Assembly: GCA_951813535.1 (NCBI GenBank)
Contig: OX638345.1
Coordinates: 3,712,608-3,776,607 of the forward strand
From: an uncultured Dehalococcoidia bacterium
GTDB taxonomy: Bacteria; Chloroflexota; Dehalococcoidia; Lucifugimonadales; UBA3495
Direction: 5' to 3'
DNA length: 64,000 bases
Part shown: one piece after another, positions 1 to 64,000 of the stretch
Layout of the letters: every line of letters begins with the position of its first letter
Numbering within the stretch: position 1 is the first letter of the stretch
Notes under the pieces: model-generated
Told to the model about the DNA's origin: nothing
The model's database searches: none
What the model saw: the letters and a program-made list of their open reading frames with translations, nothing else
Program-made: the position numbers and the translations under genes

Positions 1-5
1 GTCGT

Positions 6-530
6 CTATTCTCGTCCCGGGGGCGGTGGGCGGGTGAACCAGTGATAGCTGTAAGCGCCCTGCACGCCTCTTACGAAGGCAAACAGCAGTCCTCCGTAAA
101 TGGCGAGCCATATCGCGTCGCGAAAATTGTCCAGCGTTATCAGGCCGAGCAAGATCAGAACGATCCTGGACACGACGAATCCCACCGCCAGCAGGATGGC
201 TGCCGGCCTCCAGCGTCGCATGACGCCCAGCGCGAGCGCCGCTATGACGAAACCTTCGATCCCATAGTAAATGAGCAGTTTTGCCGGTGGTATCGCTGGC
301 GCGCTGCCCTCAACTTCGGATACCGCCAAGACGGGGGCCGCCATCCACACGACCAGCACGCCCATCGTCCACACCCACCACACCAGGCTGCAAACCCAAG
401 CCCACCGCATCCAGCGTCGGGCCTGCTCGGGGTTGGCGGCCATCATCCGCCCGCGCCATCCGGGCGGACGGTCCCAGATTTCCGTCTCGGCTGCCGGTTC
501 CGGTACGGCTCCCGGCTGCTCCGAGGCCAT
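6..530 (-). CDS. Hypothetical multi-pass membrane protein (174 aa)
   Basis: I do not recognise this protein. After a Pro/Glu-rich cytoplasmic-like N-terminus (residues 1-38) there are about four hydrophobic segments, at roughly residues 42-70, 84-102, 108-130 and 138-155, so it is an inner membrane protein. It ends with a proline-rich tail. The stop lies at the very edge of the window. The ATG sits 6 bp after the stop of the 77-codon gene upstream on the same strand, so the two are probably co-transcribed. No catalytic motif is visible, and no function is assigned. Confidence 0.6.
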   Translation of the reverse strand: MASEQPGAVPEPAAETEIWDRPPGWRGRMMAANPEQARRWMRWAWVCSLVWWVWTMGVLVVWMAAPVLAVSEVEGSAPAIPPAKLLIYYGIEGFVIAALALGVMRRWRPAAILLAVGFVVSRIVLILLGLITLDNFRDAIWLAIYGGLLFAFVRGVQGAYSYHWFTRPPPPGRE

Positions 531-536
531 GACCGG

Positions 537-770
537 CTAGTTGTCTTCGTCCAACAACGGCAGGGTGGTCCAGGTTACTCCGTCCGCGTCTGAAGACAGA
601 CCCTGCTCCCCGATGATCCGCCGCAGGTCCAGCAGGGTGGCGTTCACCTCGCCGGTGACCTTCTGCCAGTCCGGTTCCGGCGGGAACCAGTACGGTGAAT
701 TGATACGAACCACCTGGTTCTGGGAGGAGTTGAAGTAGATACCGAAGCGCGCTGCTTGTTGCTGCATCAT
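537..770 (-). CDS. Hypothetical protein (77 aa)
   Basis: This small soluble protein has no signal peptide or membrane segment. It starts with two Met codons followed by Gln residues and has an acidic C-terminus. It lies between the DoxX gene and the small membrane protein gene in the same orientation, which suggests a short three-gene unit. No family is recognised. Support for coding is its compact fit between two real genes and a typical codon pattern; the short length keeps confidence moderate. Confidence 0.5.
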   Translation of the reverse strand: MMQQQAARFGIYFNSSQNQVVRINSPYWFPPEPDWQKVTGEVNATLLDLRRIIGEQGLSSDADGVTWTTLPLLDEDN

Positions 771-842
771 GGCTACTCTTTGCCCGGCGTCACAGGGAAC
801 GCCGGGCGGTCAGTGTGAGTTTGGTTTTGCGTTGCGGTCTGG

Positions 843-1337
843 TTAGAGGATTTCCTTCTTGAGGATCAGGCGTTCCAGCCCATACTTCCGGCTGCCCATG
901 ATACCGATGACGCCGGCGCAGATGAACCAGAGTATGGTAACTTCACCGCCGTGGGCGACAAAGGCGTTGCCGCCGTCCGGCGGGTTGGGATACAGGTGCG
1001 GCCAGGGCCATACTGGGCTGAGGGCGGCGTGCACCCCGAAGTAGGCGATGATCATCGTAACAACCAGGGCTCCCGCTCCCAGTCGCGTGAAAACTCCGCA
1101 GGCGATCAGGATGGCGGATATAAGCTCTACCCACCCGGCAAGATCGACCAGCGCGCCCAGCCCGTTCGGGTTGGCGCCAGCGGGAAAATTCCACAGCAAG
1201 AACGCTTTTTGTATGCCGTGCAAAAACACTAGCAACGCGAATATCAGGCGGAACGCCAAGTAAAATTCGTCGGTGAACCGCACGAAGATACGTCCAAAGA
1301 TGGACGTATCCGCCTGGGTCGCGTTATTTGTGGCCAT
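843..1337 (-). CDS. DoxX family membrane protein
   Basis: The 164 aa protein has four hydrophobic segments (about residues 27-47, 64-84, 89-110 and 133-150) and a FLHGIQK motif after the first, as in DoxX/YphA-type inner membrane proteins. DoxX relatives accompany thiosulfate:quinone oxidoreductases or oxidoreductases of unclear substrate, so the exact role cannot be read from sequence. A good AGGAG ribosome binding site precedes the ATG by about 6 nt. It is probably expressed with the two small genes downstream on the minus strand. Confidence 0.8.
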   Translation of the reverse strand: MATNNATQADTSIFGRIFVRFTDEFYLAFRLIFALLVFLHGIQKAFLLWNFPAGANPNGLGALVDLAGWVELISAILIACGVFTRLGAGALVVTMIIAYFGVHAALSPVWPWPHLYPNPPDGGNAFVAHGGEVTILWFICAGVIGIMGSRKYGLERLILKKEIL

Positions 1338-1423
1338 AACACTCTCCTCTACAGCAAGTTATTTCGCCTCCATCGGGCAGGCGACGCTGCGGGGGCAATG
1401 TTATTACGAAAATGTTAAATGTG

Positions 1424-2710
1424 CTACCGGATGATTTGTTCAATTGCGATTGTTTCTTCGCGACTCGGTCCGGTAGAAATAATCTGGGCATCGCAACCCA
1501 CGAGAGACTCGATTCGCCTGACGTATGCCAGGGCATTCGCCGGCAACTGCTCCGCGCGGGTTGCGCTGGCCGTGGGTTCCATCCACCCGGGCATTTTTTC
1601 GTAGACGGGTTCGCAACGCTCCAGCAGCGTGGTATTGGCCGGGAACCGGTCCAAGTCCTTGCCATCCGCGCGGTAGCCAACGCAGATTTTCACGTCCGGC
1701 ATACCGTCCAGGATGTCCAGGCGCGTAAGTACCATCCCCGTGAATCCGTTGATCTGTCGGCTGTAACGAGCGGCGACAGAGTCGAACCATCCGACCCGTC
1801 GCGGCCGGCCGGTGGTAGTGCCGTACTCGTGGGCTTTCTCGCGCAGATCTTCGCCGGCCTGGTCGTGCATCTCGGTGGGCATGGGCCCGCCGCCGACCCG
1901 GGTTGAGTACGCTTTGAATACCCCGACCACGCCTTCAATGGACTGGGGATTGATACCCAGTCCAGTGATCGCGCCGCCAATGGACGGCGATGAAGACGTG
2001 ACGTACGGATAGGAGCCGTGGTCGACGTCCAGCAACGTTCCCTGCGCCCCTTCCAGGAGCACCCGTTTGCCCCGTTCCAGCAGGTCCTGCACCATCTGCT
2101 CGGTGGCGCGCACCTGGGACCGCAGTTTTTCACCCCACTCCTGGCACTTGGCCAGCACCTCGGCCGCATCCACGGGTTCGCCGTCAAATACGCCGGTGAT
2201 GACACGGTTCTTCATCGCCACGGCGGCGTTGACCCGATCCGGCAGGTGCTTGGTGTCGAGTAGGTCCCCCACGCGAATGCCGTCGCGGGAGGCTTTGTCC
2301 ACGTAAGCCGGCCCGATTCCCTGACCGGTGGTGCCGATGGCGCCACTGCCGCGGGCCTTCTCCTGAAGCTCGTCGAGCAGGATGTGATAGGGCATGATGA
2401 CGTGTGCCCGATCACTCACGAACAACTGGCTTGTGTCTATGCCCTGCTCCTGCAGCCCCGCAATCTCACCCAGCAGCACATCCGGATTCACGACCACGCC
2501 ATTACCGATGATGCCGGTGACACCGGGCCAACAGATGCCGGAGGGAACCAGGTGCAACTGGAATTCCCCTCGCTCGTTAACCACCGTGTGTCCGGCGTTG
2601 TTTCCGCCAGCGAAACGCACTACGCAATCGGATTGGCCCGCAAGGTAGTCAATAACCTTACCCTTGCCCTCGTCGCCCCATTGTCCCCCGATTACGGCAT
2701 AAGCCGGCAT
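1424..2710 (-). CDS. purA: Adenylosuccinate synthetase
   Basis: PurA joins IMP and aspartate using GTP to make adenylosuccinate, the first committed step from IMP to AMP, in the cytoplasm. The 428 aa length is normal. The GTP-binding signature GQWGDEGKGKV lies at residues 8-18, GTTGQGIGPAY follows in the first third, and TTTGRPRRVGW marks the base-recognition region. The frame is open a further 38 codons upstream, but the ATG used here is preceded by GGGAG and starts the conserved MPAYAVIGGQWG, so it is the likely start. It stands alone, with no other purine genes adjacent. Confidence 0.96.
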   Translation of the reverse strand: MPAYAVIGGQWGDEGKGKVIDYLAGQSDCVVRFAGGNNAGHTVVNERGEFQLHLVPSGICWPGVTGIIGNGVVVNPDVLLGEIAGLQEQGIDTSQLFVSDRAHVIMPYHILLDELQEKARGSGAIGTTGQGIGPAYVDKASRDGIRVGDLLDTKHLPDRVNAAVAMKNRVITGVFDGEPVDAAEVLAKCQEWGEKLRSQVRATEQMVQDLLERGKRVLLEGAQGTLLDVDHGSYPYVTSSSPSIGGAITGLGINPQSIEGVVGVFKAYSTRVGGGPMPTEMHDQAGEDLREKAHEYGTTTGRPRRVGWFDSVAARYSRQINGFTGMVLTRLDILDGMPDVKICVGYRADGKDLDRFPANTTLLERCEPVYEKMPGWMEPTASATRAEQLPANALAYVRRIESLVGCDAQIISTGPSREETIAIEQIIR

Positions 2711-2936
2711 TGTTCTGTACTCCCGGATAATTTTAGAAGCTAAACCGAAAAATCGCCCCCGCAGGCTGCTGCCAGCGGCGGCACGGCTCTCTTTGTGCGA
2801 TGGCGTTCGTCGGCTGGGGCGCAAGTATAGCAGAAACCCGTATGGGGTAACAGGCCGACGGGGTCGCGGTCAGGGTCCGGGAGTGCCTCCACCAGCCCAC
2901 GGTTCCGGACCCAAGGCTCGCGGATCTTGAGAATGC

Positions 2937-4187
2937 TCAGCGAACGGATAGGCCGAAGTCCTCAACCGCCATGCCGGTCAGGTATTCGCCGATGGCCAGC
3001 GATGACGTAGCTCCCGGCGACGGCGCGTTCAGCACGTGCAGCGCCCGCTGTCCTCGCAGGATATGGAAGTCGTCCAGGATCGCGCCCGAAGTCGACACGG
3101 CCTGCGCGCGCACGCCGCTGCCTCCCGGCTCCAGGTGCTCGGCGCGGATCTCGGGGATCAGCTTCTTGAGGTCGTTGACGAACACGGACTTGCTGTAGGA
3201 CCGGTGCATTTCCTTCATGCCCGTCTTCCAGTGTCGCGCGGTCATCTTCCAGAACCCTGGGAAGGTGAGCGCGCCGGCCGTCTCTCCAACGCTGACGTTG
3301 CTCTTGCGGTAGCCCTCCCGCGCCCACGCCAGGACCGCGTTGGGTCCGGCCTCCACATAGCCGTGGATGTTCCGCGTGTAGTGTACGCCCAGGAACGGGA
3401 ACCGTGGGTCGGGCACTGGATAGATCAGGCCCTTCACCAGTTCTTCGCTGGCCTGGGTCAACTTGTAGTACTCCCCGCGGAACGGGATGATGCGCACGTC
3501 GGTCTCCTCGCCCATCATCCGGGCCAGCTTGTCCGCGTACAGCCCGCCGCAGTTGATCACGTGGCGCGCCTGCACGGCGCCGCGCTCCGTCTCCAGAGCG
3601 GTTCCGGAGCCGGTCTGCCGCGACCGTATCACCGCGGCTCCGGTGAAGATATCGCCTCCCGCGGACTGGAACTTGCCGGCGTAGGCATTTGCCACCCGCA
3701 CGTAGTCGACGATACCGGTGTGCGGGGCCCACAGCGCCCTGACACCGACGGTGTGGGGTTCGATCTCCTTGAGCCGTTCGGGTCCCACCATCTCAAGGTC
3801 GGGGACGCCGTTGGCAACGCCGCGTTCGTACAGGTCGTCGAGGCGTCCCAATTCGCTCTCATGAGTCGCCACGATCACCTTGCCGCACGGATCGTATTCG
3901 ATCTCGTTTTGGTCGCAGAACTGGATCAGACGATCCTTGCCTCCCACGCAGAACCGCGACTTCCACGAGCCAGGCCGGTAGTAGATGCCGGAGTGGATGA
4001 CGCCGCTGTTGTGACCCGTCTGGTGCTGTGCCAACTGCTCCTCTTTTTCGATCACCGCCACGTTCAGATCCGGTGAGCGTTCCAGCAGCTGCATGGCCGT
4101 GGACAGGCCAATGATGCCGCCGCCCACGATGGCCACGTCGTAGTGCCGATCTTCCACCGAGTTGGAACTGCTTCCATGTACCGACAT
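2937..4187 (-). CDS. lhgO: L-2-hydroxyglutarate oxidase
   Basis: This FAD-dependent DAO-family enzyme oxidises L-2-hydroxyglutarate to 2-oxoglutarate, feeding electrons to quinones or oxygen. At 416 aa it has the usual length. The N-terminal dinucleotide-binding motif VGGGIIGLSTA is at about residues 21-31, and the family-typical QTGHNSGVIHSGIYY segment follows near residue 56. The C-terminal GVRAQAV and SPGATSSLAIG motifs also match the LhgO/L2HGDH family. It is monocistronic by position. Such oxidases are frequent in marine Chloroflexota that degrade recalcitrant compounds; the physiological link here is inference. Confidence 0.9.
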   Translation of the reverse strand: MSVHGSSSNSVEDRHYDVAIVGGGIIGLSTAMQLLERSPDLNVAVIEKEEQLAQHQTGHNSGVIHSGIYYRPGSWKSRFCVGGKDRLIQFCDQNEIEYDPCGKVIVATHESELGRLDDLYERGVANGVPDLEMVGPERLKEIEPHTVGVRALWAPHTGIVDYVRVANAYAGKFQSAGGDIFTGAAVIRSRQTGSGTALETERGAVQARHVINCGGLYADKLARMMGEETDVRIIPFRGEYYKLTQASEELVKGLIYPVPDPRFPFLGVHYTRNIHGYVEAGPNAVLAWAREGYRKSNVSVGETAGALTFPGFWKMTARHWKTGMKEMHRSYSKSVFVNDLKKLIPEIRAEHLEPGGSGVRAQAVSTSGAILDDFHILRGQRALHVLNAPSPGATSSLAIGEYLTGMAVEDFGLSVR

Positions 4188-4320
4188 AATCCGGTTCTCC
4201 TAGGTTTGGAAAAACGCTCGCGCCGTGATTATCACCGTCATAAACGTCGCGGCAATCAGCAGGACGGAAAAACCGGCTCAAAATCCGATGCCGCAAGTTT
4301 CAGCTCTGTGTGCTGAGTTG

Positions 4321-4701
4321 TCATCGTGCGTAAGAGCTTTCAGCAGGGTGCATCGGCGCCGTCTCGCGCATAAATTCCTGTCCATACTCGGACGCCATGA
4401 AGGCATCATACTCGGCCTGAGCTTCTTCTTCCGTGCGCTCCGGCAATGCTTCGACTACGATCAGGGCGATCGCATCAGCGGCATCCGGATGTGCCAGCAC
4501 GTCATTGGCACAACTGGGAACTGGGATATCTTCGCCAACTTCGGCCATACCTTCCAAATGCAGCATCAGCACTTCCCGCGCCATTTCGCAGGCTTCTTCC
4601 AACGTGCTGCCGGCGGTTACACAGCCGGGCAGGTCTGTGAACCAAACGCCATAGTCGCTATCCGGGTCCTTTTCGACCAACGCGATATAAGTTCTTACCA
4701 T
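4321..4701 (-). CDS. hicB: HicB family antitoxin (partner hicA disrupted)
   Basis: HicB antitoxins neutralise HicA mRNA interferases and repress their own operon. Residues from MVRTYIALVEKD through DLPGCVTAGSTLEEA to REVLMLHLEG follow the HicB partial RNase H-like fold. The acidic C-terminal part (PERTEEEAQAEY) is less conserved. The ATG at 4701 is chosen because the family starts there and it sits 11 nt after the stop of the 3' hicA remnant. The upstream hicA is interrupted by an insertion element, so this antitoxin is now an orphan and may have lost its native promoter. Confidence 0.85.
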   Translation of the reverse strand: MVRTYIALVEKDPDSDYGVWFTDLPGCVTAGSTLEEACEMAREVLMLHLEGMAEVGEDIPVPSCANDVLAHPDAADAIALIVVEALPERTEEEAQAEYDAFMASEYGQEFMRETAPMHPAESSYAR

Positions 4702-4712
4702 GTTGAGTGCCC

Positions 4713-4800
4713 TCACGGCCGAAGTCTGGTTCCGGATTGCCTCTCAATGCTGCGAAGCGTTCCAATTTTGAGGTCTTTTCGCGGGTGAGGTACTGAGGTC
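4713..4800 (-). pseudogene. hicA: hicA 3' fragment (cut by insertion element)
   Basis: Read on the minus strand, this stretch encodes the C-terminal third of a HicA toxin: HPRKDLKIGTLRSIERQSG followed by a short tail and TGA, 11 nt before the hicB start. HicA proteins characteristically end with VPHPRKDLxIGTLRSI, so identity is clear. It joins in frame to the 5' fragment at 6253-6368 if the insertion element and one copy of the 12 bp duplication are removed. The fragment has no start codon of its own and is not expected to make a product. Confidence 0.9.
4789..4800. repeat. Target site duplication, left copy
   Basis: GGTACTGAGGTC abuts the left end of the insertion element and is repeated exactly at 6253-6264 beyond the right end. 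The last base of the left copy and the first base of the right copy could also belong to the inverted repeats, so the true duplication is 10-12 bp, the range known for IS4-group elements. Confidence 0.9.
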
Positions 4801-6252
4801 TCGACTTTGTACAAAAACTAGAAAAGTTATAAGGACAGGGTAAGCTTGACCAAATCACCACAAGAGGTCAAGCATGTCCTCCCTGCCCACCGTCATTGTA
4901 ACCGTGCTGTTCCCCTTTGAGCACCTGTTCGACCGCAGGACCTGGCGCAAGGCCCAACTCCTGGTGGTGGGTGCGATCCTTTCTCCTGGCAAGCGCACGG
5001 TATCGTCCGCGCTGAGCATCCTGGGGATTGGCCAGAGCGGAGACTTCGCCGTCTTTCACCAGGTGCTCAACCGGGCCCGGTGGCAGCCGCTGCAACTGAG
5101 CCGGGTGCTGTTGCTGCTGCTGATTGGCCGCTTGGGTTCATCCACCGAGCCCCTGGTGTTCGGCATCGACGAGACGGTGGAGCGACGCTGGGGCCCAAAG
5201 ATTGCGGCCAAGGGGAGGTATCGGGACCCGGTGCGCTCCACCGACGACCAGGTGGTGATGACTCCCGGACTGCAATGGGTCAGCCTGATGCTGCTGACCC
5301 GTATCGGGTGGGCCGGTCGCCACTGGGCGTTGCCCTTCCTGACCGCGCTGGTACCGTCGAACCGCTATGACTGGCTCAAGGGTCGTCGCCATAAGCGGTT
5401 CACCGACTACGCTCAGCAGATGCTGGACTGTCTGCGTCGGTGGCTGCCGGATCGGGACCTGGTGGTAGTCTGCGACGGCGGCTACGCCAAGCGTGATTTC
5501 CTGCTCCACTGCCAGAGCATGTCCAAGCCTATTGTCGTCATAACCAAACTGCGCAAAGACGCGTCCCTGTACCAGCCAGCGCCGCCGCGACGGCCCGGTC
5601 AGATCGGCCGGCCCCGGGTGGTGGGAGCGCGACTGCCCAGTCCCACCGCGGTGCTGGACGATCCCGCCACCCCATGGACCCCCTGCCGTGCCACCACATC
5701 CGACGGCGCCGATCTCATGATCGAGCTGACTTCTGGCGTGGCGCTGTGGTACCGCGGCGGCTATCCGTCGGTCCATCTGCGCTGGGTCGTGGTCCGGCAC
5801 CTTGAAGAACCCCTGGGCCCCCACGCTTTGCTGTGCACCGACATCGACGCCGATCCCCTGCAGATCGTGCAGTGGTATCTGCTGCGTTGGCAGGTCGAGG
5901 TGACCTTCGAGGAACTGCGGGCTCACTTGGGCATGGAAACCCAGCGCCAGTGGTCCGAGCGTGCCATCGCCAGAACCACCCCCGCACTCTTTGGTTTGTT
6001 CAGCCTGGTGACCCTGGCGGCGGATGTCTTGATTGAACAGCAGGGCGGCATAGTGCCGCGGACCACGGCATGGTATGCCAAAACCAACCCCACTTTCGCC
6101 GACGCCATCGCCCTGGTCAGGCGACACATCTGGGCACAGCAGGAGACTTTTGCCACGTCCGAGCCCAACTCTGAACTGATAAAACTCCCACGCGGGACAT
6201 ACCGCAGGATGATCGAGACCCTCGCTTATGCTGCCTGATTGTACAAACTCGA
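4801..6252 (+). mobile_element. Complete IS4-like insertion sequence (1452 bp)
   Basis: The element has terminal inverted repeats: TCGACTTTGTACAA at the left end and, read inward, TCGAGTTTGTACAA at the right end (13 of 14 identical). It contains one intact DDE transposase gene filling almost its whole length and is flanked by a perfect 12 bp direct repeat. Insertion is inside hicA, in the opposite orientation. The intact ORF, near-perfect ends and undamaged duplication indicate a recent, potentially active insertion. Family is judged from the transposase and the long target duplication. Confidence 0.93.
4874..6238 (+). CDS. IS4/IS701-like DDE transposase
   Basis: This 454 aa cut-and-paste transposase catalyses movement of the surrounding element. 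Candidate catalytic acids are the Asp in FGIDETVERR (about residue 98), the Asp in VVVCDGGYAK (about residue 200) and the Glu in the Y-(2)-R-(3)-E-type region WYLLRWQVEVTFEELR (around residue 345). The last segment resembles IS701-type enzymes, whereas the 10-12 bp target duplication resembles IS4-group elements, so subfamily is left open. The ATG is preceded by AGAGGT. The frame is intact and ends 14 bp before the right inverted repeat tip. Confidence 0.92.
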   Translation: MSSLPTVIVTVLFPFEHLFDRRTWRKAQLLVVGAILSPGKRTVSSALSILGIGQSGDFAVFHQVLNRARWQPLQLSRVLLLLLIGRLGSSTEPLVFGIDETVERRWGPKIAAKGRYRDPVRSTDDQVVMTPGLQWVSLMLLTRIGWAGRHWALPFLTALVPSNRYDWLKGRRHKRFTDYAQQMLDCLRRWLPDRDLVVVCDGGYAKRDFLLHCQSMSKPIVVITKLRKDASLYQPAPPRRPGQIGRPRVVGARLPSPTAVLDDPATPWTPCRATTSDGADLMIELTSGVALWYRGGYPSVHLRWVVVRHLEEPLGPHALLCTDIDADPLQIVQWYLLRWQVEVTFEELRAHLGMETQRQWSERAIARTTPALFGLFSLVTLAADVLIEQQGGIVPRTTAWYAKTNPTFADAIALVRRHIWAQQETFATSEPNSELIKLPRGTYRRMIETLAYAA

Positions 6253-6264
6253 GGTACTGAGGTC
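6253..6264. repeat. Target site duplication, right copy
   Basis: Exact second copy of GGTACTGAGGTC, adjoining the right inverted repeat of the insertion element and lying within the hicA reading frame. Confidence 0.9.
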
Positions 6265-6368
6265 GTGCCGGGTTTTACCGGATGCTTCATTTGATGGTGC
6301 GATCCAGTAATGTGGTGAACATACCACCCATCTTCCCGCAACCGTCGCATGACCTCCCGGCTGTTCAC
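6253..6368 (-). pseudogene. hicA: hicA 5' fragment (cut by insertion element)
   Basis: HicA is a small double-stranded-RNA-binding-fold mRNA interferase with a catalytic His in the GSHHQ motif. Starting from a GTG at 6368, this fragment reads NSREVMRRLREDGWYVHH, then TGSHHQMKHPVKPG, and reaches the element just after TTSVP. Past that point the frame runs into the insertion element and is nonsense. The fragment keeps the catalytic histidine but lacks the C-terminal helix. A TATAAT box ends only about 5-6 nt before the GTG, so the original transcript was probably leaderless or nearly so. Confidence 0.9.
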
Positions 6369-6442
6369 GCCGGCATTATACACCGCGACCTTTCCGTCCC
6401 TGCGTTGCGCAGTCGGCCGGCCGTCGGTATCCTTGCCCTGCC

Positions 6443-7747
6443 ATGAACCGCAACGACCGAGAACCCATACATCAGATCGCCGAGTTCGCCGTCGGCGTCG
6501 CCCAATCGAACATCGCCGTGCCACCGCCCGTGGCCCAGCTGTGCCGAGAGATGATGCTCAACGCCGCCGGCGCGGCTCTGGCCGGCGCAGCCCATCCGGA
6601 TGGCGTCGCATTGGCCCGCGTCGTTCGTGAAATGGGCGGCAACGGCCGCAGCACGATAATCGGGATGGGCATGCGCACCTCGCCGGTGTACGCCTCGCTG
6701 GTGAACGGCACCCTCGTGCGCCTGCTGGACTTTGACGACAACACCGTCGACAGTGGCGCTCACTGCACGGCGGCCGTGTTTCCGGCGGTGATGGCATTGG
6801 GGGAGATGCACGGGTACTCGGGCCAAGATGTCCTGGCTGCCTTCGCTGTTGGTTGCGAGGTCTCCGCCCGCCTGGCCGCGTCCGATGCGACGCGCGGTTC
6901 GGCCGGCGCAATGGGCGCGGCAATCGCCTCGGCCGTGCTGCTCGGGTTGGATATCGAAGCAATCGCTCACGCCGTCGGCCTGGCGGCGGACGCAGTCAGC
7001 GGAGGGATCGACTACGGTTCCGCCGGCGCGGCCGCCATCGCCGAAGGCAGAGCCGCCATGCAGGGCGTAATGGCCGCGCTGACCGCCGCCGAGGGCATCG
7101 TCAGCGCTCCGGAGAACGTCGACGTCTCTCCCGACAGCATCGCCCATCTGGGCGAGCGTTGGCGCCTGAGCGATCCGGGGGTGACTATTCGCCTGTACCC
7201 CTGCGATCCCGCCAGCCATAGTGTGGTCGACGCCATCCTGGGGCTCGCCCAACTGCATCGTTATGTCCCCGCCGACATTGCCAGCGTCCACGTCGGGGTG
7301 ACCGCCGAGTCGGCCCAGCGCATGCCCCACGTGCTACCGTCAGACGGATGGCAGGCCCGGCGCTCCATCGGGTTCATCGCCGCCGCCACCCTCTGTCATG
7401 GCGCCCCACTGATCAACTTCTTCTCCGACCCGGCGGTCCAGGACGAAGGCGTCCGCGCCATGATGGAGCGCATATCTATAGAGGCCACCCTGACCGCGTC
7501 ACCGTTGGCCCTCGACCCGGCCGAGGTCGCGATCACCCTCAATGACGGACGCACCCTGCGCCACCGCATCGACCACCCTCGCGGATCGCCGGCGATGCCC
7601 CCGGATCCCGAGGAACTGGAGGCCAAATTCCTCTACTGCACCCGCTACATCCTGCCGGCCGACCACATCGACGAAGCGGTCAGCAGTTTCCGTGGTATCG
7701 CCGAAATCGAAAACGTTACCGGAATGGCATCCGTACTTGGAGGTTAG
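6443..7747 (+). CDS. MmgE/PrpD family protein
   Basis: The 434 aa protein belongs to the MmgE/PrpD family (2-methylcitrate dehydratase, cis-aconitate decarboxylase and relatives). The all-alpha N-terminal domain shows family features: GAALAGAAHPDG near residue 45, FVNGT-like SLVNGTLVRLLDFDD near residue 90, and a GxAxAxxxLL stretch (MGAAIASAVLLGLD). The C-terminal domain carries KFLYCTRYILP, matching the family's KF segment. Many paralogs act on unknown hydroxy-polycarboxylates, so specificity is not assigned. The next gene starts 5 bp downstream, which implies an operon with the quinone-oxidoreductase-like enzyme. Confidence 0.88.
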   Translation: MNRNDREPIHQIAEFAVGVAQSNIAVPPPVAQLCREMMLNAAGAALAGAAHPDGVALARVVREMGGNGRSTIIGMGMRTSPVYASLVNGTLVRLLDFDDNTVDSGAHCTAAVFPAVMALGEMHGYSGQDVLAAFAVGCEVSARLAASDATRGSAGAMGAAIASAVLLGLDIEAIAHAVGLAADAVSGGIDYGSAGAAAIAEGRAAMQGVMAALTAAEGIVSAPENVDVSPDSIAHLGERWRLSDPGVTIRLYPCDPASHSVVDAILGLAQLHRYVPADIASVHVGVTAESAQRMPHVLPSDGWQARRSIGFIAAATLCHGAPLINFFSDPAVQDEGVRAMMERISIEATLTASPLALDPAEVAITLNDGRTLRHRIDHPRGSPAMPPDPEELEAKFLYCTRYILPADHIDEAVSSFRGIAEIENVTGMASVLGG

Positions 7748-7752
7748 ACACC

Positions 7753-8721
7753 ATGAAAGGCATACGCGCCTACGAAACCGGCAGCCCCGACGTGCTCACA
7801 TACGAGGACATGCCCGAACCCACCGCCGGTCCCGGTGAAGCGGTGGTTGCCATCCGCAACATCGGCGTCAACTACACCGACGTCTCCAGCCGGAAGGGCA
7901 CCAACCCGCCGGCGGCATTCCCGTGGACGCCCGGCCGCGAGGCTTCCGGCGAGGTCATCGCCGTGGGTGACGGCGTCACCGAGGTCAGCGTGGGGGACCG
8001 GGTCGCCTACGCCATGCACACCGGCTCTTACGCCGAGCAGCAGGCGGTCCCCGCGTGGCTGTTGGTCCGCATCCCCGACGAGATGGACTTTGAGACCGGC
8101 GCGGCCACCCTGCTCCAGTGCATGACCGCCCACTTCCTGGTCAACGACATCGTACCGCTGCAAGCCGGCCAGAGCGCGCTGGTCCACGCCGGCGCCGGCG
8201 GCATGGGCCTGCTGCTCATCCAGATGCTGAAGCGCATGGGCCTCCACGTGTACACCACCGTTTCCACTGACGACAAGGCCGCGCTGGCCAGCAACGCCGG
8301 CGCCGACGACGTCATTCTCTACACGCGACAGGACTTCGAGGAAGAGATACGGCGGATGACCGACGGCCAGGGCGTCAAGATCATATACGACGCCGTTGGC
8401 GCGACCACCTTCGAGAAAGGCCTGCGGGTCCTGGGGCGGCGCGGCTGCATGGCGCTCTACGGGCAGGCCGGCGGGCCCGTCGGTCCGGTGGACTCGGGCA
8501 TGCTGCGCAACGGCTCGCTGTTCCTCACCCGCCCCAGCCTGGGCGACTACACCGCCACCCGTGACGAACTGGTGCAACGCGCCGAGGAATGCCTGTCCTG
8601 GGTCCAGTCGGGCCAGATCAGGCTCAAGGTCACCCTCAACCTCCCTCTGGCCGAAGCACCCGAGGCCCACCGCCGCCTGGAGGGCAGGGAGACGACGGGG
8701 AAGATACTGCTGACGCCGTGA
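7753..8721 (+). CDS. NADPH:quinone oxidoreductase-like (zinc-independent MDR family)
   Basis: This 322 aa medium-chain dehydrogenase/reductase resembles QOR (Qor/CryZ). It has the GroES-like N-terminal half with NYTDVSSRKG (residues 37-46) and PGREASGEV, lacks the structural zinc cysteines of alcohol dehydrogenases, and carries the nucleotide-binding stretch VHAGAGGMGLLLIQMLKRMG near residue 145, where the quinone-reductase form AxxGxxG is replaced by AGAGGMG. Reaction is expected to be NADPH-dependent reduction of quinones or enones. It follows the MmgE/PrpD gene by 5 bp and is probably co-expressed. Confidence 0.88.
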   Translation: MKGIRAYETGSPDVLTYEDMPEPTAGPGEAVVAIRNIGVNYTDVSSRKGTNPPAAFPWTPGREASGEVIAVGDGVTEVSVGDRVAYAMHTGSYAEQQAVPAWLLVRIPDEMDFETGAATLLQCMTAHFLVNDIVPLQAGQSALVHAGAGGMGLLLIQMLKRMGLHVYTTVSTDDKAALASNAGADDVILYTRQDFEEEIRRMTDGQGVKIIYDAVGATTFEKGLRVLGRRGCMALYGQAGGPVGPVDSGMLRNGSLFLTRPSLGDYTATRDELVQRAEECLSWVQSGQIRLKVTLNLPLAEAPEAHRRLEGRETTGKILLTP

Positions 8722-8771
8722 TATGCTCGACATAGTCAGTATGCCCACCCATCAGTCGGCCGGAGGAAACC

Positions 8772-9092
8772 ATGCCCGAGGGCGTTCCCTTCCACGAAAA
8801 ACTGCATACGCTCACCGTTGAAGAATTCGGCGAGCAATACTTGTCAATCATCGCCGCCGTGTTCGAGCAGGACGGGAAGGCGATCCTCTTTGACGGCGAC
8901 AAGCCCATCGTGCAGATCACTCGGTATCAGGAAGTACACGACCCACTGCGCGGTTCCCTCAAAGGCCGTGCGCAAATCCATGGCGACATCGTGTCTCCGC
9001 TGCCGCCCGAATGGTACACCTTACGCACCGACCAAGATGAGGAATGGTACGCTCCATACACGAGCCAGGATGATGAGGAGCAGCCTGCTTGA
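8772..9092 (+). CDS. Putative antitoxin of VapC-like module (106 aa)
   Basis: The protein begins with a segment that resembles the N-terminal half of Phd/YefM-type antitoxins (LTVEEFGEQYLSIIAAVFEQDGK... followed by VQITRYQEV), although the match is weak. Its acidic C-terminal tail (QDEEWYAPYTSQDDEEQPA) suits toxin binding. The strongest argument is genetic: the stop codon overlaps the TTG start of a PIN-domain toxin by 4 nt (TTGA), the classic antitoxin-toxin arrangement. GGAGG lies about 5-6 nt before the ATG. Function as antitoxin is inference from position. Confidence 0.65.
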   Translation: MPEGVPFHEKLHTLTVEEFGEQYLSIIAAVFEQDGKAILFDGDKPIVQITRYQEVHDPLRGSLKGRAQIHGDIVSPLPPEWYTLRTDQDEEWYAPYTSQDDEEQPA

Positions 9093-9487
9093 TACTGCCG
9101 GATACGCATACCCTGATCTGGTACACGTCCTTAAATCCCAGGCTAGGCCCACTGGCCGACCGCCGGATACGGGAAGCAATCGCAGATAGGGACGCCGCGT
9201 TCTCGGCTATATCAGTCTGGGAAGTAGCCCTGCTACTGGCGAGACGCCGCCTCACTCTGGACGTAACCGCCCTCCAGTGGCGTCAAAGCCTGCTCGAGGC
9301 AGGGTTGATCGAAATCCCCGTTGACGGCGCAATTGCCGCCCGCTCCGTCAACTTGGCCGATTTCCACGACGACCCGGCAGACCGGATCATCATGGCCACC
9401 GCGCAGGCAGGACACGAACTGATAACGGATGACCGTGACATCCTCAACTGGTCGGGCGAGCTCGATCGCTTTCCGGCCCGCCGTTGA
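9089..9487 (+). CDS. PIN-domain ribonuclease toxin, VapC-like
   Basis: VapC-type toxins are Mg-dependent RNases that block translation. The 132 aa protein shows the PIN acidic residues: Asp in LPDTHTLIW (residue 5), Glu in ISVWEVALL (about residue 45), Asp in DPADRIIMATA (about residue 93) and ITDDRDI after it. The DTHTLIW/WEVALL version is the Sll0205-like PIN subgroup. It starts at TTG within the stop codon of the preceding gene, so translation is probably coupled, keeping toxin below antitoxin. Confidence 0.87.
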   Translation: MILPDTHTLIWYTSLNPRLGPLADRRIREAIADRDAAFSAISVWEVALLLARRRLTLDVTALQWRQSLLEAGLIEIPVDGAIAARSVNLADFHDDPADRIIMATAQAGHELITDDRDILNWSGELDRFPARR

Positions 9488-9544
9488 CGCCCCCAACCGC
9501 CCGCCATACAATTGTTCCCGCACATCCGAATACCCAATTGCCGT

Positions 9545-9778
9545 GAAGGGGACTAGTACGCGTCCAGCGGGGCCTCAGAGAGCCGGGTTAGCTGTGAACC
9601 GGCGCCAGGCGCAGACGCGGAATGGACCCCGGAGCCGCCCGCCGAAAGGCCGCAACCACTCGTTGCCGCGCTGAGTAGGCCGGGCCGTTGGGGCAGCGTT
9701 ACATGCCCACCGAACACCGTATGCAGGGTGGCATTGCAGCCATAAGGCTCGTCCCGCAGGGGACGGGCTTTTTCTTTT
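9545..9778 (+). promoter_or_regulatory. T-box riboswitch, tryptophan-specific, upstream of trpE
   Basis: This leader senses uncharged tRNA-Trp and controls read-through into trpE. Stem I: GGGG 9548-9551 pairs with CCCC 9627-9630, and CGCGTC 9559-9564 with GACGCG 9614-9619, enclosing an internal loop with AGTA (9555-9558) opposite GAATGGA (9620-9626). The specifier codon is TGG (Trp) at 9623-9625. A CAGAGAGCCGG stretch fits the conserved distal part of stem I. The T-box itself, AGGGTGGCA, is at about 9725-9733; its TGGC bulge would pair with GCCA, and tRNA-Trp has discriminator G. The terminator hairpin follows at 9747-9768. This also accounts for the 325 bp gene-free stretch before trpE. Confidence 0.92.
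9747..9778 (+). terminator. Rho-independent terminator of the T-box leader
   Basis: GCTCGTCCC pairs with GGGACGGGC (9 bp, one G-T) around a GCAG loop, followed by TTTTTCTTTT. The left arm overlaps the antiterminator side of the T-box, giving mutually exclusive structures. Confidence 0.9.
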
Positions 9779-9812
9779 GTCGTTGCCGCCCATCACATCT
9801 GGAAATCACACC

Positions 9813-11273
9813 ATGACAATGTATTACCCCACTCTTGATCAGGTCCGCGCGCTGGCCGGCCAGGGCAACCTCTGCCCGATATACCGCACCATCAACGCCG
9901 ACCTGGAAACCCCCGTGTCGGCCTACCTCAAGGTGGCGCGCCCGCCCTACTCCTTCCTGCTGGAGTCGGTGGCCGGCGGCGAGCGCATCGGCCGATACAG
10001 CTTCATCGGCACCGAGCCCTACGACGTTTTCAGCACCGGCGCCGATCAACCATCCGGCGCGGTGGACCCGCTGACCCTGGTTCAGGGCGAAATGGACACC
10101 TTCCAGCTGATACCCGTGGAGGGTCTGCCGCCTTTCCACGGGGGCGGCGTGGGTTATGTCGCCTACGACGCCGTTCACTACTTCGAGCCTCGCGTCCCCA
10201 TGCCGGAGGCTGACCCCCAGGGTTTGCCCGAGTCGGTCTTCATGTTCACCGACACGCTGCTGGTGTTCGACCACCTGCGCCACGACATCAAGGTGGTCAG
10301 CCACGCCCGGCTGGACGGCGGTGACATTGCCGAGGCGTATGCAGCGGCCACCGCCAAGATCGAGCGCATGGTGGACCGCCTCTCCCGCCCGCTGGAATTG
10401 CCGGCGGAACTTCTTGCCCAGCCGGCGCTGCCCGCCTCCGCCGGAACCGAGTCCAACTTCACCGTGCCCGAGTACGAAGCGGCGATCGAAAAGTGCATCG
10501 AGTACATCTACGCCGGCGACGTCATCCAGGTGGTGAACTCCCAGCGGTTCAGCCGGCGCACCGAAGCGCACCCTTTCCAAGTGTACCGCGCCCTGCGCGG
10601 CAGCAACCCGTCGCCCTACATGTACTACCTGGACCTGAACGGTTTCCAGATCGTCGGAGCTGCCATCGAGACGGTGGCCACCGTCCACGATGGCGCTGTG
10701 GCCACGCACCCTATCGCCGGCACCCGTCCGCGCGGTCAGACACCGGCCGAGGACCTGGCCCTGGAGGAGGAACTGAAGGGCAGCGAGAAGCAGCAGGCCG
10801 AACACATCATGCTGCTGGACCTGGGCAGAAACGACATCGGCCGCGTGAGCGTTCCCGGCACGGTGAAGGTCACCCAGTACATGGACGTGGAGCGATTCTC
10901 CCACGTCATGCACCTGGTGTCCCACGTCGAGGGTGAACTGCGGTCCGACATGACCCCCTACGATGCGCTGCGCGCCTGCTTCCCCGCCGGCACCGTCTCC
11001 GGCGCGCCCAAGATCCGCGCCATGGAGATCATCGCCGAGATAGAGCAGGAGCGGCGCGGGCCCTACGGCGGCGCGGTGGCCTACTTCAGCTACAACGGCA
11101 ACATGGACACCGCCCTGGTTCTGCGCACCGGCATCTTCAAGGATGGCGTCATGTACGTGCAGGCCGGCGGCGGTGTGGTCGCGGACAGCGTGGCCGAGGA
11201 CGAGTACATGGAGACTCGCCACAAGTCGGGCGCCATGATGCGCGCCATTGACGTAGCCGAGGGGGCCGTCTAA
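9813..11273 (+). CDS. trpE: Anthranilate synthase component I
   Basis: TrpE makes anthranilate from chorismate with ammonia supplied by TrpG, the first step of tryptophan synthesis. The 486 aa protein has the N-terminal regulatory domain with the LLES feedback motif near residue 50 (inside FLLESVAGGE) and the chorismate-binding core: AGDVIQVVNSQRFSR, PIAGTRPRG, DLGRNDIGRVS and the signature CFPAGTVSGAPKIRAMEI. ATG 9813 is preferred over an in-frame upstream TTG that falls in the terminator of the T-box. A Trp T-box directly upstream confirms the role and indicates induction by tRNA-Trp starvation. Confidence 0.96.
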   Translation: MTMYYPTLDQVRALAGQGNLCPIYRTINADLETPVSAYLKVARPPYSFLLESVAGGERIGRYSFIGTEPYDVFSTGADQPSGAVDPLTLVQGEMDTFQLIPVEGLPPFHGGGVGYVAYDAVHYFEPRVPMPEADPQGLPESVFMFTDTLLVFDHLRHDIKVVSHARLDGGDIAEAYAAATAKIERMVDRLSRPLELPAELLAQPALPASAGTESNFTVPEYEAAIEKCIEYIYAGDVIQVVNSQRFSRRTEAHPFQVYRALRGSNPSPYMYYLDLNGFQIVGAAIETVATVHDGAVATHPIAGTRPRGQTPAEDLALEEELKGSEKQQAEHIMLLDLGRNDIGRVSVPGTVKVTQYMDVERFSHVMHLVSHVEGELRSDMTPYDALRACFPAGTVSGAPKIRAMEIIAEIEQERRGPYGGAVAYFSYNGNMDTALVLRTGIFKDGVMYVQAGGGVVADSVAEDEYMETRHKSGAMMRAIDVAEGAV

Positions 11274-11330
11274 CGTCCTGTCGTCCCGTCAATCCTGTCC
11301 ATCCATGCAAAACCAACCCGCGAGGTCGCA

Positions 11331-11771
11331 ATGCTCAAATCATTCTTCCACACCGGTTTCATTGTCAAAGACCTGGAGGCAGCTGTCGCCTTCTACTCCG
11401 ACGTGCTGGGCCTGAACCTGACCATGCGCACCGAGCGCACCGGCGAGTTCCCAACCACCCTGCTGGGCTTCCCTGATACTCACATCAGGGGCGCGTTCTT
11501 CGACATGGGCGACGGCCACCAGCTGGAGCTCATCCAGTACATCAACCCCGAGGGCGGGTACGCCGATTTCGACAAGAACGACGTGCGCGCTGCCCACCTG
11601 GCCTTTCACGTCGAGGATATCGACGCCTTCTACGAGAACACCCGCAACCGTGGCCTCAGCTACCCCACGCCGCCGGTGCCGATGTACGACGACGCCGGCA
11701 ACATGGTGCGCAAGGCCTCCTACTGCCAGGACCCCGACGGCAACTGGCTGGAACTGGTGGAACTGTACTGA
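11331..11771 (+). CDS. VOC family (glyoxalase-like) metalloenzyme
   Basis: The 146 aa protein consists of two beta-alpha-beta-beta-beta modules typical of the vicinal oxygen chelate fold. Likely metal ligands are His in FFHTGFIVKD (about residue 7), Glu in HQLELIQY (about residue 64), His in RAAHLAFHVED (about residue 87-91) and Glu in GNWLELVELY (about residue 141). The substrate is unknown; methylmalonyl-CoA epimerase and lactoylglutathione lyase are the nearest well-known types. It lies between trpE and trpG and is likely transcribed under the same T-box, which is unusual for this family. Confidence 0.85.
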   Translation: MLKSFFHTGFIVKDLEAAVAFYSDVLGLNLTMRTERTGEFPTTLLGFPDTHIRGAFFDMGDGHQLELIQYINPEGGYADFDKNDVRAAHLAFHVEDIDAFYENTRNRGLSYPTPPVPMYDDAGNMVRKASYCQDPDGNWLELVELY

Positions 11772-11777
11772 CCCAAA

Positions 11778-11808
11778 CCGTCATTCTGGCGAAAGCCGGA
11801 ATCCAGAG
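11778..11808. repeat. REP-like palindrome with GAAA loop
   Basis: TTCTGGC-GAAA-GCCGGAA forms a 7 bp hairpin capped by a GNRA tetraloop, within a CGTCATT...ATCCAGAG context. Sequences of this form are dispersed intergenic palindromes in many bacteria. Here it sits between the VOC gene and trpG and might stabilise or separate the transcript. Confidence 0.6.
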
Positions 11809-11816
11809 AGCTAACT

Positions 11817-12404
11817 ATGCTGCTGCTGATCGACAACTACGACAGCTTCACCTACAACCTCTACCAGTACCTGTGCGAACTGGGCGCCGAGGTTGAGGTG
11901 ATCCGCAACGACAAGACCACCATCGAGGACATTGAGGCGATGCGGCCGGAAGGCATCGTGGTGTCCCCCGGCCCCTGCACCCCCCGGGAGGCAGGGATCT
12001 CCAACGACGTGATCCGGCACTTTGGCCCGAAACTGCCCGTGCTGGGCGTGTGCCTCGGCCACCAGTGCATCGGCGACGCCTACGGCGCGACGGTGGACCG
12101 CGCCGGCGAGATACGGCACGGCAAGACCTCGATGATCCACCACGACGGGAAGGGAGTGTTCGCCGGCCTACCCAACCCGTTTGAGGGCATCCGCTACCAC
12201 AGCCTGGTGATCTACCCCGAGACGGTGCCCGACTTCCTGGAAGTGACCGCGTGGACGGACAACGGCCTCATCATGGGCGTGCGCCACAAGGAGCTACCGG
12301 TGGAGGGCATCCAGTTCCACCCCGAATCGATAATGACGCTGGTCGGACACGACCTGCTGCGCAACTACCTGCTGCAGGTGGAGGAGTTTCACCGCCCGGC
12401 GTGA
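11817..12404 (+). CDS. trpG: Anthranilate synthase component II (glutamine amidotransferase)
   Basis: TrpG releases ammonia from glutamine and passes it to TrpE. The 195 aa class I amidotransferase begins MLLLIDNYDSFTYNLYQYL, has the oxyanion-strand motif VSPGPCTPREAGIS, and the catalytic triad: Cys in GVCLGHQCIG (about residue 79), with His and Glu in GIQFHPESIMT (about residues 169 and 171). TrpG and PabA are hard to tell apart, but linkage to T-box-controlled trpE argues for tryptophan synthesis, possibly with dual use. The other trp genes are not in this window. Confidence 0.94.
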   Translation: MLLLIDNYDSFTYNLYQYLCELGAEVEVIRNDKTTIEDIEAMRPEGIVVSPGPCTPREAGISNDVIRHFGPKLPVLGVCLGHQCIGDAYGATVDRAGEIRHGKTSMIHHDGKGVFAGLPNPFEGIRYHSLVIYPETVPDFLEVTAWTDNGLIMGVRHKELPVEGIQFHPESIMTLVGHDLLRNYLLQVEEFHRPA

Positions 12405-12424
12405 GCGCTGGACTGCAGGGCGGA

Positions 12425-12814
12425 TCAGCTGATCTCGGCCGTTGCCTCGATCTCCACGTCCAGGCCGGCCTCGGCCAGCCCCGTGATCTCAATCAGGGTG
12501 TTGGCCGGATACGCGCCCTCGAAGAACTCGACCCACAGCGCTTCCTGGGTTTCGCGCGCCTCGCGCCAGGCCGGGATACTGGTCACGAAGGTCGTGATCT
12601 TCACGATGTCGGACGGCTGCCCACCCTCGGCGCGCACGATTTGCGCGATGCGGTCCAGGGTCACGCGGGTTTGTTCCATCAGGGACTTGCCCTGAGCATC
12701 GGTGCCGCGCGCGGTGCAGCCGGCGATGAACAGCCAGTTGCCGGTGCGAACCGTCCGGCTGAACGTGGGCCCGGACGGCGCGATGTTGGGATGATTGTTC
12801 CTGGTTTTTTCCAT
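12425..12814 (-). CDS. RidA family (YjgF/YER057c) protein
   Basis: RidA proteins hydrolyse reactive enamine/imine intermediates or act as related deaminases. The 129 aa length and the segments VRTGNWLFIAGCTARG, QTRVTLDRIAQIVRAEG, DIVKITTFVT and ANTLIEITGLAEAGLDVEIEATA match the family fold. The family's Arg in the R(V/A)-type C-terminal position appears to be replaced around NTLIEITGL, so activity as a canonical imine deaminase is uncertain. It is convergent with trpG. Confidence 0.85.
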   Translation of the reverse strand: MEKTRNNHPNIAPSGPTFSRTVRTGNWLFIAGCTARGTDAQGKSLMEQTRVTLDRIAQIVRAEGGQPSDIVKITTFVTSIPAWREARETQEALWVEFFEGAYPANTLIEITGLAEAGLDVEIEATAEIS

Positions 12815-12876
12815 TGCTGTCCTCCCAGTCGATGCGGGTTCGCTTGATTCGCCGTCGAGGGGATGCGCTTACCCAA

Positions 12877-12905
12877 CGAGATTGCCGCGCTTCGCTCGCA
12901 GTGAC
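12877..12905. repeat. Dispersed palindromic repeat (GCTTCGCTCGC type)
   Basis: The sequence CGAGATTGCCGCGCTTCGCTCGCAGTGACG resembles, in parts, the widespread intergenic repeat whose core is GCGAGCGAAGC flanked by GTCATT and CAATCTC. It lies in the spacer between the RidA gene and the LLM oxidoreductase gene. No coding function is seen. Confidence 0.55.
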
Positions 12906-12924
12906 GTTTTGCAGCGCGACGATT

Positions 12925-13980
12925 TCAGGCGTCACGGAACTTCGGCATCACCTGCTCTGCCAGGAGCTTCAGTGACCGGCGTGTTGCCTCGGGCGGCATC
13001 AGTCCCCGGTTGGTCAGCATCAGGTTCCGGATGCCGGCGCTTCGCATCTGGTCCAGTTGCTCGGCCACGCGGCGCGGGCTGCCCACCAGGTTCTCCGCCG
13101 CGTCCGGATCCGGGCGCTGGGCGTACCCTTCCTTGGGCGTTGGCGGAACCTGCCGCGACATCGGGAATTCCTTCGGGTTCCATTGGTCCCGATACGCCTG
13201 GATGGTCGAGAAGGCTTGGTAGTTGGCCGGAATGAACTCATCCAGCGCCTGGTCATCGCTCTCGGCCACATGCATCTCGCGCCACACCCAGATCTGATCC
13301 AGGTTGCGCTCGATGGCTTCCTCGCTGAACCCCGCCTCGGCCATGGTGTCGCGGTAGAACGCGATGTCGGCGGCGGTGCTGTTGGTGGAGCGGCCGCGCA
13401 GCAGGATCGGCCGGCCGATGCGCGCCATCTCCATGATCGATTCGCGGTTGATGCAGGCGCGCGCCAGCGGAGGATGGGGTTTCTGGTAAGGCCTCGGGCG
13501 CACCGACGGAAACGCCACCTGGTAATGCTCGCCGTCGAAGTGAACGTCATCCTGCGTCCACGCCGTGACCATCAGTTCCTCGGCCTCCTCCATTTGGGCC
13601 GACCCCAGCGCGGGGTCGGTGCCGAAGCCGATGTACTCGAAGGCGTTGTAGTTGGAGCCCTTGGCGGTGCCCACCACCAACCGGCCTTCACTCAGGTTGT
13701 CCAGCAGCGCGGTTTGCATCGCCACGCGCACCGGATTGTGCAAGGGAAGCTCGATGATGCCGAAGCCCAGCAGGACCCGGCTGGTTTTCACGGCCACCGC
13801 GCTGGCGAACACCAGCGGGTCGCCGTAGACGCACTCGCCGGTGAAGTAGTGCTCGGCGAACCAGATGGCGTCGTAACCCAACTCTTCGACCAATACCGCC
13901 TCGTCCAGGCATTCCTGGATGGCGACATCATCGCGCGAGTCGTCGAACTTCATGGGGTAGAAAAAATGGCCGAAGCGCAT
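12925..13980 (-). CDS. LLM class flavin-dependent monooxygenase
   Basis: The 351 aa protein belongs to the bacterial-luciferase-like TIM-barrel family using FMN or F420. Family segments are YDAIWFAEHYFTGECV (near residue 36), KTSRVLLGFGIIELPLHNPVRVA (near residue 66), DNLSEGRLVVGTAKGSNYNAFEY (near residue 93) and the C-terminal GSPRRVAEQLDQM. The luciferase-like NEHH-type motif is AEHYF here. The substrate is unknown. It is one of three distant LLM paralogs in this window; expansion of such monooxygenases is known in SAR202 Chloroflexota. It is transcribed away from the downstream RidA gene spacer and appears monocistronic. Confidence 0.88.
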   Translation of the reverse strand: MRFGHFFYPMKFDDSRDDVAIQECLDEAVLVEELGYDAIWFAEHYFTGECVYGDPLVFASAVAVKTSRVLLGFGIIELPLHNPVRVAMQTALLDNLSEGRLVVGTAKGSNYNAFEYIGFGTDPALGSAQMEEAEELMVTAWTQDDVHFDGEHYQVAFPSVRPRPYQKPHPPLARACINRESIMEMARIGRPILLRGRSTNSTAADIAFYRDTMAEAGFSEEAIERNLDQIWVWREMHVAESDDQALDEFIPANYQAFSTIQAYRDQWNPKEFPMSRQVPPTPKEGYAQRPDPDAAENLVGSPRRVAEQLDQMRSAGIRNLMLTNRGLMPPEATRRSLKLLAEQVMPKFRDA

Positions 13981-14058
13981 GGTTGCACCGTAACAGCAGT
14001 GGGAGTTCGCGGATTATAGCACCGAGTGTTTCGCGGGCCCCGACACCGGACAAAGTAA

Positions 14059-14097
14059 GGGCGGACGGCGCTCCTCAACCGGGAATACCGTCCGCCC
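14059..14097 (-). terminator. Hairpin terminator after the lipoprotein gene
   Basis: A perfect 10 bp stem GGGCGGACGG/CCGTCCGCCC with a 19 nt loop lies 48 bp downstream of the minus-strand lipoprotein gene and is followed by the moderately T-rich TTACTTTGT. The weak T tract makes it a probable rather than a certain terminator. Confidence 0.6.
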
Positions 14098-14145
14098 ATT
14101 GACCTCGTCGTTGTGGGGCGCTCTTGAGCCGCCATTACTTTACGA

Positions 14146-15489
14146 TCAGAAGCGGTTTTCCAGCTCCATGATGATGATGTCCGCATCGCTGCGGCGGGTG
14201 TCGCTCATGATGCGCGCCCGGTCGACGGCCCGCAGGGCGTCCAGGGTGAACGGTTGCCAGGTGTCGCGCAGGCTCCGGAAGGCCTGTTCCTCGCCTTCGA
14301 CCGCGTCCACCAGCAAGCGATGGACGGGCTCCAGATGGCCGGACTTGGGGAGGCCGCGCACGCTGTCGCCGACGGCGTCCACGTTGGAACTGAACTCGGT
14401 GAGCGACTCCAGCACCTCGAGCCGGTCGCATCCGCCGTCGTCGGCCCGCCACCGGTTGTATCCAGAGTGGAACCTGTCCCACGTCTGCAGCAGTTGATCG
14501 TACTCAAGCTCAAAGAGGGTGATGTCAGCCAGGGCGTCGGCGGTGTCCTCGACGGACAAGTCGTCCAGCACGTCGGCCAGATTCTCCGATGCTTCCTCGG
14601 TGGCCTTGACGGTGGCGTCGATCTTTTTGAAGTCGGGCAGCTTGGCGTCATCGCCCTCGCCGGCATCTTCAACGGAGGCTTCGAAAGCGTCAACCTCGGC
14701 CTTCGCCGCTTTTTCGAGGGCCCGGACCGCGTCCTTGCCGCCCTTCAGGGACGGCAGTTCATCGATGGTGTCAACGATCTCTTCAACCTGCTTGGTCAGC
14801 GCTTCGAGGCCGTCGACGACCTCGGCAACTTCGTCGTCGTCCGCGCCGTCGCTGAGCTTGTTGTACTCGGAGTGGGCATCCTCCAGGTCCTGCTCGATGG
14901 CTTCAAAGGCTCCGGTGAATTCTTCGATTTCTTCGGGATCAGCGGCATCTTCCAGCGCGGCGCGGAGCTCAAGCGCCATGTCCTTGGCCTCGCGCTGCGC
15001 CTGGGATGCCATGTTGCGCTGGTTTTCGACGTTTTCGAACAGGGAGACGTTGCCAGGCTGCCAGCGGTCGCGGAGCTGCCGGAAAGCGGCTTCCTCGTTT
15101 TCCGCCGCCGTGATCAGCTTGTCGGCGAACTCTCCGGTGGTCTTGGTCCGGGTCAGGTCTCGCGCATCCTCGGTGACGTCGTTGAACTCGATGGCAAACT
15201 CGCTCAGGGCCTCGGTCATCGTGGTGGGATGGCACATGGTCAGGTCGGCGCGCCACTGGTCAAAGTCGTCGTGTACCAGGTCCCACGCCTCGTCGATGCT
15301 CTGGCGCTGCTCGTTGAAGTCGGCGAGCGGGGGCGGTTCCATCGCGGGGGCCCGGGTCTCCATTGCCTCCGGAGCGGAACTTGGAGGAGCAGCCTCCGGT
15401 TCCTGTGCTGCCGGGGCGGTGCATGCGATCATCGCGAACAATGCCAGCGCCGGAACGAGCGGGATCAGCCGTTTGGATATGGTTTTCAT
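14146..15489 (-). CDS. Putative lipoprotein with N/C-terminal internal duplication and acidic coiled-coil centre
   Basis: No named family is recognised. Residues 1-23 form a signal peptide with lipobox FAMIAC (Cys23), so the protein is membrane anchored outside the cell, followed by a Pro/Ala/Glu-rich linker. Residues about 65-175 and 330-447 are homologous to each other: both have W-x6-8-F/Y-x2-WRAD, a Cys soon after, and later an E-x-EE-x-AF-R-x-LRD-x-WQP motif. The central region is strongly acidic and helical (DDDEVAEVVDGLEAL, KAAKAEVDAFEA), suggesting a coiled coil. It is the last gene of a run with the DUF4350-like protein and the SppA-like protease. Confidence 0.75.
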   Translation of the reverse strand: MKTISKRLIPLVPALALFAMIACTAPAAQEPEAAPPSSAPEAMETRAPAMEPPPLADFNEQRQSIDEAWDLVHDDFDQWRADLTMCHPTTMTEALSEFAIEFNDVTEDARDLTRTKTTGEFADKLITAAENEEAAFRQLRDRWQPGNVSLFENVENQRNMASQAQREAKDMALELRAALEDAADPEEIEEFTGAFEAIEQDLEDAHSEYNKLSDGADDDEVAEVVDGLEALTKQVEEIVDTIDELPSLKGGKDAVRALEKAAKAEVDAFEASVEDAGEGDDAKLPDFKKIDATVKATEEASENLADVLDDLSVEDTADALADITLFELEYDQLLQTWDRFHSGYNRWRADDGGCDRLEVLESLTEFSSNVDAVGDSVRGLPKSGHLEPVHRLLVDAVEGEEQAFRSLRDTWQPFTLDALRAVDRARIMSDTRRSDADIIIMELENRF

Positions 15490-15492
15490 GTA

Positions 15493-16830
15493 CTACTTAC
15501 TCGCTCCCGCTGAAGTGCTTACTCCAGTTACTTCGCTGACCAGGTCAGACCTGAACCCGCCGCTCAACAGGCGCGTCACCGCCCGATCCAATACGGTCGG
15601 GGTGTCGGCCAGCAGTATCAACACGTGTCGGCCCCCTTCACGGTCCAGCACGGTGAGCGCCGTGCCAGCCGGGTCCAGTTCCAGGCCGGATGGCATTCCC
15701 ACCATATCGTCGACCCTGACCCCGGCGGCCTGGAGATATTGCCGCACCTGCAGCGCGTCGTCGTGCAAGCCCAGGAATACCGTGTCCCGGCTCACATCTT
15801 CGTTGCCCTGGATGTCGGCGGAGATGCCGTAGTCCTGCAGGCCGTTCTTGAGCTTCGCGCCGCTGCCGAGCAGGTCGGGACGGCCCAGCAGGATCTGAAC
15901 GCCGTCATCGGGGCTGGTTTGATAGAAGTGCGGAAAGTCGGCCAGATCGAAAACGCGGTCGCTGGTGGTGACAAAGTCGATGATGTTGGACAGCAGGCGA
16001 TCGTTGTCCAGGGTGGAATCTTGAGGCGGGATCATGAAGGTGAAATCGGAAATAGCCACGACGTTCCGGTTGGCGGCCCGGGCCATCACGTAGAGATCGC
16101 CGTTGTTTTCGGCAACCACGGACTCGGTGCTGGCGTCCGCTAGGGCGAGACCTGGCCCTGAAGAAGTGATCGAACCGGCGGTATACAGAACGACGGTATC
16201 CAAACCTGCGGTCAACTCGTCAGGCCGGAAATCGCGCACGAATATGTTCTGATAGTTCTGGGCATTCTCGACCTGGTTGAACAGGTAGTCCGGCCGGAAC
16301 TGCACGCCAAACCGTTGGGCCAGGGTATTCATCTGGTCGCGCCGGCCGGGGTCGGAGACCATCACCAGCTTGCCGCCCTTGCGCACGAAATCTTCGATCA
16401 GGTCAACCTCGCCCGCCGAGTAGGTGAGCAACGGCGTTATGACCACCAGGCTGTCCGCTTCACGCAACCGTTCGGCGAACTGAGCGCGGCGGTCCGGCTC
16501 CGATGTCCTGGCGAAGTTGCCGAGCAATTCGAGGTCGTATCCCTGGGCGACCACCCGCGTGCGCAGCGTCAGGATTTCTCGCGAGGAGAAACCGTTGCTG
16601 TGCAGGGTGTCCAGCAAGACCAAGCCGCCAGAGCGCTCACCAACGGATGGCGTCCATTGCGTCCCGTCGTTGGCGCTGGCGACGCCCGGCGGCACGTATT
16701 CCATCTCCCCATTGGGCGGGCCAGCGTAGTTGCCGCGATAGAAAAACAGAAAAGCCGCGGCGAAGGCCACACCGACAAAGACCACCAGGAGTATCAGGAT
16801 CCCCGCGAGTTTAGTGGCCATAACCCGCAT
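15493..16830 (-). CDS. DUF4350-like membrane-anchored protein
   Basis: The 445 aa protein has one N-terminal membrane anchor (about residues 9-30) and a large extracytoplasmic part. The region GLVLLDTLHSNGFSSREILTLRTRVVAQGYDLELL, then ADSLVVITPLLTYSAGEVDLIEDFVRKGGKLVMVSDPGR, matches the DUF4350/GATase-like fold in which a filled 'lid' domain follows. The biochemical role of this family is not known; some members accompany MoxR/VWA systems. The start overlaps the end of the SppA-like gene by 20 bp (ATG at 16821 is an alternative), so the genes are translationally linked. It stops 3 bp before the lipoprotein gene. Confidence 0.72.
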   Translation of the reverse strand: MRVMATKLAGILILLVVFVGVAFAAAFLFFYRGNYAGPPNGEMEYVPPGVASANDGTQWTPSVGERSGGLVLLDTLHSNGFSSREILTLRTRVVAQGYDLELLGNFARTSEPDRRAQFAERLREADSLVVITPLLTYSAGEVDLIEDFVRKGGKLVMVSDPGRRDQMNTLAQRFGVQFRPDYLFNQVENAQNYQNIFVRDFRPDELTAGLDTVVLYTAGSITSSGPGLALADASTESVVAENNGDLYVMARAANRNVVAISDFTFMIPPQDSTLDNDRLLSNIIDFVTTSDRVFDLADFPHFYQTSPDDGVQILLGRPDLLGSGAKLKNGLQDYGISADIQGNEDVSRDTVFLGLHDDALQVRQYLQAAGVRVDDMVGMPSGLELDPAGTALTVLDREGGRHVLILLADTPTVLDRAVTRLLSGGFRSDLVSEVTGVSTSAGASK

Positions 16831-17809
16831 ACAGGTAATAGATATTCGGTTGCCCGATCTCGATCGGCAAGTTCGAAAGTGGGTTCACCTGTTCCTGACC
16901 CAGGGCCCCCATCAGGGGTGGCCCGTACTGATCTTCGGGCGCCTCGCCGTCGCGGCCCGACCTGGACTCGGCGGCCGCGTCGCCATCATGCGCGGCAAGT
17001 TCGTTCTGCGGCGCATGCACGAGCTGGGCGCGCCACCCGTATTTTTCGAAGACTTCCGCGTTCACGTCGACGATGCCGTATCTGCCGATGCCGGCCAGTT
17101 CGGCCGCCTTTTCGACCCCGTCGCCGGTAAAGCCGATGGCGTCAGCCAGGCCCAGGGACACTGCATCCTGTCCCGCGTAGAGGTTGCCTTCGAGCAACTG
17201 TGCTTCGGTAATGCGGAGACGGTCGCCTCGCTCATGGATCACCATCTTGGCGAACCGATCCTTGATCACGTCAATCAGGGCAACCCAATGCTGCCTGGAG
17301 CCACCGGTCAGCTTGTTTGGACCCGTGGTCGTGATAATTTCGGGAAAGACCGGCGGCAGCGTCCCGCCCGATATCCCGACGACACCGACATTGCCGACCA
17401 GGGAGGACGGCTGGGCGAAGATGTAGTTGCCGCCCATTGCCATCATGAAGCCGCCACTGGCGACCATGCCGTTCATCACGATGACCACCGGTTTTTCTTC
17501 CCGCAGGCGGCTGGTGTGGAAGTACAGGCGCTCGCTGGAGGACGCGCCCCCGCCCGGGCTGGAGAGGGAGATCACCACCGCTTTGATCGAGTCGTCCTGC
17601 AGTGCGTAGTCGAGGTGCCGCCCGATGACGAACGTCGACCCTTCATCGATAACGGTGAACGGGATGTTGATCACGCCAACGGCAGGTTTGCCTGGGGCGA
17701 CGAAGAAGAATATCACCCCGCCGACCACGAGGCCGAGGATCACGGCCGCCGGTCCGGCAACATACCAACTAGTCAGGGATCTTCCCAATATGTTGAGTTT
17801 CTCAATCAC
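16811..17809 (-). CDS. SppA-like signal peptide peptidase (S49 family)
   Basis: S49 proteases degrade cleaved signal peptides and membrane peptides with a Ser/Lys dyad. One N-terminal membrane segment (residues 17-37) anchors the 332 aa protein. The nucleophile is Ser118 in MVASGGFMMAMG, after the conserved SLSSPGGGASSSE turn (residues 81-93); Lys166 in TTTGPNKLTGG is spaced 48 residues on, close to the 52 of characterised SppA enzymes, and is the likely base. AQPSSLVGNVGVVG is also typical. The protein is followed by an acidic C-terminal tail not common in SppA. It heads an operon with the DUF4350-like and lipoprotein genes. Confidence 0.85.
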   Translation of the reverse strand: MIEKLNILGRSLTSWYVAGPAAVILGLVVGGVIFFFVAPGKPAVGVINIPFTVIDEGSTFVIGRHLDYALQDDSIKAVVISLSSPGGGASSSERLYFHTSRLREEKPVVIVMNGMVASGGFMMAMGGNYIFAQPSSLVGNVGVVGISGGTLPPVFPEIITTTGPNKLTGGSRQHWVALIDVIKDRFAKMVIHERGDRLRITEAQLLEGNLYAGQDAVSLGLADAIGFTGDGVEKAAELAGIGRYGIVDVNAEVFEKYGWRAQLVHAPQNELAAHDGDAAAESRSGRDGEAPEDQYGPPLMGALGQEQVNPLSNLPIEIGQPNIYYLYAGYGH

Positions 17810-17939
17810 GGGGCACGCATGTTATCACAGGGCTGAGAAAATCGTACAACCCCTTCGTCTTGCGTGTATACGCACACGCCCTTGCATCGGTTTCATGCCA
17901 CCGCTACGATCTTGCGCAATTGCTATAGGAGATCAATCC

Positions 17940-18320
17940 ATGCACCATTGGAACGTCGGCGGCGACATCTACATCGGTTGGCCCGACCACGGCGCTGAAG
18001 AACGCCGCTACACCATCGTAGATGTCGACCTGTTCGGCAAGGTGTTCCGGGCGCGGGTGACCGACGGAGAGCGGCAGGGCGGGTTCATGGTGATCTTCGA
18101 TTGCCCCAACATCGTGCTGGAGCAATTGGCCGAGCAGGCGTCCCACGCACTGGGATTCCGCGTCATCGTGTCCAGCCTGCGCGCCAGTATTGAAGGCAAC
18201 ATTGTGCGCAGCTTCGACTACGAGTGGTACCCCACGCCGGAATACGAAGAGCGGCCCCACGCGCTGGCGACCACCCTGGCCAGCCTGTACAACGATATCG
18301 CGCCGGGCCAGGCTGGCTAG
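17940..18320 (+). CDS. Hypothetical protein (126 aa)
   Basis: The protein is soluble and alpha/beta in appearance, beginning MHHWNVGGDIYIGWPDHGAE and containing FMVIFDCPNIVLEQLAEQA. No family is recognised. The frame is open for another 105 codons upstream, but those would overlap the SppA-like gene on the other strand; the ATG used is preceded by AGGAG at 8 nt. Its stop codon overlaps the stop of the convergent VWA gene by 4 nt (CTAG), which means neither has a private terminator in between. Confidence 0.65.
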   Translation: MHHWNVGGDIYIGWPDHGAEERRYTIVDVDLFGKVFRARVTDGERQGGFMVIFDCPNIVLEQLAEQASHALGFRVIVSSLRASIEGNIVRSFDYEWYPTPEYEERPHALATTLASLYNDIAPGQAG

Positions 18321-19711
18321 CCGCCCCCGCCCGGAATGTTCGGGTGACCCCACAGCGGGTGCCGGAAGGTCGGGGCCAGCGCCGGGTTCAGTTCACGCCG
18401 CGACCGGGCGGCCGCTCCGCCGTCGTGGATCGCGCTACTCTCCGGCTCGTTCGCCGACTCGCTATCCGAGGCGGATTTGCGTCGCGCCGTCGGGGGCGCG
18501 CGACGCGCCGTCAGCCGGCTCAGGTGGACGGCCAGTTCCTGCAGGCTGTGCAGGTTGTGCGCGGGCAGAAAGTCGTCGATGTGAGGCAGGGCGGCCTGCA
18601 TCCCCCGGGTCAGCGGCTCGTAGCCCGGCGACCCGAGGAGCGGGTTCAACCAGATCAGGCGGTGGCAACTGCGCTGCAGACGAGCCATCTCGTGTGACAG
18701 CAGCTCAGGGTCGCCCCGGTCCCACCCGTCGGATATGACCAGGACCACCGCGCCGCCGCGCAGGACGCGACGGGCCCAGCGGTAGTTGAACGCCTTGATC
18801 GCCTCGCCGATGCGGGTGCCGCCGGCCCAGTCGGGAACGGCACGGGCCACCTCCGATACGGCGCGGTCGACGCCGCGGTGCTCCAGGTGGCGCGTGATGC
18901 GGGTCAGGCGCGTGGCGAAAAGGAAGGCCTCCAACTGCTGCCCGCTCACCGCAACCGTGTGCACGAAATGGAGCAGCATGCGGGTGTAGCGTTCCATGGA
19001 GCCGCTGACGTCGCAGATCAGCACCAGAGGGCGGGGCTTGGTTTTGCGCCGGCGGTGGGCGATGTCCAGCATCTCGCCGCCGTAGGACAGGCTGCGGCGC
19101 ATGGTGCGCCTCAGGTCCACGTCGTGGCCATCACCCCACGTAAGCCTGCGGGTGCGACGGGTGCCCAGGTCCCATTCCAGGTCCGCCATCAGGACACGCG
19201 CCGCCGCGACTTCGGCCGGCGTGTACTCGGCAAAATCCCGCTGCCGCAAGACCTCCCGCGCGCTGAAGGATCGTTGGAGATCCACCACCGGCTGCCGGTC
19301 GCCGGCATCGTCGGGGTCATCGTCGCCACCCGGAGGCCCGTCGGATGTATCCTCGCGGTGGGGCATGACTCGGGGCGTGCGGTAGCGGCGCTCCTCGCCC
19401 ATGGAGCGCAGGTCGCGCATGCTTCGGCCGTGGGCCGGCCGTCGCCAGAACACCTGGAAGGCCTCGTCGAAAAGCTCGAGGTCGCTGCGGCGGTGCACCA
19501 GCAGCGCCCGCGCCGCCAGGCGGAAGTCGTTGCGGTTCCCCCCGATGGGCACGAACTCGGTGGCGCGCACCAGGTCGAGCATATTCCCGGAGCCCACGTC
19601 CAGTCCCAAGCGGCGGAGCACCTCGCCGAACATCAGCAGGTTGGACAGGATCGTGCCATCACCGGCGTCGGCCGGCGCGGTGTGCAGGTTGACGCTGACG
19701 CCGGTGGTCAT
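18317..19711 (-). CDS. CoxE-like von Willebrand factor A domain protein
   Basis: The 464 aa protein matches the CoxE/COG3552 group: an N-terminal helical part, an acidic low-complexity linker (about residues 115-142), and a C-terminal VWA domain with a MIDAS motif DVSGS at 234-238, a TRIGEAIKAFN threonine position and ISDGWDRGD. CoxE works with the MoxR-type ATPase CoxD in maturation of the CO dehydrogenase-type active site; other members belong to unrelated MoxR-VWA chaperone pairs. No AAA+ partner is adjacent. Two MoeA genes lie 3-7 kb away, which is compatible with, but does not prove, a molybdoenzyme link. Confidence 0.83.
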   Translation of the reverse strand: MTTGVSVNLHTAPADAGDGTILSNLLMFGEVLRRLGLDVGSGNMLDLVRATEFVPIGGNRNDFRLAARALLVHRRSDLELFDEAFQVFWRRPAHGRSMRDLRSMGEERRYRTPRVMPHREDTSDGPPGGDDDPDDAGDRQPVVDLQRSFSAREVLRQRDFAEYTPAEVAAARVLMADLEWDLGTRRTRRLTWGDGHDVDLRRTMRRSLSYGGEMLDIAHRRRKTKPRPLVLICDVSGSMERYTRMLLHFVHTVAVSGQQLEAFLFATRLTRITRHLEHRGVDRAVSEVARAVPDWAGGTRIGEAIKAFNYRWARRVLRGGAVVLVISDGWDRGDPELLSHEMARLQRSCHRLIWLNPLLGSPGYEPLTRGMQAALPHIDDFLPAHNLHSLQELAVHLSRLTARRAPPTARRKSASDSESANEPESSAIHDGGAAARSRRELNPALAPTFRHPLWGHPNIPGGGG

Positions 19712-19720
19712 AGGACGTGG

Positions 19721-20083
19721 TTATGGATTGCTCAACGCGCGCGCGAAGGCCCAAGATTCGGCCGAAATCTTTTCCTCCAGCGTCCAGTGCATTTTGTCCT
19801 GCCAGCTGGCGATGTAGTGAATTTCCGTCGGTACGATCACTTCGTATTCGCCGCCGAAGTAGCGACCATGAGTACGCTTGATGGTTTCCACCGAATCCGC
19901 GCCGAGAATAACATACTCCATACGGACGGGCTTGCCGACTTTCAAGCAGGCGTTGAGTTCGTCCATCTGCTCGTCCTCCAGCCGACAAAAGCGTTCTTCA
20001 GCATCCTCAATGTCATCATACACCGTGATTCTGGTGGGGATTTTGCCGTGCCGGTCGTGTTCAATCAGAAAGCTCAGGCTCAT
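19721..20083 (-). CDS. Hypothetical protein, candidate antitoxin to small RelA/SpoT-domain gene
   Basis: This 120 aa protein (counting from the ATG with an AAGGAG site 7 nt upstream) is unrecognised. It contains an acidic helix (DDIEDAEERFCRLEDEQMDEL) and an aromatic-rich C-terminal half. It lies 30 bp downstream of a small synthetase-domain gene in the same orientation. ToxSAS toxins are often encoded beside small unrelated antitoxin genes, so a partner role is possible, but this is inferred only from position. An upstream in-frame ATG at 20101 lacks a ribosome binding site. Confidence 0.6.
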   Translation of the reverse strand: MSLSFLIEHDRHGKIPTRITVYDDIEDAEERFCRLEDEQMDELNACLKVGKPVRMEYVILGADSVETIKRTHGRYFGGEYEVIVPTEIHYIASWQDKMHWTLEEKISAESWAFARALSNP

Positions 20084-20113
20084 CTCAGTTCTCCTTGTCA
20101 TGGCCCGGCTCGG

Positions 20114-20752
20114 TTACCTAGAGTGGGCCGATGTTATCACACTGCGGGTTTGTGCGACGGCGGATTCGGACAGGTCAATACCCGCCAAGTCGCACCGCCA
20201 GGCCAGTTCCGACAACTCTAAAAGCGCGTCATTGACCGCTGGGTGCCCGCCGCCATATTTGATGGATATATCGTACCCCGCGGCTTGCTCTGAGACTTGT
20301 TGCCAGCGGAACTGGTTGCGCGTTTGTACCTGGATCTCCATGAGCTGGCCCCGATAGCGAATGTCGAAGTGGACCGCCCGATACCCGAATTTGGGGCTGT
20401 CGCTTTTGTCGTCAACTTGCTGGACATCGTAGGCTGCTAGCAACCGGGCCACCACGGCCTGCTGCTCAGCCCGGCCCGATACGATGATGCGGCAGCCATC
20501 CAAGTCGGTCACTTGAGACAGCGCCAGATCAGGCCGCCGCTGCAACTTTGCCGCCACCGTTTCAATGCGCTTGGTTCGGGAAGCGAATTCGGCGTCCGGC
20601 GTCAGAGACCGTAACTCCGTTTCCAAATCTCTCCTGAGGCGATGCAGTACCCGGCGGTACTCACGGTAAATTCCCCGGTCAGCGACGGCAATACCCTGCC
20701 GCAGCCGTTCGCCAAGTGCGTCAATTTCGTCGTCTGTGAAGTGAATTGTCAA
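20114..20752 (-). CDS. Small RelA/SpoT-domain (p)ppGpp-synthetase-like protein, possible toxSAS
   Basis: Small alarmone synthetases transfer pyrophosphate from ATP to GDP/GTP, or in toxSAS members to tRNA 3' ends. The 212 aa protein contains the domain alone, without hydrolase or regulatory domains. Key residues are present: Asp83 in SQVTDLDGCRIIV, the substrate-stacking Tyr124 in FGYRAVHFDI, and Glu139 in MEIQVQT, followed by an H-like helix (FRWQQVSEQAAGYDI). Residues 21-80 form a charged N-terminal helix pair. The downstream neighbour is a small unknown gene, a typical arrangement for toxSAS pairs; a housekeeping small synthetase remains an alternative. Confidence 0.82.
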   Translation of the reverse strand: MTIHFTDDEIDALGERLRQGIAVADRGIYREYRRVLHRLRRDLETELRSLTPDAEFASRTKRIETVAAKLQRRPDLALSQVTDLDGCRIIVSGRAEQQAVVARLLAAYDVQQVDDKSDSPKFGYRAVHFDIRYRGQLMEIQVQTRNQFRWQQVSEQAAGYDISIKYGGGHPAVNDALLELSELAWRCDLAGIDLSESAVAQTRSVITSAHSR

Positions 20753-20801
20753 CCCGGCTCCTCAACGCGCTACCGTGCGATTACCGTACTGCAAGCGCAA
20801 A

Positions 20802-22112
20802 TCAGGCCAGCCTGCCGCCGAACCTGCCCGGCAGCGCCGCCGCGGCGACCACCGCCAGGGCGGTCATCAGGGCCACGGCCAGCACCCCCGTAACGAGGGA
20901 GCCCGTCATCTGGGCCAGCGCCCCGGCGATCACCGGCCCGGCCCCGAAACCCACTGCTCCGAAGGTCTGCACCAACCCCGACAGCACCGACACCTCCCGC
21001 GCCCTGATATTTCTGAACTCGAAGGGAAGTATCTCCATGGCCGGTACGAACACCCACGCAATGCCCAACCCGGTCAGGGCCAACGCGGCGATCACCACAT
21101 TGCCAGCCAGCACGGCGACCACCGTGGCGACCAGGTTCAGCGCGGCCGGCAGCAGCACCATCAGCCGCCGGTTGGTGATGTGATTGAATATCCAGCTTCC
21201 CGCCAACGCCCCCGGTATCAGGACGTAGTACAGGAACCCGAAGAGCACGCTTCCGGATGTAATCGCGATGCCCCGGTGCGCCTCCAGGATGGTGGGCAGG
21301 AAGGTCAGGATCGTCGTCCATGAAGCCGACAGCCACAGCATAACCACCCCCAGCAGCCAGGCCTGGGGATATGCCACCAACGACCGCACCAACGGCGGAC
21401 GGGCGTTTGGCTCTTCCGCCGCGCCCTCTGCGGAAACGTCCTGCGATGGGGCTGTTGCGACTGCGTCTTCGGGCCCCTGCGCGGGGTCCCGTGCGCTCCA
21501 GATCAGTGCGGCCCACACCAGCAGGTGCCCGGCCATGAGCGCCCCCTGGACGAAGTAGGCCAGTCTCCAGCTGTCCAGCACCACGATGATGATGGGCCCG
21601 AAGGTGAGGGCCCCCGCCATGAAAGTCGAATGCATGGACAGCCCCAGGGAGCTCACCGTGGAGTACTGGCGGGGAGCGGCCCACCAGCGGAGCAGCAACG
21701 GCCGCGCCGGCGCCATCGAAGCGTGGACCAGCACTGTCAGGAACCGCGACGCCAGCAGGGTCCAGAACCCGATGGCCAGACCCTGGCTGAACAGACAGGG
21801 AGCCATGAGCGCCAATGCGATCAGCACCCGGCGGTTGGGGTTGAACCGGGCGAACAGCAGGCTGAAGGGGACCAGCAGCACCGCTGGCGTGCCCCACCAG
21901 ACGGCTTGCAGAATGCCGATTTCCAGGTAGCTGAGGTCCAGGTCCGCCTGCACAAAGGGAAGAAACAGCCCGAGTCCGTAGGATGACAGCACCACCGTGC
22001 TCTGGTGGGTCCGGTTCAGCAGCAGGACCGACCAGGCGCGGACCGAGGTCGTTGCTTCGGAACCGGGTCGTTCCGGATCGGATAACCCGCTGGCTGCTTC
22101 CTCGGCAGCCAA
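20802..22112 (-). CDS. MFS transporter
   Basis: The 436 aa inner membrane protein has about twelve hydrophobic segments beginning near residue 37, and a loop with FARFNPNRRVL between segments 2 and 3 where the family has its charged loop-2 motif. A long hydrophilic loop (about residues 190-225, rich in Pro/Glu/Ala) separates the halves. The substrate cannot be deduced. The start follows the stop of the TPR gene by 2 bp, so the two are co-transcribed, and the chain continues upstream to the moeA genes through a 4 nt overlap. Confidence 0.88.
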   Translation of the reverse strand: MAAEEAASGLSDPERPGSEATTSVRAWSVLLLNRTHQSTVVLSSYGLGLFLPFVQADLDLSYLEIGILQAVWWGTPAVLLVPFSLLFARFNPNRRVLIALALMAPCLFSQGLAIGFWTLLASRFLTVLVHASMAPARPLLLRWWAAPRQYSTVSSLGLSMHSTFMAGALTFGPIIIVVLDSWRLAYFVQGALMAGHLLVWAALIWSARDPAQGPEDAVATAPSQDVSAEGAAEEPNARPPLVRSLVAYPQAWLLGVVMLWLSASWTTILTFLPTILEAHRGIAITSGSVLFGFLYYVLIPGALAGSWIFNHITNRRLMVLLPAALNLVATVVAVLAGNVVIAALALTGLGIAWVFVPAMEILPFEFRNIRAREVSVLSGLVQTFGAVGFGAGPVIAGALAQMTGSLVTGVLAVALMTALAVVAAAALPGRFGGRLA

Positions 22113-22114
22113 GA

Positions 22115-22642
22115 TCAGGCCGTATCCGCGCCGGCGTCCCGAACGGCTCGCGCCAGGTTGCGGAGGCTGGCCTCGGTGGAGGGATGCTGGCGACCCAGGG
22201 CCTCGGCCCGGTCGCCGGCATTGCGGAGATGCAGCCTCGCCGCCTCGTCAAAGCGACCTACCGCGTGCAGAGCGTTGGCCAGGCTTCCCCGGCTGCGCAG
22301 TGTATCGGGATGGTCCTCGCCCAGCGCGTCGCGGCGAGCTTCGAACAAGTCGTCGAACATATCGATCGCCACGTTGATGTGACCGGCGGCGTAGTGGCAA
22401 TTGGCCAGGCTGCTCCGGTAGCGCAGCGTTTCTAGATGTTCCAGCCCGTACGCTCGCGCGCTGCCCTCGGCGGCCTGATCAAACCAGCGCAGCGCCTCGT
22501 CGAACCGGCGGGCAGCGCGGTAGGCGTGGGCCAGCCGATGCTGTGCGCGCAGCGTATCCGGATGGTCGCGGCCGTTGGCCGCGAGTTGGGCGTCCAGTTC
22601 GGCGGACCGACGCGCCACGCGCTGGTCATGAGGGTTCGTCAT
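22115..22642 (-). CDS. Tetratricopeptide repeat protein
   Basis: The 175 aa protein consists almost entirely of TPR_10/12-type repeats of about 42 residues: HPDTLRAQHRLAHAYRAARRFDEAL, HLETLRYRSSLANCHYAAGHINVAI, HPDTLRSRGSLANALHAVGRFDEAA and HPSTEASLRNLARAV. Such arrays mediate protein contacts. There is no signal peptide. Its start overlaps the stop of the MoeA-PBP gene by 4 nt (ATGA) and its stop is 2 bp from the MFS gene, placing it in a run moeA, moeA-PBP, TPR, MFS. Confidence 0.85.
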   Translation of the reverse strand: MTNPHDQRVARRSAELDAQLAANGRDHPDTLRAQHRLAHAYRAARRFDEALRWFDQAAEGSARAYGLEHLETLRYRSSLANCHYAAGHINVAIDMFDDLFEARRDALGEDHPDTLRSRGSLANALHAVGRFDEAARLHLRNAGDRAEALGRQHPSTEASLRNLARAVRDAGADTA

Positions 22643-24600
22643 GGCAACATCGCTCGCAGTTCGCCCATGCGCGACACATCGTAGCCGCCCAGGTCGTCAA
22701 CCGCCAGCCTGAAGTCCAAATCGGCGAGCAGGTCCAGCAGGGGCCGCAGGTGACCGCTTTCGTAATGCTCCGTGGGGATGATCAGGTCATACTCCTCGTT
22801 GAGCAGGGGCACGAATTCCAGCTCCAAGGCACGGGCCGCCGAAAGGACACCTAAACCGGTGTCGGCCGACCCGCCCGAAACCGCCGCCGCCACCGCCAGG
22901 TGGCTGTATTCCTCCCGTTGATAGCCCGTGATATCGTCGGGCGCCGCTCCCATCTGCTGGAGCCGGTAATCCAGCAGCACCCGGGTGCCCGAGCCCCGCT
23001 GGCGGTTCACGAACCTGACCTCGGGCCGCAGCAGGTCCTCGAGGCTCGCGATGTTCAGCGGGTTCCCGGGGGCGGTCATCAGGCCCTGAGTCCGTCCCAC
23101 CAGGCGAACGATGGCAACGGGGGTATCCGGCAGGTAGCGGCGAACGTAGGGCGTGTTGTACTCGCCGGTTTCGGTGTCCAGCAGGTGGCAGCCGGCGATG
23201 TGGGCTTCGCCCCTGCGCAACGCCAGCAGTCCGCCCAGGCTGCCCACGTGGGCCGACGCCAGGTTCACCGAGGGGCGACCGCGCCGCAGGAAGCTGCGCA
23301 TCAGGTCCAACGCCAGGTCGTGACTGCCGATGGCGACGATGGTGTTCTCCACCTCCTCCAACGGGCGGAGCAGTTCCACTTCCACCTGGGCGCCGGCGTC
23401 CACTCCTTCAGTGTGCCTCGGTATACGGACAATGCCGTCGGCGCGGACCAGGGACATCACCACGCCGGCGCCCCGCTGCACCGGCGTCGCGATCATCTTG
23501 CTGCCAACACGTCCCACTGCAACGCGGAGGAACTCGTCCTCACCGGTGGGCGAGACCACCTTGCGGGTCATGTTGGCGCTGATGCGCGGTCGCGCGGGCA
23601 TCGACGAGCCCAGCAGCCGTTCCAGCAATGGGAGCAGAAGAAGCTCCGCGGTCATGGCTGCCGAGACCGGGTATCCGGGGACTCCCATTACCGCCTTGCC
23701 CGAGGCGACGCCCAATGCCACCGGATGGCCGGGCCGGACGGCGATACCATGCACCTGGAGCGTTCCCAGCGATTCGATAACCGAGGCGGTGTAATCGGCG
23801 TCGCCGGCGGAGGAACCGGCGTTGATCGCCACCACGTCCGACGACGCCAGACCGGCGGAAACCGCTTCCCGAATGGCGTCAAAGTCGTCCGGCACCGGTT
23901 CGTACACCACTGGTTCGGCTCCCCACTGGCGCACCAGTGCAGCCAGGATCAGCGAATTGAACTCCGGTATGTCTCCGGGCCTCCTCGGAGCGCTGATTGG
24001 CGCCAATTCGTCGCCGGTTGGGATTATCGTGACCGTGGGGCGACGTCTCACCGGAACGGTGGTGAGTCCGGCGGCGGCGCAGGCTCCCAGGTCCGCAGGA
24101 GTGATGGGGTGGTTTTCCGGCAGGACCAACTCGGTGGCCACGATATCTTCGCCCAACGGCCGCACGTGCTGCCACGGAGCGACGGGCTCGGATACCCGCA
24201 CCGTGGTCGGATCGCCGGCATCCCACTGCACGTGCTCGATCATCACCACGGCGTCCATGCCCACCGGCATGGGGTCGCCGGTGTCGACCCACACCGCCTG
24301 ACTGCCCACATCCAGGGCCACCGGGCGCGTTTCGGTGGCTCCGACGGTGTTGGCCGCCCGCACCGCTATGCCGTCCATGGCGGCGGCATCATAGTGCGGC
24401 GACGACGCAAGAGCCCACACCGGCCAGGCGGTCACACGGCCCACAATGTCGGGCGCGGTTAACGGCGCGTCCTCGCTGGACATCTGGACCAGGGCGCCAG
24501 CGCCGTCCAGTGCGCCGAACCAGCGAGCCGTCGCCTCTTCCAGGGGGATGTCCTGCAGGAAGTAGCGACGGTGTGACCGGTGCGGTGTAGTGTCCTCCAT
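22639..24600 (-). CDS. MoeA-type molybdopterin molybdotransferase fused to a periplasmic-binding-like domain
   Basis: MoeA inserts molybdate into adenylylated molybdopterin. Residues about 1-415 are a full MoeA: LxDGIAVRA-like MDGIAVRAANT, GDPMPVGMDAVVMIE, the MPT-binding MoCF_biosynth core with NAGSSAGDADY and a GVPGYPVSA loop, then the C-terminal MoeA_C domain. Residues about 430-653 form a substrate-binding-protein-like domain with VNLASAHVGSLGGLLALRRGEAHIAG and RQRGSGTRVLLD, as in the LysR/ModE-type molybdate- or tungstate-binding modules. This fusion is known in Archaea and some bacteria. ATG 24600 is used since it lies 4 nt after the upstream moeA stop. Confidence 0.88.
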   Translation of the reverse strand: MEDTTPHRSHRRYFLQDIPLEEATARWFGALDGAGALVQMSSEDAPLTAPDIVGRVTAWPVWALASSPHYDAAAMDGIAVRAANTVGATETRPVALDVGSQAVWVDTGDPMPVGMDAVVMIEHVQWDAGDPTTVRVSEPVAPWQHVRPLGEDIVATELVLPENHPITPADLGACAAAGLTTVPVRRRPTVTIIPTGDELAPISAPRRPGDIPEFNSLILAALVRQWGAEPVVYEPVPDDFDAIREAVSAGLASSDVVAINAGSSAGDADYTASVIESLGTLQVHGIAVRPGHPVALGVASGKAVMGVPGYPVSAAMTAELLLLPLLERLLGSSMPARPRISANMTRKVVSPTGEDEFLRVAVGRVGSKMIATPVQRGAGVVMSLVRADGIVRIPRHTEGVDAGAQVEVELLRPLEEVENTIVAIGSHDLALDLMRSFLRRGRPSVNLASAHVGSLGGLLALRRGEAHIAGCHLLDTETGEYNTPYVRRYLPDTPVAIVRLVGRTQGLMTAPGNPLNIASLEDLLRPEVRFVNRQRGSGTRVLLDYRLQQMGAAPDDITGYQREEYSHLAVAAAVSGGSADTGLGVLSAARALELEFVPLLNEEYDLIIPTEHYESGHLRPLLDLLADLDFRLAVDDLGGYDVSRMGELRAMLP

Positions 24601-24604
24601 CGGC

Positions 24605-25846
24605 TTACAACTCTCGTACCTGTACCTGCTCCCCGGCGTAAATTCCGCCTGCATCTGCTGGCACCCTCACCAGCCCATTCGCCCTCACCAGCGTGAAAAT
24701 AAAACCGCTCTTGCCCCACACCGGGTGGGCTATCGCCGTCCCGTTACTGCTCTCGATCAGTCGGACCGGCACGTAGTCTTCCCGCCCTGGAGCCGACGGG
24801 ACGTCCTGCGCCAGCAACGCCGCGCGTTCGTTCAGCGGGGGCGGATCAGCGCAGCCCATGAGCCGGTACACCGTGGGCCGAACCAGCAGACTGCTCACCA
24901 CCATGGCAGACACCGGGTTGCCGGGCAGCCCGATGACCGGTTTGCCGTCGCACAGGCCCACGATGGCCGGCTTGCCGGGGCGCAGCGCCAGCCCGTGCAC
25001 CAGGGGCCCGGGTTCGCCAAGCTCGGCGACGATGTCCACCGTCCGGTCCCGAGCGCTGACGGAGCTGCCGGCCGACAGCACCAGCATGTCCGATTCGGCC
25101 AATCCGCGCCGCGCCGCGTCCAGTTGTCGCTCGTAGTCGTCTCCGACCAAGCCCAGGGGCGCCGCGGTCCCGCCGGCGGCAGTGACCTGCCCCGCGACGG
25201 TATAGGTGTTGACATCGCGCACCTCTCCCGGGCCGGGCGTAATGCTGGGAGCCACTACCTCATCTCCCATCGACAGAATGCCCACCCGGGGCCGCTCGGC
25301 CACCTTGATATGTTCGATCCCCAGGGCGAGCAGTCCACCGATGTCCTGTGGTCGGATCACGTGGCCAGCCGGCAAGACCGTTTCTTCCACTCGCACATCC
25401 TCGCCCGGCTGCGCAACGTTTTCGCCGGGAGCCACCGGCCGCATCACTTCAATTGTGTGGGCGTCCACGGCCTGGGTGTGTTCCATCATGACCACGGCGT
25501 CGGCGTTTCCGGCCAGCATTCCGCCGGTGTAGGCCACCGCCGTTTCGCCCACGTCCAGGCTGATGTCTGGTCCGCGCCCCATGGGCACCTCGCCCACCAG
25601 CGCGAACCACGCCGGCAATCCGTCGCTGGCTCCGTAGGTGTCCGCCGCACGCACGCTATAGCCGTCCATGGTGGAGCGGGGGAACATTGGGAGCGATTCC
25701 GTCGCCCGAATTTCCGCCGCAACAACCCTTCCCAGCGCCCCGGTAGTCTCTACCACACTAACCCCTGCGGCCGGTCGCTCCGGAATGCGATCCAAGAGCA
25801 ATGCCAACGCCTCCTCAGGAGGCAGCACGTTGAAGAATTCCGGCAT
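24605..25846 (-). CDS. moeA: Molybdopterin molybdotransferase
   Basis: This 413 aa MoeA starts at MPEFFNVLPPEEALALLLDRIP; the frame is open 29 codons further upstream without a better start. Typical motifs are TMDGYSVRAADTYGAS, GTxxGxP-like MLAGNADAVVMMEHTQ, LSAGSSVSARDRT in the MPT-binding domain, and GLPGNPVSAMVVS. The C-terminal barrel domain ends near RVPADAGGIYAGEQVQVREL. It completes Mo-cofactor synthesis together with the fused MoeA encoded 4 bp downstream. Two MoeA proteins suggest separate handling of Mo and W or of two enzyme classes, which is inference. Confidence 0.93.
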   Translation of the reverse strand: MPEFFNVLPPEEALALLLDRIPERPAAGVSVVETTGALGRVVAAEIRATESLPMFPRSTMDGYSVRAADTYGASDGLPAWFALVGEVPMGRGPDISLDVGETAVAYTGGMLAGNADAVVMMEHTQAVDAHTIEVMRPVAPGENVAQPGEDVRVEETVLPAGHVIRPQDIGGLLALGIEHIKVAERPRVGILSMGDEVVAPSITPGPGEVRDVNTYTVAGQVTAAGGTAAPLGLVGDDYERQLDAARRGLAESDMLVLSAGSSVSARDRTVDIVAELGEPGPLVHGLALRPGKPAIVGLCDGKPVIGLPGNPVSAMVVSSLLVRPTVYRLMGCADPPPLNERAALLAQDVPSAPGREDYVPVRLIESSNGTAIAHPVWGKSGFIFTLVRANGLVRVPADAGGIYAGEQVQVREL

Positions 25847-26117
25847 TGTGGTTCCGATGCTAACGATCCGCGCATTGAATGTCAAAATACACACACGCAT
25901 AGGGACAGCGCAACGATTACCGCAGTGCGTCACATTATCGTCACGAATCTCTCACGAATCCCCACAAAATCCGGTTTGCCCGTAAAGGAAGATCGTTGCG
26001 GCCGCAAATCGACTGCCGTTGCCGGGTCGGGGGTCGCCTGCTACAATCGGCCGGCGCTAGTGTCGTCGCAATTCATCCCACACTTCCGTACGCGACACAT
26101 TCAAGGAGTTGCCCAAC

Positions 26118-27029
26118 ATGTCGTGGCGATTCAGTCTCCTCAGTTTGTTTGATGACCCTCCGGGCGGCATCACCGAAGGGCCGGCCTGGAATGGCGAAGT
26201 GGTGCTTTTCACCCACATCCACGCCAGCCGCATCTATGCCTACAACCCCAAGTCCGGCGAGTTCTCCGTCTTTCGCGAAAACACCAATCGCACCAACGGA
26301 CTGGCCTTCGACGCCCAGGGGCGGTTGTTCGGCTGTTGCCAGAACGGTCGGGCGATTGTCCGTTTCGACCCGGACGGCAGCATGGTCACCGTCGCGGACA
26401 ACCTGGACGGCGTCCCCCTGAACACACCCAACGACCTGGCCATCGACGCCCGCGGCCGCATCTGGTTCACCAACCCGTGGAACACTGGCAACATCGATCC
26501 CCATGAGGTCGAGCAACTGGACAATCGTTCCGTGCTGTGCGCCGTTCCCCAGGCCGACGGTTCCTATAGGACCGTCCGCTCCACGTACGACACCACCATG
26601 CCCAACGGCATCCTGGTGTCCCCAGACGGCAACACCCTCTACGTCGCCGAGAGCAACAGCGACCAGATCGAGATTGACCGGGAGCTGCGCGCTTACCCGA
26701 TCAACGCCGACGGCAGCCTGGGGACGTACACCTCGCTGCACACCTTCGGCCGAGACGCCAATCGCGTGCATCGCGGCATCGACGGGATGTGCCTTGACGC
26801 CGACGGAAATATCGTAGCCACCGCCGGCTGGCCCACGGGCGGGCCCGGCCCAATGCTCTACGTGTTCTCGCCCACGGGCAGGGTGATCGAGACGCATCCC
26901 GTCGCCGCCACCCGCCCCACCAACGTCTGTTTCGGCGGCGCCGACCTCACCGATGTCTTCGTGACCTCGACCGACGGCCATTTCTTCCACGCCAGCACCG
27001 ACCGGGTCGGTTGGGCCATCTATCCATAG
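26118..27029 (+). CDS. SMP-30/gluconolactonase family protein
   Basis: The six-bladed beta-propeller family hydrolyses sugar or aromatic lactones using a divalent metal. The 303 aa protein shows GGITEGPAWNGEVVLFTHI with the metal-binding Glu (about residue 19), NRTNGLAFDAQGRLFGC, TPNDLAIDARGRIWFTNPW with the Asn (about residue 103), MPNGILVSPDGNTLYVAE and GIDGMCLDADGNIVAT with the Asp ligand. ATG 26118 is chosen over the TTG at 26109 because AAGGAG lies 9 nt before it. The natural substrate is not known. It is followed by two small unknown genes on the same strand. Confidence 0.9.
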   Translation: MSWRFSLLSLFDDPPGGITEGPAWNGEVVLFTHIHASRIYAYNPKSGEFSVFRENTNRTNGLAFDAQGRLFGCCQNGRAIVRFDPDGSMVTVADNLDGVPLNTPNDLAIDARGRIWFTNPWNTGNIDPHEVEQLDNRSVLCAVPQADGSYRTVRSTYDTTMPNGILVSPDGNTLYVAESNSDQIEIDRELRAYPINADGSLGTYTSLHTFGRDANRVHRGIDGMCLDADGNIVATAGWPTGGPGPMLYVFSPTGRVIETHPVAATRPTNVCFGGADLTDVFVTSTDGHFFHASTDRVGWAIYP

Positions 27030-27077
27030 CGATATAACGATATAACGGCAACTCCAATAATCAAGGAGGTTCCGTCC

Positions 27078-27392
27078 ATGACCACGACCATGCCGCCAAC
27101 TCCGGATCCGGAGGACGATCCCTTTGACCAGGTGGAACGCCAGATCGATTGGGTCGAGCAGTTGGAAAACGTCAGGATTCGGCACGAAACCCTGTCCGCC
27201 TCCCGTGACGTTATTCCTTACGTTGAGGCATTGCGAGAATCGATAATCAAGCTGGCCGGACGCCAGACCCACGAAGACCTGAGGTTGCTGTACGGCTCGA
27301 ACGTCGCCGATCTGGTGGATGCCGTTCGGCGTCGCGACCCAGATGATTCCTGGAACGGGACTATCAAGCCGGCCCTGCTGCGGGAAGGCTGA
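27078..27392 (+). CDS. Hypothetical protein (104 aa)
   Basis: The protein is small, acidic at the N-terminus (DPEDDPFDQVERQIDWVEQLENV) and helical in the centre, with no recognised domain. A strong AAGGAGG ribosome binding site precedes the ATG. It lies 48 bp after the lactonase gene and 47 bp before another small unknown gene. Function unknown. Confidence 0.6.
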   Translation: MTTTMPPTPDPEDDPFDQVERQIDWVEQLENVRIRHETLSASRDVIPYVEALRESIIKLAGRQTHEDLRLLYGSNVADLVDAVRRRDPDDSWNGTIKPALLREG

Positions 27393-27439
27393 TCCGGGTT
27401 CCGCACTGCACGTTACCCAACCAATCCGGTGGTGTCTCC

Positions 27440-27796
27440 ATGCAACGCAGACGCTTGAGCAGTTATGGAATAAACCGCGACCAGCTTCGCCAGGGCGGCG
27501 GCCGCGGCAACGGCAACGACCACTTTGACGAACTGGTCGGCAGCGTCGAGTTCTACGTCTACCAGACCCCCGGCCGGCGGGTGAAGGGTTTCGACAGCCT
27601 GAAACTTTTCGCCGAAGGCGAAGGCTGCGAACTGCTCTACACCGGTGAGGCCCCGCCCGAGTTGATCGACTACGAAACCCTGCGCATCACCCACCGCAGG
27701 TCCGAGCCCATTCCAGACTCCGTGCTCAAGCGCGCTCACTCCTGGGCCCACCGCAACAACTTCCTGCACAGCTTCTTCAAGCCAATGTACCGGTAG
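27440..27796 (+). CDS. Hypothetical protein (118 aa)
   Basis: The protein opens with a basic Arg-rich stretch and has a mixed alpha/beta body with EFYVYQTPGRRVKGFDSLKLFAEG and an aromatic C-terminus (HRNNFLHSFFKPMYR). No family is recognised. It is in the same orientation as its neighbours and ends 74 bp before the NDUFAF7-like methyltransferase gene. Confidence 0.58.
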   Translation: MQRRRLSSYGINRDQLRQGGGRGNGNDHFDELVGSVEFYVYQTPGRRVKGFDSLKLFAEGEGCELLYTGEAPPELIDYETLRITHRRSEPIPDSVLKRAHSWAHRNNFLHSFFKPMYR

Positions 27797-27870
27797 ATGT
27801 CAGAACGCTCGGTTTGTGCAGGGGCGAATGATTATTCGCCCCGGCGAGCGTCAGGTTAGGCCGTATCCCT

Positions 27871-29187
27871 ATGAGCGTCCCCACCGTTGCGGAGCGGGCC
27901 ATCCGGCGCCGCATCGCCCGCCACGGCCCGATCACCTTCGCCGAGTACATGGAGCGAGCCCTCTATGGAACCGGTGGCTATTACAGTCGCAACGCCGTCG
28001 GGACCGATTACTACACCAGCCCGCAGGTCCATCCCGCCTTTGGCGCTCTGTTGGCTGTCCAGCTGTTCCACTTCTGGGAGCTGCTGAACCGGCCCGACCC
28101 GTTTTTCGTGATTGAACCCGGCGCCGGCGATGGCCTGTTGGGCCGGGACATATCCAAAGCCGCCCACCATCTGCCGGCCGGTTTCTCCGATTCGCTGCGG
28201 TACATCGCCGGCGATCGCCGGCCGGGTGGCTGGGACGCCCGCTCCCCTGCACTCGCCGCCGTGGTCAGCGACGCCCTGCGTCTTCCTTTTCGCAACGTGA
28301 CCGGGTGCATCATATCCAACGAGCTGCTCGACGCTTTGCCCGTTCATCGGGTGCGCATGGAACACGGAAGCCTCCGCGAGCTTTACGTCGGCATCCAGTC
28401 CGACGTGGCCGATGGTTACGAAGGGCAGTTCGAGGAAATCACCGGAGACCCGTCCACCACAAAGCTCGAACGACGCCTGTCCGACATCAATATAACCCTG
28501 ACAGAGGGCCAGACCGCCGAGATCTGCCTGGCGCTGGATGAGTGGGCCGTGTCTGTAGCGTCCGTCTTGGACGCGGGTTTCGTGACGACCATCGACTACG
28601 GCCGCGCCGCGCTGGGCCTGTACGATCCCGTCCAACGACCGCATGGAACCCTGGTCACCTATAGCTCCCACCGCCAGACCGACACGCCGCTGGTGGACCC
28701 GGGGCGGCAGGACGTCACGGCGCAGGTGGACTTCACCTCGGTTCAGCGTGCCGGCGAGCAGGCTGGATTGACCACCCTAGGCAATATGCCCCAGGGCAGG
28801 TTTCTGAGCCGCCTCGGGTTGCAGACCATTCGCCGCAACGGCCCGCCACCGGAAGCCGGGGGCGGCGGCTGGATCACAATTCCCATCAATCCCGAGAGTA
28901 CGCTGCCCGATGCCTTAACCGAACCCTTCGGGCCGGCCCAGGACGAAACCCGCGACTGGCTGACGGGGCTGACCCACCTGGTTCGCCCGGGCGGGTTGGG
29001 CGACTTTCGGGTCCTTGTCCAGGCAAAGGGCCTTCCTGCCGACCGCGCGGCCTCCGCTATTGCGTGGCTGGATGGCGGGGATGCCACGGGTGAACACGCT
29101 CCTCGGGAACTGGCCGCCATGATCCCTGCTGAATCGCTGGCGTTGGGGCCGGAGCGGTTCCGGCTGGCCGGCCCGGCTTTGCTATAA
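27871..29187 (+). CDS. NDUFAF7/MidA-like class I SAM-dependent methyltransferase (DUF185)
   Basis: The COG1565 family contains the mitochondrial complex I assembly arginine methyltransferase NDUFAF7. The 438 aa protein begins with the family-specific GPITFAEYMERALYGTGGYYSRNAVGTDYYTSPQVHP region (residues 19-54). The SAM site is FVIEPGAGDGLLGRDI (near residue 83). CIISNELLDALPVHRV (near residue 147) carries the acidic NEL/DALPV motif, and a TIDYG sequence (near residue 236) also matches. Bacterial members probably methylate a protein substrate, but the target here is unknown; no NADH dehydrogenase genes are nearby. Confidence 0.88.
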   Translation: MSVPTVAERAIRRRIARHGPITFAEYMERALYGTGGYYSRNAVGTDYYTSPQVHPAFGALLAVQLFHFWELLNRPDPFFVIEPGAGDGLLGRDISKAAHHLPAGFSDSLRYIAGDRRPGGWDARSPALAAVVSDALRLPFRNVTGCIISNELLDALPVHRVRMEHGSLRELYVGIQSDVADGYEGQFEEITGDPSTTKLERRLSDINITLTEGQTAEICLALDEWAVSVASVLDAGFVTTIDYGRAALGLYDPVQRPHGTLVTYSSHRQTDTPLVDPGRQDVTAQVDFTSVQRAGEQAGLTTLGNMPQGRFLSRLGLQTIRRNGPPPEAGGGGWITIPINPESTLPDALTEPFGPAQDETRDWLTGLTHLVRPGGLGDFRVLVQAKGLPADRAASAIAWLDGGDATGEHAPRELAAMIPAESLALGPERFRLAGPALL

Positions 29188-29222
29188 TCGCCCGACGACC
29201 TTGCACCGCCAGGAGTGACGCC

Positions 29223-30503
29223 ATGGCCGGCCCGCTTGCAGGCATCAACGTTGTCGAGTTCTCCACCATGATCGCCACGCCCACGGCCGGCATGTTGCTG
29301 GCCGACATGGGCGCCAACGTGATCAAGGTGGAGCCGCCCTGGGGCGACCTGTGGCGCTACGCCCAGGCGGTGCTCCCCACCGACGGACGGCCCTTCATGG
29401 CCTACAACCGGGGCAAGCGTTCCATGACGCTGAACCTGACGAAGCCCGAGGCCGCCGACGTGGTGCGGCGCCTGACCGAGCAGGCTGACGTGGTGCTGGC
29501 GAACAATCGCCCCGACGTGGCGGGTCGCCTGGGCATCAACTACGAGACCCTGGCCGCCATCAACCCGTCGATCATCTACTGCGAAGGATCGGCCTTTGGA
29601 CACGAGGGACCGGATTCCTACCGCCCCGGCTACGACATCATCATCCAGGCCATGTCGGGCATCGCCACCGCAGAGGGCAAGGTCGCCAACGGCGTTCCGC
29701 AGCAGATAGTCGCCAGCCCGCTGGTGGACACCGCCTGCGGGCTCGCCCAGGCATGGGCCGTCTGCGGCGCCCTTTTCGCCCGAGAGCGCAGCGCCCCTAA
29801 AGGCGAGAAGGGCAAAGGTCAGAAACTCGAGGCCTCGTTGCTGGGCACCGGCCTGCTGATGCTGGGCATGCGATTCGTCCGCATCGACGGCATCGACAAG
29901 GAGCCGCACGCGGAGATCATGGAATCGGTGGACGCCATGCGCACCGCCGGAACCCCGTACCCCGATCTGTTGGAAGTATATGAGGCCCAGCACTTCCAGG
30001 CTCCGGGCAACATCTACTACCGCTTCTACCAGACCGCTGACGGCATGATGGTGGTTGGATGCCTGAACGATGGCCTGCGCCGCAAGATGGCCGAAGTGAT
30101 CGGCCTGCGCGATATTCGCTTCGAAGGAGGCTACGACCCGCGATCATCGGAGGCGGCAGAATTCGGAGCGCGGCTGATGGCCGACGCTGAAGAGATCTTC
30201 CGAGGCAGGACCAACGACGAGTGGCTGAACCTGCTGGACGCCGCCGGCGTCCCGGCCGGGCCGGTGCGCTTCGTCGAAGAACTGTTCGAGCACCCACAGG
30301 TTGAGGCCAACAGTCTGGCCATAGACGTGAACCATCGCGACCTGGGCACGGTGCGCATGGCCGGCCCCCCGGCCACCTTCACCGAAACGCCACTGGAGCC
30401 GGGGAACCTGCCGGCCCTGGGAGAGCACACCGACGAGGTACTCGCTTACCTGGGCTACGGGGAAGCTGAGGTCGCTGCCTGGCGCGAATCCGGCGTGCTC
30501 TGA
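29223..30503 (+). CDS. CaiB/BaiF family CoA transferase
   Basis: Class III CoA transferases move CoA between acyl groups via an aspartyl-CoA anhydride. The 426 aa length is typical. Family features include MAGPLAGINVVEFSTMIATPTAGMLLADMGANVIKVEPPWGD at the start, NRGKRSMTLNLTKPEA, and RPGYDIIIQAMSGI, with the likely catalytic Asp in YDI (about residue 138). C-terminal motifs FVEELFEHPQVEAN and GEHTDEVLAYLGY are also diagnostic. Substrate unknown; frc, caiB and bile-acid-type members share this sequence. GGAGTGACGCC precedes the ATG. Confidence 0.92.
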   Translation: MAGPLAGINVVEFSTMIATPTAGMLLADMGANVIKVEPPWGDLWRYAQAVLPTDGRPFMAYNRGKRSMTLNLTKPEAADVVRRLTEQADVVLANNRPDVAGRLGINYETLAAINPSIIYCEGSAFGHEGPDSYRPGYDIIIQAMSGIATAEGKVANGVPQQIVASPLVDTACGLAQAWAVCGALFARERSAPKGEKGKGQKLEASLLGTGLLMLGMRFVRIDGIDKEPHAEIMESVDAMRTAGTPYPDLLEVYEAQHFQAPGNIYYRFYQTADGMMVVGCLNDGLRRKMAEVIGLRDIRFEGGYDPRSSEAAEFGARLMADAEEIFRGRTNDEWLNLLDAAGVPAGPVRFVEELFEHPQVEANSLAIDVNHRDLGTVRMAGPPATFTETPLEPGNLPALGEHTDEVLAYLGYGEAEVAAWRESGVL

Positions 30504-30510
30504 CTCGGCA

Positions 30511-30780
30511 ATGCGAGAATACAGATGGGACCCAACCAAGGACGAATGGCTCAGACGCAATCGAGGTCTATCTTTCGACGACGTGGTGTATCATTTGGAA
30601 CACGGCGGCCGGCTGGATGACCTATTGCACCCGAACCAAACGATGCATCCTGGTGAACGTCTGTACATCGTCCGTATCGGCGATTACGCCTACGAAGTAC
30701 CCTTCTACCGGGCTGGCAATTCCGAAAACTTGATGACTGCATACCCGAGCCGGAAATATACGCGCGAATACCTGCGATGA
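30511..30780 (+). CDS. BrnT/RelE-like toxin family protein (89 aa)
   Basis: The protein begins REYRWDPTKDEWLRRNRGLSFDDVVYHLEHGG, matching the FxWDPxKxxxNxxxHGxSFEE pattern of BrnT-type and related COG2929 toxins, and ends PSRKYTREYLR, like the ATRRYLG tail of that group. It begins 7 bp after the CoA transferase stop and is followed at 12 bp by a hydrophilic small gene, an arrangement consistent with a toxin-antitoxin pair. RNase activity is inferred from the fold only. Confidence 0.7.
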   Translation: MREYRWDPTKDEWLRRNRGLSFDDVVYHLEHGGRLDDLLHPNQTMHPGERLYIVRIGDYAYEVPFYRAGNSENLMTAYPSRKYTREYLR

Positions 30781-30792
30781 TCGGAGGCTGTA

Positions 30793-31218
30793 ATGGCCAA
30801 CAGCAATGATGAAAGGGCCAAACTGCCAGACCCCGATGACTACTGGCCCTTCCCTGACGATTTGGACGAATACGAACGCGAATTTTCGGAGTCCCTCGAA
30901 GGATACAAAATCCTTCCCGATCCCAATTGGGAGGAAAACAAGCGACGCGCCGAAGAAATGGCCCGCCGCACCCTCGCCAATAAACACCCCGGGCGCATGA
31001 GCGAAGAGGAAAGGCAGAAATTGCCCCCCGGCTTGCTGGCCTACTGGCGCGGCGAAGCATCCACGCCCTACACCGACCCCACCGGATGGGATGAGTTCCG
31101 CAAAACCCTGGCTCCCTCCGACGACCTGTGGCGGCTGGTACCGATTGACGGCGTTCCGGAAGCCGCCGAACCGACCCAACCCGACGGCGCACCACCTTCC
31201 GAAGACAGCGCGGGATAG
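30793..31218 (+). CDS. Hypothetical protein, possible antitoxin partner (141 aa)
   Basis: The protein is highly charged and proline-rich, with a central helix (WEENKRRAEEMARRTLANK) and a disordered acidic C-terminus. No DNA-binding fold is obvious. It sits 12 bp downstream of a BrnT-like gene with GGAGG upstream of its ATG, so an antitoxin role is plausible from position, but no domain supports it. Confidence 0.55.
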   Translation: MANSNDERAKLPDPDDYWPFPDDLDEYEREFSESLEGYKILPDPNWEENKRRAEEMARRTLANKHPGRMSEEERQKLPPGLLAYWRGEASTPYTDPTGWDEFRKTLAPSDDLWRLVPIDGVPEAAEPTQPDGAPPSEDSAG

Positions 31219-31306
31219 TTTCCTGCGACCCGGCATCGGGACGTTGGCCTCGGGTCCCCTACCGGAGAGCCCGGTCATCTTGCGGTAGAATAAAATAATT
31301 CTTATC

Positions 31307-31328
31307 ACGTTGCCCGATAAAGCAACGT
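31307..31328. promoter_or_regulatory. Inverted repeat upstream of the glutaredoxin-thioredoxin reductase gene
   Basis: ACGTTGC and GCAACGT (7 bp arms, 8 nt spacer) form a perfect inverted repeat 80 bp before the reductase ATG, in an AT-rich stretch within otherwise GC-rich sequence. It could be an operator or a small hairpin. No regulator is identified. Confidence 0.4.
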
Positions 31329-31407
31329 CGCGATTCCAGCCGCAATAATTCCTCATGACACGAGTCGGTGGCAACAAGCTGCTGGCAATACGACGCGAGG
31401 TGCGCAT

Positions 31408-32649
31408 ATGACGCAATCCCCAGGCATGACCGTCTACGGCGCCCTGTGGTGCCCCGACTGCCGCCGCTCCAAGCAGTTTCTTGCCGAGCACCGCATACCC
31501 TATCGCTGGGTGGACATCGAGCAGGAACCGGAGGCCCAGGAAACCGTCCGCCGGCTCAACGACGGCCGGCAGATCATCCCCACCATCGTCTTCGATGACG
31601 GCGGACCCGTCCTGATAGAGCCTTCCAACGCCGAGCTGGCGGCGCGTCTTGGCATCAATCCGCAGGCCAGCCGTTCTCACTACGACCTGATCATCGTCGG
31701 CGGCGGGCCGGCCGGCCTGACCGCCGCCATCTACGCCGCCCGTGAGGGCATGGAGACGCTGATCATCGAGCGCGGCGGGATTGGCGGGCAGGCCGGGTCC
31801 ACGGAGCGCATCGACAACTATCCCGGCTTCGCCGATGGCATCTCGGGCGCAGACCTGGCGGACCGCATGCGTGAGCAGGCGGAGCGCTTCGGCGTCGAGA
31901 TCCTGGTCGCCCAAACTGTCGCGTCGGTGGACCCTGGACCGGAAACCGGTGGCGTCCGCACCGTCAAAACCCAATCCGGCCAGGAGTATCGCGCTCCCGC
32001 CCTGTTGCTGACGCCAGGCACCCGCTATCGTAGGCTCAACGTGCCTGGAGAGGATGACTTCGTTGGGGCGGGCGTCCACTTCTGCGCGACCTGCGACGGG
32101 CCGTTTTACCGGGACACGGAAACGCTGGTGGTGGGTGGCGGCAACAGCGGCGTCGAGGAGGGCCTGTTTCTGACTCGTTTCGCCTCACGGGTAACGGTGC
32201 TGGAAAGAGGCGACCGGCTGCGAGCCAGCCAGGTGCTGCAGGACAAGGCGGCCGCCCATCCAAAGATGGACATTCGCCTGAACACCACCGTGCGGGAGTT
32301 TCGCGGCGACGGCCGGCTGTCCTCCGTGCTCGTCGAAGACCTCACCTCCGGCCAGCAGGAAGAACTGCATTCGTCCGGAGTTTTCGTCTTCATCGGCCTC
32401 GATCCCAACACGGGCTTCATATCCGACACGGTGGAGCTGGACCAGCGCGGGTTCATAGTCACGGGGACGGGCCCGCGCTCCTCGTCAATGGAGACCGACC
32501 GTCACGGAATTTTCGCCGCCGGTGATGCCCGTGCCGGCAGCACCAAGCAGGTGGCCACGGCCGTGGGTGAAGGGGCCGCGGCGCTCATCGGTATCCGGGC
32601 CCACATGGAAGAGGAGATTCGCAACCGGGGGTACCGCGGGGACAACTGA
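31408..32649 (+). CDS. Glutaredoxin-thioredoxin reductase fusion protein
   Basis: Residues 1-82 form a glutaredoxin/mycoredoxin-like domain with redox motif WCPDC (Cys15, Cys18) and a TVP-like IIPTIVFDDG. Residues 90-413 form a low-molecular-weight thioredoxin reductase: FAD motif IIVGGGPAGLTAA (95-107), GGIGGQAGSTERIDNYPGF, dithiol CATC (Cys226, Cys229), NADPH motif VVGGGNSGVEEG, and GIFAAGDARAGSTKQVATAVGEG. The reductase presumably reduces its own glutaredoxin arm using NADPH, giving a self-contained disulfide or mycothiol/alternative-thiol reductase. It is followed by a strong bidirectional hairpin terminator. Confidence 0.93.
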   Translation: MTQSPGMTVYGALWCPDCRRSKQFLAEHRIPYRWVDIEQEPEAQETVRRLNDGRQIIPTIVFDDGGPVLIEPSNAELAARLGINPQASRSHYDLIIVGGGPAGLTAAIYAAREGMETLIIERGGIGGQAGSTERIDNYPGFADGISGADLADRMREQAERFGVEILVAQTVASVDPGPETGGVRTVKTQSGQEYRAPALLLTPGTRYRRLNVPGEDDFVGAGVHFCATCDGPFYRDTETLVVGGGNSGVEEGLFLTRFASRVTVLERGDRLRASQVLQDKAAAHPKMDIRLNTTVREFRGDGRLSSVLVEDLTSGQQEELHSSGVFVFIGLDPNTGFISDTVELDQRGFIVTGTGPRSSSMETDRHGIFAAGDARAGSTKQVATAVGEGAAALIGIRAHMEEEIRNRGYRGDN

Positions 32650-32650
32650 A

Positions 32651-32676
32651 AGGGCCGGGATACAAACACCGGCCCT
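32651..32676 (+). terminator. Hairpin after the reductase gene
   Basis: AGGGCCGG and CCGGCCCT (8 bp stem, 10 nt loop) lie immediately after the stop. There is no T tract; with the stronger hairpin at 32694-32717 it probably ends the transcript. Confidence 0.5.
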
Positions 32677-32693
32677 GAAACGCGAAACGACGA

Positions 32694-32717
32694 GGGGGCT
32701 GCCAGTCGGCAGCCCCC
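32694..32717. terminator. Bidirectional terminator hairpin
   Basis: GGGGGCTGCC/GGCAGCCCCC is a perfect 10 bp stem with an AGTC loop, between the convergent reductase gene and the first microprotein gene. On the plus strand it is followed by GTCTTT and on the minus strand by TCGTCGTTT, so it can serve both. Confidence 0.75.
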
Positions 32718-32741
32718 GTCTTTGGAAGTGGTCGCTGCGGC

Positions 32742-32951
32742 TTACTCTTCGGACACGAAACTGTAGTAGCGCACACCGGCCATCGGGATCCCGTATCCGA
32801 AGCTGAGAACCCGTGCCTCGCGCTTGCCCTCCGCAACGGCGGAGCCGAACTCGTTAAGCGTCTCGGCCATGTCCTTGTCCACCTGCTCGCGGAGCAGTCC
32901 GCGCTGGCGGTGGGCCTCTTCTGCAATCAGGCGATCGTTGGCAGTAACCAT
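32742..32951 (-). CDS. Microprotein paralog 1 (69 aa), conserved C-terminal YGIPMAGVRYYSF
   Basis: No family is recognised. The N-terminus MVTANDRLIAEEAHRQRGLL and helical region LLREQVDKDMAETLNEFG are followed by a variable hinge and the C-terminal YGIPMAGVRYYSFVSEE. It is homologous over its whole length to the gene at 33113-33334, with identity highest at both ends. ATG 32951 has a perfect AGGAGG 9 nt upstream. It has its own near-consensus promoter, and a hairpin terminator follows. No signal peptide or membrane segment is visible. The conserved tail could be a peptide core, an interaction motif or an antigen-like tail; the function is unknown. Confidence 0.78.
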   Translation of the reverse strand: MVTANDRLIAEEAHRQRGLLREQVDKDMAETLNEFGSAVAEGKREARVLSFGYGIPMAGVRYYSFVSEE

Positions 32952-33003
32952 CGTCTTGTTCCTCCTTGCGCCAGTATCATTCCAATGACTTGATATGGCT
33001 CGT

Positions 33004-33032
33004 ATCATACCAACTTATAGTTGTTTTGTCAA
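33004..33032 (-). promoter_or_regulatory. Near-consensus sigma-70 promoter of microprotein 1
   Basis: On the minus strand TTGACA (33032-33027), a 17 nt spacer and TATGAT (33009-33004) match the consensus at 11 of 12 positions. The spacer contains the palindrome CAACTATAAGTTG, which may be an operator. About 50 nt separate the -10 box from the ATG. Confidence 0.85.
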
Positions 33033-33057
33033 AGCGTGCGCGGTAGGCAAAATAATT

Positions 33058-33079
33058 GGGGCGACCATCAGGCCGCCCC
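33058..33079 (-). terminator. Terminator of microprotein 2
   Basis: On the minus strand GGGGCGGCC-TGAT-GGTCGCCCC (9 bp stem, one G-T) is followed by AATTATTTTG. It lies 33 bp after the stop of microprotein 2 and immediately upstream of the promoter of microprotein 1, so each gene is a separate transcript. Confidence 0.8.
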
Positions 33080-33112
33080 AGAGCGCATCATCGCGCCTTG
33101 TCGCCTGCCGTC

Positions 33113-33334
33113 TTATGACTCCGGCACGAAACTGTAGTACCGCACTCCGGCCATCGGAATGCCGTACGCCAGGGTCGGCGGGGGCATGTGGCAGGCAGGG
33201 GCCGGCGCGATCTCTTCCTTATGGGCCCCAAACTCGGTGAGCGCTTCAGCCAGATCCTTTTCCACTTTCTCGGTCAATAGCCCAACAGATTGTTCTTCAT
33301 CCACGGTGACTAGACGTTCGTTTACGGTAACCAT
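33113..33334 (-). CDS. Microprotein paralog 2 (73 aa), conserved C-terminal YGIPMAGVRYYSF
   Basis: Second copy of the unknown family: MVTVNERLVTVDEEQSVGLL, then LLTEKVEKDLAEALTEFG, a Pro/Ala/Cys/His-rich hinge (PAPACHMPPP) that differs from paralog 1, and the shared tail YGIPMAGVRYYSFVPES. ATG 33334 is chosen because AGGAGG lies 10 nt upstream and it aligns with the start of the paralog; the frame is open 12 codons further. It has its own near-consensus promoter and terminator. The MFS transporter gene lies upstream on the same strand. Confidence 0.78.
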   Translation of the reverse strand: MVTVNERLVTVDEEQSVGLLTEKVEKDLAEALTEFGAHKEEIAPAPACHMPPPTLAYGIPMAGVRYYSFVPES

Positions 33335-33390
33335 CGCTCCTAGCCTCCTGTATCGGTGTCGCCTCCACATTGCAAACGGGAATTTTCGTT

Positions 33391-33419
33391 ATCATAATCA
33401 ACGATAACTGCCCTGTCAA
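33391..33419 (-). promoter_or_regulatory. Near-consensus sigma-70 promoter of microprotein 2
   Basis: On the minus strand TTGACA (33419-33414), a 17 nt spacer and TATGAT (33396-33391) give the same hexamers and spacing as the promoter of paralog 1. A palindrome GTTATC-N9-GATAAC overlaps the spacer and -10 box and may bind a repressor. Confidence 0.85.
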
Positions 33420-33477
33420 GCCCAAACCATCAAGTCGCGGTTTCGGGCTCATCGCTCGGCGTTGGCTCCCATTGCTT

Positions 33478-34683
33478 TCACGCCATGCGCCGGATGCGCG
33501 GCGTGCCCAGCGTCGTGGCAACGTTGATGGCCACCAGGGCCACGCCGTTGATGAGCAGCGCCCGGGGTGCGCCGACGAGTCCGGCCAGCGCTCCCACGCC
33601 GACGTGGCCCACCGGAGCGAATCCCACGCTGAGAACCCACGAGCCCATGGCCCGGCCCCGCTCCTCGTCGGGCACCAGGTCCTGCATCAACGTCTTGTAC
33701 AGCGTATCCACGGCCATGGCGCACGCATTGACGAACAGCAGCACCGCCAGGAACGTGTAGATGTTGACCGACAGCGAAAACGCCATCAGCCCGCCTCCGA
33801 ACCCCAGAGCCGTCGCCAGGGTCAGCCAGCCCTTTTTCCTGGTGGTGCCCAGCCCGGCCAGGATCCACAACCCCAGCAGTCCGCCGGCCTGGCGTCCCGC
33901 GGTCATCACGCCCAGTCCGGTCGGCCCCACATGCAGCACCTCTTTGGCGAACACCGGCAGGAGCGTCATGTGGGTGAACCCCAGAACCTCGGTGGTGGCC
34001 GTGAGGAACATGAGCATCAGGATTATGCGGTGCTCCCGGACCAGGGAGACGTAGCCGACCAGGTTGTCCAGCACCGATTGCGCCGACGCCCGCACCGTGC
34101 GTCCCGGGTTGGCGATGGCCAGAATGGCCGCCGCTGACACCGCGTAGCACACCGCCGAGGCCACGAATTGCCAGCCCGGGCCCACCAGTTCGATCAGCGC
34201 TCCGGCGACCAGGGAGCCGATGATCCCGCCGCCCTGCATCCCCATCGCGGCAAGCGCCAGGCCGTTCAGCGCCAGACCCGAGCCCACGATGTCGTACGTG
34301 AAAGCCTGCCGGATGGTGATGGTGAACGCCAGCATGCTGCCCAGGACGGTCACCAGCGCGATCACCACCCAGACGTTGGTCAGGCCGTACAGCAGCAGCG
34401 CGGCTATCAGGAGGGCGGAGGCCGACGCTGCCAGGGTGCCGATCTGCAGGAGGGCGCGGCGCGACCACTTGTCTGCGATGGCGCCGGACAGCATCCCCAG
34501 CACGAAGAAGGGCAGCATGCGAGCGCCCGCGCCCACACCCACCATGAACTCCGAACCGGTCAGCTCGAAGATCAGCCATCCGACCGAAACCTGCTCCATT
34601 CCCGTGGCCAGGGAGTAGAAGGCCGTCGATGCCCAGAGCAGGCGAAAATCCCTTATGCGGAGGGAGGCCGCCCAGTTCCACAT
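33478..34683 (-). CDS. MFS transporter, EntS/DHA3-like
   Basis: The 401 aa integral membrane protein has about twelve hydrophobic segments. It opens with WASLRIRDFRLLWASTAFYSLATGMEQVSVGWLIFELTGS, the start typical of DHA3 (EntS/MefA-like) exporters, and has the loop-2 motif GAIADKWSRRALLQIG. The gene is upstream of the two microprotein genes in the same orientation; whether its transcript runs into them is unclear. Substrate unknown; small lipophilic compounds are usual for DHA3 proteins. Confidence 0.9.
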   Translation of the reverse strand: MWNWAASLRIRDFRLLWASTAFYSLATGMEQVSVGWLIFELTGSEFMVGVGAGARMLPFFVLGMLSGAIADKWSRRALLQIGTLAASASALLIAALLLYGLTNVWVVIALVTVLGSMLAFTITIRQAFTYDIVGSGLALNGLALAAMGMQGGGIIGSLVAGALIELVGPGWQFVASAVCYAVSAAAILAIANPGRTVRASAQSVLDNLVGYVSLVREHRIILMLMFLTATTEVLGFTHMTLLPVFAKEVLHVGPTGLGVMTAGRQAGGLLGLWILAGLGTTRKKGWLTLATALGFGGGLMAFSLSVNIYTFLAVLLFVNACAMAVDTLYKTLMQDLVPDEERGRAMGSWVLSVGFAPVGHVGVGALAGLVGAPRALLINGVALVAINVATTLGTPRIRRMA

Positions 34684-34841
34684 GCTTTCACAGGCCCCGA
34701 ATGATACACCGCATGTTCCTGATCCCCAATCGTGCGGGCGACCGGTTTGTCCGCGGGTTTCTGCGGCCCGGCGGCGCGGCGTTTTACCAGCCGTTACGGA
34801 TGTTGTACACTTACCCCAACCTCCTTTAGGCAGGCCTGTAC

Positions 34842-35885
34842 GTGGCGCAAGTTACCGTAATCGGCACCGGACTAATCGGCACCTCCCTGGGCTTGGCCCT
34901 CCGCGCATCCAGCCTGCGCAACCTCACGGTGGTCGGGACCGACGCCGACAGCGCGGTTCGTTCCGGCGCTCAAAAGCGCGATGCATTCGACCGCGTGGAA
35001 GGTCGCCTGGGCAACGCCATAGCCGAGGCGGACATCATAGTCCTGGCCACCCCGGTCCTGGCCATGCGCGAACTCCTGGAAGGCATGGCCGACTACCTGC
35101 CCGAGGGCTGCGTCGTCACCGACGTGGGCAGCACCAAGACGCAGGTCCTCCAGTGGGCCGACGAGTTTCTACCTGACTCGGTGGACTTCGTGGGAGGGCA
35201 TCCCATGGCCGGCCGGGAAACGCCAGGCCCCGATAATGCCGACGGCACCCTTTTCGCCGGCAAGCCCTACTGCGTCATACCCAGTCCTCGAGCCAGCGAG
35301 CGTGCGGTGGGAGAAATATCCACCATGGCCGAGGCGGTGGGCGGCGTGCCGTACTTCATCGGTGTCGACGAGCACGACAGCTTCGTCGCCGCCGTGAGCC
35401 ATCTTCCTTTCGTCCTGTCCACCGCCCTGATCGGCTGCACCAGCAAGTCTGCCAACTGGTCCGACATCGGGCAGCTAGCATCGTCGGGCTACCGCGACAT
35501 CACCCGCCTCGCCTCGGGCGATCCGGTGATGCACCGTGACATCTGCGTCAGCAATGCCCAGCCCATAGTCGCGTGGATCGACGCGTTTATACGGGAGCTG
35601 TACGAATACCGTAAGCTCCTGGACACCGACGGCGAACCACCCGACACCGACGCCGTCGGGACTCTTTTTGAGGACGCCCGCCTGGCCCGCAACAAGTGGA
35701 TGGCCGGAGACGTGAATCCGCGCGCCCGCGAACTGGAGAACACGCCCGAGTATCCCACCTTCAGCCAGTCCATGGGCCAGATGTTCCTGGGCGGCTGGGC
35801 CGACCGCGCTCGCCGCATGATGACGGGGGACACGCCCAACCCCCGACGGGGCAACAACGACCGCGACTCCGAGAACCGGCGCTGA
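34842..35885 (+). CDS. tyrA: Prephenate dehydrogenase
   Basis: TyrA converts prephenate to 4-hydroxyphenylpyruvate for tyrosine. The 347 aa protein starts at GTG with the NAD(P)-binding motif VTVIGTGLIGTSLGLALRAS at residues 3-22. The conserved VTDVGSTKTQVL (near residue 91), VGGHPMAGRETPGP (near residue 117, with the catalytic His region) and an SHLPFVLS motif (near residue 186) confirm the family. It is the first of a run tyrA, aroA, gmk, lipA. A C-terminal hydrophilic extension after DLARNKWM-like sequence carries no ACT domain, so Tyr feedback would require another mechanism. Confidence 0.92.
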   Translation: MAQVTVIGTGLIGTSLGLALRASSLRNLTVVGTDADSAVRSGAQKRDAFDRVEGRLGNAIAEADIIVLATPVLAMRELLEGMADYLPEGCVVTDVGSTKTQVLQWADEFLPDSVDFVGGHPMAGRETPGPDNADGTLFAGKPYCVIPSPRASERAVGEISTMAEAVGGVPYFIGVDEHDSFVAAVSHLPFVLSTALIGCTSKSANWSDIGQLASSGYRDITRLASGDPVMHRDICVSNAQPIVAWIDAFIRELYEYRKLLDTDGEPPDTDAVGTLFEDARLARNKWMAGDVNPRARELENTPEYPTFSQSMGQMFLGGWADRARRMMTGDTPNPRRGNNDRDSENRR

Positions 35886-36012
35886 TTCGGAAAAGCTTCG
35901 GTCTCTCTTTATAACCCACGTTCATCCCGGTTTTGCCGGAACCAGGGGTTCCCGGACCGGGAGCACCCTGTAAATCCTGTCAGTCCACATCAAACAAACC
36001 GGAGCAACGCAG

Positions 36013-37311
36013 GTGGAACAGATCATTCGGAGCCCTGAGCGCCTGTCCGGCTCACTGGCCGTTCCCGGCGACAAGTCGGTCTCCCATCGCTCGCTGATCC
36101 TGAACGCCATCGCCAACGGCGCCGCCACGGTCACCGGCATTTCCGATGGCGCAGACGTGCGGTCCACCGCCGCCTGCCTCCGCGCCATGGGCGTGTCCAT
36201 CGACGCGCTGGACGAGCCGGGGAGTTTCCGGGTCGCCGGACCGGGGCCGAACCTGGACGAACCCGCCGATCTGCTGGACGCTGGCAACAGCGGCACCTCC
36301 ATGCGGCTGCTTTCCGGTCTGCTCGCCAGCCAGGATTTCCTTTCGGTGCTGTCGGGAGACGGATCGCTGCGCACCCGACCCATGGGCCGCATCGTCCAGC
36401 CGCTGCAACAGATGGGCGCGGCCATCATGGGCCGCAACGGGAATACCCTGGCCCCGCTGGCGATACGGGGCGGCAGCCTGCGCTCCATCGAGTATGAAAT
36501 GCCCGTGGCCAGCGCGCAGGTCAAGTCCTGCCTGATGCTGGCCGGGCTCGCCGCATCGGGACCTACCGTGCTGCATCAGCCGGCCCTGTCTCGCGACCAC
36601 ACCGAACGCATGATGTCCGCCATGGGCGCCAGGATCGAGACCGATGGCCTGGCCCTGACCCTGCATCCGTCGGAGCTGCAGGCCGTGGACGTGGCGGTTC
36701 CCGGCGATATCTCCTCCGCCGCCTTCTGGATGGTGGCCGGCCTGATCCACCCCAACGCACGGGTGACCATCACCGGTGTGGGCCTCAACCCCAGCCGCGC
36801 CGGCATCATCGACGCCCTGCAGATGATGGGCGCCGGCGATTCCCTGAGGCTCGACAACGAGCGCGTCGAGGGCGGTGAACCCGTGGCCGACGTGGTAGCG
36901 TCTTCAGCTAGCCTCAAGGGCATCGATCTGGGCGGCGAGATTATTCCCATCATGATCGACGAGTTGCCGGTGCTGGCCGTTGCGGCGTGCTTTGCCGAGG
37001 GCGATACGGTAATCCGCGACGCCGCCGAACTCCGCGTCAAGGAGTCGGATCGGATTGCCACCACGGTATCCGAGCTGACCCGCCTGGGCGGCAGCCTGGA
37101 GCCGCGAGAAGACGGCATGGTCATCCACGGGGTCGGCAGCCTGAAGGGCGCCGAGGTGGAGAGCCATGGCGACCACCGGCTGGCAATGTCCATGGCGGTG
37201 GCCGGCCTGGTCGCCTCAGGCGAGACGACCATCCACGGGGCCGAGGACGCATCGGTGTCCTACCCGATCTTCTGGGAACACCTTGCCGGTCTGGTCGGCG
37301 ACGGCAACTGA
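36013..37311 (+). CDS. aroA: 3-phosphoshikimate 1-carboxyvinyltransferase (EPSP synthase)
   Basis: AroA transfers enolpyruvate from PEP to shikimate 3-phosphate. The 432 aa protein starts at GTG (GGAG 8 nt upstream) and shows SLAVPGDKSVSHRSLI (15-30) with the substrate-binding Lys, LDAGNSGTSMRLLSG near residue 95, VASAQVKSCLMLAGL near residue 165, and DELPVLAVAACFAEGDT plus RVKESDRI near residues 316-342. These are the two EPSP-synthase signatures. Between tyrA and this gene is a 127 bp spacer; gmk starts 8 bp after the stop. Confidence 0.96.
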   Translation: MEQIIRSPERLSGSLAVPGDKSVSHRSLILNAIANGAATVTGISDGADVRSTAACLRAMGVSIDALDEPGSFRVAGPGPNLDEPADLLDAGNSGTSMRLLSGLLASQDFLSVLSGDGSLRTRPMGRIVQPLQQMGAAIMGRNGNTLAPLAIRGGSLRSIEYEMPVASAQVKSCLMLAGLAASGPTVLHQPALSRDHTERMMSAMGARIETDGLALTLHPSELQAVDVAVPGDISSAAFWMVAGLIHPNARVTITGVGLNPSRAGIIDALQMMGAGDSLRLDNERVEGGEPVADVVASSASLKGIDLGGEIIPIMIDELPVLAVAACFAEGDTVIRDAAELRVKESDRIATTVSELTRLGGSLEPREDGMVIHGVGSLKGAEVESHGDHRLAMSMAVAGLVASGETTIHGAEDASVSYPIFWEHLAGLVGDGN

Positions 37312-37319
37312 TCGTCTCC

Positions 37320-37949
37320 ATGGCCGACCAGCAGGAGCTGCCGCAAGCCAGCCCGGCTCCGCCGTTGCTGGTGGTCATCTCGGGCCCGTCCGCGTCGGGC
37401 AAGGGCACTGTGTTGGCCGCTCTCCGTGAGTTGGACCGTCCTTGGCACTTCGCGGTGACGGCTACGACTCGTCCCATGCGCGCAGGCGAAGTGGACGGCA
37501 AGGACTACATCTTCCTGGACGTGGACACGTTTCTGCGCATGCGCGAGCGGGACGAGCTGCTGGAGTCAGCGCAGGTCTACGACCGGTGGTACGGCGTTCC
37601 CCGCCATCAAGTTCGGGATCCCCTCATCGCCGGACGGGACGTTATACTGGAGATCGACGTGCAGGGCGCGGCCACCATCCGCAGTATCGCACCGGAGGCT
37701 CTCACTATTTTTGTGATGCCAGCGAGCATGAACGAACTTCGCAGCCGCCTGACCGGCCGCGGTACCGAAGACGGAACTGAGATGCAGCGCCGACTGGACG
37801 AAGCGTCCGTCGAGTTGGGTCGCATGCACGAATTCGACTACCGCGTGGTCAACCGAAACGGACAGTTGGACGACGCCGTCCGCGAAATCGACGCCATCAT
37901 CGCCGCCGAGAAGTGCCGGGTGAACCCGCGCTTGGTCCAGTTCCTCTAG
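37320..37949 (+). CDS. gmk: Guanylate kinase
   Basis: Gmk phosphorylates GMP to GDP using ATP. The 209 aa protein has the P-loop GPSASGKGTVL (residues 22-32), VTATTRPMRAGEVDGKDYIFL for GMP binding (near residue 46), and ILEIDVQGAATIR (near residue 103). ATG 37320 is used because it begins the natural N-terminus 8 bp after aroA; the frame is open upstream only as an artefact in aroA. It probably belongs to the tyrA-aroA-gmk-lipA run. Confidence 0.95.
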   Translation: MADQQELPQASPAPPLLVVISGPSASGKGTVLAALRELDRPWHFAVTATTRPMRAGEVDGKDYIFLDVDTFLRMRERDELLESAQVYDRWYGVPRHQVRDPLIAGRDVILEIDVQGAATIRSIAPEALTIFVMPASMNELRSRLTGRGTEDGTEMQRRLDEASVELGRMHEFDYRVVNRNGQLDDAVREIDAIIAAEKCRVNPRLVQFL

Positions 37950-37962
37950 GCCGGAGAACAGA

Positions 37963-38856
37963 ATGACGACACAGACCGAAACTCCATTGCGTCCCCGCCT
38001 GCCCGACTGGCTCAAGGTGCGCATGCCCGGCGGACCGCGCTACATCGAGCTGAAACAGCTCATGCGGGACAGCCAGTTGCACACCGTGTGCGAGGAAGCG
38101 CACTGCCCGAACATCGGCGAGTGCTGGGAGCGGTCCGCCGCCACCTTCATGATCCTGGGCGACATCTGCACCCGGGCCTGCGCCTATTGCGCCGTCACCA
38201 CTGGCCGCCCGGGTACGCTGGATCTGGGCGAGCCTTTCCGGCTGGCGTCCACGGTCAAGCGCATGGGCCTGAAGTACTGCGTCATCACATCGGTCAACCG
38301 GGACGACCTGCCCGACGGCGGGGCCGGCATCTTCTCCGCCTGCATCAAGCAGGTGCGCGCCGCCGTGCCCGACTGCCGCGTGGAGGTGTTGATCCCAGAC
38401 TTCGACGGCAATGAGGACGCGCTGGCCAAGGTCGTCGCCGCCCAGCCGCAGGTGCTCAACCACAACATCGAGTCGGTGGAGCGAGTGTTCCGCCGCGTGC
38501 GCCCCAAGGGCGACTACCGGCAGTCGCTGGAGCTATTGCGCCGCGTCAAGGAGCTTGATCCTGAAATGCCCACCAAGTCGGGCATTATCGTGGGCATGGG
38601 AGAGACGGCCGACGAGGTGAAGCAGACCATGGCCGATCTGCGGGCCGTTGACTGCGACCTGCTCACCATCGGCCAGTACCTGCGCCCGTCCATCAAGCAC
38701 ATCCGCATCGACCGCTTCTACACGCCGGCCGAGTTTGAAGAACTGCGCGTGGCCGGCGAGGCCATGGGATTCAAGCACGTCGCATCCGGCCCGCTGGTAC
38801 GCTCCTCCTACCACGCCGACGAGCAGCACGACGCGGCAACGGAACCAACCACGTAA
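37963..38856 (+). CDS. lipA: Lipoyl synthase
   Basis: LipA is a radical SAM enzyme that inserts two sulfurs into octanoyl groups on lipoate-dependent proteins. The 297 aa protein holds the auxiliary-cluster motif CEEAHCPNIGEC (near residue 43), the radical SAM motif CTRACAYC (near residue 70), and the C-terminal RSSYHAD motif carrying the serine ligand. It starts 13 bp after gmk, with GGAG upstream. No lipB is in the window. Confidence 0.97.
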   Translation: MTTQTETPLRPRLPDWLKVRMPGGPRYIELKQLMRDSQLHTVCEEAHCPNIGECWERSAATFMILGDICTRACAYCAVTTGRPGTLDLGEPFRLASTVKRMGLKYCVITSVNRDDLPDGGAGIFSACIKQVRAAVPDCRVEVLIPDFDGNEDALAKVVAAQPQVLNHNIESVERVFRRVRPKGDYRQSLELLRRVKELDPEMPTKSGIIVGMGETADEVKQTMADLRAVDCDLLTIGQYLRPSIKHIRIDRFYTPAEFEELRVAGEAMGFKHVASGPLVRSSYHADEQHDAATEPTT

Positions 38857-38972
38857 CCGCGCCCACGCCGTTCCATGGCGTCCTGCAACAATCCTGGCGA
38901 CGCGACCACGGGTGCCCGCAGCCTCGGTACGCAAGCGAAATTTGATCGGACCGTTGCCGAACAGGTGTAATC

Positions 38973-39359
38973 GTGGCTCTTATTTCCAGTATCGACAGTG
39001 AAGACGATTACAACCACGCTCTGACGCGTTTGGGAGAAATTCTTCGAGCTGACGTCGGTACGCCAGAGCGCGACGAGCGCGACCACCTGATTGACCTGCT
39101 TGAGGCGTACCAGGAGCCACGCGATGACGTTGGCTTGCCGAGCGTTCCGGCGGCCATAGAGTTCCACATGAGACGCCTGGGCCTCACCCCAGAAGACCTG
39201 GCTCCCCTGGTGGGCAGCAGGAAGGCGGCGACGGCGGTTCTGTCGGGTCAAATGGACATCACCATGCCCATGGCCCGTGCGCTGCACAAGCATTGGGGAA
39301 TACCCGCCGAAGTCCTATTGCAAGAGCCTAGCGGAATGAGCGGTCGATCTACGACGTAA
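38973..39359 (+). CDS. HigA-like XRE family antitoxin/regulator
   Basis: The 128 aa protein has the COG5499 layout: an N-terminal helical part (DSEDDYNHALTRLGEIL, then RDHLIDLLEAYQE) followed by a helix-turn-helix (IEFHMRRLGLTPEDLAPLVGSRKAATAVLSGQMDITMPMARALHKHWGIPAEVLL). Such genes normally follow a HigB-type mRNA interferase, but the 116 bp upstream after lipA contain no toxin gene. It starts at GTG. It is either an orphan antitoxin or a stand-alone regulator. Confidence 0.82.
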   Translation: MALISSIDSEDDYNHALTRLGEILRADVGTPERDERDHLIDLLEAYQEPRDDVGLPSVPAAIEFHMRRLGLTPEDLAPLVGSRKAATAVLSGQMDITMPMARALHKHWGIPAEVLLQEPSGMSGRSTT

Positions 39360-39455
39360 CTCGCTCGAAACTGACGCCGCGGGTTTCGGTCAATCCTTTC
39401 GCCGGTTTTGCTGCGCCACCGCCAATCACCACCCCGGCGATGCGCACAGACTGAC

Positions 39456-40361
39456 CTAGCCCCGGCCCCACCCCGCCGGCACCACTTCGCGGAACTCGCG
39501 CATGGCGTCGATGTGCTGATCTACTGAGCTCAGGGGGCCACGGCGCGCTTCCGCCATCACGTGGGTGCCGCCCAGCGACTGCCAGCCTTCCACTTCGGCC
39601 AACCATTCCTCGGGCGACTTGTCAGGCATCCGGATGCGACCGGCCAGGCCCACATCGGCAGGCTGACGGCCGGCCTCGGCAATGTAGGTCTGCATCTTGT
39701 CCAGCACGCCGCGTGCGGTGTCGTCGGGGCCGAAGCTGGGGAACCACCCATCGCCCATTCGCGCGATGCGGCGCAGCACCACGTCCCGGGGCACGGGTCC
39801 TGCTGACCCGCCGGCGCCGAACCATACTGGTATCGGCCGCTGGACCGGAAGCGGCTTGATTCCGGCGGACCGCACCGAGTGCCAGCGGCCGTCGAAGTCA
39901 ACTACCTCTTGCGTCCACAGGGCGCGCATCAGGTCGATCTGCTCCTCAGAACGAATACCGCGGGTCGTAAAGTCTTCGCCTAGAGCTTCGAACTCCACGT
40001 GGTTCCAGCCCACGCCGATGCCCAGGGTGAGTCGACCGCCGCTGAGCACGTCGATCTCGGCGGCCTGCTTGGCCACCAGGGCGGTCTGGCGCTGGGGCAG
40101 GATCAGGATACCGGTGATCAGGCGAATTTTGGTCGTCAGCGCGGCGATGAACGCCAGTGTTGTCAAAGATTCGTGGATCACGCTGTGGTGCGTGTAGTAG
40201 CTACCCCGGACATGCTCGTGGTGATCCGGGTCGGCGCCCAGCACGTGGTCGGCGATGAACAGGTAGTCGAACTCCATGCCCTCCACGGCCTCGACGTAGT
40301 CGCGGATTGCGGCCGGGTCGGGGCCGATTTCGGTCTGCGGGAAAATAGCGCCGATTTGCAT
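39456..40361 (-). CDS. LLM class F420/flavin-dependent oxidoreductase
   Basis: The 301 aa protein starts MQIGAIFPQTEIGPDPAAIRDYVEAVEGMEFDYLFIADHVLG, a pattern of the Rv2161c-like F420-dependent subgroup of luciferase-like TIM barrels. Further motifs are TTKIRLITGILILPQRQTALVAKQAAEIDVLSGGRLTLGIGVGWNHVEFEALG (residues 76-130) and IPVWFGAGG. Substrate unknown. An aldo/keto reductase gene lies 36 bp upstream on the same strand. Confidence 0.9.
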   Translation of the reverse strand: MQIGAIFPQTEIGPDPAAIRDYVEAVEGMEFDYLFIADHVLGADPDHHEHVRGSYYTHHSVIHESLTTLAFIAALTTKIRLITGILILPQRQTALVAKQAAEIDVLSGGRLTLGIGVGWNHVEFEALGEDFTTRGIRSEEQIDLMRALWTQEVVDFDGRWHSVRSAGIKPLPVQRPIPVWFGAGGSAGPVPRDVVLRRIARMGDGWFPSFGPDDTARGVLDKMQTYIAEAGRQPADVGLAGRIRMPDKSPEEWLAEVEGWQSLGGTHVMAEARRGPLSSVDQHIDAMREFREVVPAGWGRG

Positions 40362-40397
40362 TGGAACCTCGGATTGGGTTGATGAAGGTGTTATGGA

Positions 40398-41417
40398 TCA
40401 GCGGCGATACTCATCGCCGCAGTCGCCGATGATCCGGTACAGGTCGCGGGCATTAGCCAGCACGGTTTCGATGGCCTGATTGTCGTCGTCATCCAAGTGG
40501 AAGGCGAAGAGCCGGGCGTTTTCGGCGATGTGCTCTGCCACGCCCAGCCGGGCTCCGATGATCACGCCCGCCACAGCCGGCTTCTCCAGGATGTAACGCT
40601 CGGCAACGTTCGCGATGCTGACCTCGTGCTTGTTCGCGATATCTCGCAATACCGCAAGGAGTTGCTGGAAAAGCTGCCAGCCGCCCCAGGCGTTGATCAT
40701 CTGCTTGTACTTGCCTAGGCTGGCGGTGTTCAACTGGGCCGGGCCGGGTTCGGGCTGGCCCAGGTAGCGGTCGGAGAGCAGGCCGCCGCAGAGAACGCCA
40801 TAGGGCAACAGCCACACCCGCTGCTCCTCGCACACCTGTGACATCTGCACTTCCGGCCGGCGGTCGATCAACGAATACTGCACCTGGTTGGACACCACGC
40901 GGATGCCGTGATCGGAAATCTCCCGCAGCCGTTCGGTGTCGAAGTTGGTCAGAGCAACCCGGTGGATCTTGCCCTCATCGCGCAGCGCCGCCAGCTGTTC
41001 CAGGGCCTCCAGGTAGTGTTTGTCTTGGTACTCCCACCAGTGGAACTGGAGCAGATCCAGCCGCTCGACGCCCATGCGCCGCAACGAGATGTCCACGTTG
41101 TTCTCGACGATCTGCCGGGTCATCGGGCCCGGTCGTGGCACCCACTTGGTGAACGCCTGGATCTCGGACACGGCGTTTTCGCCGCGTTGCGCAGCCAGCC
41201 GCCGGCGGAACTCGCCGATGAAGTCCTCAGCCGGGCCGTAGTGGTCGGCCAGATCCCAGGTCGTGAAGCCGGCGTCGTGGTAGGCCAGCATGGCGTCGAT
41301 GGCCGCGGACGGATCGATACGCCCATGCGCTCCCGAAACCTGCCACATGCCGTTGAGGATGCGGCAGATGGGCAGGCCATCAACGAAACGGAGACGGGAT
41401 TCTTGGGGAAGGGACAT
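40398..41417 (-). CDS. Aldo/keto reductase
   Basis: NADPH-dependent aldo/keto reductases reduce aldehydes and ketones. The TIM-barrel motifs are GRIDPSAAIDAMLAYHDAGFTTWDLADHYGPAEDFIGEF with the catalytic Asp and Tyr (DLADHYG), the Lys in QAFTKWVPR, and the catalytic His in QFHWWEY. The C-terminus has VAGVIIGARLGVAEHIAEN for cofactor phosphate binding. Start is uncertain: ATG codons at 41417, 41429 and 41450 are in frame and none has a clear ribosome binding site. The protein ends 36 bp from the LLM gene downstream. Confidence 0.88.
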   Translation of the reverse strand: MSLPQESRLRFVDGLPICRILNGMWQVSGAHGRIDPSAAIDAMLAYHDAGFTTWDLADHYGPAEDFIGEFRRRLAAQRGENAVSEIQAFTKWVPRPGPMTRQIVENNVDISLRRMGVERLDLLQFHWWEYQDKHYLEALEQLAALRDEGKIHRVALTNFDTERLREISDHGIRVVSNQVQYSLIDRRPEVQMSQVCEEQRVWLLPYGVLCGGLLSDRYLGQPEPGPAQLNTASLGKYKQMINAWGGWQLFQQLLAVLRDIANKHEVSIANVAERYILEKPAVAGVIIGARLGVAEHIAENARLFAFHLDDDDNQAIETVLANARDLYRIIGDCGDEYRR

Positions 41418-41556
41418 GGTAGTGCTCATACACGGGCTGTCGTGGGGCATCGCGATTGTACCATCCCGTTCGCGAACCCATACGACCCCTGTGTTACGAT
41501 GCCCGCAATCACTCCCTCGGATGTAGCCTTACCCACCCAGCACAGGAGGCACCGCC

Positions 41557-42663
41557 ATGACTACGCAGCAGCCCATTCGCATCGGACTGATCGGCGCCAA
41601 CATTCACCAGGGCTGGTCGCCGCGCGCGCACCTCCCGGCGTTGGCGGCACACCCTGATTTCGATCTGGCCGCCGTATGTACCACCCGGCAGGAGTCGGCC
41701 GACGAGGCCAAAGCGGCGTTCAACGCGGGAAGCGCGTGGGACGACTACAATCGCATGCTGGCCGACGCCGACATCGAGGCCGCCACCATCTCCCTGCGGG
41801 TGCCGAGCCACTACGAGCCGACCACCGCCGCGCTGCGGGCCGGGAAGCACACCTTCACCGAGTGGCCCCTGGGGCGCACCACTGCCGAGGCCATCGAGAT
41901 GGCTGACCTGGCTCGCGAGCGGGGGGTCAAGACGGCGGTGGGACTGCAGGCTCGAGCCAACCCCGCCATTGCGCACCTGAAAAATCTGGTGGCCGACGGC
42001 TACGTGGGGCGTGTCATGACCTGCCACGTGCGGCTGATGCGCGAGGGCGTGCTTTCGCGGGATTCCGGCCGCACCTGGCAGCGGGACAACGAACTCGGCG
42101 CGCACACCCTGACCATCGCGTGCGGGCACACCATCGACGCGCTTTGCAGCGTCGTCGGCGAGTTCGGCGACGTGGCCACCGTGGTCAGCACCCAGGCCGC
42201 CACCTGGCACGAGTCTGACACGGGGCAGGACCTCGAGGTGACGTCGCCGGACAACATCCTGGTGAGCGGCAACCTGCAGAGCGGTGGTGTGGCGTCGGTG
42301 CAGATCGGCAGCACGCCGTGGGCCGGCAGCGGCTACCGCATGGAGATTTACGGCGAGGAGGGCACGCTGGTGGCCGTCTCCGTGGACTCACCGCAGATGC
42401 AGCAGGTGAGCATCCGCGGCGCGCGCGGCGGCAGCAACGAGCTGCAAGACCTGACGCCGGCCGAGGAACTGCACCTGGCTCCCGAGATTCCGGGCAGCAC
42501 GGCATACAACGTGGGCCAGTTGTACAGCCTGTTCGCCGCGTCGATCCGGGGCACGGCCAACGGGGACACGTTGCCCGACTTCGACCACGCCGTCGGTTTG
42601 CACAAGTTCATCGACGCCATCCGCCAGTCCAGCGACGAAGGGCGGAGAGTTGATTTGGGGTAA
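41557..42663 (+). CDS. Gfo/Idh/MocA family oxidoreductase
   Basis: The 368 aa protein has the NAD(P)-binding N-terminal Rossmann domain (IRIGLIGANIHQGWSPRAHLPAL, residues 6-28) and the segment GKHTFTEWPLGRTTAEAIEMADLA near residue 104, where the usual EKP motif reads TEWPLG. The Pro-Leu-Gly replacement marks the yeast Gal80-like subset; the catalytic Lys of the EKP motif is absent, so activity may differ from classic dehydrogenases. The substrate-binding C-terminal domain follows. Function is otherwise unknown. Confidence 0.88.
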   Translation: MTTQQPIRIGLIGANIHQGWSPRAHLPALAAHPDFDLAAVCTTRQESADEAKAAFNAGSAWDDYNRMLADADIEAATISLRVPSHYEPTTAALRAGKHTFTEWPLGRTTAEAIEMADLARERGVKTAVGLQARANPAIAHLKNLVADGYVGRVMTCHVRLMREGVLSRDSGRTWQRDNELGAHTLTIACGHTIDALCSVVGEFGDVATVVSTQAATWHESDTGQDLEVTSPDNILVSGNLQSGGVASVQIGSTPWAGSGYRMEIYGEEGTLVAVSVDSPQMQQVSIRGARGGSNELQDLTPAEELHLAPEIPGSTAYNVGQLYSLFAASIRGTANGDTLPDFDHAVGLHKFIDAIRQSSDEGRRVDLG

Positions 42664-42715
42664 AATAACCCAACCAAATATACGCTTGAATGCATTGGGA
42701 CGAGGCCGGGCAACG

Positions 42716-43303
42716 TTGACCACATCGACTGAAACATACAGCGGGATGCGTATGACGTCCGAGGAGTTCCGCAGCCTGCCTGAAGCTGGCCCACGCTGCG
42801 AATTGCTCGAGGGGGTGTTGTACGTAATGCCGGAGCCTGCGCTCGACCATCAGTTCCTGGTGCAGATCCTGTGGAAATTCCTGTTTGACCAGTTGACGGC
42901 GGCTGGCCTGGCGCACACGTACATACCGGTGAACCTGGTTGTGTCGGGAGAAAACTACTTGTCCCCCGACATTATTGTCATCCGGGCCGACCGAGCCGAA
43001 ATGCTTGGTGAAGTATGGGTGAACGGCGCTCCTGACATCGTCGTGGAGGTACTGTCAACTGACCGTGACCGCGATCTCGTGGAGAAACGCGCGTTGTACC
43101 AGCAGGCTGGCGTTCCTGAGTACTGGATCCTGGACGGCGACGCGAACACACTGACGGTCCTGGAGTTGGGCGACGACGGCTCGTATCAGGAGCGTGCCGT
43201 CCTCACCGCCGCGGACACGCTGACCACTTCGCTATTCCCGGAGTTCAGCCTGCCCCTGGCGCAGGTCTTCACCCATCCCGCGCGGATACGTTCCCAGGAC
43301 TAA
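42716..43303 (+). CDS. Uma2 family endonuclease-like protein, copy 1
   Basis: Uma2 (DUF820) proteins have a PD-(D/E)XK nuclease fold of unclear role. The 195 aa copy shows MTSEEFRSLPEAGPRCELLEGVLYVMP, LSPDIIVIRADR with Asp of the PD motif, APDIVVEVLSTDRDRDLVEKRALYQQAGVPEYWILD with the EVxS...K motif. The TTG start at 42716 is chosen because the N-terminus aligns with copy 2 (MTTSTETYSGMRM against MTTTPDIRAGARM); ATG 42746 is the alternative. It starts 52 bp after the oxidoreductase and is followed by a paralog. Confidence 0.85.
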   Translation: MTTSTETYSGMRMTSEEFRSLPEAGPRCELLEGVLYVMPEPALDHQFLVQILWKFLFDQLTAAGLAHTYIPVNLVVSGENYLSPDIIVIRADRAEMLGEVWVNGAPDIVVEVLSTDRDRDLVEKRALYQQAGVPEYWILDGDANTLTVLELGDDGSYQERAVLTAADTLTTSLFPEFSLPLAQVFTHPARIRSQD

Positions 43304-43329
43304 GCAGTCCACCGATTTAGGCAGCTGCC

Positions 43330-43920
43330 ATGACGACCACACCTGACATCAGGGCGGGCGCCCGCATGAATCTGGCGGAGTTTCTGGACTTGCCCGTACA
43401 GGAGACACGCTGCGAGCTCATCGACGGGGTTGTGTATATGGCCGCTTTCCCGATCCCGGACCACCAATTCCTGGCTATGGTTTTGAGCACGCAATTGGCC
43501 CTGCAAATCATGGAAACCGGGCTCGGCATCGTGTACCAGGTGGCCGGCGTCGTCGTATCGGACAGCAGCGCTTTGGGGCCGGATATAGTGGTCGTGCGGT
43601 CGGAGCGCGTCGGTATCATCGGCCCAACCGTGATTGACGGCGGCCCGCCGGACATCGTGGTGGAAGTGTTGTCGTCCAACCGCCACACGGACCTGGTACG
43701 AAAGCGCCAGCTGTACGCCGCTGCCGGTGTTCCTGAGTACTGGATCCTGGACGGCGACGCCAACACGCTCACTGCCCTGGAGTTGGGCGAGGATGGCGCC
43801 TACCGGGAGCGCGCAGCCTTGACATCCGCCCACACCCTGACCACGCCGCTCTTCCCGGAGTTCAGCCTGCCCCTGGCGCAGGTGTTCGACCATCCCGCGC
43901 GGATCCAACGGCAGGAATAG
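43330..43920 (+). CDS. Uma2 family endonuclease-like protein, copy 2
   Basis: This 196 aa paralog of the preceding gene keeps the PD-(D/E)XK residues (LGPDIVVVRSER; PDIVVEVLSSNRHTDLVRKRQLY). Its C-terminal half is nearly identical to copy 1: GVPEYWILDGDANTLT and LFPEFSLPLAQVF occur in both, and nucleotide identity is high there, while the N-terminal 100 residues diverge. This suggests gene conversion or selection on the C-terminus. Role unknown. A hairpin terminator lies 26 bp downstream. Confidence 0.85.
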   Translation: MTTTPDIRAGARMNLAEFLDLPVQETRCELIDGVVYMAAFPIPDHQFLAMVLSTQLALQIMETGLGIVYQVAGVVVSDSSALGPDIVVVRSERVGIIGPTVIDGGPPDIVVEVLSSNRHTDLVRKRQLYAAAGVPEYWILDGDANTLTALELGEDGAYRERAALTSAHTLTTPLFPEFSLPLAQVFDHPARIQRQE

Positions 43921-43945
43921 TCCGCCGCGCCGTACCACAAAAACT

Positions 43946-43972
43946 GAGGGGCGGGTTGCACACCCGCCCCTC
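43946..43972. terminator. Bidirectional terminator between Uma2 and LLM genes
   Basis: GAGGGGCGGG/CCCGCCCCTC is a perfect 10 bp stem with a 7 nt loop. On the minus strand it is followed by AGTTTTTGTGG, a good T-rich tail for the LLM gene. It also separates the convergent Uma2 gene. Confidence 0.85.
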
Positions 43973-43997
43973 ATGCTTTGCCCGATGCCGTTGCGGG

Positions 43998-45260
43998 TTA
44001 GTCGGCGGTGGTGGTCGCCGTCGCGCTTGCGGTGGCGGAGTCGACGATGGGCTGGTTCGTGCGGGGGTCCACCTCGAAGGGGGAGTAGAGCTCGAGCTCC
44101 TTGCCCATCTCGCGGACGGCGGGGATGACTTCCTCGCCCATGAGCCGCAGGCTGCGCATCTGGTCCTCGTGGGTCATGGCGCCGTCGCCGTCCCAGAAGA
44201 AGACGCTGCCCGGGCGCAGGTATTCCAGCACCTCGCGGATCTTGGGGATGACCGTCTTGGGCGTGCCCGTGATGATCGTGCTGTCGGCGACCTGGTCCTC
44301 GAAGGGACGGCGGTTGGTGCCGAAGCGGCCGGCGGGCCCGAAGGCGGCGGCGGACAGCCGACGCGACGTGCGCGACGTGTGGCCCGGCAGGTTCATGATG
44401 GCGGGGTTGATGCCGCCCTCGTTGCCGGCCAGGAACGGGTTGCTGACGCCAGAGAGGTACTTGCGTCCGACTTCTTCGGCCAGTTCCTCGGTCTCGTCGA
44501 CGTGCACCTTCCACAGGTAGGCAACGTTCTGCGTACCCGACTCGTAGCCGTTTTCGGCGGCGGTGTCGTGGTAGAGCTGGAAGGCCTCGCGGGTGGGCTC
44601 CAAGCGAGTGGCCAGGAGGACCAGCGGGTAGCGATGCTCGGCGCACCACTTCACGGTCTCAACGGACACGGTGGACGGGATCCAGATCTGCGGGTGGGGT
44701 TCCTGCAGGGGCTTGGCCCACGGGTTGACGTAGCGGTAATGGAAGTGCTTGCCCTCCCAGCGCCAGGGGCCGGGCTCGGTCCACGCCTTGATGATCAGGT
44801 CGTGGGCTTCCTCGAACCGCTCGCGGTTGAAGTTGGGCGGCGAGTTGTGGGACCAGCTCTCGCGACCGCCACCGCGCACGAAGCCAGACACCAGGCGGCC
44901 GTGGGAGATCATGTCGATCATGGATAGCTGCTCGGCCAGCCACAGGGGGTCGTCCCAGATGGGCAGGACGTTGCCCAGGATGATGATCTTCACCTTGTTG
45001 GTGATGCGGGCCAGGATGGACGCGCCCACGTTGGTGACGCCCTGCATGCAGAAGGGCGTGGAGTGGTGCTCGTTGAGCATCACGGCGTCGAAGCCCATCT
45101 CCTCGGCGTAGACCTTCTCGTCGAGGTAGCGGTTGTACAGCTGGGCGCCGATGTCGGGCCTGTAGTGGCTGTTGGAAATGCCCAGGTCGGTGCTCTGGGT
45201 GCCCATCAGGCCGGAGTTCTCATCCTGCCAGGGCTGTTCGGTAAAATGGCCAATCAGCAT
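43998..45260 (-). CDS. LLM class flavin-dependent monooxygenase (long form)
   Basis: The 420 aa protein belongs to the bacterial-luciferase-like family. It has GFDAVMLNEHHSTPF with the NEHH motif typical of the flavin monooxygenases, KVKIIILGNVLPIWDDPLWLAEQLSMIDMISHGRLVSGFVRGGGRESWSHN, and a C-terminal ITGTPKTVIPKIREVLEYL. A Ser/Thr/Ala-rich tail (SATASATATTTAD) follows. It is the most luciferase-like of the three LLM proteins here. Substrate unknown. A SHGRLV-type loop and the intact RGGG residues suggest an active enzyme. Confidence 0.9.
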   Translation of the reverse strand: MLIGHFTEQPWQDENSGLMGTQSTDLGISNSHYRPDIGAQLYNRYLDEKVYAEEMGFDAVMLNEHHSTPFCMQGVTNVGASILARITNKVKIIILGNVLPIWDDPLWLAEQLSMIDMISHGRLVSGFVRGGGRESWSHNSPPNFNRERFEEAHDLIIKAWTEPGPWRWEGKHFHYRYVNPWAKPLQEPHPQIWIPSTVSVETVKWCAEHRYPLVLLATRLEPTREAFQLYHDTAAENGYESGTQNVAYLWKVHVDETEELAEEVGRKYLSGVSNPFLAGNEGGINPAIMNLPGHTSRTSRRLSAAAFGPAGRFGTNRRPFEDQVADSTIITGTPKTVIPKIREVLEYLRPGSVFFWDGDGAMTHEDQMRSLRLMGEEVIPAVREMGKELELYSPFEVDPRTNQPIVDSATASATATTTAD

Positions 45261-45314
45261 AACGGCCTCTCCTTAGCGGGGTCGCAGTACGGGTGTGTCA
45301 ATGATGGCCGCAGT

Positions 45315-45746
45315 TTAGCAGGCGGTGGGGGAGGGGGCAAGGTTGGGCATCTCCCTGAGCAACCGCTCCGCAAGCGTCGTCAGTTCTTTGGTTTCACATT
45401 CCCAGACCGTGATTACACTCCAGCCGAGTTCGCGCAGTCGGGCGTACTGCCGCTGGTCGCGATTGACATTCTCGTTGAACTTGTCCTGCCAGAAGGCTAG
45501 GTTGCTCTTGGGCGTATAAGCGAACCGGCAACCGGAGTGGCGATGCCAGTAGCAGCCATGCACCAGCACGACAGCGCGCCGGCCCGGCAGGACGATGTCG
45601 GGGCGGCCTGGCAAGTCTTTTCGGTGCAGGCGGAATCGGTAGCCCATCCTGTGCAGCAGAGAGCGTACCAGTCGCTCCGGCTTGGTATTCCCGCTTCGGA
45701 TGCGGGACATATTCCAGCTGCGATGTTCAGGCGTTATGCGGTCCAT
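45315..45746 (-). CDS. vsr: Vsr-like DNA mismatch endonuclease
   Basis: Vsr nicks DNA 5' of T:G mismatches formed by deamination of 5-methylcytosine. The 143 aa protein has TPEHRSWNMSRIRSGNTKPE, GRPDIVLPGRRAVVLVHGCYWHRHSGC and WSVITVWECE. Asp50 and His63 match the catalytic Asp51 and His64 of the E. coli enzyme, and Trp67 the stacking Trp68. It lies at the end of a five-gene operon and overlaps the dcm stop by 20 nt. In such operons it may act as the repair or restriction nuclease for the cytosine methyltransferase; which one is not settled by sequence. Confidence 0.93.
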   Translation of the reverse strand: MDRITPEHRSWNMSRIRSGNTKPERLVRSLLHRMGYRFRLHRKDLPGRPDIVLPGRRAVVLVHGCYWHRHSGCRFAYTPKSNLAFWQDKFNENVNRDQRQYARLRELGWSVITVWECETKELTTLAERLLREMPNLAPSPTAC

Positions 45747-47307
45747 TTGTTGGTACTCGGTTTCTTTCTAGCAGACCCGCGACCAGTTCAGCAATCTGGT
45801 ACGACAACAACGGTGGCACCGCGTTACCTACCTGGCCGTATTGGTCGGTCCGACTGCCCTCAAAGAAATAGTTGTCGGGGAAAGTTTGCAGTCGGGCCGC
45901 TTCCCTGACGGTGAGGCTGCGGCATTGTGATGCGTCGTAGTGGATGTAATAGTGCCCATCCTTACGGATGTGACTAACCACCGTTCGGGATGGGGCATCC
46001 TTTGGCACTACGCTGAACCTGTCAGCAAAGTTGCTGTTGTTCAAGGCGCTTTCTGTACTGCGGTGGTTTGGGCGCAATCCCGGTGGGAAATCGCTGATAC
46101 GGAACGGCCGGTCGAGACCGCTGACGTAACAAGCGGCGTAGATATACCGCCACAAGTCATCCGCTCGGTGCGTCCTGGCTTGGTGGTTCAGGGTTCCTGG
46201 TAAGCGCTCGTCCTCAAACCAATCCCGTCTATACTCACAGGTTGATGTGCTATTCAAAAAGCGCAGGTCGCCGCGATCACATTGAGGGACCTCAATCTTG
46301 GAAAGAGCAGCATCTATCCGGCCTCGGACCGATTCATCGATGTCGAACCACCAACGTTGCTCCACGATGTCGTTAACCGACTGAACCCAGCAAACTGGGT
46401 CGTCCTGACTGGACAATCCGCTTCTTACGGAGGGCACGCCATCCAAGACATTTTTAGCACCAACCTTCTCCGATAATGCCGTCAGCGTCTCAGGCTTGGC
46501 GAGTACATCATCGCGCACGCCAAGTATTACTACGCGGTGGCGCGCTTGGGGTATGCCATAATTCTCCGACTTGACTACGAAATCTGAAGGAGTTGGCAAA
46601 CCATCCAATCGAGAGGGTTTTGCAGACACCGGATAGAGTTTATATCCGTAGTGGCGCGGAACTGAAATTCCATCAAGTGCAAGTGCACGCACTGGGGCAG
46701 CCAAATCGGCATACATCCGGTCAAAAATCGATTGATCTTTGCGGGATGCGCTCAGCAGGCCCCGCACGTTTTCCATCACAAACGCAGCGGGCCAATGTGT
46801 AGCAATAATCCTGATGTATTCACTATAAAGCTCAAACCGAACATCGGTGTCCGGGTTGTAATCGTCCACTGGCCTGTTGCTATTCCTGGCCCGCCCGATG
46901 GTCGAATACGCTTGACAGGGTGGCCCGCCAATCAACACCCAATCGTCGGCGTTCGCCGTTGCCTGTCTGATCGCTCTGTTAAGACGGCCATCGTATGCCT
47001 GATCACTGCCCAACTCCACCTGTAGGCAGCGACGTTCTGCCTCCTTGGCTTCCTCGGGATGCCGGTGAAACAGTTCATACCGGTCTATCTGCCCGCTGAC
47101 GTATTCGTAGTAACCGTTGGGCACGCGCGCACCCCTGAACTGATGGTAGAAAGCCCGCAGCTGGAGCGTGCGGATCGGGACAGCGTCCTTTTCGATAGAC
47201 AAGCGAACATCGAACGGGTACTCCCCACCTCGTTCGAGAGCGTTGAAACCCTCCCCGAGGCCGCCGCAACCCGCAAAAACATCGACGACCGGAATGATGT
47301 TGCTCAT
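45727..47307 (-). CDS. dcm: DNA (cytosine-5-)-methyltransferase
   Basis: The 526 aa C5-cytosine methyltransferase carries motif I DVFAGCGGLGEGF (residues 9-21), motif IV GGPPCQAYSTIGRAR with catalytic Cys131, motif VI VMENVRGLL (178-186), and the late motifs SRTVV and RLQTFPDNYFF with QVGNAVPPLL (motif X). The Tyr in CQAYS replaces the usual Phe/Phe-like residue (PCQ-x-x-S). Between motifs VIII and IX lies a target-recognition region of about 150 aa, so recognition sequence is unknown. Its start overlaps the upstream gene by 4 nt (ATGA), and vsr overlaps its end. Confidence 0.93.
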   Translation of the reverse strand: MSNIIPVVDVFAGCGGLGEGFNALERGGEYPFDVRLSIEKDAVPIRTLQLRAFYHQFRGARVPNGYYEYVSGQIDRYELFHRHPEEAKEAERRCLQVELGSDQAYDGRLNRAIRQATANADDWVLIGGPPCQAYSTIGRARNSNRPVDDYNPDTDVRFELYSEYIRIIATHWPAAFVMENVRGLLSASRKDQSIFDRMYADLAAPVRALALDGISVPRHYGYKLYPVSAKPSRLDGLPTPSDFVVKSENYGIPQARHRVVILGVRDDVLAKPETLTALSEKVGAKNVLDGVPSVRSGLSSQDDPVCWVQSVNDIVEQRWWFDIDESVRGRIDAALSKIEVPQCDRGDLRFLNSTSTCEYRRDWFEDERLPGTLNHQARTHRADDLWRYIYAACYVSGLDRPFRISDFPPGLRPNHRSTESALNNSNFADRFSVVPKDAPSRTVVSHIRKDGHYYIHYDASQCRSLTVREAARLQTFPDNYFFEGSRTDQYGQVGNAVPPLLSYQIAELVAGLLERNRVPTNGPHNA

Positions 47308-48002
47308 GATTTGAAGCGATCGAACTCTGCTGGAAGCAACTCTAAAAGTTTGTCCGCAGTCATATTAGGGCTAGAAAGGTCCCAAGTCAGGTCAAGTTGC
47401 CCCACCACAACACCGAACCGTCCTGGTCCGCCCGGTCCCTGGGTTCCAGAACCCGGTTTAGGATGATCGCCCTGGCCGATGTAGAGTCGCGTTGCGACCT
47501 GCATGGCTGCATTGCTAGTGACCACATGTTGGCGGGAAGCCAGTTGCTCAACGAGGTCGCCGGGCCGATGCAGCGGGGTGGCCAACACGGCCATCGCTCG
47601 CCGGGGGTTATCTCGGTGCGCCCGGTAAATTTGGTAAGGGCCACGCAAAAGATGGCGATAGTAGTCTAGGTAGCCTTCCGTCGGTACCCACCGATTTTGA
47701 GCTTTGTGCGGAGATCCACTGGGACAGAGCAGGGGAAAATAATATGCTGACAGCCACGCCCAGATACCACGGTCAGCGTCCAATCCCACAAGACCTGCAC
47801 CATCGAGGAGATTATACATATACTCGCTGGCGGCAAACCTCGTGGCGAACTGATGAAACTCCACATGTAGAGTTGCCGAGACATCGTCCGTAAAGTTGGG
47901 ATCGTCCAGTATAGCGAGCAACTCTTTTGTATCCGATGTGTATGATGCCCGAAACTCGTCAAAACGGTTGATCCCGCTCGCGTTAAACCGGCGCAGTTTC
48001 AC
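47304..48002 (-). CDS. Defence-operon protein of unknown function (DUF6339-like, 232 aa)
   Basis: The protein starts at GTG 48002, which overlaps the TGA of the upstream gene by GTGA; the alternative ATG 48023 would add 7 residues. It begins KLRRFNASGINRFDEF, with FATRFAASEYMYNLL and DRGIWAWLSAYYFPLLCP in the first half, YYRHLLRGPYQIYRAHRDNPRRAMAVL in the middle, HRPGDLVEQLASRQHVVTSNAA and LLELLPAEFDRF at the end. From memory this resembles a conserved family (DUF6339) associated with restriction-modification loci. No nuclease or ATPase motif is visible. It is tightly coupled to dcm (4 nt overlap). Confidence 0.72.
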   Translation of the reverse strand: MKLRRFNASGINRFDEFRASYTSDTKELLAILDDPNFTDDVSATLHVEFHQFATRFAASEYMYNLLDGAGLVGLDADRGIWAWLSAYYFPLLCPSGSPHKAQNRWVPTEGYLDYYRHLLRGPYQIYRAHRDNPRRAMAVLATPLHRPGDLVEQLASRQHVVTSNAAMQVATRLYIGQGDHPKPGSGTQGPGGPGRFGVVVGQLDLTWDLSSPNMTADKLLELLPAEFDRFKS

Positions 48003-48778
48003 GTGTGGTTCCCCCTTGTCCATTCGTTTTGGAAACGAGTGTAGGATTGGTTCTGCTTAGCGAAATTTGCTGTAGCCCCTTCAATCCAATCGATAATGGC
48101 TTCCGCATTGTTATCATCGTCAAAATCAGGGTGGTTGCCTGCTTTCAAGTGGCGCTCCGCGAACCCGACCCATTGGCTCGACCAGTGGTCTTGGCTTTCC
48201 AAGTCACGTACATCTTTGTCCTGAAAAATCTGGTTTAGCACCGTGCGCACTGCTGTAGGGTAGACCAAAGATAAGAAGTATGGGTGGTCGCGCGTCATTT
48301 CCACCCATTCTTCGATACGATTGTTGACCAACAGGACAGGACCGTCTTCCTCAAAAGTGAGGTGGTACACCTCTTGATCAAGGTCCGAGACCCGGCGGAC
48401 TGGAAGGAGCGACTCTGTGTTTCCGCTTTTCCAATCGGCTTGGAAGCCGCTGCCCTCAGCCAAGATTTGACCTTGTGTCTGTTGATCGACAGAAGTTACT
48501 TTCACCCTGAACCGTATGCGGTCTGGATTGATGAATTCGGGCAGAGCAGTCGGTCCCAGAAGTTCACAATTGCTTACATTGCCCAAGTCAAATGGTATGC
48601 GGACAGGCCCGCGATACGCTTCAAGACGCACTAAAGCAGTGGTCGGCAAACTGTAATCCTGTAACGCAAGGCGTAAAACCTCGAAAGATACCGGTGATGC
48701 TTGGTCATCCAGAACGATGCTTATGTCTTTCCCCGCAATTGTCTTGCGACCGGTAAAGTTTATTTGTGCGACTGGCAT
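47999..48778 (-). CDS. Defence-operon protein of unknown function (259 aa)
   Basis: No family is recognised. The N-terminal half looks beta-rich (GRKTIAGKDISIVLDDQ, TTALVRLEAYRGPVRIPFDLG, IRFRVKVTSVDQQTQGQILAEGS), consistent with a beta-sandwich; the C-terminal half is helical with a Trp-rich stretch (DHWSSQWVGFAERHL). It lies 4 bp after the GHKL ATPase gene and overlaps the next gene start (GTGA), so all members are expected to be made together. It may be an adaptor to the ATPase, which is an inference from order. Confidence 0.7.
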   Translation of the reverse strand: MPVAQINFTGRKTIAGKDISIVLDDQASPVSFEVLRLALQDYSLPTTALVRLEAYRGPVRIPFDLGNVSNCELLGPTALPEFINPDRIRFRVKVTSVDQQTQGQILAEGSGFQADWKSGNTESLLPVRRVSDLDQEVYHLTFEEDGPVLLVNNRIEEWVEMTRDHPYFLSLVYPTAVRTVLNQIFQDKDVRDLESQDHWSSQWVGFAERHLKAGNHPDFDDDNNAEAIIDWIEGATANFAKQNQSYTRFQNEWTRGNHT

Positions 48779-48782
48779 TGTT

Positions 48783-50624
48783 CTATCCTTTACGGTCGGC
48801 GTCGACGATAATGTCCCGGTTGTAGTCGAATCCCGTTACCGTCACGTTGAACGTGGGATTCAGGATCCGTATGACCATCTGGTTTTCGGCCAGCTCCACC
48901 ACCTCAGCACCTTCCAATCGATGCTGAATGGGTTTTTGCCCGAATTGGAAGTCGTCTCGAGTGTACCTGCCCAATGCCGAACGGGTACGGCTGTTGTCTG
49001 CGTACGCGACCTGTATTTTCACTTGATCGTCAATCTCAAGGCGTTGCCTTCCCGGGCCCACCGAAAAGCCATGGTCCGCCGCCGTTATCCTCACGTATTG
49101 TTTACGCCTTGCGCCGTTGCCATTTCCACCGATGCCCGGCTTAGGGAACAGGTCAGCCAAAATTTTCTTATCCTCCGTTTCCTCTGCTGACATAGCTAGG
49201 CTGTAAATCTGCCGTACGCTATTCGTGACGAAAGCGATCAACCCAGGGGCATAGACGTAATCCTTTTTGACCCGGTTCGTCTGCCACTGCGTGTGGCTGG
49301 GGTTTTCCGAGAGACGCAAGAAAGCGGCCAAAGGTTCGTGGTCAATGACTACCATTGACAGAAGACCACCTCTTGGTGTTCGGGGACGTACATCGCCAAT
49401 GAGAATGTCCTCCCGAATGAAGGCAGGATCAATTGGTTCGTCGGAATCTGTGAAAGTCACGTAGACGTCAAAATAAGAATCTTCGATGGGACAATTGCGC
49501 TTCCTCACTGACAGCGGCACGCGTATGGCTACCCGTTCGCGGTTCTGAAATTTTCCGCGCAACGTGTCAAGCATCTCAGCTGGAAACGCGCTTTTTTGCC
49601 AAGAGTAAGGTCCCTGGCGCGGATGAGGATTCAGGGTGAACATGTGCTCTAATGCATTGCCAGAGGTGGCCCACTGAGCTAGTCCTATCATTGGCGCGAT
49701 ATTGGATAGTTCCGCGTGCTTTGTGACTTCGGAAAGCAAATCTTTTTTACCCAAGAGCACTTGCTTCTGGGGAGTTTCAATCATGACAGTCAACTTGTCG
49801 TTGAGAATGGTATAAAAATAATTTTCGCAAACAGCTTGGATGATCGCCTCTTCTTTGATTTCTGGATCTGGCCATACGACAATCACGGAAAGCCCACTCT
49901 CATTCTTCCGTTTGAGGCGGAAGACGCTTGAAAATTTTTCGACGATCGTTGTGTCGTCGATTGGCAGAATGAAACTGGGATGATCTTCGAACGGTACTCC
50001 AAAATATCCATCGCCGTGATAGTCAGAATCATCTAGGCGGTGCGACCGCAACACCGACCTGCCCATCAACAGGGGTTTTTGGTCGTTACTGCGTATGGTC
50101 AAACCAAAAATCGTCTTGATCCTACTAGCTTGGAAGAAAGTAGCCTTTCCAACACCCCGGCTGCCACGCTCCCCAGGAGTTTTGTGGGTCAATGCTTCGG
50201 CCCGGAAGAAATTGAAGAAGTCGTTTCGCTGATCTGACGAGGGTGCCCGCCATTCATCCGGGTCTCCTTCCAACCCGGTAGTGTCTAGGTCTTCAAAAAC
50301 CAGCGCCGTGCATTTGTCGTTTGGGCCGGGGATCTCCTCTGGGTAAAGGCCACTACTGTCGGACCTGTAATGAGGCCATACATCAGCAAAGAAGGGGTCC
50401 ACGCTGGCGCGTCCTGGAGCTTGGTCCTCGTTGAGGATTGATATGTACACCATTGCTGGTTTGTCGGCGTAAATCTTGTGGGCATCTAGTGAGTTTTGAA
50501 TCCCTTCACGCACTAATGCTTTCCCGGGATCACTTACGGTTTCACTGTCGAAGAACGCGTCAGCGGTAGAGTTCCGGTATGTGTCCCCCGGTGCATATTT
50601 TTTGAAGAGCCAATTTCCGTTCAT
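48783..50624 (-). CDS. GHKL-type ATPase, first gene of the putative defence operon (613 aa)
   Basis: The N-terminal 170 residues follow the GHKL (gyrase, Hsp90, kinase, MutL) ATP site: the N-box LVREGIQNSLDA (Glu40, Asn44), a diverged G1 box VFEDLDTTGL (109-118), and a G2/lid loop GERGSRGVGKATFF (151-164). The middle is alpha/beta and the C-terminus beta-rich (KIQVAYADNS, VVELAENQMVIRILNP). Relatives of this MORC/MutL-like class occur next to cytosine methyltransferases in modification-linked systems. It is followed at 4 bp by the next gene; GAGG precedes its ATG by about 8 nt. Codon and base composition look more AT-rich than neighbours. Confidence 0.8.
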   Translation of the reverse strand: MNGNWLFKKYAPGDTYRNSTADAFFDSETVSDPGKALVREGIQNSLDAHKIYADKPAMVYISILNEDQAPGRASVDPFFADVWPHYRSDSSGLYPEEIPGPNDKCTALVFEDLDTTGLEGDPDEWRAPSSDQRNDFFNFFRAEALTHKTPGERGSRGVGKATFFQASRIKTIFGLTIRSNDQKPLLMGRSVLRSHRLDDSDYHGDGYFGVPFEDHPSFILPIDDTTIVEKFSSVFRLKRKNESGLSVIVVWPDPEIKEEAIIQAVCENYFYTILNDKLTVMIETPQKQVLLGKKDLLSEVTKHAELSNIAPMIGLAQWATSGNALEHMFTLNPHPRQGPYSWQKSAFPAEMLDTLRGKFQNRERVAIRVPLSVRKRNCPIEDSYFDVYVTFTDSDEPIDPAFIREDILIGDVRPRTPRGGLLSMVVIDHEPLAAFLRLSENPSHTQWQTNRVKKDYVYAPGLIAFVTNSVRQIYSLAMSAEETEDKKILADLFPKPGIGGNGNGARRKQYVRITAADHGFSVGPGRQRLEIDDQVKIQVAYADNSRTRSALGRYTRDDFQFGQKPIQHRLEGAEVVELAENQMVIRILNPTFNVTVTGFDYNRDIIVDADRKG

Positions 50625-50749
50625 AGTGATCCTCGATCGAATTTACATCAAAGAGTGCGGTGCCTTTCAGCCGAATTTGCGTACCCCGAGGATGTTACAA
50701 TCGCTAGAAGTCTGACGCAACCCTGTACCCTTTTTCGAGGTCCAAAACC

Positions 50750-52417
50750 ATGTCCATCGACGTCGCAACTTCCATTGCTCGCATCCTCAAGCAGGAGGGT
50801 GTCGAGTGGGTTTCCACCTTCCCCGTTTGCCGCGTGAACAACGCCCTGGGGCGCGAGGGCGTGCCCATGATCATGATGCGGGACGACCGCTACGCCGTGG
50901 CCCTGGCCGACGCCTACTCGCGGGTCACCGGCGGCGACCGCATCGGCGTCTGCACCGTGCAGGGCGGCGTCAACGGCGCGGGCCTGCAGTACTCCTACCC
51001 CGGGCTGGCCCAGGCCTTCGAGGACAACTCGCCGATGCTGTGCATCACCGACGGCGTGCCGGCCGGCAGCACCGAGAACACCCAGTTCGACGTGACCACC
51101 AGCCTCAAGACCGTCACCAAGTGGTTCGGCTACATCGACCGGCCCGAGCGGACGCCCGAGTTCCTGCGCCGCGCCTTCTCCATGCTGCGCAGCGGCCGGC
51201 CGGGTCCCGTAGTGCTGGCCGTGCCCAACTCCGCCGGCGTCTACGACGAGACCGCCGACCCCTACTTCCCGGTGCGGGCGTACAAGTCGGCGCCGGATCC
51301 GTCGGACGTCACCCAGGCCATCGACCTGCTGATGGGCGCCGCCAATCCGCTGATCTACGCCGGCGAGGGCGTCATCTACGCCGGCGCGTCGGAGGAACTG
51401 GTGGGCCTGGCCGAGGCGCTGAACGCGCCGGTGATCACCACGCTGAAGGCCAAGGGCGCGTTTCCCGAGAACCACCCGCTGTTCGTGGGCGTGCGCGGCG
51501 AGCATCCCATCGCCTACCTGAACAAGAGCGACGTGATCCTCACCGTGGGCAGCAGCCTGTCGCCGGGCCGGTTCACCCACGGCATCCCCAACGCCGCTGG
51601 GAAGACCATCATCCAGTGCAACCTGGATGACTTCCACCTGAACCGCATCTTCCCGACGCATCACGCCGTGCTGGGCGACGCCAAGTTCAGCCTGCAGGCG
51701 CTGGCTGACGAGGTGTCGCGGCGCACCGATGGCGCGGGTCGTGCCGCCGGCAACGTCGTCGCCGAGGTCCGCGAGGCTCGTGACGCCGGCCTGGCCGAGT
51801 ACCGCGAGGCCATGGCCTCCAGCGACACGCCCATCAACCCCTACCGTGTGATCGGCGACATGATGAAGGTGCTGGACCCGCACAACTCCTTCGTGACCCA
51901 CGAGTCAGGCAACACCCGCGACCAGCTGAGCACGGTGTACGACACGCTGATTCCCCGCGGGTTCCTGGGCTGGGGCAACATCTCCACGCTGGGCTTCGGC
52001 CTGGCCGGCGTCATGGCGGCCAAGCTGGCCTTCCCCCAGCGGCAGGCGGTGGCGCTGACGGGCGACGCCGGCGTGGGCTACATGCTGGGCAACCTGGAGG
52101 TTTCGGTGCGCCAGAACCTGGGCATCACCATCGCCCACGTCGCCAACGGCGGCTTCGCCGGCTACGGCCCCGGCTTCTGGGGTGACGGCCACGACCCCTA
52201 CACCCACCGGGTGATGGGCCCCGAGGACATCAACATGTCCCGCGCCATCGCCGAACTGGGCCTGTACACCGAGCGGGTCACCGAGCCGTCCGACGTGGCG
52301 CCAGCGTTGCAGCGCGCCCTGGCCGCCAACGAGACCGGGCAGCCGTCCTACCTGGAGTTCATCTGCTCCCAGTACCCGCGCTACGGCGGCTTCGCGCCGA
52401 GCCCGGTGGCCCACTAG
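50750..52417 (+). CDS. Thiamine pyrophosphate-dependent enzyme (acetolactate synthase-like)
   Basis: The 555 aa protein has the three-domain layout of the acetolactate synthase/oxalyl-CoA decarboxylase group. The catalytic Glu region is HDDRYAVALADAYSRVTGG-like (MRDDRYAVALADAYSR, near residue 42), a FAD/ADP-type middle domain spans about 190-330, and the TPP-binding motif is GDAGVGYMLGNLEVSVRQNLGITIAHVANGG (about residues 432-462), reading GDA...N in place of GDG...NN. It might be a sulfoacetaldehyde acetyltransferase, glyoxylate carboligase or benzoylformate-decarboxylase relative. Product unknown. The gene is divergent from the putative defence operon. Confidence 0.88.
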   Translation: MSIDVATSIARILKQEGVEWVSTFPVCRVNNALGREGVPMIMMRDDRYAVALADAYSRVTGGDRIGVCTVQGGVNGAGLQYSYPGLAQAFEDNSPMLCITDGVPAGSTENTQFDVTTSLKTVTKWFGYIDRPERTPEFLRRAFSMLRSGRPGPVVLAVPNSAGVYDETADPYFPVRAYKSAPDPSDVTQAIDLLMGAANPLIYAGEGVIYAGASEELVGLAEALNAPVITTLKAKGAFPENHPLFVGVRGEHPIAYLNKSDVILTVGSSLSPGRFTHGIPNAAGKTIIQCNLDDFHLNRIFPTHHAVLGDAKFSLQALADEVSRRTDGAGRAAGNVVAEVREARDAGLAEYREAMASSDTPINPYRVIGDMMKVLDPHNSFVTHESGNTRDQLSTVYDTLIPRGFLGWGNISTLGFGLAGVMAAKLAFPQRQAVALTGDAGVGYMLGNLEVSVRQNLGITIAHVANGGFAGYGPGFWGDGHDPYTHRVMGPEDINMSRAIAELGLYTERVTEPSDVAPALQRALAANETGQPSYLEFICSQYPRYGGFAPSPVAH

Positions 52418-52512
52418 GGACGGCGGTACGATGGAAAGCTGGCGGGGACGAGTCGCGAGTGGAAGCTATACCGCAGCACGCACCTCGCCGGCGGACTTTC
52501 GGGAGTTGGAGC

Positions 52513-52767
52513 ATGAAGATCACGCTGGACATCGACGAGGAAACTGTAGCCAGGGTCAGCAAGATTGCCGCCGCTCGGGATCTGACGGTGGAGGCAATGG
52601 TGGAAGAGTACCTGACCGGGATAGCAAACAGCCATGCCGCCTCCCGTATGGAACGCATTACCAAGTTCCGGGACGCGCTGGAACGCACAGAAGACGAGGC
52701 GAGAATCGTGAATTTGAACCGGGATGACTTGTATGAACGGCCCTACCGCTTCTACTACGGGGAATAG
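52513..52767 (+). CDS. Small antitoxin-like protein, VapB-like (84 aa)
   Basis: The sequence MKITLDIDEETVARVSKIAAARDLTVEAMVEEYLTG resembles the ribbon-helix-helix N-terminus of VapB/DUF6364-type antitoxins, and the C-terminal half is charged (RTEDEARIVNLNRDDLYERPYRFYYGE). The ATG at 52513 follows TTGGAG. There is no toxin gene in the usual downstream place; an aspartyl-protease-like gene follows at 120 bp. It is best called an orphan RHH-like regulator or antitoxin. Confidence 0.7.
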   Translation: MKITLDIDEETVARVSKIAAARDLTVEAMVEEYLTGIANSHAASRMERITKFRDALERTEDEARIVNLNRDDLYERPYRFYYGE

Positions 52768-52887
52768 AAATTTCTTCGACAGCAACATCAGACTAGTCCC
52801 GCAACGGCGTCGTTGCGATCAACCCGTTCTGAAATTCGGTGGACGTTCGACCGGCCGGGCGGCGCACTAATGTCACGGAGCCATCAA

Positions 52888-53244
52888 ATGGGCACATTCA
52901 ATCTGACCATCCAGATCGCCAACCTCAACGGTGAGCATTTCGAGGATGTTGAAGTGATGGTGGATACCGGTGCAATTACTACGGTAGTTCCGCGGCATAT
53001 CCTGGAGGGGCTGGGGATTCAGCCCACCAAGCGCGAAACTTTCGAGTACGCCAGCGGGGAACAGGTGCAGTTGGATATCGCCGAGGCGCGTGCCCAGGTG
53101 GACGGGCGCGAAACCATCACTTGGGTCATCTTCGGCGAAGAGGGGGCATCGCCTCTACTGGGAGCCTATACTTTGGAGGGCGTATTCCTCGGTGTGGATC
53201 CCGACAATCAGCGACTGATCCCAGTCACCGGGTCATTGAAGTGA
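52888..53244 (+). CDS. Retropepsin-like aspartic protease domain protein
   Basis: The 118 aa protein has one clan AA aspartyl protease unit: VEVMVDTGAITTVVPRHILEGLGI (about residues 21-44) with the catalytic DTG and the following hydrophobic-hydrophobic-x-x motif, then a flap-like DGRETITWVIFGEEG and the distal LLGAYTLEGVFLGVDP (hydrophobic-hydrophobic-G). Such small proteins probably dimerise to give the two-Asp active site. Role unknown. ATG 52888 (GGAG 7 nt upstream) is chosen over upstream ATG codons. Confidence 0.8.
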   Translation: MGTFNLTIQIANLNGEHFEDVEVMVDTGAITTVVPRHILEGLGIQPTKRETFEYASGEQVQLDIAEARAQVDGRETITWVIFGEEGASPLLGAYTLEGVFLGVDPDNQRLIPVTGSLK

Positions 53245-53257
53245 AGGGGTGAACGCC

Positions 53258-53779
53258 ATGCCCAACGCAGTGCTCGTTATCGATATGGTGCGCGGCTTTC
53301 TGGAGCCGGGGCACAACCTGTACTGCGGCGACGACGCGCGCGGGATCATCGAGCCGGTGCGGGAGTTGCTGCGGCGCGAGGCTGCGGCGGGCGCGGCCAT
53401 CCTGTTCGTCTCCGACCACCACCTGCCCGATGACCTGGAGTTCCAGATGTTCCCGGTGCATTGTGTCATCGGCACTGAGGAACCGGAGGTGATCCCGGAG
53501 CTGGCCGAGTGGGTTGGAGACGGCAACGTCATCCCCAAGAACCGGTACAGCGGGTTCTTCAACACCGACCTGGCGGAGCGGCTGACTGCTCTGAACCCCG
53601 ACAAGATCATCGTGTGCGGCGTGTGCACCGACATCTGCGTGATGCACACCACGTCCGACGCGCGGAACCGGGACTACGCCGTGGAAGTGCCCACGGACTG
53701 CGTGGCGTCCTTTAACGCCGACGCCCATCGCTGGGCGCTGGACCACATCGGCAGGATCCTCGGCGCGCAGGTGGTTTAA
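53258..53779 (+). CDS. Isochorismatase-like cysteine hydrolase
   Basis: Members hydrolyse amide or ether bonds (nicotinamidase, isochorismatase, carbamoylsarcosinase). The 173 aa protein contains MPNAVLVIDMVRGFLEPG with catalytic Asp9, the Lys in VIPKNRYSGFFNTDL (about residue 86), and the Cys in VCGVCTDICVMHTTSDA (about residue 121), together a Asp-Lys-Cys triad. A DHHLPDDLEFQMFPVHC stretch suggests a nicotinamidase-like metal site. ATG 53258 is preferred over GTG 53249. It lies 13 bp after the protease-domain gene. Confidence 0.88.
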   Translation: MPNAVLVIDMVRGFLEPGHNLYCGDDARGIIEPVRELLRREAAAGAAILFVSDHHLPDDLEFQMFPVHCVIGTEEPEVIPELAEWVGDGNVIPKNRYSGFFNTDLAERLTALNPDKIIVCGVCTDICVMHTTSDARNRDYAVEVPTDCVASFNADAHRWALDHIGRILGAQVV

Positions 53780-53799
53780 CAGTCAGCGGGCCGCGAGTT

Positions 53800-55479
53800 T
53801 CAGAGTATCGCGTCACCCGGCTCGTTGAGCATCGCCTGGCGCAACAGTGGGACGGGCGGAGCGCCCCAGGACAGCGTGGCGTCGTGGAACCGGCGCAGGC
53901 TGTAGTCTGAACCTTCCTGCCGACGCCAGTCCTGGCGGAGCTTGAGCAGCATCAGTTTGCCCAGGGTGTAGTTCAGATAGCCGGGATCGAAGGTGCCGCG
54001 CAGGGCCTCGCGGCGGGCCGGATGTTCTTCCATATAGGCGTGGGCCTGGAAGAACTTGGTCGCCTCGTCCACGGTCATGCCCTGGGTGTGCATCCCCAGC
54101 GAGCAGAGGTAGCGGCAGTTGCGCACCAGAGCCTCGAGGAGCTGGGTGAGCCACAGCGCGGGATTGTCCCGGCCGTACTCGGTCTCCAGCATCATCTCCT
54201 CGGTGTAATGCGCCCAGCCCTCGGTGAAAGCGTAGGACGTGGCGACGCGGTTGATCAAGGGCAATGTGCGCCGCTCGCCGGACCCGATGTACCGATTGTG
54301 CAGGTTGTGGACGTAGTGACCGGGGTAGACCTCATGGACACTGACGATCTGCAGCGTGTGGTAGTTGAAATTGGTCAGCCACTCCTCCTGCTGGCGCGGC
54401 GTCCATTCCGGCTCCACCGGCGTCACGTAGTAGAAGGCCTCGGTGGCAATTTCCTCCAGACCGCCGGGCGAGTCCATGGCGGCGAAGGCATAGCGCATGT
54501 ACGACGGCGTCTCGGTGACCTGGCAACGCTCTTCGGACGGAACACTGATGATGTCGTGGTTGATGAGGGCCTGGCGGATGTCCTCCAGCATGTCCCGCGT
54601 TTCGGGTATCAGGGCATCCGAAGTCGGATGGTTTGCGGCAATCTGGGCGACGGCTTCGCGGACGGACTTGCCGGGAGCCACCAGCGCCGCCGCCTCGTCC
54701 AGCCGGCGCAGGTTCCGCTCAAGGTTGGCCTGCCCGATGGACAGAACGTCCAGCAGGGGCGTGTCGACCCCCTCGCCGACCTGTAACATCCGGCGGTACA
54801 GGTCACGTCCGATGGCGAAGTCGGGTAGCGTCTGGCGGGCCTGGAGCCTTGCGGTGAATTCGGTGACAGCGATTGCAGCAGTCTCTCGCGCCGCATCGAA
54901 CTCGGCAACGACGTCGGGGGCAATGGCGGCGCATTCTGAGGACGCAGCAGCCAGCCCGGTTCGATAGAAGGAAGCCATCCCGCGGTACGCCTCGACCGCC
55001 ATGTCCCGCACCGGCTCGCCAAGTTCAGGCTCCGTGAGCCCGTCTAGCGTCGCCAGGAAGTCCGGCACCTGATGGAGCACCGCGGTGGCCGAGCGCAGCC
55101 GGTCGGGCAGGGACGCATAATCGCGTTGCACGTAACTGCCGACACCGATGTAGCCGACCTGGCGCTGGGGGTTGTTGTGCAGCGACCGCATCTCCTCCAG
55201 GTTGAAGAGTTCGCGGCGGAGGAACATTTCCAGCAGGCTGCGGGACAGGCGGTCCATCTGGGTCTCGTCATCGGTGGCGGGACCGTCCGATGCGGGTAGC
55301 GCAGAGAGTTGGCCCAGCGAACGGTGCAGTTCTTCGATGCGGCGAGCCACGCGTCCGGAGGAAAAGTCGGGCAGCCGGCCGTCGTACTCGTGGCGACCGA
55401 TGCGGCTGCCGGCGGTGGGCGCGAATTCCCAATGCTCGCGAATGGCTCGTTCGGCGAGGGCGTCCACTGCCTGGTTCAT
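53800..55479 (-). CDS. DUF885 family protein (HExxH-like, putative peptidase)
   Basis: The 559 aa protein matches the DUF885 family: helical all along, with the conserved HEVYPGHYVHNLHN in the centre, matching the family's HExxPGHxxH metal motif, and ATSYAFTEGWAHYTEEMMLE, which carries the second Glu. A FDPGYLNYTLGKLMLLKLR segment closes the domain. Function is not experimentally settled for most members, and a metallo-peptidase or related hydrolase is likely. No signal peptide is seen. ATG 55479 begins MNQAVDALAERAIREHWEF; an alternative is 55521. Confidence 0.86.
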   Translation of the reverse strand: MNQAVDALAERAIREHWEFAPTAGSRIGRHEYDGRLPDFSSGRVARRIEELHRSLGQLSALPASDGPATDDETQMDRLSRSLLEMFLRRELFNLEEMRSLHNNPQRQVGYIGVGSYVQRDYASLPDRLRSATAVLHQVPDFLATLDGLTEPELGEPVRDMAVEAYRGMASFYRTGLAAASSECAAIAPDVVAEFDAARETAAIAVTEFTARLQARQTLPDFAIGRDLYRRMLQVGEGVDTPLLDVLSIGQANLERNLRRLDEAAALVAPGKSVREAVAQIAANHPTSDALIPETRDMLEDIRQALINHDIISVPSEERCQVTETPSYMRYAFAAMDSPGGLEEIATEAFYYVTPVEPEWTPRQQEEWLTNFNYHTLQIVSVHEVYPGHYVHNLHNRYIGSGERRTLPLINRVATSYAFTEGWAHYTEEMMLETEYGRDNPALWLTQLLEALVRNCRYLCSLGMHTQGMTVDEATKFFQAHAYMEEHPARREALRGTFDPGYLNYTLGKLMLLKLRQDWRRQEGSDYSLRRFHDATLSWGAPPVPLLRQAMLNEPGDAIL

Positions 55480-55568
55480 TTTCGTATCCGCACGTTTGCT
55501 TGCTTGGTCGTCAGGATCCAACTGTTTGCCCCTCCGGATTGCTAGCGCGCTTTGAGCAACGCGGGGAG

Positions 55569-55934
55569 TCAGGTTACCGATGGTTCCGTCGCCTCATTCC
55601 AGCCGGGAATGTACCGCTCGACGATTTCAGCATCCGTCGGGAAAGTCAGCCAATTCGAGCTCGGTTGAACCAGACAGTCGAATTCCGCCGCTGCCGGGTG
55701 GCCGCTGATTGCGCCTTCCGCGACGGGGATGTTCAGCCGGACCGGTTCGCGAGTCAGAATACGGGACGAGTAGAACAGTATCATTACGCTTTCCACTTCG
55801 TCTGTGTCAGGATGGCGCCGGGCGATTACACCATCCTCAATATCGTCCTCATCTTGCCCCGGATAAGGCCGGCATTTCTCAATGTACATGATGTTGCCGG
55901 CCACGTCGTGCTCGAATCTCAACGTCGTTGCCAT
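55569..55934 (-). CDS. Small protein, possible DUF2283-like antitoxin partner (121 aa)
   Basis: The N-terminus ATTLRFEHDVAGNIMYIEKCRPYPGQ recalls the DUF2283 pattern, in which a short protein begins with a beta strand containing D-x-x-G/N-x-x-Y. The C-terminal half is unique. The start overlaps the upstream gene by 16 nt, with GGAG 8 nt before the ATG. DUF2283 proteins commonly follow RNase-like toxin genes, which agrees with the neighbour, so an antitoxin role is inferred. Confidence 0.6.
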   Translation of the reverse strand: MATTLRFEHDVAGNIMYIEKCRPYPGQDEDDIEDGVIARRHPDTDEVESVMILFYSSRILTREPVRLNIPVAEGAISGHPAAAEFDCLVQPSSNWLTFPTDAEIVERYIPGWNEATEPSVT

Positions 55935-56230
55935 ATGGTTTCTCCTCTCTGCAACCTCCGGGTAACGAACGCGGTGATTATCCAGTCGCGGGCCGGATGG
56001 TTAACCACCGCTACCATCGCGTACTTGTCCAGATCGTAGAACCAGCGGTAGAACAGGATAGTGTCATCATCGGCCGCTTTGCGCAAGATCAGGTCCGGGT
56101 TTGCCAGCGTAGTAGCGATGTAGTCAGGTCGGTTCGGAAGCAGTTGGGGGTGCTTTTCTGCAATGTGCCGCCCCCGTTCATTGTTGAGTTCCACCGGGCC
56201 ACCCAAGTAAGTGCAATGAAACGTTTCCAC
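55919..56230 (-). CDS. Small toxin-like protein with HIxxKHPxL motif (103 aa)
   Basis: The protein reads METFHCTYLGGPVELNNERGRHIAEKHPQLL, then YIATTLANPDLIL, then FYRWFYDLDKYAMVAVVN and WIITAFVTRRLQRGETIWQRR. The H-I-x-x-K-H-P-x-L helix, the PDLI loop and the terminal strands resemble phage-barnase/EndoU-type (PBECR-like) small RNases, in which the His residues act in catalysis. It overlaps the next gene by 16 nt, as in toxin-antitoxin pairs. Assignment is by pattern only. Confidence 0.6.
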   Translation of the reverse strand: METFHCTYLGGPVELNNERGRHIAEKHPQLLPNRPDYIATTLANPDLILRKAADDDTILFYRWFYDLDKYAMVAVVNHPARDWIITAFVTRRLQRGETIWQRR

Positions 56231-56305
56231 CGGTCACTCCGGCAGTTTCACCATCCTAACGTCGATAATGACGGCGTAGATGAAACTCTGCCGAAAGCGT
56301 TAACG

Positions 56306-57140
56306 TCATGGACGCCACCTCTGGAAACAGTCGGGTAGCTTTGCCAACTCCTCCGCCCACGGGACATTGAGCGTATAAACCAGCGACATCATTCTATCGT
56401 CAAGTACTACCTCTACGGGCGGATTGAAATGTGCTCCTACGAGGATCTTGTTGATCGAGGCAACGACGATGGGCTGGGGGTTGCCGTCTAGCGTGCTGTA
56501 CGTAGATATCTGTATGATAATCCCACCCTTCACGTTTGCTAAGGCAGTCAACGTTCGCTCAAGGTCATCCGGATAGAGATCACCTTCTGTCCTGCTCTTC
56601 CCGAGCTTTATGTCATCATATCGTCGATTGCTACTGTACTTATATGGATCGAACGAGACCAAAGTTACGGAACCATCCGGCAGCCCCACGTCAACGGGGC
56701 TCGGCAACCCTCGAGCAAACCTCTTCCGCCAGTCGCCGTAATACACCTTGGCCCTTTGGCAACCAGGCATCTAGCGCGTTGATGGTTTGGCCATTTATTT
56801 CGCACAACGCATAGAGAAGTCTCGTGTCCACACCCGGTTCACGAAGGCCGCACTATTGGGATAGCCTTCGTTGGGGTAGCCTCCTCTATGTTGCCAATCC
56901 AGTTGACGCCAGACCCGCTCATAGACCCGATAGTCCATCGGACAAACCTCGGCGCACGCTCTCGAACGTGGTATCAGGCGATTTGAGACGGTGCCCAGTT
57001 GCCCACGGCGCCATCGCATGAGCATCGATAAAGTTCAATCCTGGAGCATGTTCGTCCGCAATGTTCACTAGTTCGCAGAGCGTCCAGTGCTGCATCAAGT
57101 GTCCGGCGTTGCCAAAATATGTTGTCACACTTCGCTCCAT
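56306..57140 (-). pseudogene. Frameshifted remnant of an unknown protein (about 275 codons)
   Basis: Three reading frames together spell one protein. Frame 1, from ATG 57140: ERSVTTYFGNAGHLMQHWTL, then LNFIDAHAMAPWA, ending at a stop near 56921. Frame 2 continues from about 56941: DYRVYERVWRQLDWQHRGG, YPNSAAFVNRVW. Frame 3 passes through NALDAWLPKG near 56780, and a fourth join gives CQRAKVYYGDWRKRFARGL, VSFDPYKYSSN and MSLVYTLNVPWAEELAKLP to 56306. At least three indels separate these. The intact family is unnamed to me; the VSFDPYKY motif and LNxIDAHA hint at a TcmP-like shape, which is speculative. Confidence 0.72.
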
Positions 57141-57180
57141 TTTTGAGCAACGCGCCGTCAATCGTCGGTGCAAGTCCCAG

Positions 57181-57495
57181 CTACGCCACCAACTCGCTGA
57201 TGAGGAATTTGGGGCTGATGTCGGTGAAGTTCGGCACGTCCCCGACCAGCTCACGACCATGGGTCTTGAAACCCTCGTGTACGCCGTCAACATCGTTGAA
57301 GAAGAGGTACCCTACGGCGGTGTACAAGGGAGGCGCATTGGGATCGGTGTCGGAAATGCCCTTTTCCACGTTGTAGTAGCGCATCCCGAAGGTGGTCAGG
57401 CGCTCCTGCACCAGGGGCATGTGCGTATTGCAGTAATAGTCGAAATCGAAGGACTTGCCCTCTTCGTTCTCGTAGAAAACGGTTACCTTGATCAT
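57181..57495 (-). CDS. EthD family dimeric ferredoxin-like barrel protein
   Basis: EthD-type proteins are small dimeric alpha+beta barrels, of which some accompany cytochrome P450 or dehydrogenases, and a few act as hydratases or isomerases. The 104 aa protein starts MIKVTVFYENEEGKSFDFDYYCNTHMPLVQERL, with the family motif YxxTHMPLV (residues about 21-29), and has YYNVEKGISDTDPNAPPLYTAVGYLFF. ATG 57495 has AGGAG 8 nt upstream. The gene is 23 bp from the SDR upstream, and the pair is probably co-expressed. Confidence 0.85.
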   Translation of the reverse strand: MIKVTVFYENEEGKSFDFDYYCNTHMPLVQERLTTFGMRYYNVEKGISDTDPNAPPLYTAVGYLFFNDVDGVHEGFKTHGRELVGDVPNFTDISPKFLISELVA

Positions 57496-57518
57496 GCCGG
57501 TTTCTCCTGTGGTGTTGC

Positions 57519-58322
57519 TCAATGATAGACGTTGGTGCCGGACCCGCCGCCGGCGGCGATGGTCTCGCCGCTGATGGCGATGCTGCGGGGCGAGGCCAGG
57601 AAGGCCACCACCCACGCCAGTTCATCGGCGTCGACGATGCGGCGGGTGGAGTTGCGGGCGCCAGCGCGGCGTTCGATCTCTTCGACGGTGGTGCCCTCGC
57701 GTTCGGCCTGCTCGGCGTACATCGGCCCGCTGCGCTCGGTGCGGGTGGTGCCGGGATGGACAAGGTTGACGCAGACGCCGTCGCCGCCCAGTTCCTCGGC
57801 CAGGTACTTGGTGAGGTTGGACAGGCCGGAGTTGCGCACGCCGGCGCTGAGGTTGCCCTCCGCCCGCCGGGCCGACAAACCACCGACGTTGACGATGCGG
57901 CCCCAGCCCTGCTGCTGCATGTACGGCGCGACGGCGCGGGCGCAGCGCAGGTAGCCCATGACCTTGGTATCCAGGTCCAGCATCACGTCTTCGTCGCGGA
58001 TCTCGGCCAGCGAGCCGCGGGCCAGGCCGCCGGGAGCGGCGGCATTGTTCACCAGGATGTCGACGCGCCCTCCCAGGGCTTCGGCGGCGCGCGCCACCAT
58101 GTCGTTCACCTGCTCGGTGCTGGTCATGTCGGCGACCATGGGAATGACCGTGCCGCCTGTTTCCGATGCCACGTCCTCTGCCGACGCGGACAGGGTATCC
58201 GCGTACCGTCCCGTGATCACGACGCCGCAGCCGTCGGCGGACAGGACTCGCGCCACCGCCTTGCCGATACCGCGACTGCCCCCGGTGACGATTGCCGTCT
58301 TGCCGTCAAGTTGCAGATCCAT
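57519..58322 (-). CDS. SDR family oxidoreductase
   Basis: The 267 aa classical short-chain dehydrogenase has the cofactor motif TGGSRGIGKAV (TGxxxGxG, about residues 14-24), NNAAAPGG (about 92-99), and a catalytic Ser in VGGLSARRAEGN followed by a Tyr-Lys-type site that is altered: the usual YxxxK reads NSGLSNLTKYLAEEL, in which the Tyr is not at the expected spot. The C-terminal AISGETIAAGGGSG matches FabG-like enzymes. The missing Tyr should be noted because it may reduce or change activity. It is followed by an EthD gene. Confidence 0.87.
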   Translation of the reverse strand: MDLQLDGKTAIVTGGSRGIGKAVARVLSADGCGVVITGRYADTLSASAEDVASETGGTVIPMVADMTSTEQVNDMVARAAEALGGRVDILVNNAAAPGGLARGSLAEIRDEDVMLDLDTKVMGYLRCARAVAPYMQQQGWGRIVNVGGLSARRAEGNLSAGVRNSGLSNLTKYLAEELGGDGVCVNLVHPGTTRTERSGPMYAEQAEREGTTVEEIERRAGARNSTRRIVDADELAWVVAFLASPRSIAISGETIAAGGGSGTNVYH

Positions 58323-58374
58323 ACTCGGAGGTCCTCCCGGTCAAACTGGCCGCATTGTACACCAGGCAAACGAT

Positions 58375-58403
58375 CAGGGGGCAGGTGTATCACCCGCCCC
58401 CTG
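58375..58403 (-). terminator. Hairpin terminator after rplL
   Basis: A GC-rich stem CAGGGGGC... pairs with GCCCCCTG 33 bp downstream of rplL on the minus strand, followed by ATCGTTTGCC. The T tract is short, but position after the last ribosomal protein gene supports a terminator role. Confidence 0.65.
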
Positions 58404-58435
58404 GTACTTGCGAAGCGCGTAGTTTCGGTCGGCGG

Positions 58436-58828
58436 CTAGGCGACCTGCACCGTGGCGCCGGCCTCTTCCAGCTTCGACTTGATGCTGTCGGCGTCTTCCT
58501 TGTTCACGCCCTCGCGGACGCGGGTCGGGGCCGCTTCCACCAGCTCCTTGGCCTCGCGGAGACCGAGGTCGGTAACCTCGCGCACGGCCTTGATGACGTT
58601 GATCTTGTTGGCGCCGAAGTCCGCCAGTGTGATGGTGAACTCGGTCTGCTCGTCAGCGTCCGCGGAAGGCGCGTCGTCAGTGACCACGCCGCCAGCCGGA
58701 GCTGCCGCAATCGCCATCGGAGCGGCTGCTGAAACGCCGAACTCTTCCTCGATGGCCTTGACCAGATCGGCCAGATCCATCACGCTCATGCCCTTGATCG
58801 CGTCAAGAACTTCCTGGTTCACTGCCAT
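58436..58828 (-). CDS. rplL: Ribosomal protein bL12 (L7/L12)
   Basis: The stalk protein L7/L12 recruits translation GTPases. The 130 aa length is normal. The N-terminal dimerisation helix [21 protein letters not shown] leads to an Ala/Pro/acidic hinge, then the C-terminal globular domain [67 protein letters not shown] (about residues 60-130), whose GLKEAKxLV-type helix reads GLREAKELV. It is 50 bp downstream of rplJ and is the last gene of the ribosomal cluster. Confidence 0.96.
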
Positions 58829-58878
58829 GATAGAAGCCTCCTAATGGTTGTTTACGATTTACCGTGGATTGATGGTCG

Positions 58879-59418
58879 CTATTCCGCAGCTTCCGCTGGC
58901 TGCAGTTGTTCGATCCTGGCCTGCAGGACGTAGGCCAGACTGCTGATGGTGGCATTGAGCACGCTGGCCAAACCGTAGAGCGGCGATTGCATGGCGCCCA
59001 ACAGTTGGGCCACGAGGACAGGATGGGGAGGCAAATTTGCCAACCGGGAAACCTCCTCGGGTTGCATGGCGGCGCCCTGCGCCACCACCGCGCCATGCAC
59101 GGCGAGAGCGCCGGCGCTGGCCTGGGCCGCCTGGTTGACCGCCTTGGCTATGGTGGCTGCGTCTTCGTATCCCAGCGCGATGGCGGTCTGACCCGATATG
59201 ACGTCTTTGAGTTGAGGCATCTCCGCCGCGTCGGCGGCGCGGTTCAGCAGGTTGTTTTTCACCACGACGAATTCAACGCCGCCGTCCCGCATCCTGCGGC
59301 GGAGGTCCACCATTTGGTTGGCGTTCATGCCGGAGTAGCCGGTGGAGATGATGATGGAACTGCGTTCCAGCTTGTCCTTCAACTCGGCTACACGATCAAT
59401 TTTTTCCTGGGTTGGCAA
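58879..59418 (-). CDS. rplJ: Ribosomal protein uL10
   Basis: L10 anchors the L7/L12 stalk to 23S rRNA and, in many bacteria, represses its own operon. The 179 aa protein starts at TTG 59418 (AGGAG 6 nt before) and shows KIDRVAELKDKLERSSIIISTGYSGMNANQMVDLRRRMRDGGVEFVVVKNNLLNRAA, with the following TAIALGYEDAATIAKAVN. The C-terminal helix that binds L12 is at about 145-179. The leader with an attenuator hairpin upstream suggests autogenous control. Confidence 0.95.
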   Translation of the reverse strand: MPTQEKIDRVAELKDKLERSSIIISTGYSGMNANQMVDLRRRMRDGGVEFVVVKNNLLNRAADAAEMPQLKDVISGQTAIALGYEDAATIAKAVNQAAQASAGALAVHGAVVAQGAAMQPEEVSRLANLPPHPVLVAQLLGAMQSPLYGLASVLNATISSLAYVLQARIEQLQPAEAAE

Positions 59419-59442
59419 GGTCTGCTCCTAGATTAGAACGGT

Positions 59443-59640
59443 CAAAAGAAAACCCGCGCTCCGAGACATGAGCGCGGGATATTCCAGCGCGCATAGGCGG
59501 TGAGCCTGGAACGCTGGTGATCCACGTGGTCGCCGGATCAATCCGGCGGAGCGCCTCGGCGGGCGGCTGAAACCGCCATTATTCCCCATAGGGAACCCGC
59601 TGTCTCGGGCATGATGTGGCTATTCGCTTGTGGTGGTCAG
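59443..59640 (-). promoter_or_regulatory. L10-type leader with attenuator upstream of rplJ
   Basis: The 271 bp between rplA and rplJ contain several GC-rich hairpins on the minus strand. The last is CCCGCGCT-N10-AGCGCGGG followed by TTTTCTTTT (59478-59443), an intrinsic terminator shape ending about 25 nt before the rplJ start. This is the position and form of the L10-leader/attenuator that limits rplJL expression. The match to the consensus leader is by position and structure, so the call is moderately confident. Confidence 0.65.
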
Positions 59641-59689
59641 TCTAACATTCCCTCGGGGGATTGGCAACGAGGGGATACCGGCGCGCAGT

Positions 59690-60403
59690 TTACTCGGGTT
59701 TCATTCCCTGGAGCGTCCCCACGTCAACGGAGAGCCCGGGTCCCATGGACGAGGTGATGTACGCAGACTTGATGAAAGCGCCCTTCACCGCTTCCGGCCG
59801 CTCACGCATGACGGAGTCCATGAACACGGTCAGGTTGTCCATCAAAGAGTCGGTCTCGAAGGAGGACTTGCCAAACTGGCCGTGAATGATGGCGGTGCGG
59901 TCGGTGCGAAACTCCAAACGGCCGGCCTTGGACTCCTGGATAACGCGGGGCAGATCACGAGCGGGCACCAGGGTGCCGGTGCGGGGGTTGGGCATCAGGC
60001 CGCGGCGGCCGAGAACCCGCCCCAGCCGGCCGATCTTGGACATGATCTCCGGGATCGCCAGCCCCACGTCGAATTCAACCCAGCCGCTTTCGACCTGGGC
60101 GATCAGGTCGTCGTCGCCAACATAGTCGGCGCCGGCCTGCCGGGCGATGTCGGCCGCTTCGCCGTTGGCGAACACCAGCACGCGCACCTGTTTTCCCAGG
60201 CCGTGGGGGAGGACGGTGACGCCGCGAACCTGCTGCTCGGCGTGGCGCACGTCAGCGTTGGTGCGGAGATGGACCTCCAGGGTCTCGTCAAACTTGGCGG
60301 TGGACAGTTCCTTCACCAGGTCAATGGCTTCTCGGGGTTGGTAAACGCTGTCTTCCGGAACACGCTCGGCAACGGCGTTGTAGCGGCGGCTGTGCTTGGG
60401 CAT
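59690..60403 (-). CDS. rplA: Ribosomal protein uL1
   Basis: L1 forms the L1 stalk that assists release of E-site tRNA. The 237 aa protein has KFDETLEVHLRTNADVRHAEQQVRGVTVLPHGLGKQVRVLVFANG (near residue 37), YVGDDDLIAQVESGWVEFDVGLAIPEIMSKIGRLGRVLGRRGLMPNPRTGTL, the signature region of uL1. Gene order rplK-rplA is conserved. In some bacteria L1 also represses its operon by binding the L11 leader; no such structure was checked. Confidence 0.96.
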   Translation of the reverse strand: MPKHSRRYNAVAERVPEDSVYQPREAIDLVKELSTAKFDETLEVHLRTNADVRHAEQQVRGVTVLPHGLGKQVRVLVFANGEAADIARQAGADYVGDDDLIAQVESGWVEFDVGLAIPEIMSKIGRLGRVLGRRGLMPNPRTGTLVPARDLPRVIQESKAGRLEFRTDRTAIIHGQFGKSSFETDSLMDNLTVFMDSVMRERPEAVKGAFIKSAYITSSMGPGLSVDVGTLQGMKPE

Positions 60404-60450
60404 TTTCGATTCTCCCTGGGGGCGTTTCCGAGAATGGCTGAACGGCGGGG

Positions 60451-60879
60451 TTAGTCGTCTTCGACACGGATCCCCATGCTGCGGGCGGTGCCGGCGATGA
60501 TGTTCATGGCCTGTTCGACGCTGTTGGCGTTCAGGTCCTTCAACTTCTCCTCGGCAATGCTGCGTAGGACATCGCTGGAAATGCTGACGCCGATTGGAGC
60601 GCTCGCGTCGCCCTGTCCCTTATCTATGCTGGCGGCGCGGCGCAGCAGGTCCGAAGCGGGAGGGGTGCGGGTGACGAAGGTGAAGGAGCGGTCCTGGTAC
60701 ACCGTCAGGTGGACGGGCACGATGGTCCCCGCCTGATTGCCGGTGCGTTCGTTGTAATCCTTGACGAAGGCCATGATGTTGACGCCGTGCTGACCCAGCG
60801 CCGGACCAACGGGCGGCGCGGGCGTGGCTTTGCCAGCTTCCAACTGGAGCTTGATGACGGCGAGTACTTTCTTTGCCAC
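60451..60879 (-). CDS. rplK: Ribosomal protein uL11
   Basis: L11 binds the GTPase-associated centre of 23S rRNA. The 142 aa length is normal. The N-terminal domain [40 protein letters not shown] (about residues 7-46) and the C-terminal rRNA-binding domain [21 protein letters not shown] at 121-141 are typical. The lysines methylated in E. coli L11 may not all be present. It is followed at 47 bp by rplA. Confidence 0.97.
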
Positions 60880-60945
60880 TGATGGCCTCCGGTTGTCCTG
60901 ATTTTATTGAACTGGGCGTTAGAGCGCGGCTTTCGGGGACTCGAA

Positions 60946-61506
60946 TCAGGCCTTTTCCACCTGGGTGAAGTCCAACTCCACCGGGGTTTCACGTCCGAAA
61001 ACGGAAATCAGCACGGTGACCTGTCCCCGGTGTTCGTCCACTTCCTCGACGCGGCCGAGCATGTCGGCGAAGGGGCCTTCGGAGATCCGAACCGTGTCTC
61101 CCTGGGCCATGCCGATGACGGCGCGCGGCTCACCGGAAGCGACGCGATCCAGAATGTCTTCAACCTCGCGATCGTCCAGCGGGACCGGACGCGGACGGTC
61201 GCCGCCCTCTTCCTCGGCGGAAATGAAGCCGGTAACCCCGGTGGTATTCCTCACCAGGAACCAGGCTTCGTCGTCCATTACCATCTGGACCAGGATATAG
61301 CCCGGGAACAACTTGCGGCGCTGCTTGGTACGCTCACCCTTGTTGCGGGTGATTTCGTCCTCGGACGGCACCTCGACTCGCGTGATCCGGTCGTCCATTC
61401 CCAGACTCTGCCGGCGCAGGTCAAGATTGCGCTTGACCATATCCTCCTGCCCCGTATAGGTGTGGACGATATACCAGCGCAGATCGGCGGAATGCATTGT
61501 GGTCAT
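60946..61506 (-). CDS. nusG: Transcription termination/antitermination protein NusG
   Basis: NusG binds RNA polymerase and links it to Rho or ribosomes. The 186 aa protein starts with RWYIVHTYTGQEDMVKRNL (about residues 10-28), the NGN domain, followed by KLFPGYILVQMVMDDEAWFLVRNTTGVTGF with the family KxxPGYxLV motif, and a KOW domain at the C-terminus (VRISEGPFADMLGRVEEVDEHRGQVTVLISVFGR). The acidic insertion SAEEEGGDRPRPVPLDDREVEDIL separates them. ATG 61506 is preceded by a weak site. Confidence 0.95.
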   Translation of the reverse strand: MTTMHSADLRWYIVHTYTGQEDMVKRNLDLRRQSLGMDDRITRVEVPSEDEITRNKGERTKQRRKLFPGYILVQMVMDDEAWFLVRNTTGVTGFISAEEEGGDRPRPVPLDDREVEDILDRVASGEPRAVIGMAQGDTVRISEGPFADMLGRVEEVDEHRGQVTVLISVFGRETPVELDFTQVEKA

Positions 61507-61633
61507 TGTTTCAATCTCAATGGGCGAAAGCGGATCGGCTTGAAGCCAAACCGGCGACGTCGACCGACGCCGGCTTTGCGCGAGACTTCGAAAGATCCTG
61601 CGGCGAGTTGCGGTCAGCCCGTCACCGAACGGG

Positions 61634-61888
61634 TCAGAAGGGGAGCTGCCGCAAGCCGATAACGAAACCCATGCCGAAGTCGAAAAACCGGTCCAACAGA
61701 CCGAGGAAGAAACCCATCGCAGTGGCCAGGACGATGACGATGGCGGTGAGGCGAGCGGTCTCTTCCTTGCTCGGCCAAACCGACTTCCGCAGCTCGGAAA
61801 CGGTTTCCCGCAGGAAGCCGATCGGCCCGACCCTCCCCACAGCGCGGGGAGAGATCGGCGCCGGTCGTCTGGTCGATGCGCGGGCCAC
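61634..61888 (-). CDS. secE: Preprotein translocase subunit SecE
   Basis: SecE clamps the SecY channel. The 84 aa protein has a basic N-terminal tail, the conserved amphipathic helix FLRETVSELRKSVWPSKEETARLT (about residues 25-48, with the WPS motif) and one transmembrane helix (about 50-70). It lies between rpmG (6 bp) and nusG, the standard order. The C-terminus is short, as usual for bacterial single-span SecE. Confidence 0.95.
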   Translation of the reverse strand: MARASTRRPAPISPRAVGRVGPIGFLRETVSELRKSVWPSKEETARLTAIVIVLATAMGFFLGLLDRFFDFGMGFVIGLRQLPF

Positions 61889-61894
61889 AGGCCG

Positions 61895-62065
61895 CTACCT
61901 CACTTCACGATGGACCTGATGGCCCCGGCAGCGGCTGCAGTATTTTCGCAACTCCATACGGGAGGTATGGCTGCGGCGGTTCTTGATGGTCGAGTAGTTG
62001 CGCTCGCGGCAGTCGGTGCACTGCAACGTGATGACCTGCCGGGCGTCGGTGGACTTACGGGCCAT
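61895..62065 (-). CDS. rpmG: Ribosomal protein bL33
   Basis: This 56 aa protein is too short for many gene finders. It reads [30 protein letters not shown] and ends [16 protein letters not shown], with two CxxC pairs (C16/C19 and C43/C46) that bind zinc, as in the zinc-containing (C+) form of L33. It fits between tuf and secE with 4 and 6 bp spacing. Several bacteria keep a zinc-free copy too; none is seen in this window. Confidence 0.95.
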
Positions 62066-62069
62066 GGGA

Positions 62070-63254
62070 TCACTCCAGCAATCGGGTGAACACGCCGGCG
62101 CCGACGGTGCGACCGCCTTCGCGGATGGCGAAGCGCAGTCCTTCCTCCACGGCGATCGGCGTGATCAGGTTTACGGTCATGGTGATGTTGTCACCGGGCA
62201 TTACCATTTCCACACCGTCCGGCAGGGCGATCTCGCCGGTGATGTCGCTGGTGCGGATGTAGAACTGGGGCTTGTAGCCGGTGAAGAAGGGGGTATGGCG
62301 ACCGCCTTCAGCCTGGCTCAGCACGTATACCTCGGCCTCGGCGCGTCGGTACGGACGCATGGAGCCTGGGGCAACCAGGACCTGGCCGCGTTCGACTTCG
62401 TCGCGGTCCACGCCGCGCAGCAGCACGCCCACGGCGTCGCCGGCTTCGGTGGTGTCCAGCAACTTGTGGAACATCTCCAGGCCGGTGGCAACGGTCTTCC
62501 GCACGTCTCCGGAACGGATGATTTCCACTTCCTGGCCGACGTTCAACTGACCGCGCTCGACGCGACCGGTGACCACGGTGCCGCGGCCCTTGATGCCAAA
62601 CACGTCTTCAATGGGCATCAGGAACGGCTGATCAGTGACGCGGGACGGCTGCGGGATGTAGTCATCCATGGTCTCGACCAGTTCCCGAACCTGCTGCATG
62701 GCATCGGCGTCGCCTTCCAGCGCCTTCAGACCGCTGACACGCACGATGGGCGTGTCGTCACCGGGGAAGTCGTAAGTGCTGAGCAGTTCCCGCACTTCCA
62801 ACTCCACCAGTTCCAGGAGCTCCTCGTCGTCCATCATGTCGACCTTGTTGAGGGCGACCACGATGGACGGAACTTCCACCTGGCGGGCCAGCAGGATGTG
62901 CTCCCGGGTCTGCGGCATGGGGCCGTCGGGAGCCGACACGACCAGGACCGCGCCGTCCATCTGGGCGGCTCCGGTGATCATGTTCTTGATGTAGTCGGCG
63001 TGACCGGGGCAGTCAACGTGGGCGTAGTGCCGATTCTCGGTCTCGTATTCGACGTGGGCGATAGCGATGGTGATGCCGCGAGCCCGTTCTTCCGGCGCGT
63101 TGTCGATGCTGTCGAAACTGCGGAAGTTGGCGTTGTTCTCCTGAGACAGCACGCTGGTGATGGCGGCGGTCAGGGTGGTCTTGCCGTGGTCAACGTGACC
63201 GATAGTTCCCACGTTGACGTGGGGCTTGGAACGGTCGAAGACTTGCTTAGCCAT
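62070..63254 (-). CDS. tuf: Elongation factor Tu
   Basis: EF-Tu carries aminoacyl-tRNA to the ribosome with GTP. The 394 aa protein starts [33 protein letters not shown] with the P-loop GHVDHGKT, then [13 protein letters not shown] (switch I), DCPGHADYI and NKVDM for guanine, and ends [11 protein letters not shown]. An in-frame upstream extension of 18 codons is non-conserved and skipped. Domain lengths are normal. tRNAs Thr-Tyr-Thr lie just upstream on the same strand, and rpmG-secE-nusG follow. Confidence 0.97.
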
Positions 63255-63330
63255 GGTAGGGAAGTTACTCCTTGCTCCTGGATGATTTTCGTTCCGCCCG
63301 CGGCCCATCCCGGCGGGTTGTTGACGCCTG

Positions 63331-63405
63331 TGGAGCCCAAGGGCGGAATCGAACCGCCGACCCCGTTCTTACCAAGAACGTGCTCTACCTCTGAGCTACT
63401 TGGGC
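63331..63405 (-). tRNA. tRNA-Thr (anticodon GGU)
   Basis: Minus-strand cloverleaf with acceptor GCCCAAG/CTTGGGC, anticodon stem CGTTC/GAACG with loop TTGGTAA giving anticodon GGT, T-loop GTTCGATTC and encoded CCA (preceded by discriminator T). It reads threonine codons ACC/ACU and lies 77 bp upstream of tuf. Confidence 0.96.
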
Positions 63406-63435
63406 GCGTGGGTTGGTTGTATCAGAAATTTGGTG

Positions 63436-63523
63436 TGGTGGAGGGGGCAGGATTCGAACCTGCGAAGCCCGTCAGGGCGCCAGATTTACAGTCTGGTGGC
63501 TTTAACCACTCACCCACCCCTCC
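63436..63523 (-). tRNA. tRNA-Tyr (anticodon GUA)
   Basis: Minus-strand class II tRNA with acceptor GGAGGGG/CCCCTCC, anticodon loop CTGTAAA (anticodon GTA), a long variable arm and encoded ACCA 3' end. Length of 88 nt fits tRNA-Tyr. Confidence 0.96.
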
Positions 63524-63569
63524 ATGTGCTAACTCCCGGACAGATGATCCAGTTTCGACGATTTCGATT

Positions 63570-63645
63570 TGGAGCCCCAGAGGGGACTCGAACCCCTAAC
63601 CTGCCGATTACAAATCGGCTGCGCTGCCAATTGCGCCACCGGGGC
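63570..63645 (-). tRNA. tRNA-Thr (anticodon UGU)
   Basis: Minus-strand cloverleaf with acceptor GCCCCGG/CTGGGGC, anticodon loop TTTGTAA (anticodon TGT), T-loop GTTCGAGTC and encoded CCA. Reads ACA. First gene of the tuf operon. Confidence 0.96.
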
Positions 63646-63693
63646 GCGGGGTTGGCTCCGCTGAACCCGACCGGCCAAACCGCGCAATACGCT

Positions 63694-63719
63694 AAAAAAG
63701 CCCCGGCAACTTCCGGGGC
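63694..63719 (-). terminator. Hairpin with T tract in the tRNA-tuf leader
   Basis: On the minus strand GCCCCGG-AAGTTG-CCGGGGC is followed by TTTTTT (63699-63694). It has the shape of an intrinsic terminator, but lies between the putative promoter (63746-63774) and tRNA-Thr(UGU), so it may be an attenuator. Confidence 0.75.
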
Positions 63720-63745
63720 CTTCCGGTTTTAGCCAATCGCATAAT

Positions 63746-63774
63746 AGGTTACGCAAAACCGTTAAAGTTGTCAA
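63746..63774 (-). promoter_or_regulatory. Putative promoter of the tRNA-tuf operon
   Basis: On the minus strand TTGACA (63774-63769), a 17 nt spacer and TAACCT (63751-63746) lie about 100 bp upstream of tRNA-Thr(UGU). The -35 is perfect; the -10 matches at 3 of 6 positions, although an adjacent TATTAT gives an alternative with too long a spacer. Confidence 0.6.
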
Positions 63775-63878
63775 CGGTTGTCGGCGATTCTAAACGGCAA
63801 ACAGCGGTTTCAGCACGGGTCGCGTTGGGGCGTTGCGCTGGCCGGTCAAGGGACGGCGGTGTCCTCCCGAGAGTGGGG

Positions 63879-63884
63879 TATAAT
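63879..63884 (+). promoter_or_regulatory. -10 box of the tRNA-Gly gene
   Basis: TATAAT lies 11 bp before the tRNA-Gly 5' end; no convincing -35 box was found in the 25 bp further upstream. Confidence 0.55.
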
Positions 63885-63895
63885 GATGGTGTTGA

Positions 63896-63969
63896 GCGGG
63901 CGTAGCTTAGTGGTAAAGCCCCAGCCTTCCAAGCTGGCTACGTGGGTTCGATTCCCATCGCCCGCTCCA
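63896..63969 (+). tRNA. tRNA-Gly (anticodon UCC)
   Basis: Plus-strand cloverleaf with acceptor GCGGGCG/CGCCCGC, anticodon loop CTTCCAA (anticodon TCC), T-loop GTTCGATTC and encoded CCA. It reads GGA/GGG and is divergent from the Thr-Tyr-Thr-tuf operon. Confidence 0.96.
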
Positions 63970-64000
63970 TAGTTCCGCATTTCGGGAGTTTCAAGCACGG

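What the first reader, a model, noticed from the sequence alone, without database searches (positions are those of the whole stretch)
19721..20752. Candidate toxSAS toxin-antitoxin pair of RelA/SpoT type
A 212 aa stand-alone synthetase domain with catalytic Asp83, Tyr124 and Glu139 conserved, plus a 120 aa unknown small protein 30 bp downstream. This is the format of toxSAS modules, several of which pyrophosphorylate tRNA. The neighbouring small protein does not match any antitoxin I know.
Basis: inference. Interest (0 to 1): 0.6.

Follow-up and report, generated by a model that had tools for sequence, protein, structure and literature searches.

The report
PhRel/CapRel-type toxSAS toxin-antitoxin pair
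Two neighbouring genes in a Chloroflexota-like bacterium look like a known kind of toxin-antitoxin switch, in which an alarmone-synthetase-like enzyme would block tRNAs and a small partner would keep it off, probably as a defence against viruses; it is a new and fast-evolving member of that kind rather than a new kind.

Summary
The 212-aa protein (20114-20752, minus strand) is a RelA/SpoT synthetase domain with D83, Y124 and E139 conserved. In a tree of 72 domains it groups with the PhRel/CapRel toxins, not with RelQ. The 120-aa partner, 30 bp downstream, is a divergent, enlarged relative of Phrann gp30, the antitoxin of PhRel (profile-profile E = 9e-12). It keeps the position of the tyrosine motif that blocks the ATP site in CapRel (H72-G-R-Y75). 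In 14 genomes of the genus there are 8 intact pairs at two fixed loci, 4 loci with the antitoxin but a lost or broken toxin, and none with the reverse. At the window's locus the pair lies between an MFS gene and a CoxE-like gene that adjoin in most relatives lacking it; it is lower in GC and far more divergent than both. Best explanation: a bipartite type II toxSAS system that pyrophosphorylates tRNA CCA ends, held off by its pZFD-type antitoxin and probably triggered by phage. Toxicity, neutralisation and substrate are inferred, not shown. New member of a known kind; the enlarged antitoxin with a variable tail and the repeated toxin loss are its unusual features.

The parts
20114..20752 (-). 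toxSAS-type synthetase (putative toxin), 212 aa, TTG start; residues corresponding to CapRel R79, R116 and Y155 are R59, R88 and Y124; D83 and E139 also conserved
19721..20083 (-). pZFD-type antitoxin, 120 aa, homologue of Phrann gp30 (ATphRel) and of the CapRel C-terminal domain
19859..19870 (-). H72-G-R-Y75, at the place of the CapRel Y352-x-x-Y355 neutralisation motif; Y75 is the only invariant column in 16 diverse homologues
   Evidence: role of the motif from PMC9712102 and PMC11782079 (passages)
19724..19846 (-). C-terminal extension of the antitoxin (residues 80-120), absent from gp30 and among the most variable parts of the pair
20758..20763 (-). Shine-Dalgarno-like GAGGAG 5 nt before the TTG start of the synthetase
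   Evidence: read by eye
20091..20096 (-). Shine-Dalgarno-like AAGGAG 7 nt before the ATG start of the antitoxin
   Evidence: read by eye
20802..22112 (-). MFS transporter, conserved upstream neighbour; adjoins the CoxE-like gene in 6 of 7 genus genomes without the pair (context, not part of the system)
18317..19711 (-). CoxE-like VWA-domain protein, conserved downstream neighbour (context, not part of the system)

Best explanation
A bipartite (unfused) type II toxin-antitoxin module of the PhRel/CapRel branch of toxSAS. Inferred mechanism: the RelA/SpoT-fold enzyme transfers pyrophosphate from ATP to the 3'-CCA end of uncharged tRNA, so that the tRNA can no longer be aminoacylated and translation stops. 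The small protein docks its H-x-x-Y turn into the ATP-donor site, between R59 and R88, and keeps the enzyme off. A phage product, probably sensed by the antitoxin, releases the block and the infected cell shuts down. Shown here: both genes, their homologies, conserved active-site and neutralisation-motif positions, linkage, cassette-like place and repeated loss of the toxin alone. Inferred from characterised relatives: toxicity, tRNA as acceptor, direct neutralisation, phage trigger.
For: Single-sequence scans of the window proteins: synthetase to phrog_4773 (3.5e-18) and PADLOC PDC-S33 (1e-20), small protein to phrog_22117 (1.3e-5). phrog_22117 is the family of Phrann gp30 (3.1e-38); phrog_4773 is that of Phrann gp29/PhRel (8.3e-73) and of a fused CapRel-like protein (3e-133). 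PDC-S33 matches fused CapRel-like proteins end to end. Profile-profile: 11 genus small proteins against 5 phage/plasmid ones including gp30, probability 97.4, E 9.4e-12; 5 against 5, E 7.5e-10. Tree of 72 synthetase domains: window genus plus PhRel-type sequences plus two other sequences of the phylum, support 95; whole PhRel/CapRel clade 86, apart from 6 RelQ sequences. In 49 viral loci the pZFD domain was found in 31 (29 fused, 2 as a separate ORF), all inside that clade; 16 of the 18 without it fall outside. Foldseek's best match of the confident synthetase model is CapRel 7ztb (3.1e-11). Linkage and loss pattern in 14 genomes. Lower GC (pair 0.570, CoxE 0.705, MFS 0.668) and an abrupt identity drop at the pair's edges fit an acquired or exchanged defence cassette.
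Against: A profile built only from the 8 genus synthetases scores B. subtilis RelQ (46.0 bits) level with CapRel (44.4) among solved structures and does not list FaRel2; VIA-align also ties them (RelQ Z 17.6, CapRel Z 16.9). So the synthetase alone does not exclude a (p)ppGpp maker; the case rests on the tree, the phrog match and the antitoxin. A support of 86 is modest for ultrafast bootstrap, and RelP, FaRel2, FaRel and PhRel2 were not in the tree. The small protein's model is poor (pLDDT 69.6) and matched no solved fold. The first tyrosine of YXXY is H here, as in gp30. No activity was measured.
Confidence: 0.86

Rival explanations
1. A toxSAS toxin-antitoxin pair that works by another chemistry: the enzyme makes (pp)pApp or (p)ppGpp and so depletes ATP or signals starvation, with the small protein as its inhibitor.
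For: Substrate cannot be read from sequence; RelQ is as close as CapRel in the genus-only profile and in VIA scores. A pZFD-like domain also occurs in AT2faRel, partner of the (pp)pApp maker FaRel (PMC11782079, passages).
Against: In AT2faRel the Tis1-like domain, not the pZFD, neutralises (PMC11782079); here the pZFD-type protein stands alone, as for PhRel, whose subfamily PMC11559606 (passages) lists among tRNA modifiers. The tree places it beside PhRel.
Confidence: 0.09
2. A housekeeping small alarmone synthetase (RelQ/RelP-like) that happens to sit next to a small regulatory protein.
For: Intact in a fixed place in an operon-like row of genes in several genomes; RelQ ties with CapRel; weak NCBIfam YjbM match of 20.2 bits.
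Against: That YjbM match is far under its cut-off of 320. The tree places it outside RelQ. Patchy: 9 of 50 family genomes, all in one genus, and absent together with the small gene from both loci in 4 of 14 genus genomes. The partner is an antitoxin homologue. The genome has its own long Rel.
Confidence: 0.03
3. A decayed or domesticated remnant: genes still open but no longer active, or the small protein kept for another role.
For: The synthetase is broken or lost in 4 other genus loci and 3 loci elsewhere in the phylum, and the window's copy starts with TTG.
Against: In the window genome all catalytic positions are intact and pN/pS is 0.24-0.33 for the synthetase, so selection still acts.
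Confidence: 0.02

Closest known systems
PhRel-ATphRel (gp29-gp30) of mycobacteriophage Phrann
   Same: Bipartite, toxin gene first, small antitoxin gene directly downstream; synthetase in the same sub-clade (support 95); antitoxin homologous, with the same H-x-x-Y at the neutralisation motif.
   Different: Antitoxin is 120 aa instead of 71, with about 11 extra residues near 39-49 and a 41-residue C-terminal extension; synthetase is 212 aa instead of 292; chromosomal, in an operon-like row of genes, not in a phage.
CapRel (SJ46 and other fused forms; PADLOC PDC-S33, phrog_4773)
   Same: Same synthetase branch and same type of C-terminal/small domain; ATP-site arginines and G-loop tyrosine match (R59/R88/Y124 to R79/R116/Y155).
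   Different: CapRel SJ46 is one fused chain; here two proteins. The first tyrosine of YXXY is histidine here.
FaRel2-ATfaRel2 of Coprobacillus sp. D7
   Same: Bipartite tRNA-modifying toxSAS with a pZFD antitoxin (PMC11782079, passages).
   Different: Synthetase much more distant (profile hit 4.7e-6 against 5e-31 for CapRel; no hit with the genus-only profile); its antitoxin has a circularly permuted pZFD (PMC11782079).
RelQ (YjbM/SAS1) of Bacillus subtilis
   Same: Same fold and catalytic residues; Z 17.6, rmsd 1.9 over 163 residues.
   Different: Separate side of the tree. The RelQ-like gene fetched with neighbours on both sides lies between a CYTH-domain gene and an NAD kinase gene, without a small antitoxin gene.

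Membership tests
toxSAS (PhRel/CapRel branch) | Stand-alone RelA/SpoT synthetase domain with intact active site, without hydrolase or regulatory domains | tested here: met
   212 aa, only PF04607; R59, R88, D83, Y124, E139 present
toxSAS (PhRel/CapRel branch) | Synthetase groups with PhRel/CapRel rather than housekeeping SAS | tested here: met
   Tree, support 95 and 86; phrog_4773 and PDC-S33 as best matches. Genus-only PDB profile and VIA scores alone tie with RelQ
toxSAS (PhRel/CapRel branch) | Linked to, or fused with, a pZFD-type antitoxin | tested here: met
   8 of 8 intact synthetase loci in the genus
toxSAS (PhRel/CapRel branch) | YXXY-type neutralisation motif in the antitoxin | tested here: inconclusive
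   Position kept, with Y75 invariant, but the first residue is H in 14 of 16 aligned homologues, Q in 1 and Y in 1; gp30 also has H
toxSAS (PhRel/CapRel branch) | Antitoxin adopts the pZFD fold | tested here: inconclusive
   Model pLDDT 69.6, no match in the library
toxSAS (PhRel/CapRel branch) | Toxic when expressed alone, neutralised by the partner | not testable with these tools
   needs expression; the one-sided loss of the toxin (4 loci to 0 in the genus) is only suggestive
toxSAS (PhRel/CapRel branch) | Pyrophosphorylates tRNA 3'-CCA | not testable with these tools
   needs a biochemical assay
Housekeeping RelQ (YjbM) | Reaches the curated YjbM equivalog score | tested here: not met
   20.2 bits against a cut-off of 320
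Housekeeping RelQ (YjbM) | Falls within the RelQ clade | tested here: not met
   (6 RelQ sequences; RelP not included)

The most novel reading that the evidence does not exclude
The pair is a rapidly exchanged defence cassette in which the enlarged antitoxin, through its variable 41-residue C-terminal extension, is itself the phage sensor of a bipartite toxSAS (in the papers read here sensing is shown for the fused CapRel), while the variable N-terminus of the toxin re-tunes tRNA choice. The orphan antitoxins left after toxin loss would be kept to protect against incoming copies of the toxin.
Probability: 0.2. Interest if true: 0.55.

Novelty: new member of a known kind. Interest (0 to 1): 0.33.

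Why it matters
It extends PhRel/CapRel-type toxSAS modules, in fused and two-gene form, to a phylum that the papers found and read here do not mention for them, and gives a natural series (intact, toxin broken, toxin deleted, both absent) at fixed sites for studying how such modules come and go. If the antitoxin tail senses phage, it would show how two-gene toxSAS systems are triggered, which PMC9712102 raises as a possibility.

Tried and rejected
Housekeeping RelQ: rejected on tree, family score and neighbour, though two scores tie. 'Unknown antitoxin': rejected. Purely vertical inheritance: first assumed from the fixed position, then weakened, because synonymous divergence of the pair mostly exceeds that of its neighbours (SAS dS 0.73-1.93 for window pairs against 0.33-0.52 for CoxE and MFS in the same genomes, G309 apart), while G306-G313 shows the reverse for the synthetase (0.29 against 0.48 for CoxE), and the identity profile is mosaic. 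Lower GC3 of the pair (0.68 against 0.85-0.88) can also raise apparent dS, so exchange is likely but not proven.

Toxin loss as a statistical test: within the genus 4 of 4 one-gene states lack the toxin. By my own arithmetic chance is 1/16 if both genes are lost equally and about 0.17 if loss scales with gene length, so this is not significant alone. One of the four (G309, locus 2) also lacks the first part of the antitoxin. Outside the genus G185, G035 and G362 show the same, but G035 and G362 were found with an antitoxin query, which cannot find the reverse; G151 is a 37-aa fragment. Assembly error in draft genomes cannot be excluded for G311, G185 and G035.

Led nowhere: phmmer of the synthetase alone against PDB, no hit; tblastn of the small protein in phages, no match, and in plasmids one short match at E 0.2; fold search with the small protein's model, no useful match, the absence of pZFD chains from that list being uninformative at this model quality; promoter and terminator scan, nothing on the minus strand; PADLOC scan of six neighbouring proteins, nothing; papers on toxSAS with Chloroflexi (0 papers) and CapRel with Chloroflexota or SAR202 (none of the 20 listed of 34 holds CapRel); PNAS 2020 toxSAS paper not held.

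Full report
Observation. The Pfam match is 8.5e-12. D83, Y124 and E139 are present and invariant among 11 aligned relatives. No other Pfam or NCBIfam family reaches its curated cut-off in either protein. Its only other RelA_SpoT match lies in an open frame of 780 aa, read as the housekeeping Rel.

What the small protein is. Scanned alone, it matched phrog_22117 at 1.3e-5. Phrann gp30 matches the same family at 3.1e-38. Zhang and colleagues (PMC9712102, passages read) treat the toxin and antitoxin regions of CapRel SJ46 as related to PhRel and ATphRel of phage Phrann. Profile-profile comparison of 11 small proteins of the window's genus with 5 phage and plasmid ones including gp30 gave probability 97.4 and E 9.4e-12. 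A wider profile of 16 small domains has the CapRel C-terminal domain as its top solved-structure match, in the right place but weak (E 0.028). The motif that fills the ATP-donor site in CapRel and ATfaRel2, YXXY (PMC9712102, PMC11782079, passages), lines up with H72-G-R-Y75. Y75 is the only invariant column of the 16. The first position is H in 14, Q in 1 and Y in 1 (the fused form), and it is H in gp30. Compared with gp30 the window protein has about 11 extra residues near 39-49 and a 41-residue C-terminal extension.

What the synthetase is. Its best matches in the phage and defence libraries are phrog_4773 and PADLOC PDC-S33, which are PhRel/CapRel families. In a maximum-likelihood tree of 72 domains (80 collected, 8 duplicates removed, the genome's long Rel as outgroup), the genus sequences join PhRel-type sequences and two other sequences of the phylum with support 95; the whole PhRel/CapRel clade has 86 and excludes all 6 RelQ sequences. 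RelP, FaRel, FaRel2 and PhRel2 were not included. Presence of the small domain follows this clade: of 49 viral loci, 29 have it fused, 2 as a separate ORF and 18 not. Of those 18, 16 lie outside the clade, one (L119) inside with a motif-like tail visible by eye, and one (L135) inside as a duplicate of a domain that in L134 carries the fused small domain. Against this, a profile of the 8 genus sequences scores RelQ 46.0 and CapRel 44.4 bits. The AlphaFold2 model (pLDDT 93.2) has CapRel as its first Foldseek match (3.1e-11), but the VIA scores tie (RelQ Z 17.6 at rmsd 1.9 over 163 residues, CapRel Z 16.9 at rmsd 3.4 over 198). The synthetase by itself would therefore leave some doubt; the partner and the tree decide.

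Linkage and loss. In 50 genomes of the family the synthetase was found in 9 and the small protein in 10, all in the window's genus of 14 genomes. Two fixed loci carry the module. Locus 1, between the MFS and CoxE-like genes: intact in 5 (G000, G306, G309, G313, G315); synthetase frame broken with small gene intact in 1 (G311); synthetase absent with small gene present in 1 (G317); both absent in 7, in 6 of which the MFS and CoxE-like genes are next to each other. Locus 2, behind a threonine-synthase-like gene and a MoaD/ThiS-like gene (names by eye from sequence, not from a family scan): intact in 3 (G310, G317, G318); small gene with a synthetase remnant in 2 (G314; G309, where a deletion has joined the remnant in frame to an antitoxin lacking its start); both absent in 9. 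So 8 intact pairs, 4 antitoxin-only loci, 0 toxin-only loci. In 400 phylum genomes, 15 had the small domain. 13 of the 15 have a synthetase match adjacent (8) or fused (5), and 2 of these 13 have a broken synthetase frame (G185, G035); G362 has none within the 1.5 kb fetched on each side and G151 is a fragment. In the reverse scan of 301 genomes with the synthetase, 6 of 6 hits have the small domain. This is the asymmetry expected of toxin and antitoxin, but the numbers are small (see Tried and rejected).

Cassette character. The pair has GC 0.570 against 0.705 for CoxE and 0.668 for MFS; GC is also low in the 4 other intact locus-1 pairs (0.554-0.562 against 0.635-0.652 for their loci), less so at locus 2 (0.572-0.617 against 0.604-0.626). 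Nucleotide identity among relatives is mostly 0.85-0.95 in the flanks, falls to 0.4-0.6 at the synthetase N-terminus and the antitoxin C-terminus in most comparisons, and returns to about 0.9 at the CoxE start; G306 and G313 keep 0.78-0.94 throughout the pair, and G000-G306 reach 0.82-0.90 only across the catalytic core. This looks like divergent or exchanged alleles at a fixed site. In FaRel2, K28 and R29 bind the tRNA acceptor stem, and that recognition region varies among toxSAS (PMC11559606, passages); that the variable N-terminus here has the same role is inference.

How it most likely works. By homology: ATP-dependent pyrophosphorylation of tRNA 3'-CCA, translation stop, and blocking of the ATP-donor site by the antitoxin. 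PhRel:ATphRel and CapRel are reported to give anti-phage defence (PMC11559606, PMC9712102, passages), so defence is the likely role here. None of these activities was tested.

Known or new. This is a new member of the PhRel/CapRel kind. PMC9712102 lists CapRel in Cyanobacteria, Actinobacteria, Proteobacteria, Spirochetes, Bacteroidetes and Firmicutes, and its main text does not contain 'Chloroflex'; one search found no held paper joining toxSAS with Chloroflexi, and none of the 20 listed papers of one search holds CapRel. That is a gap in print within the held library only; the founding 2020 survey was not held.

Noticed in passing
L040:4737-5225 (G309:C33), minus strand: At locus 2 a deletion has joined a synthetase N-terminal remnant in frame to the body of the antitoxin, which lost its own start: a possible natural route to fused forms, or plain decay.
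   Followed up: partly
L035, L036, L038 (G318, G317, G310), behind a MoaD/ThiS-like gene: A second, more divergent pair (36-39% synthetase identity to the window's) at another fixed locus; G317 holds this intact pair together with an orphan antitoxin at locus 1.
   Followed up: yes
window 20600-20301 compared with G306: Local high identity (0.82-0.90) to G306 across the catalytic core, with 0.57-0.67 on either side: mosaic, suggesting recombination inside the toxin gene.
   Followed up: partly
L161:1309-1734 (G362): An orphan pZFD-type antitoxin-like ORF without a synthetase in the 1.5 kb fetched on either side.
   Followed up: partly
L009, L011, L012 at the antitoxin end: In G306, G315 and G313 the antitoxin stop codon overlaps the CoxE start codon, so translation may be coupled; in the window the genes are 9 bp apart.
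   Followed up: no
window 17625-18320, plus strand: An ORF opposite in strand to its neighbours, conserved in relatives (up to 93% in part) but without a Pfam match above cut-off; it stands between the S49-peptidase-like and CoxE-like genes.
   Followed up: no
window 63331-63969: Cluster of four tRNA genes (Thr-GGT, Tyr-GTA, Thr-TGT, Gly-TCC).
   Followed up: no

Follow-up and report, generated by a model that had tools for sequence, protein, structure and literature searches.

How could an operon with a cytosine methyltransferase, an ATPase and a Vsr endonuclease defend its host if no restriction endonuclease comes with it, and which of its genes form the functional unit? Both questions are raised by five genes of an uncultured Dehalococcoidia bacterium, located in a stretch of 64,000 nucleotides that is called the window here. 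Neither the five products nor the adjacent genes that were scanned include a recognisable restriction endonuclease; that the operon has no ordinary one had already been claimed in the preliminary description of this DNA. The features of the locus are:

48783..50624, minus strand: A, GHKL (paraMORC2-type) ATPase, 613 aa, with ExxxH at E440-H444 (open reading frame)
47999..48778, minus strand: B, 259 aa, predicted Ig/FnIII-like beta sandwich with a helical C-terminal half (AlphaFold2)
47304..48023, minus strand: C, 239 aa, predicted all-helical, probable remote DUF6339 relative (AlphaFold2 and hhalign)
45727..47307, minus strand: D, C5-cytosine DNA methyltransferase, 526 aa, closest to the DISARM DrmMII models (PF00145, PADLOC)
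45315..45746, minus strand: E, Vsr mismatch endonuclease, 143 aa (TIGR00632, 1cw0)
47304..50700, no strand: block A-B-C, exchanged in one piece compared to the orthologous site of locus L040 (nucleotide identity)

Gene products of the cassette

The five genes are linked exactly as first described, with a 4-bp gap between A and B, a GTGA overlap between B and C (if GTG is the start of C), an ATGA overlap between C and D and a 20-nt overlap between D and E. For C, the ATG start gives 239 aa and the alternative GTG at 48002 gives 232 aa. The lower GC content and the metabolic flanks were recovered as well: the GC of the cassette is 0.50–0.57 compared to 0.63–0.69 outside, and its neighbours encode a luciferase-like monooxygenase and a TPP enzyme. 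The cassette is a low-GC insert between metabolic genes. A class-wide search with the flanking monooxygenase revealed no empty insertion site, because the matches outside the window's genome show about 71% identity or less. Past the luciferase gene, a gene for a Uma2-family protein is present at 43330-43920.

Protein A possesses intact GHKL motifs (E40..N44..D47, D112..G117 and G154..K160 in full-length numbering). The residues of its N, G1 and G2 boxes are invariant in alignments of 10 and 74 sequences, and its ExxxH (E440/H444) is invariant in all 74 of 74 homologues. A carries the paraMORC2 motif, an ExxxH in the C-terminal part of the putative S5 domain. Its earlier assignment as a diverged GHKL/MORC-type ATPase is borne out by the intact motifs and by the PADLOC model PDC-M33A, which matches A weakly (9.4e-26, best over residues 31-283) and also matches all 74 A homologues; in a comparison by hhalign the A family and the PDC-M33A-type family were related with a probability of 100 (E 1.6e-42).

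The structure predictions that had been proposed for B and C gave AlphaFold2 models with pLDDT of 91 and 95, in which no known nuclease was seen. B belongs to no database family according to Pfam, PADLOC and profile searches, the PDC-M33B model matched neither B nor its nine homologues, and profile-profile comparison with PDC-M33B-type proteins gave a weak result (29%, E 6e-4). Its fold resembles Ig/FnIII/C2-like sandwiches, no more closely than is common among such sandwiches. For C, no fold match was found in the PDB or among viral folds, which does not by itself prove a new fold. PADLOC (PDC-M33C/DUF6339) did not match C and PF19866 (DUF6339) had no direct match in 75 members of the C family, but hhalign connected C with DUF6339 (probability 91, E 1.1e-6), with crossed controls near zero. 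The DUF6339 likeness suggested before therefore holds as a remote one, and C is probably a sister of PDC-M33C and not a member. We found no literature on DUF6339. Sequence searches of B and C against the PDB for nuclease folds gave chance-level results only.

The methyltransferase D matched PF00145 (2.4e-38), the PADLOC DrmMII model PDLC02649 (3.6e-89) and TIGR00675 (above cut-off). Checked gene by gene, PADLOC and profile searches thus placed A with PDC-M33A and D with DrmMII, and PADLOC left B and C unmatched. The catalytic motifs of D are intact (PCQ with Cys131, ENV, GNAVPP). CCWGG was considered as its target; the target-recognition part could not be aligned with E. coli Dcm or EcoRII-linked Dcms, and we therefore claim no site. 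E matched TIGR00632 (4.4e-43, above cut-off), and its alignment to 1cw0, the structure of E. coli Vsr (4.7e-29), includes the active site. Asp50 and His63 are intact, as had been described along with Cys131 of D, and so are the Cys/His metal ligands.

The A-B-C triad and its partner genes

Related loci were gathered by A alone, many of them from MAGs, and 43 were complete. In 43/43 of these the order A-B-C is kept, and the same is true for 76/76 loci with all three genes (median overlaps 4 bp). The triad loci span about 12 phyla and include one archaeon; no triad was found in phage records or viral contigs or, at DNA level, in E. coli genomes. In a search of 400 genomes A was present in 11 and C in 10, all 10 within the 11 (hypergeometric p ~4e-19), so that the linkage of A and C is not due to chance.

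The distances between the three proteins correlate (A-B 0.72, A-C 0.65, B-C 0.64; shuffled maximum <=0.23), whereas their correlations with D are 0.10, −0.05 and 0.04. A, B and C have diverged together. D does not track them, and this lack of correlation would be equally expected of an independent module merely co-located with D. A Dcm lies within 8 kb of the triad in 31/43 complete loci and none is nearby in the other 12, compared to a phylum-wide density of Dcm-type genes of ~0.2 per Mb, by rough estimate well below 1% per comparable stretch. At least three Dcm types surround the triad in more than a dozen arrangements, with at least 20 changes of the Dcm state on the A tree. Some triads stand alone, and several Dcm-less loci possess no visible R-M genes. 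The five-gene system as originally proposed is a linked, defence-like operon, and in this respect the proposal stands; it is not one fixed set, its conserved core being the three genes A-B-C, with D-E as a frequent but exchangeable partner.

A related locus at the same insertion site, L040, allowed a direct comparison. The flanks and D-E are 84–99% identical to the window and A-B-C about 44–54%; at nucleotide level the identity is 0.45–0.67 inside 47304-50700 and 0.79–0.99 on either side, the Dcm next to the triad being 90% identical. With conserved flanks and D-E next to a diverged A-B-C, the triad was swapped en bloc and the methylase stayed in place, as judged from this one genome pair.

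Relation to known systems

The closest relative is PDC-M33, a PADLOC candidate composed of a GHKL ATPase (A), B and C (DUF6339), with gene order and sizes like those of the triad. Both often adjoin Dcm and Vsr and both A families possess ExxxH, but the PADLOC models for B and C miss the branch described here and the best match of the A model is confined to the ATPase part. We therefore regard the triad as a probable sister branch of PDC-M33, for which we found no literature using that name; likewise, no mechanism for this gene set was found in the literature.

That MORC-like ATPases occur near cytosine methyltransferases had been pointed out in the preliminary description and was indeed published in 2008: MORC/paraMORC ATPases are associated with Dcm and Vsr in R-M operons, often but not universally next to a superfamily II helicase (PMC2292703). 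Our operon shares with paraMORC2 the GHKL ATPase, the ExxxH late in the S5 part and the Dcm and Vsr neighbours. It differs in having no recognised RE-fold endonuclease and no superfamily II helicase; Pfam and PADLOC searches of the operon and of adjacent genes gave no such helicase, and a Z1 gene is present at the related locus L078. The available text does not describe the A-B-C triad; a figure shows domains X1-X3 and Z1-Z3 (PMC2292703).

Class 2 DISARM resembles the cassette in its DrmMII-like methyltransferase and in the ATP-driven complex proposed for unmethylated DNA; 5mC DNA lowers its ATPase activity and its nuclease is dispensable (PMC9142583). However, the cassette has no DrmA helicase, DrmB/DUF1998 or DrmC (scans of the five proteins and of flanking genes found neither DrmA nor DrmB), and its ATPase is GHKL, not SF2. 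In Shedu type I-D (paraMORC3, VcSduA) a GHKL ATPase is also proposed to gate antiviral DNA activity (PMC12137116), but VcSduA carries a fused DUF4263 nuclease, for which A showed no Pfam match. Type II R-M systems with a V gene (EcoRII-type) share Dcm and Vsr, and EcoRII is present in some triad loci, whereas the operon of the window has no recognisable restriction endonuclease.

Proposed mechanism and alternatives

As our preferred but still tentative interpretation, the cassette would be a methylation-paired, DNA-loading defence against foreign DNA that is DISARM-like without being DISARM. A-B-C would be the effector, in which A acts as an ATP-gated dimer clamp on DNA and depends on B and C, its obligate partners, to be loaded or to recognise its target. 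D would methylate the host genome and thereby restrain A-B-C, and E would mend T:G mismatches left by deamination of the 5-methylcytosines. On DNA without the mark A-B-C would load and either block or condense it or recruit a host nuclease. We infer the defence role, the clamp action, the inhibition by methylation and the absence of cleavage from several observations: A-B-C co-diverges, has repeatedly recruited unrelated Dcm types and is exchangeable as a block; Vsr is tied to Dcm; B and C have no recognised nuclease domain; D is nearest to DrmMII, and the DISARM ATPase responds to 5mC (PMC9142583); sister triads on plasmids adjoin Dcm/REase systems and match PDC-M33, itself a candidate; and MORC-1 is reported to entrap and condense DNA (PMC8277788). 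Since a Dcm is missing near 12/43 complete loci, restraint by D cannot be universal. A bolder version, which we consider rather doubtful, is a bacterial counterpart of eukaryotic MORC silencing, in which the clamp A, the Ig-like adaptor B and the helical C, whose fold is unlike any recognised one, would entrap and inactivate 5mC-less DNA uncut, the A-B-C block moving between lineages while the methylase stays.

Also rather unlikely is that A-B-C assists or backs up nearby R-M systems (as a booster, a sensor of R-M failure or a trigger of abortive infection) and is not an effector that uses methylation. In its favour, the triad and its sisters adjoin EcoRII, AlwI, Sau3AI/MutH and other Type II enzymes, Type I, GmrSD, AspBHI/Mrr-like, Z1-DUF4420, AIPR and HEPN genes, and several loci have genes for a VapC-type toxin and a MazE-type antitoxin immediately upstream. 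However, many loci including the window offer no recognisable restriction enzyme to assist, and some triads are solitary.

It is improbable, too, that A-B-C is a new restriction endonuclease complex, the ATP-dependent R part of a Type II-like R-M system that cuts DNA unmethylated at D's site. In its favour, many loci keep D next to the triad and have no restriction enzyme that can be recognised, and nuclease domains are known from related GHKL proteins (paraMORC3/VcSduA, PMC12137116). The active site would be hidden, most likely in the C-terminal part of A, outside the structure models, or be composite. On the other hand, searches of A, B and C against Pfam, PADLOC and NCBIfam gave no match to a nuclease family, the models of B and C show no recognised nuclease fold, and the triad is found with several Dcm types as well as without any. 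It was also swapped beside the same Dcm, which a site-matched enzyme should not easily tolerate.

Compared to the preferred defence reading, a DNA repair unit with A as MutL-like matchmaker for Vsr, mending deaminated 5mC made by D, is very improbable: GHKL ATPase, Dcm and Vsr do recall MutL-assisted VSP repair, a parallel noted by Iyer et al. (PMC2292703), but the 12/43 loci that lack Dcm and Vsr conserve A-B-C equally well, the window's genome has its own MutL, and no GHKL gene was seen beside two other Dcm-Vsr pairs of this genome within the stretch inspected. The idea that Vsr itself, a PD-(D/E)XK nickase with intact active site in the same operon, restricts DNA when steered by the ATPase to unmethylated sites had been raised at the outset and can practically be ruled out, as Vsr follows Dcm and not the triad (26/31 complete loci with Dcm, 0/12 without, p 4e-7; lacking in 17/43 overall), each of the four Dcm genes of the genome is accompanied by a Vsr, whether or not GHKL is there too, and at L091 and L117 an HhH-GPD gene takes its place, the one of L091 matching best the G-T mismatch repair enzyme 1kea. 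Because Vsr never occurs without Dcm and a G:T-glycosylase-like gene substitutes for it in two Dcm loci, repair of deaminated 5mC is the most likely role of E.

In summary, we have defined a compact and widespread three-gene module, found in about 12 phyla, of which the PADLOC models detect only the ATPase. It is tied by profile comparison to the candidate PDC-M33, and a probable effector core is set apart from a swappable methylase and repair partner. If a methylation-restrained GHKL clamp is indeed at work, prokaryotic relatives of MORC would gain an immune function and a link to the origin of eukaryotic MORC silencing.

The five-gene block and its surroundings

At 45315-50624 five genes lie on the minus strand, adjacent ones overlapping or almost touching:

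48783-50624, minus strand: A, GHKL ATPase of 613 aa
47999-48778, minus strand: B, 259 aa
47304-48023, minus strand: C, 232 or 239 aa
45727-47307, minus strand: D, C5-cytosine methyltransferase (Dcm)
45315-45746, minus strand: E, Vsr

Re-reading the block, we could confirm the gene junctions of the preliminary description as well as its lower GC content (0.50–0.57 inside, 0.63–0.69 outside) and its metabolic flanks, a luciferase-like monooxygenase and a TPP enzyme. For C, the GTG at 48002 is the most likely start; it gives 232 aa and the GTGA overlap with B, and it agrees with homologues starting with the same motif. Among the five products only D (C5-methylase) and E (Vsr) matched Pfam, in agreement with NCBIfam, where both scored above the cut-off. 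With PADLOC, A partially matched PDC-M33A, from the candidate defence triad PDC-M33, and D strongly matched DrmMII. B is predicted to form a nine-stranded sandwich followed by helices (pLDDT 91, pTM 0.69), the sandwich resembling Ig/FnIII/C2 domains with ordinary scores in predicted-fold comparison, and C is predicted to be mostly helical (pLDDT 95, pTM 0.91), without a match in PDB or viral libraries. No known nuclease fold was seen in the models of B and C, the two proteins compared.

Elsewhere in the window, a ribbon-helix-helix/DUF6364 antitoxin-like ORF (52459-52767) with no obvious toxin alongside is followed by a small aspartyl-protease-like protein (52813-53244). A second GC dip (0.54, 55500-57500) holds no clear gene, its 154-aa ORF at 56306-56770 having no Pfam match. 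Beyond the monooxygenase gene lie adjacent Uma2-like proteins of a putative endonuclease family (42650-43303 and 43330-43920, the latter covered by the scan).

A conserved triad and its separable methylase partner

The core of the cassette is A-B-C. In separate searches of 400 genomes of the phylum, A was found in 11 and C in 10, all within those 11. Scanning 84,980 species genomes with an alignment of A gave 79 loci from about 12 phyla, one archaeon included. Loci were picked via A only, and all 43 complete ones (at least 7 kb on each side) carry B and C, invariably in the order A-B-C with a median overlap of 4 bp. Protein distances correlate at 0.64–0.72 among A, B and C (shuffled maximum 0.23); those of D show no correlation with A, B or C (0.10, −0.05 and 0.04).

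D and E are a frequent yet separable partner of this triad. Of the 43 complete loci, 31 have Dcm within 8 kb and 26 have Vsr, which never occurs without Dcm (26/31 Dcm loci against 0/12 Dcm-less ones, Fisher p = 4e-7). As PF00145 genes occur phylum-wide at about 0.2 per Mb, a rough estimate from a gene listing, Dcm is far more frequent at triads than expected by chance, even for defence islands. Position and orientation of the D-E pair vary (upstream, downstream, divergent, convergent), with more than 12 arrangements, and a quick A tree (short tree search, some long branches) shows at least 20 changes between these states. At least three Dcm types occur: a DrmMII-like type, whose target-recognition part is alignable over about 26 loci, a second mainly from Verrucomicrobiota, and short EcoRII-linked types. 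At many D-E loci only housekeeping genes were recognised by reading next to the block. Among the Dcm-less loci examined, neighbours include an N4/N6 methylase, a GmrSD-like gene, an AspBHI/Mrr-like enzyme and, read by eye, a Type I system; several such triads stand alone.

The Dehalococcoidia MAG locus L040 shares the cassette layout and the flanking genes with the window. Its proteins share 99% (monooxygenase), 93% (TPP enzyme), 90% (Dcm) and 84% (Vsr) identity with those of the window, compared with 44%, 44% and about 54% for A, B and C. Nucleotide identity in 150-bp bins is 0.79–0.99 over flanks, D and E and 0.45–0.67 over A-B-C, with edges at about 47.3 kb, where C meets D, and 50.7 kb, where A starts. 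The simplest reading of this single genome pair, one a MAG, is that A-B-C was swapped as one unit with the methylase left in place.

Further observations concern other triads. A PIN-domain (VapC-type) toxin gene is the immediate upstream neighbour of A at up to ten loci in several phyla (e.g., L044 8565-8975, L049, L051, L068, L087), accompanied at some of them by a MazE-type antitoxin gene. Chloroflexota triads L100, L107, L110, L114 and L115 have a pair of C genes in tandem, some long-extended, and Croceibacterium mercuriale (L086, L106) apparently has two complete triads, each near Dcm, Vsr and EcoRII.

Relation to paraMORC2 and PDC-M33

A resembles the paraMORC2 family in its intact GHKL boxes and its ExxxH, invariant in homologue alignments. 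Iyer et al. describe ExxxH as the paraMORC2 hallmark and connect these families with R-M operons containing Dcm and Vsr (PMC2292703). In a second set of loci with the triad layout, the place of C is taken by a genuine DUF6339 protein, and the three proteins match PDC-M33A (1e-117), PDC-M33B (8e-66) and PDC-M33C (3e-41). Profile-profile comparison joins the window-type triad with these loci (A, probability 100, E 1.6e-42; C, 91, E 1.1e-6; B, 29, E 6e-4; crossed controls 0.1 and 0.3), so that by sequence comparison it is a sister branch of PDC-M33 missed by the B and C models, and no member by those models. Our literature search found no paper naming PDC-M33 or DUF6339.

In the sister triad L037 (634-6828) the DUF6339 protein carries a fused PAPS-reductase-like domain, and a GmrSD restriction enzyme comes next; this triad may be a phosphorothioate-linked variant. 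An ORF of about 76 aa recurs before A in PDC-M33-type loci (L122 4013-4246, L123 3832-4062, L124 3813-4040); the one scanned had no PADLOC match.

Vsr and a proposed mode of action

Vsr, previously considered a possible restricting nuclease, probably acts in repair, because it follows Dcm and because the Vsr-less loci L091 (5541-6179) and L117 (5380-6075) carry an HhH-GPD glycosylase gene (Mig/MutY-like) next to or near Dcm. The closest match of the L091 product is 1kea, a G-T mismatch repair enzyme by annotation; the L117 product is about equally near to MutY and 1kea. In the window's genome each of the four Dcm genes has a Vsr no more than about 1 kb away, and for two of these pairs the stretch examined contains no GHKL neighbour.

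Outside the window's cassette, the Dcm-Vsr pairs of this genome include those at L159 (5805-8408) and L160 (6464-9119), one of them after a DUF4928 protein. The genome also has another, unrelated GHKL ATPase (HATPase_c_3, 661 aa) at L161 (7468-11052; C1 ~4143467-4147051). Its gene overlaps Vsr, which is followed by Dcm, and the set resembles a classical MORC-Vsr-Dcm operon.

GHKL/S5 ATPases (MutL, gyrase, MORC) are ATP-gated dimer clamps. MORC-1 entraps and condenses DNA (PMC8277788). In DISARM, self is marked by a DrmMII-type methylase, 5mC DNA slows the ATPase complex and the nuclease is dispensable (PMC9142583). The cassette is similar: its ATPase core is never without the two partners, the methylase alongside varies in type, and no restriction enzyme is recognisable. 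On these grounds we tentatively favour a DNA-loading complex formed by A-B-C and held back by the host methylation mark; the defence role, the clamp action and the restraint by methylation are inferred. Since some triads have no linked methylase, this mark would arguably not be the only control.
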